A DNA stretch of 45,450 nt from Planctomycetota bacterium (GTDB lineage Bacteria > JAJVIF01 > JAPKYR01): assembly GCA_030614715.1 (NCBI GenBank), contig JAUWTM010000013.1, positions 1 through 45,450 on the forward strand, given 5' to 3'. Below the pieces are notes generated by a model. That model did not search any database, was not told the DNA's origin, and was given only the letters and a program-made list of their open reading frames with translations. A program made the translations under genes and the position numbers. Shown here one piece after another: positions 1 through 45,450 of this stretch. Position 1 is the stretch's first letter, and every line of letters starts with the position of its first letter.

Positions 1-2
1 AA

Positions 3-476
3 GTGTTGAACTCGCCGGCAATGGATGAATTTCTCGCGGCATTCAGGGAACCGGACAACGCAAGGTGGCGGTACGAGCGCGCGAGGGAGACCGATTCGGA
101 CTGGCTGCCGCTTTATTACCTGGGCAACAGCCTTCTCGGGGACAGGATGTACGAGGAAGCACAGGAGTTGTTCCTCGACTGCCTCAGGCTCGATCCACAG
201 CACGAATTCATCCGTCGCAACTGCCTCTACTACCTTGGTATCTGCGCCTATCGGGGTGAACAGTACAGCCTTGCGCGTCAGAACTTCCAGGACGCGGGAG
301 TTATAGCTGCCGACCTTTTCCTTGATAAGCATCCGGCCTACGACGGATACATCCCGATAAACCGTCTCGATTCATGGTTCTCGTCCTGCACCGACTGGCT
401 GTCGCGGTGCGACTGGCGCGATCACGCCGAGGGTGAAGTCGGCTGGACCGGTGTGAGAATAATCACCGATGAATGA
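3..476 (+). CDS. TPR-repeat protein, 5' end outside window
   Basis: The reading frame is open to the left edge, so the GTG at position 3 is probably internal and the true start lies outside. The 157 visible residues contain helical TPR-like pairs: LYYLGNSLLGDRMYEEAQEL near residues 37-56, then YYLGICAYRGEQYSLARQNF near 76-95. They end in a Trp/Cys-rich tail (SCTDWLSRCDW) outside the repeats. TPRs are protein-interaction scaffolds, and no enzymatic motif is visible. The stop overlaps the start of the radical SAM gene by 8 bases, so the two are very likely co-translated. A scaffold or substrate-presenting role for that enzyme is inference. The family beyond TPR is not recognised. Confidence 0.7.
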   Translation: MLNSPAMDEFLAAFREPDNARWRYERARETDSDWLPLYYLGNSLLGDRMYEEAQELFLDCLRLDPQHEFIRRNCLYYLGICAYRGEQYSLARQNFQDAGVIAADLFLDKHPAYDGYIPINRLDSWFSSCTDWLSRCDWRDHAEGEVGWTGVRIITDE

Positions 477-1113
477 TCGACCGATGGAATCCCGTCTCGC
501 AATACATGCCGTCATTCCACGGACGTCGACAAACGGTCCGGGTATCCGTTACGGAATATGGGTACAGGGATGCGAAAGAAAATGCGAGGGATGTTTCAAT
601 CCGTTGATGCTTCCGGAACTACCGGGGAATGCAGGAGAATTTGTCCCGCCTGCTAATCCGGGATGGATCGATGTAAAAACGCTTGTCGGGATGATCGAGG
701 AGGAGCACGAGAAGGATCCGGTCGAGGGAATAATTGTCTCGGGCGGCGAACCGTTCGATCAACCGGAACCACTACACAAGCTTTTCAAACGTGTGCGGGA
801 GGTTGGAATGTCGGTGTTGGTTTTTACGGGTTACACGTACGATGAATTACTTGCGAAACCGGAAACAGTGAAATTTTTTAAACCGGAATCGATTGTCGAT
901 GTGCTGATCGATGGTCCGTATGATCGTGAATTGCCAGTTGAGGGGGAACTTAGGGGAAGTGCGAACCAGCAGATACGATTACTTACCGACCGCTATAACG
1001 AAGATGATCTGAGTCCACCGGGTCCGCTTGAATGCATAATACAGGCTGACGGGTCGGTATCGGTTACGGGGTTTACACGGCCTCCGTATGGGAGAGATCA
1101 GGGATCGGGTTGA
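469..1113 (+). CDS. Radical SAM activating enzyme, NrdG-like (4Fe-4S single-cluster family)
   Basis: The 214-residue protein has the radical SAM cluster motif CERKCEGC (CxxxCxxC) near residues 35-42, preceded by RYGIWVQG. Later come the SAM-contacting SGGEPFDQP, the strand VLVFTGYTYDEL, DVLIDGPYD and RGSANQ. DGPYD and RGSANQ are typical of NrdG-type activases, which reductively cleave SAM to install a glycyl radical on a partner. No anaerobic ribonucleotide reductase or other glycyl-radical enzyme lies in the window, so the substrate is unknown. It may be further upstream with the overlapping TPR gene. The start ATG lies inside the end of the TPR gene. The 3' end overlaps the end of the convergent lipoprotein gene by 16 bases. 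The superfamily call is secure; calling it the true nrdG is not. Confidence 0.85.
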   Translation: MNDRPMESRLAIHAVIPRTSTNGPGIRYGIWVQGCERKCEGCFNPLMLPELPGNAGEFVPPANPGWIDVKTLVGMIEEEHEKDPVEGIIVSGGEPFDQPEPLHKLFKRVREVGMSVLVFTGYTYDELLAKPETVKFFKPESIVDVLIDGPYDRELPVEGELRGSANQQIRLLTDRYNEDDLSPPGPLECIIQADGSVSVTGFTRPPYGRDQGSG

Positions 1114-2671
1114 TCGATGGAAATTTTCATGAGGTAGGCGTCGCTGAGCCTGAACCAGCCTTCAGCATCTGCCGCTGGTGAATTCATCATGGCATCAACC
1201 TCGTCTTCAGACCAGCCAAATGCATTAGCAAGATAATCGATCTCATAATAGATGGGATAAGTACCTCCAATGATGAAAGCATCATCGCCTGTTATTTCAA
1301 GTACCAGGGGTTGAAAAAAGCTCCCAGTACCCCGCCATGTTATTGTCCATACGGTTTGCCATAGACGAACATGCCTGTTAAGAGCAGTAAACTCAACTGG
1401 TTGCTGTTCCGAAGCCAAGCGATCCATAAAATCTGGTTCATATTCTCGCTTGATCGAGAATAAGTCAGCATTTGAGTCGGATTGGAGATACCCTCTCCAT
1501 CCATCAGTCGAATAGATAGTGACAGACTCAACAGTTTCACCGGGTCCGATATCGAGTTCAGACTCAGAAGCGGCGATCATTCTGCCATCCGTCGAAAAGA
1601 CAAAGCGACCGCGTGCTAATAATTCATCGACGTTAATATCGTTTCGGAAATTGTGGCAGTCCCAGGTTGAGGTCCAGCGATACGTGCCCTCTGAGTTGTA
1701 AGTAGTCAAGTATTCAGTACAGGTTTCGAAGGGTACATGAATATCCTGTTCAGGACCCGGGTCGAAATCAATCGTTTCGAAAAAAAGTTACCACCAAGGT
1801 ACACATTGCCATCTACATCAGTTGTAAGGTGTTGAACATCTTCGTAGCCAGGGCCACCGAACGACCTGGACCAGAGATGATTCCCGGATGGATCGGTCTT
1901 AATCAGAAGAACATCCGAGACTCCGTAAAACCTATGCCCCCCGATATCTTCGTCGATATAAATATGGACCTGCTGATCTTTAAGTAGGCGAAAGTGCAGT
2001 TCTGGTTCCCACGTCCCCGCAATATAGATATTCTCTTCATGGTCCATAACTGCGATACAATTTCGTAAACTGGGCCAAGTCCGGACCCATCTGAAATAGC
2101 CGTCGGGATCGAAGGAAGACAGATAGGCCTGGGGACCGTCAGCCTTTCTGGATTCTGTAACGTCTTGACTGGGATCGAAATCTATCTCGCCGGAGAACGT
2201 GCCAGTAACATAGATATTCCCCACTGAATCGACTAGGACACCATTGGCATCATCATAACCCCCTTCTCCCCAGGTAATTGCCCACAGGACATTACCGCTG
2301 CTGTCGTGCTTCCCCAGGGTTGCATCGTATGCGCCTTCGGCGTTCCCGGTGTAACGGTAATGGCCCGGATCCAGGTCCGGGCGGCGTGCGAAATTGCTCA
2401 CGACAAGAATATTGCCTTCATTATCGATCGCGATGTCGGCTACGGATTCATCGCCGAGACGGCTGCCCCAGGTCTCGACCCACTCGACAGTGACGTCGCC
2501 GGGATCGAGGTCGCCGGTGACGGTGAGTTCGAAGGGATCGAAGTCGTTGGGATCGGGTCCGGACGGTTCGTTATCTGTCCGCGGGAAATCGCATGCCGTG
2601 CAGCATATGGCAAACAGTATTACGATGATGATCAGGACAAGGATAGTAATATTTTCTGGATTTCTATTCAT
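1098..2671 (-). pseudogene. SBBP-type beta-propeller lipoprotein, frameshifted as sequenced
   Basis: Two reading frames together encode one protein of about 520 residues, the length of the two upstream paralogues. The N-terminal part (start 2671) has a lipoprotein signal ending in lipobox CTAC at Cys27, then the family signature DPFELTVTGDLDPGDVTVEW and repeated NIYVTGTFSGEIDFDP units. After YLGGNFF the frame breaks at a run of seven A on the plus strand (1780-1786). The neighbouring frame continues at once as ETIDFDPGPEQDI and runs to a conserved C-terminus (AYLMKIS). One added base or two removed bases restores the whole protein. The start overlaps the stop of the paralogue upstream (ATGA). 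Likely an outer-membrane-anchored beta-propeller of unknown ligand. The break may be a sequencing error, decay or phase variation. Confidence 0.85.
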
Positions 2672-4257
2672 CGTCCCGTGGTATTGATCTCGAATGCGCT
2701 TTCATCGAAGGTCAGTTTCATGAGGAAAGCCTCGGATGTAGAAGCATACCGTCTATCATTTACAACCAGATCCCGATAAACACCCCTACACTCCTGTCGC
2801 AATAGGTAGCGCGTGTAAATACCTGAAACTACAATGTCTCGTGAACCGATAGTGTTCATTAACAGGGACCTTTCCGGACCCGGCCCACCCCAGGTTACCT
2901 CCCACGCGTCGCTGAAATCCTCGTTTAAATAATGCAGCACAAAGTCTGTTACTCCCCTGGAACTGGAACCCGGCCCTGATAACATTGTGGCTGAATCCCA
3001 GGACTGCTCGTCCAGCCTGAGCCACATGCAATGATCATCCACGGTGCAGATCGGCCCGCCGCCGTCCGAGACAGTATTATCGGTGTGCTCTGTCGGGATG
3101 AATTCACCATCTGTGGTAAATTCTCTCAACCACAATATGCATCGCTCATCGACTGACATCCGTACCGCGGATTCATCAACCGAGGATTCAAACTTATACT
3201 GGCCAGATACGATCAAATGGTCATCTATAATACAAAGCCCACTGACAACCGTCCAGTCGCGGTCTCCCCACGTTTGCGACCACCTGTAATTACCGTCCGA
3301 CGAGTACGATACCAGGTACGCATCGAACATTCTCGGCGACTCGTGACGAGTCGATTCAATCAATGGATCGAATGTAATGTCGAAATTAAAACTTCCGAGG
3401 AGATAAATGTTATCCTCCGTATCCTGCGTGAGAAATCCGACCAGGTCCGGGCCTTCGCCGCCGAACCCGCGACCCCACACGTAATTGCCCGACATATCCA
3501 GCTTGAGGAGGAAATCATCGAATCCAATGATGGCTTCGTACAATTCGACGCCCGGGCCGGGATCGAGATCGAACGCAACTCGATCGGAACCCTCGCTGAA
3601 ATCCTGAGACATGGTATTAATCCTGCCGACACCGTAAAGATAACTGTCATCCCCAACCAGCAAATGCGTTATATATCCCGGCCAGGTAGTCACCCAGCGG
3701 AAATTGCCTTCTGGATCGTACGATGCGAGCCAGCCGCAGTGCTCGTCGGCAAATCGTGTTTCCACGTTTTCATCCGACGGATCGAAATCGATCTGACCGC
3801 TGTACCATCCCCCGATGTAAGTATTCCCAGCCTCATCGACAGCTATTCCAATACAGGTGTTCGCATTCCATTTATTCAGGGTTAACTCCCACAACAATTC
3901 ACCATCCGGATCGTATTTAAGCAAGTACGTTGTCTTGAAGGAGGATAAATTGGACAGTTCAGGATTAGAGAGATCGAAATCGACAGGACCTTCAAATGAT
4001 CCGATCACGTAGATATTTCCGTCTTTATCCGAAGCCAGATCAGATATGAAGATATCTTCGGGAGCCGCCCAAGTTCGGACCCAGTCGACTGAAACATCGT
4101 CAGCGTCAAGATCACCTGAAACGGTAAGCTCGAATGGATCGATCCTTGTCGGATCGGTTCGAGCAGAAAACGGATTGCATCCGAGCAGACATACAAGGAC
4201 TAGTGTAATAACCAGACAGAAATCAATTCCCGATCTATATTCGTTATGGAATTTCAT
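2668..4257 (-). CDS. SBBP-type beta-propeller lipoprotein (middle paralogue)
   Basis: This 529-residue protein starts with a lipoprotein signal peptide whose lipobox LLGC puts the lipidated Cys at residue 27. It then has the family signature IDPFELTVSGDLD followed by VDWVRTW. The body is a series of blades with the pattern NIYVIGSFEGPVDFD and a WVTTWPG or WSQTWGD strand, roughly 60 residues apart, as in SBBP/beta-propeller repeat proteins. The C-terminus ends in SEAFLMKLTFDES, matching the AYLMKIS and TYLMKIS ends of its neighbours. Both ends overlap adjacent genes by four bases (ATGA), so it is the middle gene of a translationally coupled trio. Acidic DFDP motifs could bind calcium (inference). 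Probably surface or periplasmic; the ligand is unknown. Confidence 0.85.
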   Translation of the reverse strand: MKFHNEYRSGIDFCLVITLVLVCLLGCNPFSARTDPTRIDPFELTVSGDLDADDVSVDWVRTWAAPEDIFISDLASDKDGNIYVIGSFEGPVDFDLSNPELSNLSSFKTTYLLKYDPDGELLWELTLNKWNANTCIGIAVDEAGNTYIGGWYSGQIDFDPSDENVETRFADEHCGWLASYDPEGNFRWVTTWPGYITHLLVGDDSYLYGVGRINTMSQDFSEGSDRVAFDLDPGPGVELYEAIIGFDDFLLKLDMSGNYVWGRGFGGEGPDLVGFLTQDTEDNIYLLGSFNFDITFDPLIESTRHESPRMFDAYLVSYSSDGNYRWSQTWGDRDWTVVSGLCIIDDHLIVSGQYKFESSVDESAVRMSVDERCILWLREFTTDGEFIPTEHTDNTVSDGGGPICTVDDHCMWLRLDEQSWDSATMLSGPGSSSRGVTDFVLHYLNEDFSDAWEVTWGGPGPERSLLMNTIGSRDIVVSGIYTRYLLRQECRGVYRDLVVNDRRYASTSEAFLMKLTFDESAFEINTTGR

Positions 4258-5816
4258 TGATCCGGACTATCCCCAGCCGTAGGATTCTCAGCAATGGAAA
4301 TCTTCATCAGATAGGTGTCGTTAGTCGTTATAAAACCACCCGGACCGAGTTCCATGTCGCTGTATACACCCTGAAGGTCATCGCTGCCAAGGTAGTAACT
4401 GTAGGAGCCTGCTACAACAAATTCATAGTCATTTAAAACCACCATATGCGGGAACAACTCAAGTCCAGGGCCACCCCATGTTATGTCCCAAATCCGGTCA
4501 CCATCGGGCGTGAATCGACTCAGCGAAACATCATCTGCGCCATGAGGCCAGAAGAATTGCATATCCTGACCAAGCCGTACATCATTTTTAACAAGCGTGT
4601 AAATGGAACCGTCGGGACCTCCATATACAAGTCCATCGCGGTCCAGGCCGTAATTTTCAATGGTAGAAGCCCATTGATAGTCACCGTTAGTAGTGTAACT
4701 GATGAGGTACATGTCGAGAAAGTGTTTTTCAGATTGATTTGAAAGGTCCTCCGACGGACCGGGGTCGAAATCGAGCTGGAAGGTGTATTCACCAGTCATA
4801 AACACATTATTATTCAATGTGCAAACACCAGAGGAGTTAGTAATACCTTGCGCACCCAGTGTGTGTGACCATCTGTAATCACCGTCTGATGATAACGAGA
4901 GCAGGTATCCATCTAAGTCACCCGAAGCTGTGTGTACTGCCGTGCCGGGACCGGGATCGAAGTCCACATCATCCCTAAAACCACCCACGATATAGATATT
5001 GTTCTCTGAGTCATGAGTAATATCTCTGCCGTTATCAGATTCCGCTCCACCATAAGCCCGGGACCATATGTAGTTCCCGTCTGTGTCGATCTTCAGCACC
5101 AGTACATCCGTATAACCTCCCAGTTCGTACATGCTGGTTTCGGGACCGGGGTCGATGTCGATAAATCCGTCTTCTGTCGCAAATCTTGTTAGGTTAGCAG
5201 TAATTAAATCACTTACGACATATACACCTCCATCGTTATCTACGATCACATGAAATCCCGTTGCGCACGGCCACGTGTTCACCCAACGGAAATTCCCGTC
5301 TGAATCATATGATGCCAGAAATCCATCCTGCTCAACTGCAGTCCGGACAAATTCACCAGAAATTGACGGATCAAAATCAACACTGTTCTCATATCTACCG
5401 GTAATGTATATGTTTCCAGCATCATCCAGATCAAGCCCGCATGCCAAGCGAAAGTTCTCACCCTCCAGATTTATCACCCAGATAAATTCACCGGTGGGGG
5501 AATATTTCGCGAAGTACAAGTTATTGTCGTATGATTTCGCGATCTCCTCGGCTTCACCCGGGTCGAAATCGACCTCACCGTCAAAAGAACCAAGGCAATA
5601 AAAATAGCCATCGTCATCGACGGCCAGGTCACAGAAGAGCATGAATCCAGGACCTCCCCAGGTACGGACCCAATCGACCGATACATCTTCCTCGTTTAAA
5701 TCACCTAACACAGCAAGCTCGAAGGGATCGATCTCGGTTAGATCGGGATTTTTATTGCATCCAGCAAATGAGAAAAAAAGTAAGATGAGTACAATCCCTG
5801 TAATTACCTGTCTCAT
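4254..5816 (-). CDS. SBBP-type beta-propeller lipoprotein (first paralogue of the trio)
   Basis: This is the first gene of the three-lipoprotein operon, 520 residues long. The ATG at 5816 is preceded by a strong ribosome binding site (AGGAGGGAAC then ATG). The signal peptide ends in lipobox FAGC with Cys20. The signature IDPFELAVLGDLNEEDVSVD follows, then blades of the form DLAVDDDGYFYCLGSFDGEV, NIYITGRYENSVDFDP and NIYIVGGFRDDVDFDPGPG, with recurrent WVRTWGGPG and WSHTLG strands. It ends TYLMKISIAENP. The domain plan is identical to the next two genes, so the cluster arose by tandem duplication. An intrinsic terminator separates it from the cold-shock gene upstream, so it must have its own promoter or rely on read-through. 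Function unknown; probably an exported propeller. Confidence 0.87.
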   Translation of the reverse strand: MRQVITGIVLILLFFSFAGCNKNPDLTEIDPFELAVLGDLNEEDVSVDWVRTWGGPGFMLFCDLAVDDDGYFYCLGSFDGEVDFDPGEAEEIAKSYDNNLYFAKYSPTGEFIWVINLEGENFRLACGLDLDDAGNIYITGRYENSVDFDPSISGEFVRTAVEQDGFLASYDSDGNFRWVNTWPCATGFHVIVDNDGGVYVVSDLITANLTRFATEDGFIDIDPGPETSMYELGGYTDVLVLKIDTDGNYIWSRAYGGAESDNGRDITHDSENNIYIVGGFRDDVDFDPGPGTAVHTASGDLDGYLLSLSSDGDYRWSHTLGAQGITNSSGVCTLNNNVFMTGEYTFQLDFDPGPSEDLSNQSEKHFLDMYLISYTTNGDYQWASTIENYGLDRDGLVYGGPDGSIYTLVKNDVRLGQDMQFFWPHGADDVSLSRFTPDGDRIWDITWGGPGLELFPHMVVLNDYEFVVAGSYSYYLGSDDLQGVYSDMELGPGGFITTNDTYLMKISIAENPTAGDSPDQ

Positions 5817-5829
5817 GTTCCCTCCTACG

Positions 5830-5853
5830 AAAAAAACCGGTCGGGACCGGTTT
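5830..5853 (-). terminator. Rho-independent terminator after cold-shock gene
   Basis: A perfect 9-bp stem (AAACCGGTC with GACCGGTTT, 2-base loop) is followed on the minus strand by a run of T. It lies between the cold-shock gene end at 5884 and the lipoprotein start at 5816, so it ends the cold-shock transcript. Confidence 0.85.
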
Positions 5854-5883
5854 CTATTTACTCAATCACACACCCTGTTGAAG

Positions 5884-6090
5884 CTACTCGGAGTGGCTCA
5901 GCACATTTCTCGCCTGGGGTCCCTTGTGGCTGATGACAAGATCGAACTGCACCTTCTCCCCCGGTGTCAGAGTCCGGTAGCCCTCTCCCGGTATCGCCGT
6001 GTAATGGACGAAAACATCTTTGCCTTCCTGCGTGGTAATAAAACCATACCCTTTCTTGGGGTCAAACCATTTAACAATACCGTCTGCCAC
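5884..6090 (-). CDS. Cold-shock domain protein, CspA family
   Basis: This 68-residue single-domain OB-fold protein begins MADGIVKWFDPKKGYGFI. RNP1 is KGYGFI and RNP2 is VFVHY, the aromatic patches that bind single-stranded RNA or DNA, and length and layout match the CspA family. The ATG follows AAGGAGTTCA, a good ribosome binding site. A promoter at 6117-6146 and a terminator at 5830-5853 make it a monocistronic unit. It acts in the cytoplasm as an RNA chaperone. The predicted leader is only about 20 nt, too short for the long cold-responsive leader of E. coli cspA, so it may be constitutive (inference). A second, longer cold-shock protein lies at 6636-6902. Confidence 0.95.
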   Translation of the reverse strand: MADGIVKWFDPKKGYGFITTQEGKDVFVHYTAIPGEGYRTLTPGEKVQFDLVISHKGPQARNVLSHSE

Positions 6091-6116
6091 ATTGAACTCC
6101 TTGATGGATTTACAAG

Positions 6117-6146
6117 ATAGTACACCTCATGCAGGGGGGGTGTCAA
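6117..6146 (-). promoter_or_regulatory. Sigma70-like promoter for cold-shock gene
   Basis: On the minus strand TTGACA (6146-6141) is followed after 18 bases by TACTAT (6122-6117). The start codon of the cold-shock gene is 27 bases below the -10 box, giving a very short leader. Confidence 0.65.
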
Positions 6147-6155
6147 GGTGACCAA

Positions 6156-6593
6156 TTACGTCTGATTGGATGTGTTTAAATCCTCTGCATCAGGGGCATG
6201 CGAGGATTTTTCCACTCTCGCACCGCCGAGGTGTCCGGCGACAAGAAGAATCGCGAGCGCGAGCAATGCCTGGTCGGAGAACAGCGGGTATGCGGGATGA
6301 TCGAAAAGCGGCGAGAGGACGTCGCCGCCCAACCGCCACCCGATGACGACAATCGCGGTGACGATCGATCCGAACATGCCGCAGAGACGTCCTGTGTCGG
6401 GTGAAATTTTAGCCGCAATCCAGCCGGATACGTAACTGACTATCGCGACAATGACCAGCGGGATTAAATAAGTGACGGGAAAAGCACGTCCGCCCCAGTC
6501 TGAGAGGTCGGGGTTGAACGGCAGCAGGTTGTAGACCGCCAGGTTGATTATCGCGCCGAGGAGGGCACCAAGAATTGTTCGAACGACCACCAT
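6156..6593 (-). CDS. Small integral membrane protein, hypothetical
   Basis: The protein has 145 residues and about four hydrophobic segments: near 2-25 (VVVRTILGALLGAIINLAVY), 40-62 (VTYLIPLVIVAIVSYVSGWI), 70-90 (GMFGSIVTAIVVIGW) and 106-123 (ALLALAILLVAGHLGGA). A polar C-terminal tail follows. No catalytic or transport motif is recognised. It sits between two cold-shock genes on the same strand. Its stop lies ten bases before the -35 box of the downstream cold-shock promoter, so the genes are adjacent but that gene has its own promoter. A role in the cold response or membrane adaptation is only a guess from position. Confidence 0.75.
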   Translation of the reverse strand: MVVVRTILGALLGAIINLAVYNLLPFNPDLSDWGGRAFPVTYLIPLVIVAIVSYVSGWIAAKISPDTGRLCGMFGSIVTAIVVIGWRLGGDVLSPLFDHPAYPLFSDQALLALAILLVAGHLGGARVEKSSHAPDAEDLNTSNQT

Positions 6594-6635
6594 TAGAATT
6601 TACCCAGCGCAGGATAGACTCTGAACGCGGTCAGG

Positions 6636-6902
6636 TCAACCTGCGGGCGGCTGCTCGATGAGAATATCGTTGGAGTTTTCCTGTTGTTCAGGTAAGTCCG
6701 GATTCAGGCGACGCACGTTTTTAGCCTGGTAACCGCGCGTTGTGTCCACGAGTTCGAACTCTACCTCTTCCTCCGCGTGCAGGATACGGAAACCTTCTCC
6801 CATTATCTGAGTGTGGTGAACGAAGACCTCGGTGTCAGATTCAATTGTGATGAATCCGTAGCCTTTCTCCGGGCTAAACCATTTAACCCATCCCCTGATC
6901 AT
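6636..6902 (-). CDS. Cold-shock domain protein with C-terminal tail
   Basis: The start is placed at the ATG at 6902 (MIRGWVKWFSPEKGYGFITI) because a G-rich ribosome binding site (AAGGGGGTTGGT) precedes it. The longer upstream frame would add 22 residues unlike the family. RNP1 is KGYGFI and RNP2 is VFVHH, followed by a conserved beta-barrel core. Unlike the 68-residue neighbour it has a tail of about 20 residues (NPDLPEQQENSNDILIEQ) that is acidic and probably disordered. It binds nucleic acid in the cytoplasm. It shares the order GEGFRIL/GEGYRTL and V-F-L with the gene at 5884, suggesting a local duplication followed by tail gain. A promoter lies upstream at 6940-6968. Confidence 0.93.
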   Translation of the reverse strand: MIRGWVKWFSPEKGYGFITIESDTEVFVHHTQIMGEGFRILHAEEEVEFELVDTTRGYQAKNVRRLNPDLPEQQENSNDILIEQPPAG

Positions 6903-6939
6903 ACCAACCCCCTTGTTGGATACGAGTTTTAACGACAGT

Positions 6940-6968
6940 ATTGTAGCATAGCATTTGATAAGGTACAA
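6940..6968 (-). promoter_or_regulatory. Candidate promoter for second cold-shock gene
   Basis: On the minus strand TTGTAC (6968-6963) is followed after 17 bases by TACAAT (6945-6940), about 38 bases before the chosen ATG. The -10 box is near consensus and the -35 matches at the first three bases. Confidence 0.5.
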
Positions 6969-7061
6969 ATAACCTATAATAAGAAGTATTTAATTAAGAT
7001 AAGCATTTGATTACAATCATATTAAATCTGATTGGCTATTGGTCGGAGAGTTCTGCAAAAT

Positions 7062-7100
7062 GGGGACACCAGCATTTCGAGGACGAAATGTGGTGTCCCC
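7062..7100. repeat. GGGGAC palindrome, REP-like hairpin 1
   Basis: GGGGACACCAGCATTTCG and its near-perfect inverse (CGAAATGTGGTGTCCCC) flank a 4-base loop. The only difference is a one-base bulge. The GGGGAC tip resembles intergenic REP-type elements. No coding sense is seen. Confidence 0.7.
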
Positions 7101-7136
7101 TGTATCAATCGGCATCAGTAATATTAAGAATGAAAC

Positions 7137-7219
7137 GGGGACAGGCACCAAAATTTGCCGCGACCATTTTAGAAGGTCATCGAGATCACAGTTGTCGGCA
7201 AATTTCGTCGCCAGTCCCC
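7137..7219. repeat. GGGGAC inverted-repeat element 2
   Basis: The ends GGGGACAGGCACCAAAATTT and the inverse of GGGGACTGGCGACGAAATTT are imperfect terminal inverted repeats around an inner GACC/GGTC stem. The element is 83 bases long. It sits just downstream of the exchanger gene on its 3' side and could act as a transcription stop or as a non-autonomous REP/MITE unit. No transposase is nearby. Confidence 0.65.
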
Positions 7220-7256
7220 TATGGACGACGCATTGCCATGCGCCGCTACGGGTCAG

Positions 7257-8579
7257 CTATTTGGAGGGTGGTGCAGGATTTTTGCCTGTGGATTTATCTG
7301 AGGGCAGGTCCGGTTTATCGTTCAGGATCGGGCCAACGATAATATCGGGATTGATTTTCCGTCCCTCTGCAAGACGTACCAGTCGTTTTGGCGCGATTAT
7401 TATAATTACGATCGCGATGATGATATAAATTGCAGAGAAAGTCATATGTACCTGGTCGCCAGTAATAGCGATCTGTCCGCGATCGTGGAGTGTGTCGAAC
7501 CACGGTGAGATGAAGAACTGTCCGAGGAATAATCCGAGGAGTACAAGTGCTTCTTTGAAACTGAGCTGGAAATTCGCGAGCAGTACGACAGCAAGGAGGG
7601 ATTGCGCCGCAGTGAGCAGGATCTCGTGCATCTGCATGGTATCCATCGGGATGGGCAGAGCGAACTGCTGACTTGAGATACCGTACACAGCCGGTATCAT
7701 CCCGACCAGGAGCGTCCACTGGTTCACCTTCGATGAAACCAGCGTACCGAGCGCCATCGCGGTTTTACCCCTCGATGCGAATAGTATGGCGACAATGAAT
7801 TCGGGGGCTTCGGATGCAAGCGGTGCAAGCCACTGCACGAGAAGAAATTCATCGATGCCGAAAGTCTTTCCTGTCGCGACAAGCCCTTCGGAGAACGGCT
7901 CCGCGTTGGCGACGATCACAAATGCCGCGAAGACGAACATCGCGCCGGTTGTAATGCGCCTTGGGACGGTCGGCAGGGAACCGATCATCTCGGCGGGACC
8001 CTCGAGGTCACTTTCCATGCACGGACGCTTGCTCGCGATAGTGATGTACCAGATGAAGAGCGCGATGAACGCTAGTCCATCGTACCATGCAAGCGAACCC
8101 TTGAACGGCAGGATAAAAGCATAGAGTGTTGCGAGTCCAAGGAAAAAGAGCTCGGTCGAGTGTTCCTTGTCGAGCCAGATATTTTTCCTGAATTTAAACC
8201 ATGCAACGCAGACGATCGTGGGCCAGCCGATGCCGATCAGAAGCCGGTTCGCGCCCGTCATGTTCGCAATCGCGTAATGTGCGTATTCAGATTCTCCAGG
8301 GAAATCCTGTCCCGCCATCCACGTAAAGTACATGTCAACCGCGTACTCAGGCAGGACCGCGATCAGCGCCACCAGGGCAACAGCAAGAGACTGTGAGACG
8401 TCGAGCTGAATTACGTCGCATGCCCAGAGGATGATAAATGCCGCGCCAAGGATAGCGGCTCCAGCGATTAAAGCCTCCATCGGGGGTGTGAGCTCAGTCC
8501 CGGCAAAGCGGAAATAAATTCCCGGTATTGTCGCCAGGACAGCGATTGAGAGTTCTCTTACGTGTCTGTTGAGTTTCAT
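7257..8579 (-). CDS. Sodium/calcium exchanger family membrane protein (CaCA superfamily)
   Basis: The 440-residue protein has about ten to eleven membrane spans arranged as two inverted halves. Alpha repeat 1 contains LIAVLPEYAVDMYF and NMTGANRLLIG. Alpha repeat 2 contains PLASEAPEFIVAILFA and SSKVNQWTLLVG. The paired P-E segments with polar residues line the cation site in this superfamily. A variable cytosolic loop with charged residues (KRPCMESDLEGPAE) separates the halves, and the C-terminus is a Lys/Pro-rich tail. It probably exchanges Na+ or H+ for Ca2+ or another cation across the inner membrane; ion choice cannot be read from the sequence. It appears monocistronic, with GGGGAC repeats just past its stop and no recognised regulator beside it. 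Confidence 0.88.
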   Translation of the reverse strand: MKLNRHVRELSIAVLATIPGIYFRFAGTELTPPMEALIAGAAILGAAFIILWACDVIQLDVSQSLAVALVALIAVLPEYAVDMYFTWMAGQDFPGESEYAHYAIANMTGANRLLIGIGWPTIVCVAWFKFRKNIWLDKEHSTELFFLGLATLYAFILPFKGSLAWYDGLAFIALFIWYITIASKRPCMESDLEGPAEMIGSLPTVPRRITTGAMFVFAAFVIVANAEPFSEGLVATGKTFGIDEFLLVQWLAPLASEAPEFIVAILFASRGKTAMALGTLVSSKVNQWTLLVGMIPAVYGISSQQFALPIPMDTMQMHEILLTAAQSLLAVVLLANFQLSFKEALVLLGLFLGQFFISPWFDTLHDRGQIAITGDQVHMTFSAIYIIIAIVIIIIAPKRLVRLAEGRKINPDIIVGPILNDKPDLPSDKSTGKNPAPPSK

Positions 8580-8985
8580 ACAGCGATTCAGGTAACCTGA
8601 CAGCCATGAGGATTATGTAACTCCCTCACGGCAGACGTAAGATGCTAACACCACCCGATTAGTTTCGCAAGATGTGGGGTTACTCGAGTCGATCAGAATG
8701 CGAGATCTGAAGAAAACTGTAACGCTGAAACGCTATAGTCATTCCGTTTTATTTCAAGGTAAAAAAGGTGGGGGGCGGACGTTCCCCATAGGACCTCGTT
8801 TACAGAAGTCAGCAGCCCGTCCCCCGTAGTTAGTGCACCCCGGTAGCTCCGAAGGCACTAATGAATCGGTTTTTAAATTCTTTACGCTCAGGTGAACCGT
8901 GATGAGTGGATCCAATAATTCCCATTGCTGATTAATCAGTCTACACATCAAGACCAGAAAAGTAGTTGAAAAGTTCAACTATTTG
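8580..8985. other. Intergenic region without a supported gene
   Basis: These 406 bases lie between the exchanger and the ADP-ribosylglycohydrolase remnant. An 11-base palindrome CAGGTAACCTG lies at 8589-8599, just before the exchanger start. A 74-codon open frame on the minus strand has no family resemblance or ribosome binding site and is not called. The exchanger promoter is presumably here but no convincing -35/-10 pair was found. Confidence 0.5.
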
Positions 8986-9318
8986 TCAGTCAGGAGGATA
9001 TTTCTCAATATAGTGATCCGTATAATCGAAGTTTACTACATCTGTTGCCATCTCCTCTATGAGTTCTCTCAGTTCCAACTGGTCGAGGAATTCTACTGGG
9101 ATGGATGACTTACCGTATAGCGCGCCGAGGATATTTCCAGCGATCGCGCCCGTGCGACCGTACGCCGGAGCGTAATTTTGTATGCCGTCCGGACCGAAAA
9201 CATTGCGGATCTCATCGAGTGACATGAACTCGACCGCGGCCCCGAGTGCGTCGCCGACTGCGCCCCCGAGAAGGCATCCGGAGAATTTATCAGCATCAGG
9301 CATGAGGTCGTCCACCAT
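8986..9318 (-). pseudogene. ADP-ribosylglycohydrolase remnant with internal deletion
   Basis: The 110 residues join both ends of an ADP-ribosylglycohydrolase. The N-terminus has the family opening FSGCLLGGAVGDALGAAVEF and continues to YGRTGAI, which normally runs into the metal-binding TDDTQ motif. Here GAI is followed at once by AGNILGALYG, which in the family is the C-terminal segment after the second metal motif (DTDS-TGAIAGN). It then ends normally with LELRELIEEMA and IEKYPPD. About two thirds of a usual protein of some 300-350 residues, with both metal sites, is gone. The join is in frame at 9142-9150 and coincides with a GAI sequence shared by both sides. It cannot be a working hydrolase of the known type. 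The frame is intact, so the loss is recent or the short product is kept. Confidence 0.85.
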
Positions 9319-9406
9319 TTTAAAGTTGATAAATATCTGTTTTTATGAGTATTCTATCAAATCATAATACGTTGGATGAAACAAGAGAAGAAAGGACGTC
9401 CAAACC

Positions 9407-10042
9407 ATGATAGCGATAGCAATCTTTCTACTGGGATGCCTTGTGCAGTGCGTCAATCCCATTTACGCCCCTGACCAGTTAGTGATTAATCCAGACATAG
9501 AGGGATTCTGGGATGCTCCCAATTTCCACGGAACGTGGGAGATCAACGAGTCAGATGACGGATATATCCTGGAGCAATGGTACTGTCCGATTACCTGGAC
9601 TGGAACAATAATCAGCACGTACGAACTTCGACTTGCCGAGATCGACGGAATAACGGTGTTGGACGTTTACCCTATCGCGACTCCCGGAAGCGAGTCTGAA
9701 TCGATGGGTGACTGGTCGGACCTCTGGGCACTGACAGGACATACCGTATTCGTAGTCGACGAAATAACACCGGACAGTATGAGTCTCAGGTATCTCTTCC
9801 CCGAGGATGAAGACGCAGAGGAAATTTACTACAATCTCCCGACCACCGTGGACCTTCAGGAGGAGTTATATGAGTACCCAGTGCTCGACATATCGACAGA
9901 GGAATTTCAAAAACTGTTGATCGAAAGCCTTGATGATAAGAACGAGGATCTATGGTTAACAATGGAGATGGTGAGAATAAACGAACCGGGCAGATGGGCT
10001 CCTGATACTGATGAGGAAGACTCAATGGTTCCAGGGGAGTAA
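9407..10042 (+). CDS. Putative lipoprotein, unknown function
   Basis: The 211-residue product opens MIAIAIFLLGC, a short hydrophobic segment with a lipobox-like LLGC at Cys11. The body is acidic and rich in Trp, Tyr and beta-strand patterns (GFWDAPNFHGTWEI, LRLAEIDGITVLDVYP), suggesting a small exported beta-barrel or lipocalin-like fold; this is inference and no family is recognised. AAGGA lies 11 bases before the ATG. The signal lacks the usual basic N-terminus. An ATG at 9376 in another frame encodes MKQEKKGRP, which would supply one if a single base were removed, so an undetected frameshift near the start is possible. The gene faces a small membrane protein convergently. Confidence 0.7.
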   Translation: MIAIAIFLLGCLVQCVNPIYAPDQLVINPDIEGFWDAPNFHGTWEINESDDGYILEQWYCPITWTGTIISTYELRLAEIDGITVLDVYPIATPGSESESMGDWSDLWALTGHTVFVVDEITPDSMSLRYLFPEDEDAEEIYYNLPTTVDLQEELYEYPVLDISTEEFQKLLIESLDDKNEDLWLTMEMVRINEPGRWAPDTDEEDSMVPGE

Positions 10043-10084
10043 GTTATTCTTTGCTCAATAGCATTCAGGTTTGGACTGAAATTC

Positions 10085-10348
10085 CTAAAACCCGCTGCAA
10101 CCTCGCATTACCCCAAATAAAAAAGCTATACCGACGATAACACCACCGACAGTGTTGCCGTTACTGGCCAGACGTGCTCGTTCAGATGGTGTGTGGTACG
10201 GGTCGTTTGCGTTCGGCAGTAACAAGAGCGCGACCAAACCGATAAACCCTGTCGCGAAAAACCAAAGAAGGGGATTGTAACCCTTATAAGATGCATACCA
10301 GGCGGTCAATGCACCCACTGCCAGTATTAATAACAACAGTATCGCCAT
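10085..10348 (-). CDS. Small two- to three-span membrane protein
   Basis: The start at 10348 is preferred because GGAGG lies 7 bases upstream; the longer frame from 10408 adds 20 residues not typical of a signal. The 87-residue product starts MAILLLLILAVGALTAWYAS, then has NPLLWFFATGFIGLVALLLL and a C-terminal hydrophobic stretch GGVIVGIAFLFGV. The arrangement (helix, short loop with YKGYNP, helix, NANDPYHTPSERARLA, helix) resembles small phage-shock or PLDc_N-type membrane proteins without matching a named motif. Function unknown. It is divergent from the ArsR-type regulator, with about 145 bases between their starts, so that regulator might control it (inference). Confidence 0.65.
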   Translation of the reverse strand: MAILLLLILAVGALTAWYASYKGYNPLLWFFATGFIGLVALLLLPNANDPYHTPSERARLASNGNTVGGVIVGIAFLFGVMRGCSGF

Positions 10349-10438
10349 CACACGTCCTCCGTTGGTGTATATTGTATCCGACTTGCTTACCGACTTTCCA
10401 ATAGACAATCCTTTTTCTGGATTTTTCGCGTTACTCTC

Positions 10439-10467
10439 TTGACAATATGACCGTACTGTAGTATTTT
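10439..10467 (+). promoter_or_regulatory. Sigma70 promoter of the ArsR-type operon
   Basis: TTGACA (10439-10444), a 17-base spacer, then TATTTT (10462-10467). An AT-rich near-palindrome CTTAATTAG lies between the -10 box and the ribosome binding site, where an autoregulating ArsR protein could bind (inference). Confidence 0.7.
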
Positions 10468-10493
10468 AGCGGATACTTAATTAGTGAGAGCAC

Positions 10494-10916
10494 ATGCACA
10501 GTAAGCACGCGGAATTATTCAAGGCACTCGGGGTCGAATCAAGACTCAAGATCATCCATATACTCAAGGAGAAAGGACCTCTCTGCGTAAACGAGCTTGC
10601 CGAGGCACTCGGCATCAGTGCGTCAGCGGTGTCGCAGCACCTGAAGGTACTGAAGTTCGCGGGCCTGGTGAAGGATGAGCGCAAGGGCTACTGGATACCG
10701 TACGATGTCCAAGAGGAAATGCTTGAGGAATGCGGAGAGATACTCGCGACCATCTGCGACTGCGGGTGTCACGGCCATAAAAATATCATCCAGATGAAAA
10801 TCAGGAAGGGCAAGGACAAGCTGTCGCTGCTGAAAGAATACGAAAAGGAGCTTCGGGAGGAATTGGAACACGTCCGGGAAAATATCAAGGAGCTGAAAAC
10901 TAAGAAGAAGGAGTAA
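10494..10916 (+). CDS. ArsR/SmtB-family transcriptional regulator with Cys/His cluster and coiled-coil tail
   Basis: Residues 1-75 form an ArsR-type winged helix: ELFKALGVESRLKIIHILKE, then GPLCVNELAEAL, the recognition helix SASAVSQHLKVLK, and the wing GLVKDERKGYWIPY. Near residue 98 is the cluster CDCGCHGH, a likely metal or thiol sensor. The tail (KLSLLKEYEKELREELEHVR onward) is a long charged helix. ArsR proteins repress and release DNA when metal or oxidant binds. The usual alpha3 CxC site is reduced to one Cys here, so sensing probably moved to the C-terminal cluster (inference). The gene has its own promoter (10439-10467) and is followed after 57 bases by a Cys/His-rich protein with a similar tail; a terminator ends the pair. 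Confidence 0.92.
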   Translation: MHSKHAELFKALGVESRLKIIHILKEKGPLCVNELAEALGISASAVSQHLKVLKFAGLVKDERKGYWIPYDVQEEMLEECGEILATICDCGCHGHKNIIQMKIRKGKDKLSLLKEYEKELREELEHVRENIKELKTKKKE

Positions 10917-10973
10917 ATTTTTTTACCCGATAATTCAGTATTCACTAAATAACTGAAAAGGAGGTGTAATCAC

Positions 10974-11234
10974 ATGAATCCGCACGGACACCCATCGAAC
11001 TGCAAGGTTGTGATCGTCAAACATGACGGTGACGACTGCGACTGCCCGGTTGAAGGGATTGACATGAAGCACCTGATGCATCACCTGCATCAATCAGGCT
11101 GCTGCAGCCCTCACATCCAGAGGCAATTTGTCTCGACAGGTGAGAAAATCGAGCATCTCGAGGAGTACAGGGACAGCCTTGAGAAGGAACTCGCCGGGGT
11201 CAAGGAGGCCATCGAGAACCAGAAGGACGAGTAA
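10974..11234 (+). CDS. Small Cys/His-rich protein with coiled-coil tail
   Basis: This 86-residue protein has an excellent ribosome binding site (AAAGGAGGTGTAATCAC before ATG). The N-terminal half is full of metal ligands: CDCP near residue 22, then MKHLMHHLHQSGCC with a run of His and paired Cys. The C-terminal half (KIEHLEEYRDSLEKELAGVK) is a charged helix matching in pattern the tail of the upstream ArsR-type regulator. It resembles small DUF5320-like proteins found with redox or metal regulators, but a firm family is not assigned. Co-transcription with the regulator and the shared tail suggest that it binds the same metal and pairs with the regulator through the helices (inference). Confidence 0.82.
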   Translation: MNPHGHPSNCKVVIVKHDGDDCDCPVEGIDMKHLMHHLHQSGCCSPHIQRQFVSTGEKIEHLEEYRDSLEKELAGVKEAIENQKDE

Positions 11235-11270
11235 ACAAATCAACTGCTATAAACGCGTTTAAGCATAACG

Positions 11271-11300
11271 GACACCCGGTCATCGGGTGTCTATTGTTAT
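11271..11300 (+). terminator. Terminator after the ArsR-type operon
   Basis: An 8-bp stem GACACCCG / CGGGTGTC with loop GTCAT is followed by a T-rich stretch. It lies between this operon and the convergent HEAT-repeat gene. Confidence 0.75.
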
Positions 11301-11301
11301 T

Positions 11302-12426
11302 CTATTTAATGCCGATATCTATCTGCTCAATGGCTGATTCCATTTCCAGTCTGACTGTACCGGACTCGTTTTCGACAATTTCCTTCAGTAACGGAAGCGC
11401 ATCGCGTGCGCCCGGACCTATATTACCGAGGATCATCGCGGATGACTCACGCACGTCGGGATCGTCGCTCGAAAGAAGCTCGATCATCGGGTGTGTGACA
11501 AATTTCCCCTGCGGATCGATACTCATGATCGCGTCGAGGGCATTCTGATGTTCGGTTACATTGTCACTTCCGATCAACAGAGCTATTTCAGGAATTGCGT
11601 CGACCGAATCACGTCCGATCAAACCGAGATAATATGCGCAGTTACCGGCAATGGGGTAGTACTCGAGGTTCAGCGACTCATCGTCACGCTCAGCAAGGAA
11701 AGTCTCGCCATTTTCGATGCCGTCGATAAGCACGGGAACCGCAAGAGTGACATCGCCGCCGGTCTCAGCGATGTTCATCGCAGCGTCAAGGCGTATGAAG
11801 AAATCACCATGGACGGCCAGCAGCTCGTTGACGTTCGTGAACTCAGTTCTTGCCAGTGGAGCTATTTCAACGAGAACGGCAACAGCCGCATCGCGCACCT
11901 CTTCATTCTCGTCCTGGAGGACATCGGAAAGGGCAGTGACGACCGACGGTATCGCCCTGATGAAGCCTGCCTGGGGACCACCACTGCATACGGTAACGCC
12001 AAATACGTTTATACCGCAGTCGCGGGCAGCGCAATCGGCAATGGCCTCGACAGCTTCCACCCGAACGTCGGGATCACCATCGTGGAAGGCATCGAGAAGC
12101 GAGGGCACCAGTCCTGCATTATCATCGAGGTCGATTTCACCATCGGCAACAAGGTCACCGAGGAACATCGCGGCATTCACACGCGTTTCAGGATCCTCAT
12201 CCTGCAGAAGCATAATCAATGCGTCGACTCCGCCATCGATGGAGCTGATGTTCCGCATTGCACGACGCGCCTCTGCGCATCCCAGCGTCTGGTCGTTGCG
12301 CAAGGCCTGCTGGATCAGGATCGGGACGTCAGATGCAGTGGGATTTGAGTAATCAACAAAACTACAGGCAGAACCGAATAGAATCAACAGGAGAATTCCA
12401 AAGATAATTCCGACAGTTCTCGACAT
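11302..12426 (-). CDS. HEAT-repeat lipoprotein
   Basis: ATG 12426 is chosen over a GTG nine bases upstream because AGGAG lies at proper distance. The signal MSRTVGIIFGILLLILFGSA ends in a lipobox with Cys21. The remaining 350 residues are paired helices of HEAT type with the recurring pattern of Asp-Pro turn and Val-Arg helix (DEDPETRVNAAMFLGDLV, DGDPDVRVEAVEAIADCA, DENEEVRDAAVAVLVEIA, SDDPDVRESSAMILGNIG). About seven to eight repeats are visible. Such solenoids bind proteins; no catalytic residues are present. Likely anchored at the outer membrane facing the periplasm. The gene is convergent with the ArsR-type operon and lies downstream of the VIT-vWA gene on the same strand, from which a terminator separates it. 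Partner unknown. Confidence 0.88.
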   Translation of the reverse strand: MSRTVGIIFGILLLILFGSACSFVDYSNPTASDVPILIQQALRNDQTLGCAEARRAMRNISSIDGGVDALIMLLQDEDPETRVNAAMFLGDLVADGEIDLDDNAGLVPSLLDAFHDGDPDVRVEAVEAIADCAARDCGINVFGVTVCSGGPQAGFIRAIPSVVTALSDVLQDENEEVRDAAVAVLVEIAPLARTEFTNVNELLAVHGDFFIRLDAAMNIAETGGDVTLAVPVLIDGIENGETFLAERDDESLNLEYYPIAGNCAYYLGLIGRDSVDAIPEIALLIGSDNVTEHQNALDAIMSIDPQGKFVTHPMIELLSSDDPDVRESSAMILGNIGPGARDALPLLKEIVENESGTVRLEMESAIEQIDIGIK

Positions 12427-12632
12427 TTTACTCACTCCTTTATCTATTAAAGATGACGTTGGGAGAAGCGAGTGGTTTCAAAGAATTGGATTTTTTTACA
12501 GGGGAGTGTGCATTAGGTGAGACACCCTCAAACGCCAGTTACACGAAGGGAAAGTGATCATCATTGAGCGCTTGAGGGCGGCATAGGATTTTAAATTTTT
12601 TTGAGAGGGGGGTAAGAGTTGGAAAAATATTA

Positions 12633-12662
12633 AACGAAAAACCCGGGTGGGAGGCCCGGGTT
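12633..12662 (-). terminator. Terminator after the VIT-vWA gene
   Basis: AACCCGGG (12640-12647) and CCCGGGTT (12655-12662) form an 8-bp stem. On the minus strand it is followed by TTTTTCGTTT. Confidence 0.8.
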
Positions 12663-12706
12663 GGATTGGTCTATGCAATATGGGGTTGGATTGGTATTTG
12701 CTATAG
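12658..12706. repeat. Short tandem repeat, two copies
   Basis: GGGTTGGATTGGT occurs twice at a 25-base step (12658 and 12683), each followed by a similar ATGCAATA / TTGCTATA segment. It lies between the terminator and the stop of the VIT-vWA gene. The rest of the 302-base gap at 12436-12737 holds no gene. Confidence 0.55.
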
Positions 12707-12737
12707 AGGATAGGATTGAACATAGAAGATGATGTTA

Positions 12738-14900
12738 TTACTCATCCTGCGGATTGATCTGGTACGCCTGGCCCTCGAAGATGAAGATCACCTGCTCACC
12801 AAGCGCAAGGAACTCGGCTACATCGGGTTCTTCGTCGATCAGATCAAAATATTCGTCCGACAGGTATTCGATCTCAATTACATCCTGCGTACCCTCGTCG
12901 TACTCAGAATCTACCCAGTACAAGTCGGCATCCTGGTAGAACGTCCTGCCTCCCTGGTACTGGATGAACTCCTGTACGAGCTCCGCCTGACCGTAATACT
13001 CGCCGTACTCCATGCTCTGCAGCCCGAGACTCTGCTGTTGCGCACTTGGAGCGGATGCTCCGCCGGCTCCCCCACCTCCGCCTAATCCATGTCTCATCAT
13101 GTTATCCATCGGAACTTCCCAGCCTTCCTCAACAATCATATCCTCGGTAACGAGCATGCTTGTGTATGGTGTGATAATTCCATGCTGCTGAGCAAGGTCC
13201 GTGATTTCATCGACAAGTTCCTGGTTTTCACCGTAGAGACGCACCTCGTTCATAAGGAACCCGACCCGACGTGTAGCCCAGTGACGGGGGATATAATCGT
13301 TATCGTAACGGGATTCCAGCCTCACCGGCCAGTCGAATGTCACACGTTCCCCGTTCAGCACACCACTGAGTGAAATATTTACGTTCCCCTCGCCGTTATA
13401 CCGGCCGGTCAGGACAAGCTGACTTCCGAGGAACAGGTCGGGAAGCTGAGCGGGAAGCATGTCGTATATGCGTGTTCCGTCGATCTCAATCTCGAGATCG
13501 GTCATTACCGGCGATTTGATTTTCGCGTAGAAATCCGACAGCGGTTGTTCGAGATCCTCGAACGGTGAAACCGATGATGTGTAGCCGCCGTTTTCGCGCG
13601 CCAAACGGTCGATAAACGGGTAATCGACATCATCGCCGACTCCGAAACAGAACAGCCTGGCGTTGAGATCGTCGTTCATGGCATTCATGTTGTCGACCAG
13701 CCACGTAGTGTTTGTATTACCAGTGGTGGGAAGCCCGTCGGTAAGGAAAATAATGTACATCGGACGTCCCCTGCCCGGCCTGTCCGCGCAGGCTTCGGCA
13801 AGAGCACCTTCGATGTTCGTACTTCCCCCGGCAGAGATGCCGTCGATGAAATCATCAACATCCCGCAGGTTGTTACCGGTCGCGTCACGCCATCCGTTGA
13901 AGTATGAATAGACGTTCGTCTCAAAGGTAATCAGCCTGAAACGGTCCTCGTCGTTAAGGTTCTGGAAGATAAACCTAAGTGCGTCCTTTGCCTGCTCGAT
14001 TTTTCGACCGGACATCGATCCCGACGTATCAAGCACACAGACAAAGTCCTTCGGCGTTACGTCATCTTCGAACTCGGTATATTCAGGCGCGATCATCGCG
14101 AGGAAGTAGCCTTCGTCGCCGTACGAAGTGTTGTTGAGCATGTTAAGGCCAACTGCACTGTTCGGACGGCTAATGTAGAGCACGAAATCCTCTTCCGGAC
14201 GGTGTTGACCCTTTTCGAGGCTGGCTGTTGCATGACGCGATCCATTGCGGTGCACATCGATCTCATGCGTTGGTGAATAGATTGACCCAAGAGCATCGGG
14301 TGAATCGATATTCACGGTTATCGCAAGCGACTGGACGTAATCAACAGTGTATCCATCCACCCTTAACGGCAGGTCCATACGAAGGAGTCCCGTTTCAATT
14401 GGAAGCAGCCAGTCGTAGTAAACATCGACCTGTTTTGTACCGTTGGCGGGAATCGGGTAGACGTGCGCCCGTATAAGCCCGTCGCCAACATATTCGAGAA
14501 GTCCGGGATCGCGCATCGTAGCTACAATATCCTGGTAGATGCGATTAGCCTCGTCAGCGTCGAGGGTTTCGCTGACAAGCTCGCGACCGTCCATCCACAG
14601 TGAGAAATCGGAGATGTCCGCGTTCTGCGGGAGTGGGAACATGTAGATCCCCTCGAGGTCCATGTACGTGTTGTTTCGGAAGACCTGGGTGAATTTCACA
14701 TGCGCGAACTGGTCATCGAGGTCGATCTCGATACTCTCTCTTTCGATTGTTATTGGCTGTGTGACCCCCCACGGCTCCGCGACGTTCGGCTCGATTATCA
14801 TTCCCTGAGCATATGTTGTTGCCGGGAGTGAGAGAAAGGTGGTGAAAACGAATAAAATTGTGACTGCGGCTGGTAAGACAGGATGGTTTATCCTGCTCAT
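12738..14900 (-). CDS. Secreted VIT-domain and von Willebrand A-domain protein
   Basis: The start at 14900 follows AGGGAGG; an upstream start would add 13 residues before the signal peptide. The signal runs to ATTYA near residue 31. A VIT domain follows (roughly 35-165: FTQVFRNNTYMDLEGIYMFP, ANRIYQDIVATMRDPGLLEY, AHVYPIPANGTKQVDVYY). The vWA domain (about 275-460) has an intact MIDAS (DTSGSMSG), then GGSTNIEGAL and FLTDGLPT. After a beta-rich region come YTSMLVTED, a Gly-rich low-complexity linker, and an acidic C-terminal piece. This VIT plus vWA plan is that of inter-alpha-trypsin inhibitor heavy chain-like proteins, which bind ligands through Mg2+/Ca2+ at the MIDAS. It is probably periplasmic or surface exposed. 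Sortase or membrane-anchor motifs are absent. Target unknown. Confidence 0.93.
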   Translation of the reverse strand: MSRINHPVLPAAVTILFVFTTFLSLPATTYAQGMIIEPNVAEPWGVTQPITIERESIEIDLDDQFAHVKFTQVFRNNTYMDLEGIYMFPLPQNADISDFSLWMDGRELVSETLDADEANRIYQDIVATMRDPGLLEYVGDGLIRAHVYPIPANGTKQVDVYYDWLLPIETGLLRMDLPLRVDGYTVDYVQSLAITVNIDSPDALGSIYSPTHEIDVHRNGSRHATASLEKGQHRPEEDFVLYISRPNSAVGLNMLNNTSYGDEGYFLAMIAPEYTEFEDDVTPKDFVCVLDTSGSMSGRKIEQAKDALRFIFQNLNDEDRFRLITFETNVYSYFNGWRDATGNNLRDVDDFIDGISAGGSTNIEGALAEACADRPGRGRPMYIIFLTDGLPTTGNTNTTWLVDNMNAMNDDLNARLFCFGVGDDVDYPFIDRLARENGGYTSSVSPFEDLEQPLSDFYAKIKSPVMTDLEIEIDGTRIYDMLPAQLPDLFLGSQLVLTGRYNGEGNVNISLSGVLNGERVTFDWPVRLESRYDNDYIPRHWATRRVGFLMNEVRLYGENQELVDEITDLAQQHGIITPYTSMLVTEDMIVEEGWEVPMDNMMRHGLGGGGGAGGASAPSAQQQSLGLQSMEYGEYYGQAELVQEFIQYQGGRTFYQDADLYWVDSEYDEGTQDVIEIEYLSDEYFDLIDEEPDVAEFLALGEQVIFIFEGQAYQINPQDE

Positions 14901-15130
14901 AGTCTGCCTCCCTGGAATAAACTGCGATTTAGCATGCATGATCCCCGTAGTTTCAACCGTATTGTTGGAGTATCGTCAGAGTTGAATGGTTCAATTCGTT
15001 CTACACTTCAGAACCACTGCTGAAACACAGGCCATTAATAAATTAAAATGGACCTGCCGAATTACTTGCCACTGTGGTAACGCATCACATACAATCAGAC
15101 TTCACGAGTTTGTTGACGAGGGAGCGATCC

Positions 15131-16798
15131 ATGTCCAAACGCCCCAGATACGAAGTAAAAGCCCTTCTCGACCTTGGATGCCCTGCCGATGACGGTATCC
15201 GACTTTCTACGGACGTGTACCTTCCGCAAGGTGAAGGTCCATGGCCCGTGGTTTTCATCAGGACACCCTACTCCAACAACGATCCGGTCAAGAAAATTCC
15301 CCTTGCACGGGAGTTTGCGTCGAACGGTTATGCTGTCGCATCTCAGGACGTGCGCGGACGTTACGATTCCGAGGGTGAGTGGTATCCATTCTTCAATGAG
15401 GCACGGGACGGGCTTGCATCACAGAAATGGATCGCTGAACAGGACTGGTGCAATGGAAACATCGCACTGATGGGTCGGTCTTACGAAGGTTACTGCGCAT
15501 GGATGCAGGTTTTCGGTCACCATCCCGCGGTGAAGGCAATCATCCCGATCGTCGCGCTTCCCGACCCTGTCCTGAATGTTCCGTGGCAGAACGGTTCGGT
15601 CATGTGGAACATGATTACGTGGTCGCTTTTCGTGCATGCCAGAACCAACCAGGACATTGAGCAGTACGACTGGGAATCCCTGTACGGTTTCCGTCCGCTG
15701 AATCGACTGGATGAGCAGCTGGGATTCGTAAGCAAGCCCTGGCGCGACTGGATGGATCATCACCTGAAGGATGACTACTGGAAACCAGCCTGCTACATGC
15801 ATCGAATGAATGAACTCGACATCCCTGCCCTGCACATCTGCGGATGGTATGACGACGATATGCCGTCGACCATTAATAATTTTCCGAACGCGCGCAAACT
15901 GGCAAAGTCAAAGGACGATCAGTACCTTCTTATCGGGCCTTGGCCGCACGCGACGAACACCAAGTCGGTAATTCCGGGAGTGGATTTTGGTACAGAAGAG
16001 GTCATCGATATTAACGGTTTCATCCTCGACTGGCTGGACATGGTCATGGGCGGAAATCCCGGTAACTGGGGTGATCGGAAACGCTGTTACCTTTTCGAGA
16101 TGGGATCGAACACGTGGAAATGGCACGATGACTGGCCGCCACAGGGTATGGAAGAAAAATCCCTGTATCTGAACTCAGCGGGAAAAGCAAATTCGATGTT
16201 CGGGGACGGTGTTCTTCAGGAAGCGCCTGATAATAAGGGTAAGAATTACGATGAGTACGATTACGACCCAGACCATCCGACTCCGTACCTGCAGGACCCG
16301 TACACACTCCAGATAGGCGGACCGTTCGATGCAAGACCAGTTGAACGTCGCGACGATGTGCTCTGTTACACGACTCCACCGCTTGAAAGAGACCTGGTCA
16401 TATGCGGGCGATTATGGGCTGAATTATGGGTCGCATCGTCAGCGGAGGACACGGAATTCTGTGCGAAACTGTGCGACGTGCATCCGAACGGGCTCTCACG
16501 TCAGCTCAACGATGGTAACATCCGCCTGGCACTGAGGGATACGCTCGAAAAACAGGATCCGGTTCCGCCGGGTGACGTGGTACGGATAAAAATCGATATG
16601 TGGGCGACCGGTATTCGCATTCTCAAGGGACATAGCCTGAGGCTTGAGGTGGCGTCGAGTGCAGTACCGAAATTCGCAGCACACACGAACACTCTCGATC
16701 CACCCGGGACAGCGGTGATAGCTGTAATCGCATCGAACAGAGTTTATCATGATAAGGATCAGCCTTCGAGGGTCATCATTCCGGTAATACCCGACTGA
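15131..16798 (+). CDS. CocE/NonD-family serine hydrolase (X-Pro dipeptidyl-peptidase-like)
   Basis: The start at 15131 follows GAGGGAG at 7 bases; the frame extends 19 codons further up without a better site. The 555-residue protein begins with the family opening (DGIRLSTDVYLPQGEGPWPV, then RTPYSN), with DVRGRYDSEG and the nucleophile elbow GRSYEGY (Ser117). A likely catalytic His is in GPWPHATN, and the family Asp lies near HICGWYDDD. The C-terminal jelly-roll domain (DLVICGRLWAELWVASSAED, ending VIIPVIPD) is typical of CocE and X-Pro peptidases. The enzymes hydrolyse esters, amides or N-terminal X-Pro bonds. No signal peptide is seen, so it is cytoplasmic. It precedes the aconitase X genes with a 20-base gap and may be in their operon. 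Substrate unknown. Confidence 0.93.
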   Translation: MSKRPRYEVKALLDLGCPADDGIRLSTDVYLPQGEGPWPVVFIRTPYSNNDPVKKIPLAREFASNGYAVASQDVRGRYDSEGEWYPFFNEARDGLASQKWIAEQDWCNGNIALMGRSYEGYCAWMQVFGHHPAVKAIIPIVALPDPVLNVPWQNGSVMWNMITWSLFVHARTNQDIEQYDWESLYGFRPLNRLDEQLGFVSKPWRDWMDHHLKDDYWKPACYMHRMNELDIPALHICGWYDDDMPSTINNFPNARKLAKSKDDQYLLIGPWPHATNTKSVIPGVDFGTEEVIDINGFILDWLDMVMGGNPGNWGDRKRCYLFEMGSNTWKWHDDWPPQGMEEKSLYLNSAGKANSMFGDGVLQEAPDNKGKNYDEYDYDPDHPTPYLQDPYTLQIGGPFDARPVERRDDVLCYTTPPLERDLVICGRLWAELWVASSAEDTEFCAKLCDVHPNGLSRQLNDGNIRLALRDTLEKQDPVPPGDVVRIKIDMWATGIRILKGHSLRLEVASSAVPKFAAHTNTLDPPGTAVIAVIASNRVYHDKDQPSRVIIPVIPD

Positions 16799-16818
16799 TA
16801 TCCGACTGAGAAACCTAT

Positions 16819-18084
16819 ATGAAATTAACCGATGAAGAAAAAAAGATGCTCGATGGACTCTACGGCGAACCCATGGCCAAGGCGCTTGACTATCTCAGGC
16901 AGTTTGGTGAAGCCTTCGACGCGGAAAAATTCATCGATGTAATTTACGCACACTATCCCGCTGAGATGTCGATTTACTTCGGCATGGTTGAGGACCTCGT
17001 TGAATATTCGGAAACCGGGGCGAAGGTCAGGATTCCCACAACAACGTCGACACTCGCTTGTGATCTGGATCAGTGGGAATCGTACGGATGCCCAAAGGGG
17101 CTTGCAGAATTGCAGGCGCAGGCTGTCACGGCTCACAGAAGACTCGGAATTCTCGGTACATACACCTGCACACCTCAACTTCTCGGATTCATTCCCCCGA
17201 AGGACTCGTACATCATCAGTGTCGAGTCGTCGGCAATTATATATTTCAATTCCGTCCTCGGAGCCAGAACCAATCGGGGCGGTGTGTTCACAAGGTACTC
17301 GGCAGTGACGGGGAAATACCCGCTGATGGGTTACCTTCTCGATGAAAATCGTCTGGGAACCCACCTTTTTAAAATTACGCTCAGCCCCGATGATCTGAAA
17401 TTCGATTCCGATTACTCCGCACTCGGTTTCCATATCGGCGCGATCGTCGGAAGCGAGGTTCCGGTACTAGACAACATCGGCTGTCCCGACCAGTCAAACC
17501 TGCTGGCATTGGGGGCGTCACTTGCGACAAGCGGTTCGGTCACATTGTTCCACGCACCACCACATACTGCCGAAGCTGAGACAGTTGAGGAAGCATTTCA
17601 GGATTCAAAACCAAAGGAAGAGATCAACGTTACAACCAGGGACCTCCGGAACGCGTATGACAGCCTGACAAATATACAAAAGGGAGATCGGATTGATTTC
17701 GTAACGCTGGGATGTCCACATTACAACCTTGAGAAACTGAAGTATGTCGCGGACTGGATCACGGAACACGATGCGACGATACATCCTGACGTACGGTTCT
17801 GGATCTGCACGAATCGCATGACCAAAAATGCTGCATCATGGGAGGGGATCACAGCGATCATCGAAAATGCCGGTGGGACTGTCATCTGCGACACCTGTCC
17901 GGTCGAGAGTCACATGCGGATCTCAACGTGCAACGAATTTGGTTTGAAGACACCCCAGATTGAAGCGATGGTCACCGATTCGGCTAAAATGGCAAGATAT
18001 GTCGGTGATCTGATCGGCTGTAAAACTGCCCTGAGTAACAGCGATCATTGCCTGAGATGTGCTGTCGCGGGCAAACTGGTTTGA
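16819..18084 (+). CDS. Aconitase X catalytic (large) subunit
   Basis: This 421-residue protein matches the AcnX catalytic domain (formerly DUF521), which is homologous to the first three aconitase domains. Visible features are LYGEPMAKALDYL, KVRIPTTTSTLACDLDQW, YTCTPQLLGFIPP, SSAIIYFNSVLGARTNRGG and YPLMGYLL, with candidate cluster cysteines in LGCPHYNLEK, ICDTCPVES and DHCLRCAVAGKL. Known AcnX enzymes are cis-3-hydroxyproline dehydratases in bacteria and mevalonate-5-phosphate dehydratases in archaea; the sequence alone does not decide. The small swivel subunit is encoded 242 bases later, with a 54-codon membrane gene in between. The CocE-type hydrolase upstream could feed substrate, for example from Pro-rich peptides (inference). 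Cytoplasmic; probably needs an Fe-S cluster. Confidence 0.9.
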   Translation: MKLTDEEKKMLDGLYGEPMAKALDYLRQFGEAFDAEKFIDVIYAHYPAEMSIYFGMVEDLVEYSETGAKVRIPTTTSTLACDLDQWESYGCPKGLAELQAQAVTAHRRLGILGTYTCTPQLLGFIPPKDSYIISVESSAIIYFNSVLGARTNRGGVFTRYSAVTGKYPLMGYLLDENRLGTHLFKITLSPDDLKFDSDYSALGFHIGAIVGSEVPVLDNIGCPDQSNLLALGASLATSGSVTLFHAPPHTAEAETVEEAFQDSKPKEEINVTTRDLRNAYDSLTNIQKGDRIDFVTLGCPHYNLEKLKYVADWITEHDATIHPDVRFWICTNRMTKNAASWEGITAIIENAGGTVICDTCPVESHMRISTCNEFGLKTPQIEAMVTDSAKMARYVGDLIGCKTALSNSDHCLRCAVAGKLV

Positions 18085-18138
18085 TAACCGTTGGAAATAG
18101 TGTTATTTAAAAACGAAAAAAAAACAGGAGGCAGGAAC

Positions 18139-18303
18139 ATGTCAAATGATCCCATAGCCGGTGAGAATCTGTACCGGAGAATCGAAGATCTGGAAGCCGA
18201 GGTTGAAGACCTTAGAAAGTGGACCCAGTTGGACTTCTTTATTGTTGTCACTGCACTTGTCGTGCTTACGCTAATGGTATTGAGGCTCGCGCTGATCGGC
18301 TGA
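18139..18303 (+). CDS. 54-residue single-span membrane protein within aconitase X operon
   Basis: AGGAGG lies 7 bases before the ATG at 18139, and the ORF is short and clean. The product has an acidic heptad-like N-terminus (ENLYRRIEDLEAEVEDLRKW, a probable short coiled coil) and one C-terminal membrane helix (FFIVVTALVVLTLMVLRLAL). It is a tail-anchored form with no catalytic motif. It lies 54 bases after the large aconitase X subunit and 22 bases before the small one, so it is almost certainly co-transcribed. It could tether the enzyme to the membrane or form an oligomer; both are guesses. No known family was recognised. Confidence 0.7.
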   Translation: MSNDPIAGENLYRRIEDLEAEVEDLRKWTQLDFFIVVTALVVLTLMVLRLALIG

Positions 18304-18325
18304 CATTGCTGCAAAGGACACAGGT

Positions 18326-18739
18326 ATGACTGAGGTCACAGTTAAAGCTCGTGGAATCGTCAAACGTGCAGCCAGCGGTAAGGCGCTGGTCTGCCGGAAG
18401 GCATTTTCATTCCTGGGCGATGTGGATATGTCCACCGGAGTGATAATCGCAAGGGGACACGAACACGAAGGTGAAACAATCGCCGGGAAGGTCATGATAT
18501 ATCCTGAAACCAAGGGTTCATCGGGAGGATGCGTGGTCCTGATGTCGCTGTCAAAAAAAGGGATGCAGCCTGCAGCCATTGTCCTGTCCAGACCGGCCGA
18601 CCCGAACATCGTTGAAGGTGCGATTGTCGCCGGGATTGCACTTGTCTGCGAACCCGAAGAGGACCTGATCGACAGGGTACCGCATGACGCTGTCGTTGAG
18701 GTCGACGGGACATCCGGGACAGTGAGCTGGGACGATTGA
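18326..18739 (+). CDS. Aconitase X swivel (small) subunit
   Basis: The 137-residue protein matches the AcnX swivel domain (formerly DUF126). It begins VKARGIVKRAASGKALVC, has the hinge region FLGDVDMSTGVIIARGHEHE, the diagnostic loop YPETKGSSGGC, and ends with the beta-turn region VPHDAVVEVDGTSGTVSW. In aconitase X the Ser-rich KGSSGG loop closes the active site formed with the large subunit. In some bacterial members the two are fused; here they are separate genes and split by a small membrane gene. The 22-base gap to that gene supports one operon. No terminator was found after the stop. The substrate is unresolved, as for the large subunit. Confidence 0.92.
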   Translation: MTEVTVKARGIVKRAASGKALVCRKAFSFLGDVDMSTGVIIARGHEHEGETIAGKVMIYPETKGSSGGCVVLMSLSKKGMQPAAIVLSRPADPNIVEGAIVAGIALVCEPEEDLIDRVPHDAVVEVDGTSGTVSWDD

Positions 18740-18924
18740 TCTGTTGAAATATCACCGATTTAAAGATAATTATTGATATAAGCTATACATTTCATATATG
18801 CTGATGGAGCACTGTTTCAGGCTCATTGCAGGACTCCCACTGGCCGATTAATCAGATTAGTTCACCCGTAAATTTCCATTTGCGCTTGATACATTTAGTA
18901 TGTAAAAAACCATCATATGTAAAC

Positions 18925-18952
18925 TTGACTTCTATCCCACGGATGCTATGAT
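18925..18952 (+). promoter_or_regulatory. Candidate promoter of sucC-sucD
   Basis: TTGACT (18925-18930), 16 bases, then TATGAT (18947-18952). It leaves a leader of about 70 bases before the sucC start. The 287 bases upstream (18740-19026) hold no gene. Confidence 0.55.
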
Positions 18953-19026
18953 TCATAATTCGCGATTGATCTTTCGCTAAGTACACTATTCAGAGCGGTA
19001 CCATCTTTTCTATAACGGAGAAGAAA

Positions 19027-20214
19027 GTGAAAATCCACGAACACCACGCACGCGACATCTTTAAAAAATACGGTCTTCCGGTTCCGGAGGCTGAAGTCGC
19101 AAACAACCCGGAAGAAGTAAAAAATATAGCCAGGGGCATGACTCCCCCGGTGGTAGTGAAGGCTCAGGTCCTTGTAGGAGGACGTGGAAAAGCCGGCGGC
19201 GTGAAAATCGCCGAGAACCATGATGACGCCATGGACAAATCGAAGGACATCTTCGGCCTGCTTATCAAGGGGCTCAGGGTCGAAAAGGTCCTCGTTGCTG
19301 AAGCGGTTGATATCGAGAATGAGTACTACCTTGGTATCCTGCTCGATCGCGACAAAAAGAAACATTGCGTGATCGCGTCCACCGCCGGTGGTGTCGACAT
19401 CGAACAGGTCGCCGAGGAAACACCCGAGCTGATCGGGAAAACCTGGGTGGACCCGGCCTACGGACTTCACCCGTTCGAGATCAGGAATATGCTTTTTGAC
19501 GCCGGGTTCGATCCGAAACTCGCTCTCAAAGTCACCGGCATCCTGATGAAGCTGTACAAAGTGGTAATTGAAAACGACTGCTCACTCGCGGAGATCAATC
19601 CCCTGGTGCAGGCGAAGGACGGCACTCTCTGGGCAATCGACGCCAAGGTCAATTTCGACGATTCCAGCCTGTACCGTCACCCGGAACTCAAACCCCTGAA
19701 GGAGTCGGAGGAAACCGACCCGATCGAGAAGGAAGCCCATGCAAGGGGTATTGCGTACGTTCGTCTTGAAGATGGCAACGTCGGCGTAATCGGCAACGGC
19801 GCGGGACTCGTAATGGCCACCATGGACGAGGTCAAGAGGTTCGGAAAGGGAATCGCCAAACCAGCCAACTTCCTGGATATCGGCGGCGGCGCCCAGGCGG
19901 ACCTGGTGCGCAGTGCCCTTGAACTTGTCACAATGGACCAGAACGTGAAGGTAATCCTGATCAATGTTTTTGGCGGTATCACGCGTTGTGACGAGGTAGC
20001 GAAAGGGATTCTCCAGGCGATTGAAGAGGTCGATCTGAAAGTCCCGATTATTATCAGGCTTGCCGGGACCAACGAGAAGGAAGGCCGGGAATTGCTGATC
20101 TACTCAGGGCTGGAGAAGTACCTTGATATCAAGAACGCACCCTACAAGGTCATAGAGTCGCTTGAACAGGCGGCTCCAATAATCCTCGAAACCATCGGGG
20201 TACCTGCCCAGTAA
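19027..20214 (+). CDS. sucC: Succinyl-CoA synthetase beta subunit
   Basis: The GTG at 19027 is preceded by CGGAGAA and gives the standard family opening (KIHEHHARDIFKKYGLPVPE). An ATP-grasp domain follows, with VGGRGKAGGVKI and the signatures CSLAEINPL and WAIDAKVNFD. The C-terminal ligase domain contains NVFGGITRCDEVAKGI. At 395 residues it has normal length. With SucD it makes ATP (or GTP) from succinyl-CoA plus phosphate and ADP, or runs in reverse to form succinyl-CoA. The nucleotide preference cannot be stated. sucD follows after 80 bases, and pckA after that. Cytoplasmic; the enzyme is an alpha-beta heteromer. A promoter-like pair lies about 75 bases upstream. Confidence 0.97.
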   Translation: MKIHEHHARDIFKKYGLPVPEAEVANNPEEVKNIARGMTPPVVVKAQVLVGGRGKAGGVKIAENHDDAMDKSKDIFGLLIKGLRVEKVLVAEAVDIENEYYLGILLDRDKKKHCVIASTAGGVDIEQVAEETPELIGKTWVDPAYGLHPFEIRNMLFDAGFDPKLALKVTGILMKLYKVVIENDCSLAEINPLVQAKDGTLWAIDAKVNFDDSSLYRHPELKPLKESEETDPIEKEAHARGIAYVRLEDGNVGVIGNGAGLVMATMDEVKRFGKGIAKPANFLDIGGGAQADLVRSALELVTMDQNVKVILINVFGGITRCDEVAKGILQAIEEVDLKVPIIIRLAGTNEKEGRELLIYSGLEKYLDIKNAPYKVIESLEQAAPIILETIGVPAQ

Positions 20215-20294
20215 AAAAGGACAGTCATACTGATATCTAACACTAATAAAAATACGGACATTGCGGTCCGTGCTCCTAACTGAAAGGTGACATC

Positions 20295-21164
20295 ATGAGC
20301 ATACTCATTGACGAAAACACAAAAGTAATGGTCCAGGGGATCACCGGACGCGAGGGATCATTCCACGCTCGTCAGATGATTAAATACGGTACGAAGGTTG
20401 TAGCAGGAGTTGTCCCCGCCAAGGGCGGACAGAAGATGGACGATATCCTTGTCTACAACACGTGCGAGGAAGCAGTCAATGAAACCGGCGCGAATGCGAG
20501 CATGATCCTGGTTCCAGCATCGATGGCCGCTGACGCTGCGCTCGAAGCCCTGGATGCCGGCTGCAAGGTCGTCGTGCTCATTACCGAGGGCATCCCGGCA
20601 CAGGATATGATTGAGGTCTACCACCGTGCCAAGGAAGAAGGTGCGGCACTGATCGGACCTAATTGCCCCGGAATCATTTCCCCCGGCAAGTGCAAAATCG
20701 GGATACTGCCGCAGGACATATTCTCTAAAGGACCGGTTGGCGTTGTCAGCCGAAGTGGAACACTCACATATGAGATAGCCGACGGGCTGACAAAAGCTGG
20801 GATCGGGCAGTCCACGGTTATAGGTGTCGGTGGAGATCCCATCATCGGGACCTCGTTCTCAGATGTCCTTGAGGATTTCGAGAACGACCAGGACACTAAG
20901 GCAGTAGTCCTCGTAGGTGAAATTGGCGGCAATGACGAACAGGCAGCCGCGGAGATCATTAAAAACCTGAGAATCCCCGTAATTGGCTTCATCGGTGGAC
21001 GAACCGCCCCTCCGGGCAAACGCATGGGACACGCAGGCGCCATTATCAGCGGTAAGGGCTCAACAGCTGATGCGAAAGTCAAGGCGCTTGAGGATGTCGG
21101 AGTACCAGTCTGTGATACGGTCGCTGAAATCACACTGAAAACAAAGGAAATGCTTGGCCTGTAA
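20295..21164 (+). CDS. sucD: Succinyl-CoA synthetase alpha subunit
   Basis: The 289-residue product begins MSILIDENTKVMVQGITGRE, with the CoA-binding Rossmann segment, then LIGPNCPGIISPG and the nucleotide loop SRSGTLTYE. The active His, phosphorylated during catalysis, is in GHAGAIISG. The protein is full length and ends in MLGL. The start follows AAAGGTGACATC. Together with SucC it interconverts succinyl-CoA and succinate with substrate-level phosphorylation. The gene is 80 bases after sucC; a hairpin (21188-21206) follows the stop and may end or attenuate the transcript before pckA. No other TCA-cycle genes are nearby. Confidence 0.97.
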   Translation: MSILIDENTKVMVQGITGREGSFHARQMIKYGTKVVAGVVPAKGGQKMDDILVYNTCEEAVNETGANASMILVPASMAADAALEALDAGCKVVVLITEGIPAQDMIEVYHRAKEEGAALIGPNCPGIISPGKCKIGILPQDIFSKGPVGVVSRSGTLTYEIADGLTKAGIGQSTVIGVGGDPIIGTSFSDVLEDFENDQDTKAVVLVGEIGGNDEQAAAEIIKNLRIPVIGFIGGRTAPPGKRMGHAGAIISGKGSTADAKVKALEDVGVPVCDTVAEITLKTKEMLGL

Positions 21165-21187
21165 CGTTGAGTACTCTGCAAGTTCGG

Positions 21188-21206
21188 AGTATTCCTGCAG
21201 GATACT
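21188..21206. repeat. Palindromic hairpin after sucD
   Basis: AGTATTCCTGCAGGATACT is self-complementary apart from one bulged base. It lies 23 bases past the sucD stop. No T tract follows, so it is more likely an mRNA 3' stabiliser or pause site than an intrinsic terminator. A similar core (ATTCCTGCAGGAAT) lies at 33356-33369. Confidence 0.45.
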
Positions 21207-21230
21207 AATAAATCGGTAGTCGACATGGAT

Positions 21231-21247
21231 GGGGACATGGAGTCCCC
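21231..21247. repeat. GGGGAC palindrome, third copy
   Basis: GGGGAC, a 5-base loop ATGGA, then GTCCCC. It repeats the GGGGAC hairpin tip of the two elements at 7062-7219 and lies in the sucD-pckA gap. Confidence 0.5.
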
Positions 21248-21295
21248 TTGTTCTATTAGTGTCGGACGGCTACAGAACTTGAGATAATATCCCGA

Positions 21296-22948
21296 ATGCG
21301 AGTGATTAAGATGGACTGGATCGAAAGAATTAACAAGGTCCTCAGGAAGCATAAGAATGTCCTGCTCAACCCTGAACGCAGGACAATGATCGACGAAGCT
21401 GTCAAGGCCAGGGAAGCCATGGTAGCTGCCAACGGTGCGCTTGCATGCTGGACCCCCACCGAATCGACCGGGCGAAGCCCAAAGGATACGGTTATAGTAC
21501 GTCGCCCGGAAAGCGAAGACACGATCGACTGGGATTCACCGAACAATATTCCAATTGATGAAACGACGTTCGACATGGCCATGGAGGATGCCCTGAAATT
21601 CCTGTCTGCCGGCCCCAGACTATTTGTCACAAATCGAAGTCTCGGCTCCGATCCAAGCTACTGCCTTCATGTCCGGACGGTGTCGGATCATGCCCTGGTA
21701 GCGTTATTTACGGACAATATGTTTCGTCCACTGCTCCCACAATGCATGGAAAGCGTTCTGACGGATCGTCCGTTCACGCTTGTAGTCGTTCCATTCGCAA
21801 AACTCGATCCGGAGCGCTACAAGGGACGGCTGCGTAAATTGGCACACAGTCCAGCGTCAGACATGATTGTGGCGATGGATTTCGACCGTCGCTTAGCAGT
21901 GATAGTTGGATCGTCCTACGGTGGAAGCGTGAAGAAAACGATGTTCACCGTGATGAATTACATGCTTCCCGCAGAGGGTGTCCTTCCGCTGCACTGTTCC
22001 GCGACAGAAGGTCCCGAAGGCGATTGCGCACTGTACCTCGGCCTCTCGGGAACCGGGAAAACCACCCTGTCCGCGGACCCCAGGCGCGCATTGCTTGGCG
22101 ATGACGAACACGGCTGGAGCGACAACGGGGTGGCGAACTTCGAGTACGGCTGTTACGCGAAATTTATTGACATCTCACGTGAGAAAGAGCCTGAAATCTA
22201 CAACGCGGTAATGCATGAAGACGATTACCTCAATCATGGAGCGATCGTCGAAAATGCAATGATTTACCCGAATGGCCATTTCGACTTCAACGATGACCGT
22301 TACACACCGAATTCACGGGCAAGTTACCCCCTCAGGTACCTTACAAACATAAAAAAGAGCTCGATGTCAGGTCATCCAAAGACAATCCTGTTCCTGACTG
22401 CCGATGCAAACGGAGTTCTACCCCCAATATCCAAACTGACACCCGAGCAGGCCATGCTCTGGTTCCTCATGGGCTATACGAGCAAGCTTGCGGGGACTGA
22501 AACAGGGATAATCGAGCCCGTGTCGACGTTCTCAAGGTTCTTCGGCCAGCCGTTCATGCCGAGAAACCCCGATGTGTACTACAGTATGCTCGGCCAGCGA
22601 ATGAAACAGCACGGCTCGAAGGTATTCCTTGTCAACACGGGATGGGCCGGTGCTCCGTACGGTGCCGGGGACCGTATGGACATTGACTGGACGCGTGCAA
22701 TAGTCCAGGCTGCACTGACCGGTGCACTCGACAAGGTCGATTACACGCAGGATCCGATTTTCAATGTCTGGATCCCGAAAAGATGTCCCGGAGTACCATG
22801 GGAGATTCTCAATCCCCGTCAGGAGTGGACCCATAAGAGTGCGTACGAGGAACGCGCACGAGAACTTGCCCATGACTTCCACGTGCACTTTAAGAAAACG
22901 TACGCTGACAAGGTAGATGAGAAGATCGCAAGGGAATGCCCCGAGTAA
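21296..22948 (+). CDS. pckA: ATP-dependent phosphoenolpyruvate carboxykinase
   Basis: The 550-residue protein has the kinase P-loop GLSGTGKTTLSADPRRALLG followed by DDEHGWSDNGVANFEYGCYA (metal ligands and kinase 2 loop). It also carries the oxaloacetate-site Arg region (RSPKDTVIVR), FGQPFMPR and NTGWAGAPYGAGDRM, the set typical of the ATP-using family rather than the GTP form. The start could be 21296 or the ATG at 21311; the ribosome binding site is weak for both. It converts oxaloacetate plus ATP to PEP, CO2 and ADP (gluconeogenesis), or the reverse where CO2 is plentiful. With SucC/SucD it suggests a C4-acid metabolic unit. A terminator follows at 22974-23003. Confidence 0.96.
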   Translation: MRVIKMDWIERINKVLRKHKNVLLNPERRTMIDEAVKAREAMVAANGALACWTPTESTGRSPKDTVIVRRPESEDTIDWDSPNNIPIDETTFDMAMEDALKFLSAGPRLFVTNRSLGSDPSYCLHVRTVSDHALVALFTDNMFRPLLPQCMESVLTDRPFTLVVVPFAKLDPERYKGRLRKLAHSPASDMIVAMDFDRRLAVIVGSSYGGSVKKTMFTVMNYMLPAEGVLPLHCSATEGPEGDCALYLGLSGTGKTTLSADPRRALLGDDEHGWSDNGVANFEYGCYAKFIDISREKEPEIYNAVMHEDDYLNHGAIVENAMIYPNGHFDFNDDRYTPNSRASYPLRYLTNIKKSSMSGHPKTILFLTADANGVLPPISKLTPEQAMLWFLMGYTSKLAGTETGIIEPVSTFSRFFGQPFMPRNPDVYYSMLGQRMKQHGSKVFLVNTGWAGAPYGAGDRMDIDWTRAIVQAALTGALDKVDYTQDPIFNVWIPKRCPGVPWEILNPRQEWTHKSAYEERARELAHDFHVHFKKTYADKVDEKIARECPE

Positions 22949-22973
22949 AATCCGTGTAAGCAAATGGAATTTC

Positions 22974-23003
22974 AATGGGATATCAATGGTATCCCATTTT
23001 TTT
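22974..23003 (+). terminator. Terminator after pckA
   Basis: A 9-bp stem AATGGGATA / TATCCCATT with a 7-base loop is followed by a run of seven T. It ends the sucC-sucD-pckA block. Confidence 0.85.
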
Positions 23004-23102
23004 ATATCAACATCACATCCGCCTGCATCAAATATGGTAGTGCTATCGGCTTTACCTGTTAATACAACTGAGAACCACAATCGGTTGAAAGTTTCTCGCA
23101 GG

Positions 23103-23122
23103 ACAACCTCAGATCAGGTTGT
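23103..23122 (+). promoter_or_regulatory. Leader hairpin before zinc-ribbon gene
   Basis: ACAACCT / AGGTTGT with loop CAGATC forms a perfect 7-bp stem ending 16 bases before the start codon, directly before the ribosome binding site (GAGGTGG). It could affect translation; no ligand or partner is indicated. Confidence 0.4.
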
Positions 23123-23138
23123 TCGAAGAGGTGGAGAA

Positions 23139-23624
23139 ATGCCCTGGTGTACCGTTTGCAGCCAAGAGTACAAATCACGAGTGAAAAAATGCCCCGACTG
23201 CGGCACGACCATCAGTAAGGGTCCCGGATTGACAAAACCTGTTGATTTTATGAACCGTGGCTGGTACGCGGTACGATCCCTTGAAGACCATAACATTGCT
23301 GAATCCCTTAGAGATTTCCTCGAATCCAATGGTTACAATGTAGCCATTCAAAACGGTAACGGGCAGCCTGAAAAGGGATCAGACGCCGGTACTCACTCCA
23401 ACACATCCCTGATGATACTTGTAACAGTCGAAAACGCAGCCAATGCTGCCAAACTCATACGCTCAAACACAAAATGGCTGAACGGCGAGACGGACCCAAT
23501 TGTTGAGGAAGTCGAAACCGAAGATTACGGATATCGTTACGAGGAAGACCTGATCTACGATGACGATTCGATTATCAGTTCCAGGTTGAATATGAGTGGG
23601 ATGGATGAATTTGACAATATGTGA
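23139..23624 (+). CDS. Zinc-ribbon protein with DUF2007-like domain
   Basis: The start at 23139 follows GAGGTGG at 4-5 bases. The first 22 residues are a zinc ribbon, MPWCTVCSQEY then KKCPDCGTT, four Cys in two CxxC pairs. Residues 40-115 (GWYAVRSLEDHNIAESLRDF, LESNGYNVAIQ, then LMILVTVENAANAAKLI) match the DUF2007 layout, a small alpha-beta domain proposed to take part in signal transduction. The tail is acidic with repeated Tyr (EDYGYRYEEDLIYDDD). In total 162 residues, probably cytoplasmic. The gene lies alone between two terminators (22974-23003 and 23651-23677), so it is monocistronic. No partner is evident. The DUF2007 assignment rests on pattern only. Confidence 0.8.
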   Translation: MPWCTVCSQEYKSRVKKCPDCGTTISKGPGLTKPVDFMNRGWYAVRSLEDHNIAESLRDFLESNGYNVAIQNGNGQPEKGSDAGTHSNTSLMILVTVENAANAAKLIRSNTKWLNGETDPIVEEVETEDYGYRYEEDLIYDDDSIISSRLNMSGMDEFDNM

Positions 23625-23650
23625 AGAGAGTACTATATAATCATTACCGG

Positions 23651-23677
23651 AAACGCCCATGTGGGCGTTTTTTTTTA
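23651..23677 (+). terminator. Terminator after zinc-ribbon gene
   Basis: AAACGCCCA / TGGGCGTTT forms a 9-bp stem followed by a run of T on the plus strand. The hairpin also lies at the 3' end of the convergent aldo/keto reductase gene but lacks a T tract on that strand. Confidence 0.9.
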
Positions 23678-24778
23678 TCGTTTCCACCAGAGCTCATCGA
23701 GGTCGATAAAAGCGGAGATCTCATTCGCGAGGGCTTCTCTCCGGTCCTCGGTCATCCCAGCGAAGGCCAGCGTCCAGGCAACATTTTCAATGACCTCTTC
23801 CGGTGATTTCATGCCGATTATTGCGGTCGACATCGGCAGCGACAGCGTATAATGCAGGCACCTCTGTAAATCCGCCTCAGTATTAACCAGTTTTCCCTCG
23901 GCGAAGACCTTCATTGCAACACAACTGATATTTTCCTCGATACATTTCGGCAGGACTTCCTCGACGTACGGCTTGTGTATCCTGTCAGTGATGCCGAGAG
24001 GAATCAGAACGCTGTCGAATGGAAACTCCTCGATAGCAGTAAGCATCACTTCGGGACTGCCGTGTCCTGAAATCCCGATGTGCCTGACAAGACCTGAATC
24101 CTTCGCATTTTCGATTGCACGCATCGAACCAATCCGGGAATTCACGGTACGCCAGGTGTCGTAGTCGTTGATGGCATGAACCTGGAGGAGGTCGATGCGG
24201 TCGGTCCTTAACCTCTCCGCGCTTCCCTCGATTTCCTCGGTTGCACGGATGAATCCACGCGTGAGCGTTTTAGTCGCAATGAAAACTTCGTTACGCCTAC
24301 CCTCTCTCTGAAGCCTTTCGAGCCAGATACCGTACCGTCGCTCCGATTCCCCGTCACCGTATTGCGATGCAGTGTCGAAATAATTAATCCCAAGCTCAAG
24401 TGCCGTATCGAGAAGTGCAATTCCCTCAAGCTCGGTCCCGCCTGGTATATAAACACCGCCCATCCCAAGCACCGATGCATTGAATCCCATCGACCCGAGC
24501 TGCCGCGTTGGAATTGCGACAGCCTCGTCGGCATCAACTTGTTTAAATCCCGTAACTGCCCTGACCAGCGTGGCAAGTGCTCCAGCTCCCCCGGCCAGTT
24601 TCATGAACCTCGCGAGATTTTTCCTTCCTTTTGATCTCTTCCTGATGGGTCTGTCGATTCCGGCAGCACTGCCTGCCTTCAGCTTCCAGCCGACAATACC
24701 CGCAAGAAGCATTGCGACATCCGTTGCATGAACGTGCTCAGCCAGCCATGAAACCATTTCGCTCAATTTATCAGGCAT
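23675..24778 (-). CDS. Aldo/keto reductase with N-terminal extension
   Basis: Residues from about 88 form an AKR barrel: PTRQLGSMGFNASVLGMGG, then NYFDTASQYGDGESE (catalytic Asp and Tyr), FIATKTLTRG (Lys), LLQVHAINDYD (His), GLVRHIGISGHGSPEVM, and IIGMKSPEEVIENV near the C-terminus for cofactor binding. All four tetrad residues are present. The first 85 residues are unusual: two weak hydrophobic stretches around a basic patch (RPIRKRSKGRKNLARF), possibly a membrane association region. AKRs reduce carbonyls with NADPH; the substrate is unknown. It is the last gene of the minus-strand run, 70 bases after the LptF/G-type gene, and may or may not be in that operon. Confidence 0.92.
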   Translation of the reverse strand: MPDKLSEMVSWLAEHVHATDVAMLLAGIVGWKLKAGSAAGIDRPIRKRSKGRKNLARFMKLAGGAGALATLVRAVTGFKQVDADEAVAIPTRQLGSMGFNASVLGMGGVYIPGGTELEGIALLDTALELGINYFDTASQYGDGESERRYGIWLERLQREGRRNEVFIATKTLTRGFIRATEEIEGSAERLRTDRIDLLQVHAINDYDTWRTVNSRIGSMRAIENAKDSGLVRHIGISGHGSPEVMLTAIEEFPFDSVLIPLGITDRIHKPYVEEVLPKCIEENISCVAMKVFAEGKLVNTEADLQRCLHYTLSLPMSTAIIGMKSPEEVIENVAWTLAFAGMTEDRREALANEISAFIDLDELWWKR

Positions 24779-24847
24779 ACGAATCCCTGTCCCGGAATCA
24801 GTTTGCTGCTATCAAACCTATTGAGCCAATTAAAAAAAAACACTGCG

Positions 24848-26032
24848 TCATGCACTACGAATGTAGAATCGAGCGTTGAGGTATGCACCCGCCATGAGGA
24901 AGATTGCATTCGGCAGCCAGGCTGCGACAGCCGGGGGCATAGCGCCGCTTTCAGCTATTTTTACCGAGAAAGTGGTCAGCAGGTAATACGCGAAAACGAG
25001 CAGCATCGACAGCCCGATGCCCATCGTGCTTGTCGATCTCTGCGGGGCGAGTCCGAGTGGAGCTGCGAGCAGCGTGAAAATCACACTTGCGAATGGAATC
25101 GCCAGTTTCATGTGATAGTTTGCCTCAACTTTCCTGAGGTACTGATCGTCATGGTTGCCGTTTTCAGGCGGGTTATCCAGAAATGCCTTCAGTTCCTGAA
25201 GGCTCATTTCATCCGGGTCACGACTCGCATCAGCAAGGATGTCGGTCGGAGTACGAGCGATCTGCATCTCGAGCTTTTCGCTCTGCATCGACCGCACAAT
25301 ACTTCCCCCGTTGACAAGCCGTTCAATATCTTCCTCACCCTCGATTGGATTACCATTATTCCCGACGCCATTCCCGTTACCGATACCGAGGTGGATCACG
25401 TTTGCATTGTGGAACTCCCATCGACCCATCTCCCAGACACCTTCATCAGCCGTGTACAGCGTAATTTCACCGGGGCGTGAAAAATCCCACCATTTGACGT
25501 CGTAAAAAACGTTCCCCTCCCCGCTTGCAGCCGCGAAAAGCCAACCGGCGTCCTGGTCCATGTAAGAAATGTTCGGACGCGGCACGGTGATGCCCTTATC
25601 GATGATCGCGTTCTGGATGTATATCCTTGCAGCTCGAGTAGATTGGGGAGCAATTTTTTCATTGAGGATGAATGTTCCGAGCACTACGAACCATGCGACT
25701 ATCAGGGCAGGCAGGACGATCCTGCCGAAGCTGATTCCGCCTGCGCGAAGTGCCGTGATCTGCGATGTGTCGCTCAGGCGTCCGAATGAAAGAAGCCCTG
25801 CAAAAAGTATCGCCATCGGGAACGTATACGCGATCGTCTGGGGTAAAGCGAGTGCGAAAAACACGCTGACCTGTCCGAGCGACAAACCGTACTCCGCAAC
25901 ATACTTCAGAATGTCGCGGAACAGGGTCACCGCGACCATGAGCAGCGTGAAAGCCGCGACTCCCATGAGGAAAAATGGGACGAACTCGCTCAGCACGAGT
26001 TTGTCGGTCTTTTTTAACGGAAGCAGATTCAT
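24848..26032 (-). CDS. LptF/LptG-family LPS export permease (YjgP/YjgQ)
   Basis: The 394-residue protein has the family layout: three N-terminal membrane helices (FFLMGVAAFTLLMVAVTLF; LALPQTIAYTFPMAILFAGL; LPALIVAWFVVLGTFIL), a long periplasmic beta-rich domain (about 120-300, the beta-jellyroll), and three C-terminal helices (IPFASVIFTLLAAPLGLA; SMLLVFAYYLLTTFSV; WLPNAIFLMAGAYL). Conserved motifs include ALRAGGISFGRIV after helix 2. LptF and LptG pair with LptB2 to extract LPS from the inner membrane and pass it to LptC/LptA. Only one permease gene is in this cluster; its partner must be elsewhere or it works as a homodimer. A 23-base gap follows the methyltransferase gene. Confidence 0.93.
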   Translation of the reverse strand: MNLLPLKKTDKLVLSEFVPFFLMGVAAFTLLMVAVTLFRDILKYVAEYGLSLGQVSVFFALALPQTIAYTFPMAILFAGLLSFGRLSDTSQITALRAGGISFGRIVLPALIVAWFVVLGTFILNEKIAPQSTRAARIYIQNAIIDKGITVPRPNISYMDQDAGWLFAAASGEGNVFYDVKWWDFSRPGEITLYTADEGVWEMGRWEFHNANVIHLGIGNGNGVGNNGNPIEGEEDIERLVNGGSIVRSMQSEKLEMQIARTPTDILADASRDPDEMSLQELKAFLDNPPENGNHDDQYLRKVEANYHMKLAIPFASVIFTLLAAPLGLAPQRSTSTMGIGLSMLLVFAYYLLTTFSVKIAESGAMPPAVAAWLPNAIFLMAGAYLNARFYIRSA

Positions 26033-26055
26033 GTAAGCAGCATGAATAAAGAGAT

Positions 26056-26838
26056 TCAGAGCAAAGACGGCTTCGCCCGGATAAGTACCATCCAGGTGAT
26101 GAATGAAACAACCTTCTTATTTTTTTCGATAATCCGGAAGTGACGCCTGGCGTGGGTGCTGGCTCCCTGAAGCACCTTCTCGATCATCCTGGTGTTATCC
26201 GCATCCTCACCCAGCTTACTGGCCCACGTCCTGAAGTCGTTTTCCTTGGGATAAATCTCGATCAGATCGATATCGAATTTCTCATGTTCAAGGAGAAGTT
26301 CCAGCTCCGCGAGCGTGTAACTTTTTACGTGCGATCGATCGTTATGGCTCAGGAGATTTCCCAGAAAACCCTGGAGGTGTAGATGGGGCGGTGCCAGGGA
26401 ATCGATCATGACAAACCGTCCGGACGGTTTCAGAATCCGGTGTACCTCGCGGATGAAATCCTTGCCGTCCCCCATGTGCCTGAGAGCCATTCTCGCTGAA
26501 ACGACATCACAGGTTTTATCCTTGAACGGCGTTTCCAGCGGGTCGCCGACGATCCATTCTATCCTGTCCCTCAGCTCCTCTCGTGTAAGGGCTTCAGCTT
26601 CCCTGAGGATTTCAGGATCGGGATCGAGTGCGGTTACTTTTTTGGAGGTCAATGCCAGGGCACGAGCGACATGCCCAAGCCCGGTCACCATGTCGAGGAC
26701 TACGTCATTTTCTCCCGGGATTACCAGATCTACGAGTCGTTCAATATCCGTTTCGTCACCATGATCGAGGACCGTCCCAAGCCTCGATGCACGAATCGCG
26801 GCATCACCCCAGGAGATTTGCGTAACAGTGCCTGGCAT
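26056..26838 (-). CDS. Class I SAM-dependent methyltransferase
   Basis: The 260-residue protein is a Rossmann methyltransferase of the UbiE/COQ5 or Methyltransf_11 type. Motif I is DMVTGLGHVARAL, an altered D-x-G-x-G-x-G loop; motif II ends in TALDPDPEIL; then GDPLETPFKDKTCDVVSARM and LKPSGRFVMIDSL. The start overlaps the lptB stop (TAATG), so the two are translationally coupled, and LptF/G follows closely. The substrate is unknown. The position inside an LPS-export set suggests a lipid, quinone or LPS-core substrate (inference). No membrane span or signal is seen. Confidence 0.88.
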   Translation of the reverse strand: MPGTVTQISWGDAAIRASRLGTVLDHGDETDIERLVDLVIPGENDVVLDMVTGLGHVARALALTSKKVTALDPDPEILREAEALTREELRDRIEWIVGDPLETPFKDKTCDVVSARMALRHMGDGKDFIREVHRILKPSGRFVMIDSLAPPHLHLQGFLGNLLSHNDRSHVKSYTLAELELLLEHEKFDIDLIEIYPKENDFRTWASKLGEDADNTRMIEKVLQGASTHARRHFRIIEKNKKVVSFITWMVLIRAKPSLL

Positions 26839-27742
26839 TACTCATCCCCTCCCCCAGCGGTATCCGCATCCTTCTGTTCATCAAGAATCCTGAACAAGCT
26901 CTCGTCAGCCTCGAACCGCTCACCAAGGTAGTATTCCTTGGCGATATCACTCTCCGCGATGTCTCTCGCCGTACCGGACTGGAGAATTTTTCCCTGGTGC
27001 ATGATGTACACCCAGTCGCTTACAGCGAGGATGTCACGGACTGAATGGTCAGTGATGAGAATCCCGATTCCCTTCTTGACCAGGAGCGTGATGATCCTCT
27101 GGATGTCCTGAATGGCGATCGGATCAACACCCGTGAACGGCTCGTCAAGGAGCAGGAAGTCAGGACTGCCCGCCAGCGCTCGTGCGATCTCGCACCGCCT
27201 TCTCTCTCCACCGGAGAGCGTGTTCCCGACCGCTCTTCTCATTCTAAGGAGATCCAGCTCATCAAGGATCTCCTCCATTCTCTCCATGCGCTCCCTGTAC
27301 GGAGTACCCAGCGCCTCAAGGATTAACAGGACATTTTCCTCGACCGTAAGCTTCCTGAAGATCGATGGTTCCTGGGCGAGATAGCCCAGGCCAAGCCTCG
27401 CACGCTGGTAAATCGGGAGCTTCGTAATATTTCTGCCATCGAGGACGATCCGACCATGATTCGGCTGATCAGACCGACCATCATGTAAAAACTGGTGGTT
27501 TTTCCGGCTCCGTTAGGTCCCAGCAGGCCGACGATCTTCCCCTGCGTAACACGCAGGTCGACCATGTCGACGACCCTTCGACGCCTGTAGATCTTCACAA
27601 GGTCGAAGGCCTCGAGGGTGATCGCACCTTCTTCGACAGATATATGCTTTATCTGGCTCTCTTCGCCGCCGGTCGTTTCACCGTTGGCAGGAACGGTATC
27701 TGTCTCCACCGGAGCCGTCTCGTTGTTCTCGTTCTCTGTCAT
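26838..27742 (-). pseudogene. lptB: LptB, LPS export ATPase, frameshifted as sequenced
   Basis: Two frames encode one ABC ATPase. The N-terminal frame (from 27742) has an acidic extension of about 40 residues, then LVKIYRRRRVVDMVDL and Walker A GPNGAGKTT. After MVGLI the frame is lost. The next frame continues without gap as RPNHGRIVLDG and YLAQEPSIFRKLTVEEN, then LSGGERRRCEIARAL (signature), LLLDEPFTGVDP (Walker B) and ILITDHSVRD (H-loop). A single missing base between 27465 and 27464 (minus strand ATC AG_ CCG, best restored as AGA) explains the break. LptB powers LPS extraction with LptF/G and is normally essential, so a sequencing or assembly error is the simplest reading. The 3' end overlaps the methyltransferase start. 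Confidence 0.9.
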
Positions 27743-27826
27743 TTTTTAAAAGGCTGATAGGTAACAGCCTGACGGGTTCTATCCTATCATTAGGGACCGA
27801 AAATGGGTACCAGACTCCTCAACAGT

Positions 27827-28855
27827 CTATTCTTGAGCCGATTCTTCGTCAACGGGCTCATTATCCTCCTCAACCAATGTCGAGCCGTCCAATTCCCCCG
27901 AGATACTGGCGTCCTCCAGCCGTATGTTTCTGATTTCCCATTGGTCATCAAAGTTCACTTCGATAGACTCAGCCTGACCGGACTGACCCTGAATTAAGAA
28001 ATCCACGTTACCTTCCGACAGGAGCAACCGGTCCTCGAATGAGAATGAGACGTGACCGGCACGCAGGTGCTGCATGTCCGGGCCGCTCATGATTACATTT
28101 CCATCGGCGACAACACTGCGAATCCCTGAATCCGACAGAGAAAGGGTTAATGCATCTGCCTCGAGATGGAAACTGCCCGCATCGACGGTAGTTCTGCCGG
28201 CTTCGGGACCAGATGGAGTCGTGATCTCGCCATCTCCCACCGCCACGTAAAGTGCATCCGCACGGACGATCACATTTTCGACAAATTCGTCACCATAGAG
28301 AGCACGTGCAAGGTTGTAGGTCACAACAACATTACCCGACAGGCTTCCGGTACGGTCGTCGAGGTTGTATTCGGCAGTGTCAACCTCGGCGGTTATGTCA
28401 CCATCGGTGATCGTGCACCTGCCCGGGATGCTGACCTGCTTCGATCCAAGGTGATAAGTCAACGATCCGGCTGATATTTCAGCGTCATCCTGCGAAAAAT
28501 GCACACCACCCGATAACACGATTCTCTGTTCCCCCGCATAGTAGGTCGCCCTGCCGGCCCTGCCTCGTTCTCCCCCTCTTCCCATGATGGTCACGGAGCC
28601 TGTCAGCTCGATACTGATAATTGCGTCTTCGAGAGAGGTCAGGTCATCGCCCAATGTAATCACTGCAGAATCCGCTGTGAGACGGTCACCTGAGAAATTA
28701 ATTTCGACCGGACCCTCGAGCGTGATGACTGTCCCGCTACCGGTTTCCTCGTATGACATGGATGATGCGGTCAGTAACGCGTCATCCTGGGCACCTGCCG
28801 GAACGGCAAATAACAGGAGGGTGAAAACTAACAGTGTGTGCAGTGCAAATTTCAT
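27827..28855 (-). CDS. LptA/OstA-like periplasmic LPS transport protein
   Basis: A signal peptide (MKFALHTLLVFTLLLF, cleaved after PAGA near residue 22) precedes a run of beta strands with the OstA/LptA pattern: LTASSMSYEETGSGTVITLE, GDRLTADSAVITL, GGERGRAGRATYYAGEQRIV, LSGGVHFSQDDAEISAGSLT, GSLSGNVVVTY and ADALTLSLSDSGIRSVVADG. At 342 residues it is about twice the length of E. coli LptA, so it has two such jellyrolls or is a LptC-LptA fusion-like form. It would form the periplasmic bridge for LPS. The start overlaps the deoB stop (ATGA); lptB follows after 84 bases. The acidic C-terminal tail is not a known motif. Confidence 0.85.
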   Translation of the reverse strand: MKFALHTLLVFTLLLFAVPAGAQDDALLTASSMSYEETGSGTVITLEGPVEINFSGDRLTADSAVITLGDDLTSLEDAIISIELTGSVTIMGRGGERGRAGRATYYAGEQRIVLSGGVHFSQDDAEISAGSLTYHLGSKQVSIPGRCTITDGDITAEVDTAEYNLDDRTGSLSGNVVVTYNLARALYGDEFVENVIVRADALYVAVGDGEITTPSGPEAGRTTVDAGSFHLEADALTLSLSDSGIRSVVADGNVIMSGPDMQHLRAGHVSFSFEDRLLLSEGNVDFLIQGQSGQAESIEVNFDDQWEIRNIRLEDASISGELDGSTLVEEDNEPVDEESAQE

Positions 28856-30036
28856 TGGACCAGGAAACTTTTACCAGCAATATCGCAGTCAAGATTGAAA
28901 TAGTGCGCCATTGTTTTCGCAACGTCAGCGAAACTCTCTCTTGTACCGAGGTTCCTTCCCCTCAGAAAACTGGAATGATACGCGAGAATCGGGACATACT
29001 CACGTGAATGGTCGGTTGATTCGGTTGTCGGGTCGTTACCGTGATCCGCTGTAATGAAAACCAGGTCTGACTCCCTCAGGCCTGCTATAAAATCCGGCAG
29101 CCAATCATCGAAAGCCCTGAGACCCTCGTAAAATCCCTCGACATTGTTCCTGTGACCCCATGTCTGGTCGAAATCGATCAGGTTGAAGAACATCAGTCCG
29201 GTCCAGTCCTCCTGCGCGATTTCGTACGCTTTACTCATTCCCTCGGGATTCCCCGCGTAATGCTCGATTCTCGTGAATCCCCTGCCGTTGAAAAGGGTGT
29301 CCACCTTGCCAACGGAGATCACTTCCCTGCCCGAAGCACATATGCAGTCGAGTACTGATTCAGACGGCGGGTCAACATTGAAATCCTTACGGTCGTAGGT
29401 TCGCTGGAAGCTGCCGGGTTCACCGATGAACGGTCGCGCTATCACCCTGCCGACTGTCGGACCCGGCGGCATCAGGATATCCCGGGCGATTTCCGACCAT
29501 TCATACAGCGTCTCAAGCGGTGCGACCTTCTCTACATGGCATGCGATCTGGAACACGCTGTCCGCCGATGTATAAACGATCGGTTTACCGGTCTCGATGT
29601 GCTCCATGCCGAGACGCTCGATTATTTCTGTGCCTGATGCAGGAACGTTCCCGAGGGAGCCGCGTCCGATCCGGGTTTCAAACTCAGCGATGATCTCCTG
29701 CGGGAAACCGTCGGGGAATGTGGGGAACGTGAACGGGGCGATAATCCCGGAAAGCTCCCAGTGCCCGACGGTCGAGTCCTTACCGCTCACTTTTTCAGCC
29801 ATTTTGCCGAAGGAGAACATCGGGGCATCTACTGGATCGATTCCCGACAGTGATTCAATGTTACCAAGCCCCAGACCCTGTAACGTGGGAAGTTCGAGTT
29901 CTCCAACTGCACGAGCCAGGTTTCCAAGTGTGTTGGATCCTTCGTCGCCGTATTCGTGTGCGTCGGGAAGTGCACCGATACCGACGCCGTCGAGAATGAT
30001 GAGGAATGCCCGTAACGTATCCTGGACAGGTTTCAT
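28852..30036 (-). CDS. deoB: Phosphopentomutase
   Basis: The protein (394 residues, normal length) belongs to the alkaline-phosphatase superfamily metalloenzymes. It opens AFLIILDGVGIGALPDAHEY with a metal-binding Asp, then DEGSNTLGNLARAV, the active-site Thr in GKDSTVGHWE, YTSADSVFQIACHVE, FFNLIDFDQTWGHRN and ITADHGNDPTTESTDHSREY, which carry the remaining Mn2+ ligands. It interconverts ribose/deoxyribose 1-phosphate and 5-phosphate in nucleoside breakdown. No other deo genes are adjacent. It shares an ATGA overlap with the LptA-like gene, which couples it in translation to LPS export by position only. The start lacks a clear ribosome binding site and may depend on the TPR gene ending 23 bases upstream. 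Confidence 0.95.
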   Translation of the reverse strand: MKPVQDTLRAFLIILDGVGIGALPDAHEYGDEGSNTLGNLARAVGELELPTLQGLGLGNIESLSGIDPVDAPMFSFGKMAEKVSGKDSTVGHWELSGIIAPFTFPTFPDGFPQEIIAEFETRIGRGSLGNVPASGTEIIERLGMEHIETGKPIVYTSADSVFQIACHVEKVAPLETLYEWSEIARDILMPPGPTVGRVIARPFIGEPGSFQRTYDRKDFNVDPPSESVLDCICASGREVISVGKVDTLFNGRGFTRIEHYAGNPEGMSKAYEIAQEDWTGLMFFNLIDFDQTWGHRNNVEGFYEGLRAFDDWLPDFIAGLRESDLVFITADHGNDPTTESTDHSREYVPILAYHSSFLRGRNLGTRESFADVAKTMAHYFNLDCDIAGKSFLVQ

Positions 30037-30058
30037 GGGAGTTTGAAGTTAATATTAA

Positions 30059-31384
30059 TTACATCTCCTGAACAGCCAGTGCCTCGTTCACCTGTTCCAA
30101 AAGCACCATCAGCATGCCATTGGCAGGGTCAAGTGCAAGTGCAGCATCAAAATCAGCTTTCGCATTCATAAGCTGCCCAAGAGACTGGTATACAACGCCC
30201 CTGTTAATGAGTGACTGAAGGTGCTGGGGGAACAGCTCTATCGCCTTTGAGTAGTTAGTTATTGCCGCATCATTTGAACCCTGCTCCTGCTTCAGCATTC
30301 CCATGGTAAACCAGATTTCAGGATTCCCAGGTTCAAGTTCCAGAGCCCTGTTAAAATCAGATTCAGCAGCAGCATAATCGGAACGCCTGCCGTAAGCCAC
30401 ACCACGGTTGACTAAAGCTTCGACGGCTCCCGGCTCCACTTCGAGAGCCAATGTGAAATCGGCGATAGCCCGATCAACGAGCTCACTGTCGAGTTCAGCA
30501 GCTCCCGAATCCATCATCTCCCTCTCGGCTTTTTTCGTGTAGGCCAGTCCCCTGTAGATAAACGCCTGGGCGTATTCCGGCTCCAGGTCGAGTGCACCTG
30601 TGAAATCAGCGATTGACTCCTCATGGCGGCCAGCGACAAGCAGTACGTATCCCCTGTAGAACAGGTGTTCTTCCGAGTCCGGTGCCAGTTCCACCGCCTT
30701 GTTGTAATCGGCGAGGGCAAGGTCGAACTGACCCTGCGCGTTGAATGCGTAGCCCCTGACCCCGAAATAATCAGCGTTGTCGGGATCGATTGAAATCGCC
30801 CGGGTGACGTCGTCGACCGCCCTGTTTAAATTACCAATCGTAGCGTATGCCTGTCCACGACGGTAAAGGCTGTCAGCATGTTCGGGATCGAGTTCGAGAG
30901 CCCTGTCGAAGTCCTCAATCGCGGGTTCAACCATGTTCATGCTGACGTAAAGCACGCCACGATTAAACCAGCCCTGGAAGTAATCCGGGTCGACCTCTAC
31001 AGCCTTTCCGTAGTCCTCAATGGCCGTGTCGAAATCACCACCCTGGAGATAAGCCCCAGCGCGCGTGTTGTATGCCTCGGGATTATCGGGATCGCTCAGA
31101 AGGACAACGTTGCACAGCTCTATCGCCTCGTCATATTTTCCTTCACCTATCAGGCTCAATGCCTCCTCGATCTCGGTTCCGATAAGGTCTGGAACATCCT
31201 CGGGAGCAACGGTCGAGATTTCTTCAACTTCCGGTTCTGTGACAGTTTCCTCAACGACAACTGTAGATTCTTCAACAACTTCACCATTACTTTCAGGTGC
31301 TTCAGACGGTTTCACGCATGATGATGCAAAGAGCAGCATTATTGAAATGCTTACTATGCAGATACCAGTTCCGGCTTTACTCAT
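30059..31384 (-). CDS. TPR-repeat lipoprotein
   Basis: The 441-residue protein has a lipoprotein signal (MSKAGTGICIVSISIMLLFA) with lipobox ending at Cys23. A Glu/Val-rich linker follows (VVEETVTEPEVEEISTV). From about residue 75 it is a solenoid of roughly ten 34-residue TPRs, such as PEAYNTRAGAYLQGGDFDTA, IEDYGKAVEVDPDYFQGWFN and EIWFTMGMLKQEQGSNDAAI, with the alanine and Asp-Pro positions of the TPR consensus. It is probably an outer-membrane-anchored periplasmic scaffold, for example for envelope assembly. The start follows GGTGAG. It lies in the same run as the phosphohexomutase gene (49-base gap) and deoB (22 bases). No catalytic domain. Confidence 0.9.
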   Translation of the reverse strand: MSKAGTGICIVSISIMLLFASSCVKPSEAPESNGEVVEESTVVVEETVTEPEVEEISTVAPEDVPDLIGTEIEEALSLIGEGKYDEAIELCNVVLLSDPDNPEAYNTRAGAYLQGGDFDTAIEDYGKAVEVDPDYFQGWFNRGVLYVSMNMVEPAIEDFDRALELDPEHADSLYRRGQAYATIGNLNRAVDDVTRAISIDPDNADYFGVRGYAFNAQGQFDLALADYNKAVELAPDSEEHLFYRGYVLLVAGRHEESIADFTGALDLEPEYAQAFIYRGLAYTKKAEREMMDSGAAELDSELVDRAIADFTLALEVEPGAVEALVNRGVAYGRRSDYAAAESDFNRALELEPGNPEIWFTMGMLKQEQGSNDAAITNYSKAIELFPQHLQSLINRGVVYQSLGQLMNAKADFDAALALDPANGMLMVLLEQVNEALAVQEM

Positions 31385-31433
31385 GATGTCTCACCATCTT
31401 AAATCTCACAACTGAGAGTCCGTTAACAACATT

Positions 31434-32822
31434 TTATATGCTGGCCCTGGCGTTCTCGAGTTCAGATTCAACCATACCCCTAATCTCGGCCAGATGTTCT
31501 TCCGTGTCAGCTTCGAATCGAAGCACCAGGACAGCCTGCGTATTACTCGCCCTGACAAGTCCCCAACCGTGCTCAGTCTGCACGCGCGCCCCGTCGATAT
31601 CGATCAGCTCGATACCGTCGCGGTTCCTGAACGCATCCTGCACTCTGGCCACCAGCTTGAATTTAATGTCCTCAGCAGCCTCGACTCGAATCTCGGGAGT
31701 GCTGACCAGCCTTGGGATGTCCTTCGCCAGCTCAGCAAGAGGAATCCTGGCCTTGTAAACGAGTTCAGCAAGCCTGAGAGCAGCGAAATTGGCATCGTCG
31801 AAGCCGTGCCACCTGTCCTGGAAGAACAGGTGACCGCTCATCTCACCCGCCAGTACCGCGCCGGTCTCCTTCATTCTTTTCTTTATGAGGCTGTGTCCCG
31901 TCTTGTACATGTCCGGGACGCCGCCGAACCTTGCAATCTCATCGTAGAGCACCTTCGAGCACTTGACCTCGCCGACGATTGTCGCTCCGGGACGCCTTTC
32001 GAGAATATCCCTCGCGAAAAGGACCATCAACTGATCGCCCCAGAGCACATTTCCCTTGTTATCGATGGCACCGAGACGGTCGGAATCACCGTCGAATGCG
32101 ACTCCCAGCCATGCCTGGGAATCCAGAACCGCAGCGCGAAGGTCTTCCAGGTTCTCCAGAACTGTAGGATCGGCGTGGTGGTTTGGGAACATCCCGTCCG
32201 GTTCGGGAAACAGGACCGTCGAATCGATCCCGAGACGCTCGAACGCAGGCACAATGGCGGGACCACTGGTTCCGTTTGCGCAGTCCGCGACCAGCTTGAG
32301 TCCCGGCATCGGCTCGAATCCAGCCACCAGGCGGTCGAGGTACCTCGGGAAGAAATCGAGCGATGTCTCTACCGCTTTCCCGGATGAGAATTCACCGTCG
32401 AGTATCACCTTGCGGATACCCTTTATCTGCTCACCGTAGAGTGCAGCCCCACCGATGAGCAACTTGAAGCCGTTCATCTCGACAGGATTGTGGCTTCCTG
32501 TGACCTGTATTGCGCCGTCCACGTCGAGAACCTGCTCCGCATAGTACGTACACGGGGTCGGGACCATCCCGATCAAAATCACGCTTACTCCTGCTGATCT
32601 AAGTCCCTCAGAAAGTGCGATTGATAATCTCACACCGCTTTCGCGGGCATCGTGACCGATCACCACCCTTGGGTTACCGGCAGTCCGGCGCCTTTTCAGG
32701 ATCGTACCGTAAGCACGACCCAGGAGTGTGGTGAATTCATCTGTTAACTCTACGTCACTGCCGTAGCCTTCAAGAGCGATGCCCCTGATATCGTATTCGC
32801 GGAAAATATGGGCAGGTATCAT
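31434..32822 (-). CDS. Phosphomannomutase / phosphoglucomutase
   Basis: The 462-residue protein is an alpha-D-phosphohexomutase: start MIPAHIFREYDIRGIALEGY, then VVIGHDARESG, the phosphoserine loop QVTGSHNPVEMNGFKL, the Mg2+ loop AFDGDSDRLGAID, the sugar-binding loop AGEMSGHLFF, and the C-terminal phosphate-binding RASNTQAVLVLRFE. All four domain signatures of the AlgC/ManB type are present, so it likely interconverts mannose or glucose 6- and 1-phosphates for LPS or exopolysaccharide sugars. GGAGG lies 11 bases before the ATG. It is the first gene of the minus-strand run towards deoB and the Lpt genes, which fits envelope polysaccharide supply. Exact sugar preference cannot be read. Confidence 0.93.
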   Translation of the reverse strand: MIPAHIFREYDIRGIALEGYGSDVELTDEFTTLLGRAYGTILKRRRTAGNPRVVIGHDARESGVRLSIALSEGLRSAGVSVILIGMVPTPCTYYAEQVLDVDGAIQVTGSHNPVEMNGFKLLIGGAALYGEQIKGIRKVILDGEFSSGKAVETSLDFFPRYLDRLVAGFEPMPGLKLVADCANGTSGPAIVPAFERLGIDSTVLFPEPDGMFPNHHADPTVLENLEDLRAAVLDSQAWLGVAFDGDSDRLGAIDNKGNVLWGDQLMVLFARDILERRPGATIVGEVKCSKVLYDEIARFGGVPDMYKTGHSLIKKRMKETGAVLAGEMSGHLFFQDRWHGFDDANFAALRLAELVYKARIPLAELAKDIPRLVSTPEIRVEAAEDIKFKLVARVQDAFRNRDGIELIDIDGARVQTEHGWGLVRASNTQAVLVLRFEADTEEHLAEIRGMVESELENARASI

Positions 32823-32883
32823 CTGTTGGTCAGCCTCCGTGACGTCCCGATTGTAGCACAGTGTGGGATATTCAGTATATCCG

Positions 32884-32922
32884 GGTCGGTGGACATAATG
32901 TCCGACCGGGACTTAAAGTCCC
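32884..32922. repeat. Pair of adjacent palindromes
   Basis: GGTCG, a 3-base bulge GTG, then GACAT pairs with ATGTCCGACC (32884-32907). Directly after it the perfect palindrome GGGACTTAAAGTCCC (32908-32922) follows. The two share the GGAC/GTCC tip seen in the other intergenic hairpins. Confidence 0.5.
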
Positions 32923-33636
32923 ATTAAAAAAGATAAGGTGACGGCATAGAAACGCAACAGAATTATGGATATTTAGAGAAAATCAGTCCTGAAGCACTGT
33001 CTGAACCGCTTAATCTGCCTGCAAACGCTGAAATCACCTTAAATGGAATGAAAAATGATTGTATTTCAGTACCAGGGAGTATTAGAGACAATGTCTATCG
33101 TTCTACCAGGTGATTCCCCCATTGGAAAGCCCCTTCAGACTGAATCTGAACGGGACTTCGAGTACACCCCGTTGTTTTCCAGACTCAGGGGACTGAGCCT
33201 GTGGCAATTTTTGACCGAACCAAGGAGTCTGCCAGAACTCCCGAATCTCAGGGCGCCTGTCGGTAAGATCCGAATCGTCTCGAACCGTTGGGACGACCGT
33301 CCCAGCAAGTATCGCTGCGATAAGGATAAAACCAGGTAGGTTCCCGATTACCAGGATTCCTGCAGGAATAACGCTTTTTTAATCAAGGTTAATGGAACCC
33401 TGTTATATTTTCACACCCGAATGCCGATACTTATAATAGGTGCAGTTAATATGTAACCCGGTACGTGACTGCGTACAATATACGCGCAACCGGGTGGAAT
33501 AATCGTGCGCGCAGCACCCTTTGAACCGGTCAGAATTTTACGTGTCTTCCTGTACTGTGGGATCGGTTCTGTTGGATCGGCCTGGGATTGCACTCCTGCT
33601 TAAGTATCACCCGTGTGCAATCGGCGGTTGCATCAG

Positions 33637-33685
33637 GTTTGGTTGATTTTCAACCAAACTGGTGATAGTCTTTCCAACTTGTTGG
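33637..33685 (+). promoter_or_regulatory. Double hairpin upstream of LysM-NlpC gene
   Basis: GTTTGGTTGA, a 3-base loop, then TCAACCAAAC is a perfect 10-bp stem (33637-33659). Fifteen bases later CCAAC-TT-GTTGG (33674-33685) is another dyad. They lie 60-110 bases before the LysM start and could be an operator or an mRNA leader structure. Confidence 0.45.
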
Positions 33686-33746
33686 TTCATGTACATGCCT
33701 AACATCGGGTTTGCTGTGCCTTAAACAGGAAGGATCAGGTATATTA

Positions 33747-35474
33747 ATGAGTCAGTTTTCGTCGGGAATAGTAACCAGGTTAACCAGGGGGATCATTCTT
33801 ACCCTCCTCACCTGGGTTCTTTTAGTTACCCCAGCCCTTGCGGATGTAATCTACACGGTGGAAGACGGCGACAACGCCTGGTCTATTGCCGTGCACTTCG
33901 GGGTCAGCCTTGAAGATCTTTACGCAGCCAACGGCTGGGCGTCCGACGAAAACCCAACCCTTCAACCCGGCCAGAGAATTGCCATCCCTTCGGAGCGTGA
34001 AGAGGACGCGGCCGATATCGAGGCGGAATCCGACGAGGAGCCGTCGGATGAAACAACATATATAGTTCAGCCCGGTGACAACCCATCGATGATCGCGAAC
34101 CGTTTTGGTATCGGTACGCTCGCACTTCTTGAATACAACGGGCTTGTCGAGGGAGAGCTCATCCACCCCGGACAGCTTCTGAGCATTCCTCCGAGCGATT
34201 ACGAATACCAGGGTAATGCAGAACCGGACGGCGAAGAGGAACCCGAAACTGAGCCTGCACCCGAACCCCTCCATTACAGGGTACAGCCTGGAGATACACT
34301 CTGGGCAATTGCACGTCAGTTTGGAATCAACGTCCAGACACTGCTTGCCTACAACGGCCTGAATGAAAACACAATCCTCCAGGTTGGCGACGAACTCCTG
34401 ATCCCTGCTGAAGCGGGATCACTGTCCAGCCGTTCCGGCGCGTGGGGTAATTACACTGTCGCGAGAGACGACACCCTTGGTGGAATCGCTCTCGCTCACG
34501 ACGTCACCGCTGTTGCACTTGCTGAGGCTAATAACATCAACGTCAACGACCTCCTTCGCGAGGGCCAGCAGCTTGTAGTTCCGTCGTACAGAAGCTCCGC
34601 GGTTCCAGTGATTGATGACGGTAACACCGAAACCGAAGACGCGACCCCGTCACCACCTCCACCCCCGGAGGATCTTTCAGATGAGGTCACACCTTTACCC
34701 GACATTAACGACCTGAGTGAAACCGATATAAATACAGACATCTCCGGATGGCACTCTGAGATTTTCGATTTCACACAGATTGAAGCTCCCGAACCGTCGA
34801 CGCCTGAACCATCCCCGGTGTCAGAGGGCGGGTTGAGCATCGACGGATATTTCGAGGACGGAATCCCGTATCACCTTTACACGATCAGGCGCGGTGACTC
34901 ACTGAGCTACGTAGCTCACTCGTTCGATGTTACCCAGAGCGAACTGATGGAGCGCAACGGCCTCGACATCAGGAGCTCATTGCGAATCGGCCGCGACCTT
35001 CGCATTCCGCTTCCCAGGCCGGTAACACCACCCGTCGTAGAATCGGGAGGTTCAATCACGTGGGGTGCTCCGGACGTATCGATCGATGGGGGGTCGGGAT
35101 CCGACACAGGTCGGTCAGTCGTGGAGGAAGCGTCACGTTATATGGGAACTCCGTATGTATGGGGTGGGGAAAGTTTAACCGGAGGAGTAGACTGCTCAGG
35201 ATACACGATGGCCGTATACTGGCAGTTCGGAGTCAGCCTGCCACATCGAGCACGTGACCAGGCCGAGTGTGGAGAGCCAGTCGAGTATGCTGATATGGTG
35301 CCCGGTGACCTTGTTTTCTTTCACACGACAAGGTCCGGAATCAGTCATGTTGGACTGTACATTGGAAATGGAGAATTCATCCATTCATCGAGTTACCGTG
35401 GCGGCGTTGTAATCAGCCCGATCGCCACAGGCTATTACAACGAACGTTTTGTGAGAGCAAGACGGGTTCTCTGA
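33747..35474 (+). CDS. Five-LysM NlpC/P60 peptidoglycan endopeptidase
   Basis: The start at 33747 is preferred: MSQFSSGIVTRLTRGIILTL begins a normal signal peptide ending ALA near residue 32; a more upstream start adds 12 residues. Five LysM domains follow: YTVEDGDNAWSIAVHFGVSL, YIVQPGDNPSMIANRFGIGT, YRVQPGDTLWAIARQFGINV, YTVARDDTLGGIALAHDVTA and, after a Pro/Glu/Ser-rich linker, YTIRRGDSLSYVAHSFDVTQ. The C-terminal 120 residues are an NlpC/P60 domain with the catalytic Cys in GGVDCSGYTM, His in SHVGLYIGNG and the third polar residue in FIHSSS. Secreted; cleaves gamma-D-Glu-type peptide bonds in the wall, with LysMs binding glycan. The gene stands alone after a long leader with hairpins. 575 residues. 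Confidence 0.95.
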   Translation: MSQFSSGIVTRLTRGIILTLLTWVLLVTPALADVIYTVEDGDNAWSIAVHFGVSLEDLYAANGWASDENPTLQPGQRIAIPSEREEDAADIEAESDEEPSDETTYIVQPGDNPSMIANRFGIGTLALLEYNGLVEGELIHPGQLLSIPPSDYEYQGNAEPDGEEEPETEPAPEPLHYRVQPGDTLWAIARQFGINVQTLLAYNGLNENTILQVGDELLIPAEAGSLSSRSGAWGNYTVARDDTLGGIALAHDVTAVALAEANNINVNDLLREGQQLVVPSYRSSAVPVIDDGNTETEDATPSPPPPPEDLSDEVTPLPDINDLSETDINTDISGWHSEIFDFTQIEAPEPSTPEPSPVSEGGLSIDGYFEDGIPYHLYTIRRGDSLSYVAHSFDVTQSELMERNGLDIRSSLRIGRDLRIPLPRPVTPPVVESGGSITWGAPDVSIDGGSGSDTGRSVVEEASRYMGTPYVWGGESLTGGVDCSGYTMAVYWQFGVSLPHRARDQAECGEPVEYADMVPGDLVFFHTTRSGISHVGLYIGNGEFIHSSSYRGGVVISPIATGYYNERFVRARRVL

Positions 35475-35821
35475 TTAACCCCCTGAAAATTATTGAAATA
35501 AGTCGATAATCGCTGTAACCTGCGTCAATAGTGGGATCATGTAGGTTAGCCAATGTACCAAGAATGAACCATCATTCAAAAAACTGTGCAGTTATTTAAT
35601 TAAGGTAAATAATCTATTAAAACTTGATTTTCGTACCGATATCTACAATAATTCATGTTGCTATATCAAAGGGTCGGGGAGATGCATAAATCGTTAAGGA
35701 TTGGACAACCTATAAGTTAAATTATTAATCCTGTTAAAATGTGTATGTATAACCCGTAATAAAAGGGTTTGATTTTTACATAACGTTTTGGTTAGGAAAA
35801 ATCTGGAGAAGAGAGAGGATC
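35475..35821. other. AT-rich intergenic region
   Basis: 347 bases between the LysM gene and marR-type gene. No ORF, tRNA or strong hairpin was found apart from the promoter candidate at 35624-35652. The AT content is clearly above the surrounding coding sequence. Confidence 0.5.
35624..35652 (+). promoter_or_regulatory. Candidate promoter upstream of MarR gene
   Basis: TTGATT (35624-35629), 17 bases, then AATAAT (35647-35652). It would leave a leader of about 160 bases, which lowers confidence. Confidence 0.35.
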
Positions 35822-36253
35822 ATGGACGAAAAGATTATTTCCACCATATTCAAGCTGGACAACATGCTGCGGCGGATGGGCAACCGGATAGCTGGCGTGC
35901 TCGGTGCGACCCAGCAGCAGTGGGCTGTGCTTGACATATTAAACGAGGCCGGTCCAGGTGGTATCCCATTGAGTGAACTCGGGAAATCCCTCGACGTCAC
36001 CAAGGGTAACATTACCGGGCTGATCGATCGGATGGAGCGGGACGGTCTTGCGAAGCGCAAGGACGATCCAAAGGATCGACGTGTCATACGCGCCAACGTT
36101 ACAGCAAAGGGCAAGAAGGTCCTCAGGGACATTCAACCGGTAAAGGATCAGTGGGGCACGAGGCTCTTCGAAGGCTTCACCGCGAGGGACAAGAAGGACA
36201 TCATGGACCAGCTTAACCGGCTGATGGATCGCGTAACAGAACTCGAGAGCTGA
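35822..36253 (+). CDS. MarR-family transcriptional regulator
   Basis: The 143-residue protein has the MarR fold: N-terminal dimerisation helix (MDEKIISTIFKLDNMLRRMG), then QQQWAVLDILNEAG, winged helix with PLSELGKSLDVTKGNITGLI (recognition), DRMERDGLAKRKDDPKDRRV (the conserved wing with DxRxx), and a C-terminal dimer helix (MDQLNRLMDRVTEL). The start follows AGAGAGGA at 5 bases. MarR proteins bind palindromic operators and release DNA on ligand or oxidant binding. No oxidisable Cys is present, so a ligand sensor is more likely (inference). No obvious target lies adjacent; the LysM gene upstream and the tRNA downstream are on the same strand. A terminator follows at 36268-36309. Confidence 0.95.
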   Translation: MDEKIISTIFKLDNMLRRMGNRIAGVLGATQQQWAVLDILNEAGPGGIPLSELGKSLDVTKGNITGLIDRMERDGLAKRKDDPKDRRVIRANVTAKGKKVLRDIQPVKDQWGTRLFEGFTARDKKDIMDQLNRLMDRVTELES

Positions 36254-36267
36254 CGCACATCCGGCTG

Positions 36268-36309
36268 AAACTCTCTGTTGTATCACACAAGTAAAACCTG
36301 AGAGTTTTT
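36268..36309 (+). terminator. Terminator after MarR gene
   Basis: AAACTCTC and GAGAGTTT form an 8-bp stem with a 24-base loop, followed by TTTTT. The long loop lowers confidence. Confidence 0.55.
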
Positions 36310-36502
36310 AGTACTGACGATAAACTGTCATCTGTTTCGCGGGTGATGGTTTTTTAATGTACGATCAAACGGCATCGTAGACAGACTCAAGTACAGCCAT
36401 GCCCGGGAATGTAATTTTCTACCGGGCGGATGTGGAAGCAAGCCTGGAACTGTAGATAGCTGATCGAGTAAAATCGGGGACTGGCAGCCTTTGATAAACG
36501 CC

Positions 36503-36531
36503 TTGCGGAAGGTGCAGAGGTCTGGTATATT
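36503..36531 (+). promoter_or_regulatory. Promoter of initiator tRNA
   Basis: TTGCGG (36503-36508), 17 bases, then TATATT (36526-36531). The tRNA begins 13 bases past the -10 box, as expected for a short stable-RNA leader. Confidence 0.6.
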
Positions 36532-36544
36532 TACCTGTTTGCGA

Positions 36545-36620
<76 letters not shown>

Positions 36621-36634
36621 TGCTATTAATGACT

Positions 36635-36690
36635 GGCTCCGGTAACCAGGGTGTTATCTCAACATTCATGATCATCCGGAGCCATTTCTA
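36635..36690 (+). terminator. Candidate terminator after tRNA
   Basis: GGCTCCGG (36635-36642) pairs with CCGGAGCC (36676-36683) followed by ATTTCTATTTT. The loop of 33 bases contains a small TAAC/GTTA stem. Confidence 0.45.
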
Positions 36691-36932
36691 TTTTAGGTTA
36701 CCACTGTCGGATAAATCGCTTACGTTCAGCTGGTGATCTAAGACGTAAAACGTGGTTCAGATGGACTCTATTCTCTTTCAACAAAGAACGGTTGCCTGCG
36801 ATGGTTTCCCATCTGATACAGTCCCGCTCTCAAGCAAATATCGCTCCTGATTCAGATCCCTTACCTGTTCATTAGCCCATGCGACTTTGGTTAGAGACGG
36901 CCAATTATCTAGTCAAATGTCCGGCCAAGTGA
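36691..36932. other. Intergenic region between tRNA and STAND genes
   Basis: No gene supported. The palindrome AGTGATCACT (36929-36938) covers the stop codon of the STAND gene. No copy of the tRNA 3' end or integrase fragment was found here. Confidence 0.4.
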
Positions 36933-39560
36933 TCACTCAGCCTTTTCCAACTCAGCCCGGATTTTATCGAGGATGGCTTTGCTTTTTTCGGTTTCCTCAG
37001 CTAATTCGTGCTTTGTGGCGATTTCGTACGCTTCTTCAGCAAGCGGGAGTGCTTTCTCAGGTTCATCTTTTCTTAACAACACATCAGCCTGATGGACAAT
37101 GGATCCTGATAGAGCATCCGGAATACCGACCTCTCTGGCAATAGATTCTGCCTCCTTTAGAATATTCATAGCGTCATCAAATTTACCGAGTTCTTTAAAT
37201 ATTCCTCCCTGGTTGTTAAGGCTAATCGAAACCCCATGTTTACGATCAAGCTCGCGACTGATAAGCTCATTTTCCCTGAAAAGCTCCATTGCACTGCCAA
37301 AGTCACCACGATCCTTGAGTATAACCCCCTGGTTACCAAGGTTTGCTGCCAGATCAGCTTTCAATCCAAGCTCGCGGCATATTCGTTCGGCCTCCTTGAA
37401 GACTGCCATCGCACCGTCCAGGTCACCACGTTGGCGGAGTATAATCCCCTGGTTGTTATAGCATGCCGAAAGCCCGGGCTTGTCCCCAAGCTCGCAGCAG
37501 ATGCGCTCCTGATCCTTGTACACCTTCATCGCACCGTCAAAGTCACCAAGGTCCTTGAGTATAATCCCCTGGTTACAAAGGCTTGCCGAAAGCCCGGAGT
37601 TATCACCAAGCTCTCGGCAGATTCGCTCATTCTCCTTTAAAAGCTTTAATGCATTGGCCAATTCACCACGTCGCCAAAGTATAAGTCCCTGATGACTACG
37701 GCATTTCCCAAACCTGGATCTATCACCAAGCTCGCGGTAGATTCGCTCAACCTCCTCCATTAACTTCATGGTACTGTCATAATCTCCGCGCATAAAGAGT
37801 ATGCCGCCTTGTCTGCTCAGGCATGTCGAAAGCCCGGATTTATCACCAAGCTCGCGGCAGATCTGCTCTGACTCCTTGTAGAGCTTCATCGCACCGTCAA
37901 AGTCACCCCGGTTATAAAGTGTAAATCCCTGGTGACCAAGGCTTGCAGCAAGCCCGGACTTATCATCGGCTTTGCGGAAGATGGACTCAGACTCTTTGTA
38001 AAGTACCATTGCGTCGTCATAGTCACCACGGTTATGGAGTAATAAACCCTGAGTTATGAGTGAATCAGCTAACTTCCTTTCTTCCCCGGTTCTCCGGAAG
38101 GTTTCAGTGAGGAAGTCCACCAAATAAATTGATTCAGATGGGTGGCCCGTATCTTTGAGCAGGTCCAAAACGCTGCTCAATGTATCGTTTTCCACCTTCT
38201 CCGGTGCATCCAGCACATCCTGGTAAGCACCTTTAAGAATCAGATCAGATGTATCCTCAATCTTCGCCCAATATGCCTTTACCTCGAATTGATCCATCTC
38301 CCATGCCTGTTTCAAGAACTCAAGATTGGCAAGCAGATCGTAAAGCCGCTTCCATTCCTCAGCTTCGCTCAGCTGCCATGGGAGTTCATCGACTTTTCGT
38401 GGATTTAATTCCTGTCCACCGAAATAATCCGCGAGAAGCAATCGCGCAGCTTTTTGCTTCTCATCGTCCTGTAAATACCGATCCTGAACAGCCTGACGCA
38501 TGTAATCATGGAAGAATGCAAGCAGGCCCGACCGACTGACCAGTAAATACTCAATTGATTTGCAGAATATCACCCACTGCGACTTGGGGAGAGGGGTAAC
38601 CTCAGCTCCAAGCAGACTCGTTATCTCCTCCTCGGCAAGGCCGCGCCGTGACGCCCAGATGCACACCAGTGCATCCTCGACCAGCCCCGGCCACTCCCGC
38701 TCATAGTCCTGCTCCAGACGTTTGATGACCCTTTCAAAAAGCTCCGGGATCGATTCGCTCGAAAGGTAATGATCGATCGCTCTCTCAAGGTGTCGATCCT
38801 CCTTATAAACATTCAGTTCATCGAGCACTGTTCTGAGGAACAACGGATTGTGGGTCTGCTCCGACGCAACGATCCTTTCCAGCCGTTCGGCACTGAGCGA
38901 TCTGCCGTAATGGTCCAGATATTCAACGGTTAGTTTATTTCTTCCGTCACGCGTGAGAGGTTCGATTGCGAGTGACGGCCAATCGCGCTTGTGCAGTTCG
39001 TCGAGGGGACGTCCGGGTAAAGTGGAGAGAATCAGCCGGATGTTTTCGGGAATCACAGGCGGGAGCCAGGTCAGATCGAGGGCGTTGTCCCTGTCCTCGA
39101 TCTGGTTCAACGCGTCAAGGATGAGCACAATGCGACCATTTGCCGACACCATGTGAAGCCAGTTCGTGAATGCCGATCTGAGCTGATCCGGTTCGGTCGG
39201 GATGTCCTGCTCAATGTCGAACCTGCGTTTGAACTCTCCCATGATGCGACGGAGCATCACAGCCCAGTCGGCGCTGTATGGTGTCGCACCGATGAAGTGA
39301 ATTATCAGGTGTTCGTCAGGATGTACACTCCGATATTCGTCCGCCCAGTTCGCGAGGAGCGCTGATTTCCCCGATCCCGATTCACCGAGAATTACGAGAG
39401 GTGGCCCGTCACTCGTGGCATGTTCATTCAGACGGTCAAAATATTCATCACTACCGATGTACACGCTGAACCGGCTCTGCGCGAACGCGTCGTGCTCCTC
39501 TGTATCGCGATCGAGTGGGTCGAGTAATGGTTGATCTAATGCTGTTTCTTTTTCCTGCAT
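36933..39560 (-). CDS. NACHT/STAND NTPase with TPR array, lacking the effector domain
   Basis: The 875-residue protein begins with MQEKETALDQPLLDPLDRDT and then directly aligns to residue 236 onward of the upstream 1060-residue gene. Walker A is GESGSGKSALLANW (residues 59-72), Walker B VLILDALNQIED, followed by LILSTLPGRPLDEL (sensor region) and the helical NTPase-associated region to about 500. Eight 40-residue TPR-type units (503-822) and a C-terminal cap ending ILDKIRAELEKAE follow. No DUF4062 or other N-terminal effector is present. An own ribosome binding site (AGGAG, 11 bases) and a 40-base gap from the upstream gene support independent translation of a real second gene, not a broken fragment. 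It may act as a regulator, decoy or co-assembling subunit (inference). Cytoplasmic; likely oligomerises on ligand sensing. Confidence 0.9.
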   Translation of the reverse strand: MQEKETALDQPLLDPLDRDTEEHDAFAQSRFSVYIGSDEYFDRLNEHATSDGPPLVILGESGSGKSALLANWADEYRSVHPDEHLIIHFIGATPYSADWAVMLRRIMGEFKRRFDIEQDIPTEPDQLRSAFTNWLHMVSANGRIVLILDALNQIEDRDNALDLTWLPPVIPENIRLILSTLPGRPLDELHKRDWPSLAIEPLTRDGRNKLTVEYLDHYGRSLSAERLERIVASEQTHNPLFLRTVLDELNVYKEDRHLERAIDHYLSSESIPELFERVIKRLEQDYEREWPGLVEDALVCIWASRRGLAEEEITSLLGAEVTPLPKSQWVIFCKSIEYLLVSRSGLLAFFHDYMRQAVQDRYLQDDEKQKAARLLLADYFGGQELNPRKVDELPWQLSEAEEWKRLYDLLANLEFLKQAWEMDQFEVKAYWAKIEDTSDLILKGAYQDVLDAPEKVENDTLSSVLDLLKDTGHPSESIYLVDFLTETFRRTGEERKLADSLITQGLLLHNRGDYDDAMVLYKESESIFRKADDKSGLAASLGHQGFTLYNRGDFDGAMKLYKESEQICRELGDKSGLSTCLSRQGGILFMRGDYDSTMKLMEEVERIYRELGDRSRFGKCRSHQGLILWRRGELANALKLLKENERICRELGDNSGLSASLCNQGIILKDLGDFDGAMKVYKDQERICCELGDKPGLSACYNNQGIILRQRGDLDGAMAVFKEAERICRELGLKADLAANLGNQGVILKDRGDFGSAMELFRENELISRELDRKHGVSISLNNQGGIFKELGKFDDAMNILKEAESIAREVGIPDALSGSIVHQADVLLRKDEPEKALPLAEEAYEIATKHELAEETEKSKAILDKIRAELEKAE
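37095..38054 (-). repeat. 120-bp coding repeat array, eight units (effectorless STAND gene)
   Basis: Eight consecutive 120-bp units encode the 40-residue motif NQGxxLxxRGDxDxAMxLxK plus ExExICRELGDKSGLxxxL. Seven are canonical and the last diverges into the cap. On the plus strand the same phrases (for example AAGCTCGCGGCAGAT) recur many times, so the DNA itself is repetitive. Confidence 0.85.
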
Positions 39561-39600
39561 TGTTGCGCTGCTCCTGGGTGAGTTTGACTTGCACTATGGA

Positions 39601-42600
39601 TCATTTTTCAAGCTCTGCACGGATTTTATCGAGGATGGCTTTGCTCGTTTCGATTTGGTCTGCAAATTCGTGCCTTGTGGCTATTTCGTACGCTTCTTCA
39701 GCAAGCGGGAGGGCTTTCTCCGGTTCACCTTGTCTAAATAAAACATCCGCCTGTTGGGAAAGGGATTGTGCTTCCTGGTCCGGAATCCCAATTTCTCTGG
39801 CAATTGATTCTGCTTCCCTAAGTAAATTCATTGCTTTATCATACTCACCGAGTTCTTTGTATGCATCACCTTGGCCAACTAGGCTTATCGAAAGCTCATG
39901 CTTATCACTAAGCTCACGGCAGATGTACTCCTTCTCCTTATAAAACTTCAGCGCACCGTCATAGTCACCACGATCCTTAAGAATATTCCCTTGGTTGCTA
40001 AGGCTCGCTGAAAGCCCACGTTTATCATTAAACTCGCGGCAGATGCGCTCCTGCTTCTTATAAAGCACCATGGCGCCGTCATAGTCACCTCGATCCTTGA
40101 GTAAAAGCCCCTGGTTGCCAAGGCTTGACGAAAGCCCAAACTTATCACCAAACTCGCGGCAGATGCGCTCCTGCTCCTTGTAGAGCTTCATGGCGCCATC
40201 CAGGTCACCGCGTAGGTAGAGTATAATCCCCTGGTAACCAAGGCTTTTCGAAAGGCCAGACTTATTACCAAGTTCACGGCAAATTCGCTCATCCTCCTTG
40301 AATAGCTCCATCGCGCCTTCCAGGTCGCCACGTTGCCAGAGTATACCTCCTTGATTGGAAAAACTTTTCGAAAGCCCTGACTTATCTCCAAGCTCACGGC
40401 TGATGCGTTCATGCTCCTTAAAAAGCGCCATGGCGCCGTCATAGTCACCTCGTTGCCAGAGTATATTCCCCTGGTTGCATTGGCTTGATGAAAGCTCTTG
40501 CTTATCTCCAAGCTCACGACAAATACGTTCATCCTCCTTGAATAGCTCCATCGCGCCGTCGCAGTCAGCTTGGTGCCAGAGGATCACCCCTTGTACCCTT
40601 AGTGAGACAGATAGTTTCTTGTTTTCACCAGACTTCCGGTAGATATCAGTGAGGAATTTGTGCAATATCAATGATTCCGATAGGTGCCCTGTGTCAGCGA
40701 GTAGGTTCGAAATGTGCATTACAGTTTCGTCGTTAGTTACTTTGTCCGGTGCAACCAGCACCCGTTGATAAGCATCGACAAGACTCAGATCAGATGAATT
40801 CTCGACTTTCGCCCAGCAGGTTTTAACTTCGAACTGATCTTTCTCCCATGCTTCGTGGAAAAACTCCAAATCCCCCAGCAGATCGTTAAGCCGCTGCCAG
40901 TCCTCGGCTTCGCTCAGTTGCCATGGGAGTTCATCAACTTTCCGGGGGTTGATATCCTTTCCAGTGAAATAATCCGCGAGTAGCAACCGCGCAGCTTTTT
41001 GCTTCTTCTCGTCGTGCAGATATCTTTCGTGAATCGCCTCGCGTATGTAGTCATGGGCAAATCCAAGCAAACCCCCACGGTTCACCCACATACGCTCAAC
41101 AGCGTCGTGGAACCTGATCCACTGACCTCTCGGCAGAGGTTCACCGTCGGTTCCCAGAAGATCGAGTAGTTCCTCCTCAGAAAGTCCCCGACGTGACGCC
41201 CAGATGCAGGTCATCGCGTCCTGAACAAGACCGGGCCACTCGCGGTCATAGTCCTGTTCGAGACGTCTTAGAATTTTCTCGTAAAGTGCGGGAATTGTGT
41301 CCGCATCCAGAAAATATTTGATCGCTCTGTTCAGGTTAGGATGCACACCAAACTGACGTAACTCATCCAGCAGTGCCCGTAAGTACAGGGGATTACTTGT
41401 ATGCTCTGAACTCGTGATCTTGTCTATCCGGACTGTGTTGAGGTTTTTACCGTAGAATCCAAGGTAATCATCAATGAGCTGCCTGCACTCGGAATCCTGG
41501 AGGGGCATGACATCCATCGTCGACCATTCGCGTTTCGTAAGATCATCGAGTGGACGTCCGGGAAGTGTTGAAAGAATCAACCGGATGTTCTCCGGAATCG
41601 ATGGTGGCAGCCAGACGAGATCGGGAGCCTGGTCGCGATCCTCAAGCTGGTTGAGCGCGTCGAGTATCAGGACTATTTTCGCATCCCCCTGCCCAGCTGC
41701 AGCAGACGCCATGTGAAGCCAGTTCGTGAATGCTGGTCGAAGCTTATCAGGTTCGGTTGGAATGTCCTGCTGAATGTCGAATCGACGTTTGAACTCTCCC
41801 ATGATTCGTCGAAGCATCGCGGCCCAGTCGGCACTGTACGGTGTCGCGCCAATAAAATGAGTAATCACGTGATCTTCAGGATGCTCCTCGCGATATTTTT
41901 CGATCCAGTTCGCCAGCAACGCCGATTTACCGGACCCGGACTCGCCCAGCACGACAAGCGGCTGGCCATCCGACTGAACATGTCCGTTCAAACGGTCGAA
42001 GTATTCATCGCGTCTGATGTACACGCGGAATCGACTCTGCGCGAATGCATCGTGTTCGGCAGCTTCCTGATCGAGTGGATCGAACTCCTCGTCTTCAGGG
42101 AACAGATCGTCAATGACGGTCCTGAAGTCCTCCAGCACCCTCTCTCCCAGTTGTTTAGGATTCTCGTATGACTCCCTGACTGGAAGTCCGCTTTGTCTGA
42201 TCCTGTCCTTGAGGTCGATCAGCTTCTTACGTCGCTGCTGTGCACGATTTTCAGCCTTTGCATCTCCTAGCTGCTCTATTTCATCATTCGTGGGACTCTC
42301 GATAAGCTCCACTCGCTTCTCGGCAGTTACCGTGTTGACGTACACCGGATCACGCAGATAGAAATACGCATGGTCCGCTGTACCCGGATCGTTCAGAGCG
42401 CCGTGCAGAATTTCCAGTTCGCAGACCGACCTATCACGATGCTCATCAAGCCAGGGTTCCCGGTTGACCAGTTCCTCCGGTATTTCATCCGGGACCGAGC
42501 CGTACCTGTCACCAAGCATGCCGATGAAGAACGGTTTGCACTCACCGATCTCCCTGAGGCAGATAGGAAGCACTTTACCCTCAGCCTGCTCCTCATCGGT

Positions 42601-42783
42601 AATTCCCCATCGAAGGTCTATCGCGCCCCACGTGACTCCGCGCTTCTCGCACATGCTCCGGAGCTGCGGAAACACGTGCTTTACCAGATGCTCGCGCTCC
42701 TCCTTCATGTCATGAAAGGTCGAGGAGATGAATACACGGATTACCCGATTTTTCACTAAGTCAGGTGTCAGTACTGCCTTCAT
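39601..42783 (-). CDS. DUF4062 (TIR-like)-NACHT/STAND-TPR protein
   Basis: The 1060-residue protein has three parts. Residues 15-150 are DUF4062, a TIR-like Rossmann domain: RVFISSTFHDMKEEREHLVK, AIDLRWGITDEEQ, CLREIGECKPFFIGMLGDRY. Residues 236-700 are a NACHT-type STAND ATPase with Walker A GESGSGKS (280-287) and Walker B VLILDA (371-376), then ILSTLPGRPLDDL. Residues 730-1009 are seven 40-residue TPR-type units with a cap ending ILDKIRAELEK. The same plan occurs in animal NPHP3 and NWD1/TEP1-like proteins and in bacterial conflict systems. The start follows AGGAGG. STAND proteins sense a ligand through the C-terminal repeats, oligomerise and activate the N-terminal effector. An anti-phage or self/non-self role is inference. 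Its effectorless paralogue follows 40 bases downstream. Confidence 0.92.
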   Translation of the reverse strand: MKAVLTPDLVKNRVIRVFISSTFHDMKEEREHLVKHVFPQLRSMCEKRGVTWGAIDLRWGITDEEQAEGKVLPICLREIGECKPFFIGMLGDRYGSVPDEIPEELVNREPWLDEHRDRSVCELEILHGALNDPGTADHAYFYLRDPVYVNTVTAEKRVELIESPTNDEIEQLGDAKAENRAQQRRKKLIDLKDRIRQSGLPVRESYENPKQLGERVLEDFRTVIDDLFPEDEEFDPLDQEAAEHDAFAQSRFRVYIRRDEYFDRLNGHVQSDGQPLVVLGESGSGKSALLANWIEKYREEHPEDHVITHFIGATPYSADWAAMLRRIMGEFKRRFDIQQDIPTEPDKLRPAFTNWLHMASAAAGQGDAKIVLILDALNQLEDRDQAPDLVWLPPSIPENIRLILSTLPGRPLDDLTKREWSTMDVMPLQDSECRQLIDDYLGFYGKNLNTVRIDKITSSEHTSNPLYLRALLDELRQFGVHPNLNRAIKYFLDADTIPALYEKILRRLEQDYDREWPGLVQDAMTCIWASRRGLSEEELLDLLGTDGEPLPRGQWIRFHDAVERMWVNRGGLLGFAHDYIREAIHERYLHDEKKQKAARLLLADYFTGKDINPRKVDELPWQLSEAEDWQRLNDLLGDLEFFHEAWEKDQFEVKTCWAKVENSSDLSLVDAYQRVLVAPDKVTNDETVMHISNLLADTGHLSESLILHKFLTDIYRKSGENKKLSVSLRVQGVILWHQADCDGAMELFKEDERICRELGDKQELSSSQCNQGNILWQRGDYDGAMALFKEHERISRELGDKSGLSKSFSNQGGILWQRGDLEGAMELFKEDERICRELGNKSGLSKSLGYQGIILYLRGDLDGAMKLYKEQERICREFGDKFGLSSSLGNQGLLLKDRGDYDGAMVLYKKQERICREFNDKRGLSASLSNQGNILKDRGDYDGALKFYKEKEYICRELSDKHELSISLVGQGDAYKELGEYDKAMNLLREAESIAREIGIPDQEAQSLSQQADVLFRQGEPEKALPLAEEAYEIATRHEFADQIETSKAILDKIRAELEK
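39757..40596 (-). repeat. 120-bp coding repeat array, seven units (DUF4062-STAND gene)
   Basis: Seven 120-bp units encode 40-residue repeats, six canonical plus one divergent before the cap. The unit consensus is the same as in the downstream paralogue, which has one unit more. Confidence 0.85.
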
Positions 42784-42818
42784 GAGAGCCTCCTACTTAT
42801 TTCAGTTAGTACAGTTTC

Positions 42819-45450
42819 CTACCAGCAACCATCGGAAAGGTGCTTTGTCAGGAAGGCATCGCTGCCGCCATTGGACATATGGTCATCAGTATCATTGTTG
42901 CATGGTGGTTCAGTTGGAGCGAAATCTACTGTGCTGTAGAAATAGCCTGTGACATAAGCACTCCCGGAGTTATCGGTAGCGACATCCAGACCTAGATCGA
43001 AATATCCACTCCCCCAAGTCTGAACCCAGTCAAAATTACCCAAATCATCGAACTTACTGAGGAAGACATCAACCCCACCGTATGAGGTTCTAGACTCACC
43101 ACCCTCAGGATCGAAATCAACGACACTAGAAAAATAACCGACATTATAGACGTCCCCGGAATCGCCAACGGCCAACGCCCTTCCTAGATCGGGTCCTGTG
43201 CCTCCCCATGTCCTTGCCCAATTGTAATTACCCAATGTATTAATGCTGCTAAGGAAAACATCGTAATCACCAAGCGAGGTGTGTGGGTCGCCACCACTGG
43301 GATTGAAATCAGCTGTGCCTTCAAAAATACCGGTAACATATACACTGCCAACATCGTCAGCAATGAGGCCCAAACCTTCATCCACTCCGGTTCCACCCCA
43401 GGTCCGTGCCCAGTCGTAGGTACCGGAAGAATTGAACTTGCTCAGGTACACATCATAACTACCGTTCGATGCCTGGTTGTCACCACCATCAGGATCGAAA
43501 TAAGCTCCATAACCAAAATAACCCGTAATAAAAATGTTACCAGAACTGTCCGATGCAACACCAAGACCCCGGTCCTGGTTATAACCACCCCAAGTCTGTG
43601 CCCATAAAAAGTTTCCGAGAGCATCGAATTTACATAGAAAAGCATCATCAACACCATACGAACTGTGTTCATCACCACCATCCGGGTCGAAATCAACTGT
43701 GCCATAAAATTTACCAGTTACGTAAACAGCTCCAGATCCGTCAGCGGTTACATCTTGTCCGTAATCAGTTCCCGATCCACCCCATACTTGAGCCCATTTG
43801 TAATTACCTGAGGACTCGAACTTGCTCACGAAGACATCATAATCACCATTCGACGTCTGGAGATCACCCCCACCGGGATTGAAGTCTACGGAGTTCATGA
43901 AATGACCCGTAACGAATACATTTCCCAAGCTGTCAGTCGCAACTCCTCCTTCAATATATTCATTCCCCGGGCCACCCCAAGTCAGCGCCCAAATAAAGTT
44001 TCCAGAGGCATCGAATTTACTCAGGAAAACGTCACGCCCACCATTTGAACTCTGCTCATCACCACCTTCCGGATCAAATTCAACTGTGCCACTGAATTGG
44101 CCTGCAACGTAGATATTCCCAATGCTGTCAGTGGCAACGCTTCGGCCGGAATCCCAATCTGTGCCCCCCCAAGTCCTTGCCCAGCCCATGCCGGTAACAC
44201 TGAAATCTCCATCGGATACATCATTCACTTCAGGATCTTCCGTCGAGCTGATCCTGATGCGTACTGAATCGGACGGCGGACACTGGATCGGATCCCATAT
44301 GTAACTGCCGTCGTCCCCCTCATCCGAAGTAATTTGATTGATGTCTGAGTCGAAATTATCCCTTGAATACTCGATGAACAAGGTACCCGTGACGTTACCC
44401 GAGTCCCAGGTTATCTCCTCGCTGCTTCCGTTCTCCCATTCCTCTCCGCCATTGGGGCTGGTTACCTCGATCCATGCAGGAATCTCATCCGTGACTGCGA
44501 GGTCGTACCGGAAGAAAGCCGCAAGGGTATCATTGCCGGCCTGGTTGGGGACGCCGAAGTCGTTTGAATAATCCTCACCGGCGATCTCAGCGATCACCCA
44601 GAACTCGTTACCATCGAGTGCATTAACATTATCGGCCGGGATCTCGACATGATACGTGGAATAGTTCTCTCCACCTCCGACACCGACCATCTCAGTTCCG
44701 GTAAATTCGTGTGGGGTTGTCAGGACTGTTGACTCAAGAACGATCTTCGAAGGCTGCTCACCCCATGCATAGAGGCTGATGTCCAGGTTAAGATTACCTC
44801 CGTTAGTTCCAGGATCGATATAAAAAATGCTGCTGTTGTCATCGATCCGGCACCCCACCGCCTCGGGGGCATTCGATGGATGAACGTCCTCCGCCTCCCA
44901 GTTCGCCAGAACCGCATAGCCGTAAGTAATTCCCTTCGTGTCAGGGAATCTCAGGTAGTAATTCCGTCGGTTTGTCGAGCCGGACGCAAATACACCGTTA
45001 TTACCGGTGGACGTCAGAAAATCCCAGAGGTTTTCCGTTACGTGAAGACCGTCCGCGAAGTATTTGAAGGGATTCAGGGTCGCGTCGCCATAAAATCCCG
45101 GTGTAGCCACGTTCCCCGGCGTGTAACCGAACAATCCGGGGACTGTAAACTCACCAGGATTAAACCAACGGGTGTAACCGTCCGCGTTCAGTAGCGCCTG
45201 ATCCACTCCTGGTTCGGCATAACGAAGATTACCGTTGTATGCGAGTGAATCGGAGCTGTCGCCGATGAACACACCTCTGACATCATAGCCATCGTACTGA
45301 TGCAGGCCCGGCAGCGGGTGAGTGAGGCCCACGTCGATATCGACATCGATGTAACCGGGACCACTCGGTGTGTCGTTAATGCTGAATTGCAGTCCAGCGG
45401 GATTATTATTCAGGAAAGTAACGACATTTGCTGCAAACATCACCTTGCGA
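42819..45450 (-). CDS. Large multi-domain SBBP beta-propeller protein, 5' end outside window
   Basis: The frame is open at the right edge, so the N-terminus and any signal peptide are outside. Visible residues (about 875) comprise an N-terminal beta-rich region (to about 320), a Ser-Thr-rich Kre9/Knh1-like domain (ITSPNGGEEWENGSSEEITW to FSVTG, about 330-420), and seven SBBP repeats of about 63 residues. Each repeat reads WARTWGGTxxDxGRxVATDS, GNIYVTGxFxGTVDFDP, GGDxxxSNGxxDVFLSKFD. It ends GGSDAFLTKHLSDGCW, with a terminal fold similar to the lipoprotein trio at 1098-5816. Likely secreted or surface exposed; repeated Asp motifs could bind Ca2+. Its stop is 35 bases before the DUF4062-STAND start, on the same strand. 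Whether they are co-transcribed is not known. Confidence 0.88.
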   Translation of the reverse strand, partial: RKVMFAANVVTFLNNNPAGLQFSINDTPSGPGYIDVDIDVGLTHPLPGLHQYDGYDVRGVFIGDSSDSLAYNGNLRYAEPGVDQALLNADGYTRWFNPGEFTVPGLFGYTPGNVATPGFYGDATLNPFKYFADGLHVTENLWDFLTSTGNNGVFASGSTNRRNYYLRFPDTKGITYGYAVLANWEAEDVHPSNAPEAVGCRIDDNSSIFYIDPGTNGGNLNLDISLYAWGEQPSKIVLESTVLTTPHEFTGTEMVGVGGGENYSTYHVEIPADNVNALDGNEFWVIAEIAGEDYSNDFGVPNQAGNDTLAAFFRYDLAVTDEIPAWIEVTSPNGGEEWENGSSEEITWDSGNVTGTLFIEYSRDNFDSDINQITSDEGDDGSYIWDPIQCPPSDSVRIRISSTEDPEVNDVSDGDFSVTGMGWARTWGGTDWDSGRSVATDSIGNIYVAGQFSGTVEFDPEGGDEQSSNGGRDVFLSKFDASGNFIWALTWGGPGNEYIEGGVATDSLGNVFVTGHFMNSVDFNPGGGDLQTSNGDYDVFVSKFESSGNYKWAQVWGGSGTDYGQDVTADGSGAVYVTGKFYGTVDFDPDGGDEHSSYGVDDAFLCKFDALGNFLWAQTWGGYNQDRGLGVASDSSGNIFITGYFGYGAYFDPDGGDNQASNGSYDVYLSKFNSSGTYDWARTWGGTGVDEGLGLIADDVGSVYVTGIFEGTADFNPSGGDPHTSLGDYDVFLSSINTLGNYNWARTWGGTGPDLGRALAVGDSGDVYNVGYFSSVVDFDPEGGESRTSYGGVDVFLSKFDDLGNFDWVQTWGSGYFDLGLDVATDNSGSAYVTGYFYSTVDFAPTEPPCNNDTDDHMSNGGSDAFLTKHLSDGCW

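What the first reader, a model, noticed from the sequence alone, without database searches (positions are those of the whole stretch)
36933..42783. STAND pair: TIR-like effector protein beside an effectorless paralogue
The first gene has DUF4062, NACHT and TPR parts. The second starts exactly where the effector would end (its residue 13 onward aligns with residue 236 onward of the first), and it has its own AGGAG. Both keep intact Walker A and B motifs, so this is not simple decay. STAND effector proteins are known in bacterial defence; a dedicated effector-free partner could tune threshold, block auto-activation or widen ligand range by mixed oligomers. That is inference; I know of no such described pair for DUF4062.
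Basis: partly seen in the sequence, partly recalled or inferred. Interest (0 to 1): 0.75.

Follow-up and report, generated by a model that had tools for sequence, protein, structure and literature searches.

The report
NADase immune sensor beside effector-free twin
Two neighbouring genes of an uncultured bacterium encode a predicted infection sensor armed with an NAD-destroying domain and a diverged twin that kept the ATPase motor and sensor but lost the weapon; tandem sensors recur in this family, but among the loci examined an unarmed partner was seen only here.

Summary
Gene A (42783-39601, -) is DUF4062-NACHT-TPR (1060 aa). Gene B (39560-36933, -) is NACHT-TPR (875 aa), 60% identical to A from A234 on. 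A's DUF4062 matches the solved TIR-like NADase domain of human TEP1 (E 1.7e-21); a 2026 preprint describes DUF4062 as a TIR-like NADase family with an antiphage member. B's first 500 residues model confidently as a full STAND module (highest TM among listed matches: Apaf-1).
B did not evolve neutrally: A-B dN/dS is about 0.1 in the nucleotide-binding domain, where B's branch is no longer than A's. The pair is 81% identical there but 48% in HD1-winged-helix, an outlier among family pairs.
The pair is not a recurrent module. In 79 related loci, 85 of 87 near-full NACHT ORFs carry DUF4062 in frame, one has it in a neighbouring frame, one (Kuenenia, solitary) lacks it. In the 11 other tight tandem pairs, both members carry an effector. 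A sister-genus relative is truncated.
Most likely, B is a tandem duplicate kept as an effector-free subunit that joins or tunes A's NADase ring. The mixed ring is inference; the DUF4062 loss cannot be dated.

The parts
39601..42783 (-). Gene A: DUF4062-NACHT-TPR STAND protein, 1060 aa
42085..42783 (-). A residues 1-233: DUF4062 (TIR-like) domain, AF2 pLDDT 95
   Evidence: Pfam; PDB 11gz (human TEP1) E 1.7e-21, profile E 3.9e-46; model
42412..42414 (-). Codon of A Glu124, probable catalytic Glu (conserved in 75 of 77 rows); E122 two residues before is 70 of 77
   Evidence: the choice of E124 over E122 is inferred
40864..42084 (-). A residues 234-640: NACHT/STAND module
41920..41946 (-). A Walker A (GESGSGKSA)
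41647..41676 (-). A Walker B region (IVLILDALNQ)
39604..40605 (-). A TPR region (40-residue units)
42789..42794 (-). AGGAGG before A, 5 nt spacing
39561..39600 (-). 40-nt gap between A stop and B start
39571..39575 (-). AGGAG before B, 10 nt spacing
36933..39560 (-). Gene B: effector-free NACHT-TPR paralogue, 875 aa
39360..39386 (-). B Walker A (GESGSGKSA)
39102..39131 (-). B Walker B region (IVLILDALNQ)
38061..39560 (-). B residues 1-500, modelled STAND module (NBD-HD1-WHD-HD2 and first helical repeats), pLDDT 94
   Evidence: model; Foldseek
38475..38984 (-). B residues 193-362, HD1 plus winged helix, the part of the STAND module that diverged most from A (48% identity; boundaries set by me from the model)
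36936..38072 (-). B TPR region (one more 40-residue unit than A in the alignment)

Best explanation
A is a STAND immune sensor: TPRs sense a ligand, the NACHT motor oligomerises, and the N-terminal DUF4062 TIR-like domain then hydrolyses NAD+. B is a tandem duplicate that lost the DUF4062 and was kept as a working effector-free subunit. The proposed mechanism is that B, translated from the same transcript, joins A in mixed rings through the nearly unchanged nucleotide-binding domain. Its altered HD1-winged-helix latch and its own TPRs change which ligand or how much of it is needed, while it dilutes the NADase count per ring. Shown: anatomy, common descent, selection on B averaged over its history, domain pattern. 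From literature: NADase activity of other DUF4062 proteins. Inferred: A's activity, co-transcription, mixed rings, tuning.
For: A's DUF4062 is homologous to the human TEP1 TIR domain and keeps 49 of 50 family-conserved positions. B residues 1-500 model at pLDDT 94 and match full-length Apaf-1 over 485 columns (TMq 0.57, the highest of the 50 listed; rmsd 6.0), so a full STAND module is present without an N-terminal effector. A and B are sisters with 100/100 support in a 91-row NACHT tree. Nucleotide-binding domain: A-B dN 0.147, dS 1.69 (near saturation), ratio 0.09; end branches B 0.13, A 0.16. Neutral simulation: mean 4.95 stops (minimum 1) at 10% and 9.3 (minimum 3) at 20% protein divergence, 100 runs each; B has none. 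HD1-WHD identity is far below what the NBD identity predicts (residual -0.18, sd 0.054; 2 of 2,345 non-independent pairs are as low), with similar silent divergence in both parts. Four of B's six changes at 71 conserved NACHT positions lie in HD1. Same strand, 40-nt gap, own ribosome-binding site.
Against: The pair occurs in none of the 79 other loci examined, so no co-conservation supports a partnership. Selection is averaged over the time since duplication; DUF4062 may have been lost recently, and no second member of this genus is held to date it. B departs from 6 of 71 conserved NACHT positions against 3 in A (ninth most deviant of 69 rows), and the other effector-free member (Kuenenia L104) departs most, 17 of 71, which fits relaxed constraint. 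B's branch over the whole NACHT is longer than A's (0.38 against 0.27). From HD2 to the C-terminus silent divergence is lower (dS 0.5-1.0; codon-identity clustering P 0.02, 0.12 and 0.79 in three window sizes), so past exchange between copies may blur the history. In HD1-WHD the sister-genus fragment groups with A rather than B, without starred support. PADLOC models gave only TPR and weak mads_8 or other TPR hits for A and B. No promoter or terminator signal above chance, no expression data, no complex model.
Confidence: 0.4

Rival explanations
1. B is an evolutionary leftover: a tandem copy whose DUF4062 was lost recently and that is at the start of decay. The low dN/dS reflects the earlier time when it still carried the effector.
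For: Tandem copies recur in the family (11 other tight pairs). The sister genus G002 holds a copy whose ORF starts within the NACHT, after the Walker motifs. B is somewhat faster than A over the whole NACHT (0.38 against 0.27) and deviates at twice as many conserved positions. None of the 79 loci shows the pair.
Against: Intact 875-codon frame with its own ribosome-binding site, clean cut at the domain boundary, no significant trace of DUF4062 sequence left. B's changes cluster in HD1, and its nucleotide-binding domain is as constrained as A's, whereas decay should be even.
Confidence: 0.25
2. B is a negative regulator (decoy or dominant-negative subunit) that keeps A silent by capping or poisoning rings; it does not widen sensing.
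For: Effector loss with an intact motor is the expected form of a poison subunit (inference). HD1-WHD divergence could lock B in the resting state. Tight control is plausible because TEP1 TIR activity rose with its concentration, which its authors take to suggest activation by oligomerisation (PMC13174449, section read).
Against: No direct evidence. B also keeps a full TPR array of its own, which a simple brake would not need.
Confidence: 0.18
3. B acts alone as an effector-less STAND defence protein that kills or signals through a separate protein.
For: Bacterial NACHT proteins bNACHT02 and bNACHT12 lack discernible effector domains, and phage MS2 escape mutants were raised on them, which implies protection (PMC12169576, passages read). 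A solitary effector-free relative exists in Candidatus Kuenenia hertensis, the only match in that genome to A's first 650 residues.
Against: B has only about 12 residues before the NACHT homology and no recognised adaptor domain, and its nearest relatives carry DUF4062. It lies directly behind A.
Confidence: 0.12
4. The two genes work independently as two sensors of different ligands, B being inactive or of unrelated function.
For: In the other tight tandem pairs each member carries its own effector, which suggests independent units.
Against: B carries no effector, so independence would leave it without output.
Confidence: 0.05

Closest known systems
DUF4062 TIR-like NADases: Swarozyc (KpSwz) and human TEP1 (PMC13174449, preprint 2026)
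   Same: A has the same N-terminal domain. Sequence match to the TEP1 TIR structure 11gz is E 1.7e-21. TEP1, NWD1, NWD2 and NPHP3 also join DUF4062 to NACHT.
   Different: KpSwz chains (326 aa) match only weakly (10wc: profile E 3.8e-4 over 24 positions; A alone E 0.52), and KpSwz has a portal-binding auxiliary domain where A has NACHT-TPR. No effector-free partner is mentioned in the parts I read; the supplement was not seen.
Human nephrocystin-3 (NPHP3) architecture
   Same: DUF4062 next to NACHT; TPRs by the Pfam model names. Pfam NPHP3_N, NPHP3, NPHP3_hel and TPR_NPHP3 hit A, all below their gathering cut-offs.
   Different: Human NPHP3 showed no NADase activity in the same preprint. The match is architectural and distant.
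Antiviral STANDs (Avs), bacterial NACHT (bNACHT) and CARD-NLR-like systems
   Same: Effector-NACHT-sensor layout; B's model matches Avs3 (8dgc, E 5e-8, TMq 0.36). Some bNACHTs lack a discernible effector.
   Different: Avs and bNACHT act as single genes (recalled). LypABC, a CARD-NLR-like system, has three genes, but its partners are peptidases (PMC13236601, abstract). Here an effector-bearing and an effector-free paralogue are adjacent.
Duplicated STAND targets of diversity-generating retroelements (PMC10907252, passages)
   Same: Two adjacent STAND genes; at one locus duplicated NACHT targets without an identified adaptor domain.
   Different: Their sensor is a C-type lectin domain, the two targets are not an armed and an unarmed member, and no DUF4062 is mentioned in the passages seen.
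Plant sensor-helper NLR pairs
   Same: Two STAND genes that could divide sensing and output.
   Different: Plant pairs are frequently head to head (PMC12258605, passage); this pair is head to tail, and no division of labour was tested.
Tandem pairs found here (L036, L039, L065, L074, L088, L089, L095, L100, L102, L105, L113)
   Same: A DUF4062-NACHT gene and a second STAND-type gene in tandem, same strand, gap under 300 nt.
   Different: Both members carry an effector: DUF4062 plus DUF4062 in eight, DUF4062 plus TIR_2 in three (L039, L102, L105). In L039 the partner is TIR_2-DUF7779-TPR and its NTPase is presumed, not matched.

Membership tests
STAND / NACHT proteins | Walker A and Walker B in a NACHT-type P-loop domain | tested here: met
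   Motifs in A and B. PF05729 is above its cut-off in B (31.7 against 26.7), below it in A (23.9); AAA_16 above in both. Of 71 conserved columns 3 are changed in A and 6 in B
STAND / NACHT proteins | NBD-HD1-WHD(-HD2) fold | tested here: met
   B model, pLDDT 94, matches Apaf-1 over 485 columns; A not modelled here, by 64% identity to B over this stretch
STAND / NACHT proteins | C-terminal superstructure repeats | tested here: met
   TPR hits in both
STAND / NACHT proteins | N-terminal effector domain | tested here: inconclusive
   Met in A (DUF4062), not met in B
STAND / NACHT proteins | Ligand-triggered oligomerisation | not testable with these tools
   needs protein
DUF4062 TIR-like NADase family | PF13271 above cut-off and homology to a proven NADase domain | tested here: met
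   Gene A only: 50.8 bits against cut-off 24.7; TEP1 TIR 11gz E 1.7e-21. Gene B has none
DUF4062 TIR-like NADase family | TIR fold seen by structure comparison | tested here: inconclusive
   Foldseek of the A model against PDB (entries to 8 April 2026) gave no match at E <= 0.001 and no TIR among the 50 listed of 1005 matches at E <= 10
DUF4062 TIR-like NADase family | Catalytic glutamate | tested here: met
   E124 in 75 of 77 rows, E122 in 70 of 77; A has both. Which one is catalytic is inferred. A alone has Cys where the other 76 rows have Thr (position 121)
DUF4062 TIR-like NADase family | NAD+ hydrolysis | not testable with these tools
   needs assay
Swarozyc defence system (KpSwz type) | DUF4062 followed by the portal-binding auxiliary domain | tested here: not met
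   A has NACHT-TPR instead; the DUF4062 profile matches KpSwz only over 24 positions
Sensor-helper STAND pair | Recurrent conserved linkage of the two gene types | tested here: not met
   0 of 79 other loci; 49 weaker relatives of the scan were not seen
Sensor-helper STAND pair | Functional dependence of one gene on the other | not testable with these tools
   needs genetics
Pseudogene (for B) | Frame damage or neutral substitution pattern | tested here: not met
   No stop in 875 codons; dN/dS 0.23-0.32 overall and about 0.1 in the NBD, averaged over the time since duplication

The most novel reading that the evidence does not exclude
An effector-free STAND subunit encoded with its NADase-bearing paralogue forms mixed rings with it, so a bacterium sets its NAD-depletion threshold by subunit mixing: same motor, different latch and sensor, fewer executioner domains per ring. 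It would be a bacterial counterpart of sensor-helper NLR pairs, arisen by deletion of the effector.
Probability: 0.3. Interest if true: 0.75.

Novelty: new variant of a known kind. Interest (0 to 1): 0.45.

Why it matters
If B works through A, it shows that bacterial NLR-like immunity can divide labour between an armed and an unarmed subunit, so that activation thresholds are tuned by stoichiometry. It would also give a simple two-gene model for DUF4062-NACHT proteins, the architecture shared with human TEP1, NWD1, NWD2 and NPHP3. If B is only a leftover, the survey still documents recurrent tandem pairs in this family, some with TIR-bearing partners.

Tried and rejected
Viral contigs and phage records held no relative at the limits used. 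Of 56 plasmid records with a match, 20 were listed: one 31.5% DUF4062 protein in a Chloroflexota record over 52% of A, and otherwise matches to A's C-terminal half, mostly TPR. Foldseek of the DUF4062 model against PDB gave no significant match and no TIR in the 50 listed rows; the TIR link rests on sequence homology to TEP1 and on the preprint. At E 1e-40, 400 genomes of the phylum of G065 (a Chloroflexi locus) gave 1 of 400, the centre itself; the phylum of G039 gave 1 of 7, again the centre. Promoter-like (3, expected 5.8) and terminator-like sites (5, expected 5.8) were not above chance, so the operon claim rests on spacing. Gene conversion as the cause of the high NBD identity was set aside, because silent sites there are near saturation (four-fold identity 0.36, dS 1.7); exchange in the second half of the genes remains possible. 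An island at the nearby tRNA-Met was considered: no long repeat of the tRNA end was among the 20 of 24 repeat families shown. The LysM-MarR neighbours are conserved in G001 and G002; in G002 a gene that reads by eye as leucyl-tRNA synthetase follows MarR instead of the pair, and in G001 the contig ends 315 nt after MarR. GC content of the pair is that of the window. The neutral simulation used B as its own starting point, because no ancestor is known.
Full report
Observation. The window is contig C242 of a 4.29-Mb draft genome (254 contigs, 87% complete) whose phylum has five held genomes, itself included. Two long ORFs lie head to tail on the minus strand: A (42783-39601, 1060 aa) and B (39560-36933, 875 aa), 40 nt apart. 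A has DUF4062 (PF13271, E 2e-13), AAA_16 and TPRs, with NACHT below its cut-off. B has AAA_16, NACHT and TPRs and no DUF4062 hit. BLASTP aligns A 234-1060 with B 13-873 at 60% identity. Both Walker motifs are intact in both genes. PADLOC models gave only TPR-protein hits and weak mads_8 hits.

The effector. A profile of 77 DUF4062 domains (A plus 76 from relatives) finds the TIR domain of human TEP1 (11gz) at E 3.9e-46, and A's domain alone finds it at E 1.7e-21. KpSwz is matched only weakly (E 3.8e-4 over 24 positions). The preprint PMC13174449 (outline and abstract, the text up to the start of the portal-complex section, 12 of 15 found passages, the TEP1 section, discussion and figure legends read) reports that DUF4062 is a TIR-like NADase family, that KpSwz depletes NAD+ and aborts infection, and that of four purified human proteins only TEP1 was active. 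A keeps 49 of 50 highly conserved DUF4062 positions; the exception is Cys where the other 76 rows have Thr121. Glu124 (75 of 77) is the probable catalytic residue. If the 220-residue TEP1 chain ends at residue 1113, the aligned Glu would be TEP1 E1008; that offset is inferred, and Glu122 (70 of 77) is not excluded. The AF2 model is confident (pLDDT 95), but Foldseek gave no match at E 0.001 and no TIR among the 50 listed. NADase activity of A is therefore predicted from homology.

The effector-free twin. B residues 1-500, folded with 68 other sequences (A and 67 relatives), give pLDDT 94. The best E-value is an archaeal ATPase (2qen, 1.3e-8); Avs3 follows, and full-length Apaf-1 has the highest TMq of the 50 listed (0.57 over 485 columns, rmsd 6.0), with Apaf-1-ADP and a chain of the maltose-regulation complex 8bob also listed. 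B therefore looks like a complete STAND module with only about 12 residues where Apaf-1 has its CARD (position recalled and from the preprint discussion).

Origin and selection. In a 91-row NACHT tree A and B are sisters with 100/100 support (end branches 0.27 and 0.38). With the G002 fragment included, the three lineages nearly trifurcate (A+B 84/53). Identity of that fragment to A and B (62% and 60% over 255 columns) is similar to that of the LysM protein between the same genera (64%), so the duplication may be about as old as the genus split (inference; rates differ between proteins). Overall A-B dN/dS is 0.23-0.32 by three methods. By region (NG86, boundaries mine): linker plus NBD dN 0.147, dS 1.69; HD1+WHD dN 0.418, dS 1.94; HD2 dN 0.148, dS 0.85; next 67 codons dN 0.409, dS 1.02; TPR dN 0.300, dS 0.96; C-terminus dN 0.121, dS 0.49. 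The first two dS values are near saturation, with wide bootstrap ranges (1.14-3.55 and 1.20-3.32). NBD end branches are 0.13 (B) and 0.16 (A). Neutral simulation gave means of 4.95 stops (minimum 1) at 10% and 9.3 (minimum 3) at 20% protein divergence, 100 runs each. B was thus under selection for most of its history. The time of the DUF4062 loss is not resolved, so selection since the loss is not proven.

Same motor, different latch. A and B are 81% identical in the NBD (24 relatives average 64% to each), 48% in HD1-WHD (residues 193-362; on residues 181-362 it is 51%, with relatives at 51% to A and 47% to B) and 73% in HD2 (relatives 47-48%). Given the NBD identity, HD1-WHD identity is 0.18 lower than expected (3.3 sd; 2 of 2,345 non-independent pairs are as low), while HD2 is somewhat higher than expected (133 of 2,345 as high). 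Silent divergence is similar in NBD and HD1-WHD, so the contrast appears to come from protein-level selection. The lower silent divergence from HD2 onward suggests later exchange between the copies (clustering of identical codons P 0.02, 0.12 and 0.79 for windows of 30, 20 and 15). B changes 6 of 71 conserved NACHT columns and A 3; four of B's six lie in HD1. Against my reading: B is the ninth most deviant of 69 rows, and the other effector-free protein, L104, is the most deviant. In the HD1-WHD tree the G002 fragment sits with A, not B, without starred support; in the HD2 tree A and B are sisters at 99/95.

How common is the arrangement? One scan of 84,980 species genomes with an alignment of the NACHT region (not biased towards DUF4062, but requiring short exact motifs) found 129 relatives. 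The tool kept the best 80, giving 79 loci; the other 49 were not seen. In these, 87 ORFs from 74 of 79 loci cover at least 300 of 398 profile positions with a hit at E 1e-100 or better. Of these, 85 carry DUF4062 in frame, one (L093) has it in an overlapping upstream frame, and one (L104, Candidatus Kuenenia hertensis) lacks it. Left out of that count as partial or weak, without DUF4062 in frame: L038, L046, L047 and L109 (cut by an end of the locus), L094 (two fragments), L111 (C-terminal half 3 kb after a DUF4062-bearing N-terminal half), and L102 (two) and L105, whose NACHT is distant and whose N-terminus is TIR (Pfam for one of L102 and for L105; by eye for the other). L104 is solitary, lies beside flagellar genes, and is the only match in that genome to A's first 650 residues. 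Tight tandem pairs (same strand, gap under 300 nt) occur in 11 loci: L036, L065, L074, L088, L089, L095, L100 and L113 with DUF4062 on both (in L113 the first one is cut by the contig end); L039, L102 and L105 with DUF4062 on one and TIR_2 on the other. L039's partner is TIR_2-DUF7779-TPR; its NTPase was not matched at the limit used, so it is a presumed STAND. L088 and L089 are from one genome, and so are L100 and L105. Dropped from this count: L038 (upstream gene cut at its start), L093 (broken frame) and pairs further apart. In none of the 11 is the partner effector-free. One search listed 65 tight same-strand neighbour rows (some twice) of 138 around 74 ORFs; I sent 19 to Pfam and did not annotate the rest. 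The 19 include RyR, RelA/SpoT, TPR-S with cyclase, TIR and AAA proteins; 4 had no hit.

Kin. G002 (same family, 82% complete) holds an ORF whose homology starts at A392, inside the NACHT after the Walker motifs, beside a gene that reads by eye as methionine synthase, plus a C-terminal fragment at another contig end. After MarR, where the window has the tRNA-Met and the pair, G002 has a gene that reads by eye as leucyl-tRNA synthetase. G001, G003 and G004 gave no hit to A's first 650 residues. So no syntenic counterpart was found.

Mechanism. The NADase step is from literature plus homology. A STAND ring is the standard mode of the family (recalled). The A-B ring is inference, supported by the shared NBD, the shared locus and the retained motor of B. 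The rivals are early decay (0.25), a pure brake (0.18), a solitary effector-less STAND (0.12), for which bNACHT02 and bNACHT12 are precedents (PMC12169576, 12 of 13 passages), and independence (0.05).

Novelty. Each part belongs to a known kind. The effector-free member beside its armed paralogue is a variant that did not appear in the listings of searches of an open-access library. Inactive STANDs in MoxR-vWA systems (PMC7159879, 12 of 17 passages) and duplicated STAND targets of diversity-generating retroelements, one pair of them without an identified adaptor domain (PMC10907252, 12 of 21 passages), are related themes.

Noticed in passing
L039:10741-13548, L102:11255-14440, L105:11093-14563: A DUF4062-NACHT gene is followed within 100 nt by a TIR_2-TPR gene (NACHT seen in L102 and L105, NTPase presumed in L039) in a WOR-3 MAG and two Polynucleobacter genomes: tandem STANDs with two different NADase-type effectors.
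   Followed up: partly
L104:7998-10820 (Candidatus Kuenenia hertensis): Solitary effector-free NACHT-TPR relative between flagellar genes and a GGDEF-EAL gene; the only match in that genome search, and the most deviant NACHT of the 69 compared.
   Followed up: partly
G000:C62:9000-14274 (L120:2520-4565 and 4600-5274): A second DUF4062 in the same genome: a DUF4062 protein (cut by the contig end) 34 nt after a 681-aa protein with a P-loop-like motif by eye but no Pfam hit, possibly a two-gene system.
   Followed up: no
G002:C68:19118-19405: A DUF4062 match in a 632-aa frame of the sister genus; the same contig has TPR matches to A, without NACHT in the search with A's first 650 residues.
   Followed up: no
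L030 (G039:C98:1-14000): Two DUF4062-NACHT genes flank a cluster that resembles a MoxR-vWA ternary conflict system (assignment by eye from the translations).
   Followed up: no
L091:5417-7348: TPR-S plus guanylate-cyclase protein 7 nt before a DUF4062-NACHT gene in an Opitutae MAG.
   Followed up: no
window 36545-36620 (+): tRNA-Met(CAT) 312 nt past the end of B; in G002 the MarR gene is followed by what reads by eye as leucyl-tRNA synthetase instead.
   Followed up: partly
window 42819-45443 (-) and 2668-4257 (-): SBBP beta-propeller repeat proteins; the first, just upstream of A, runs nearly to the end of the contig with 192-nt repeats.
   Followed up: no
A residue 121 (window 42421-42423, -): Cys where the 76 other DUF4062 rows have Thr, next to the probable catalytic Glu; recalled TIR motifs often have Cys there.
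   Followed up: no
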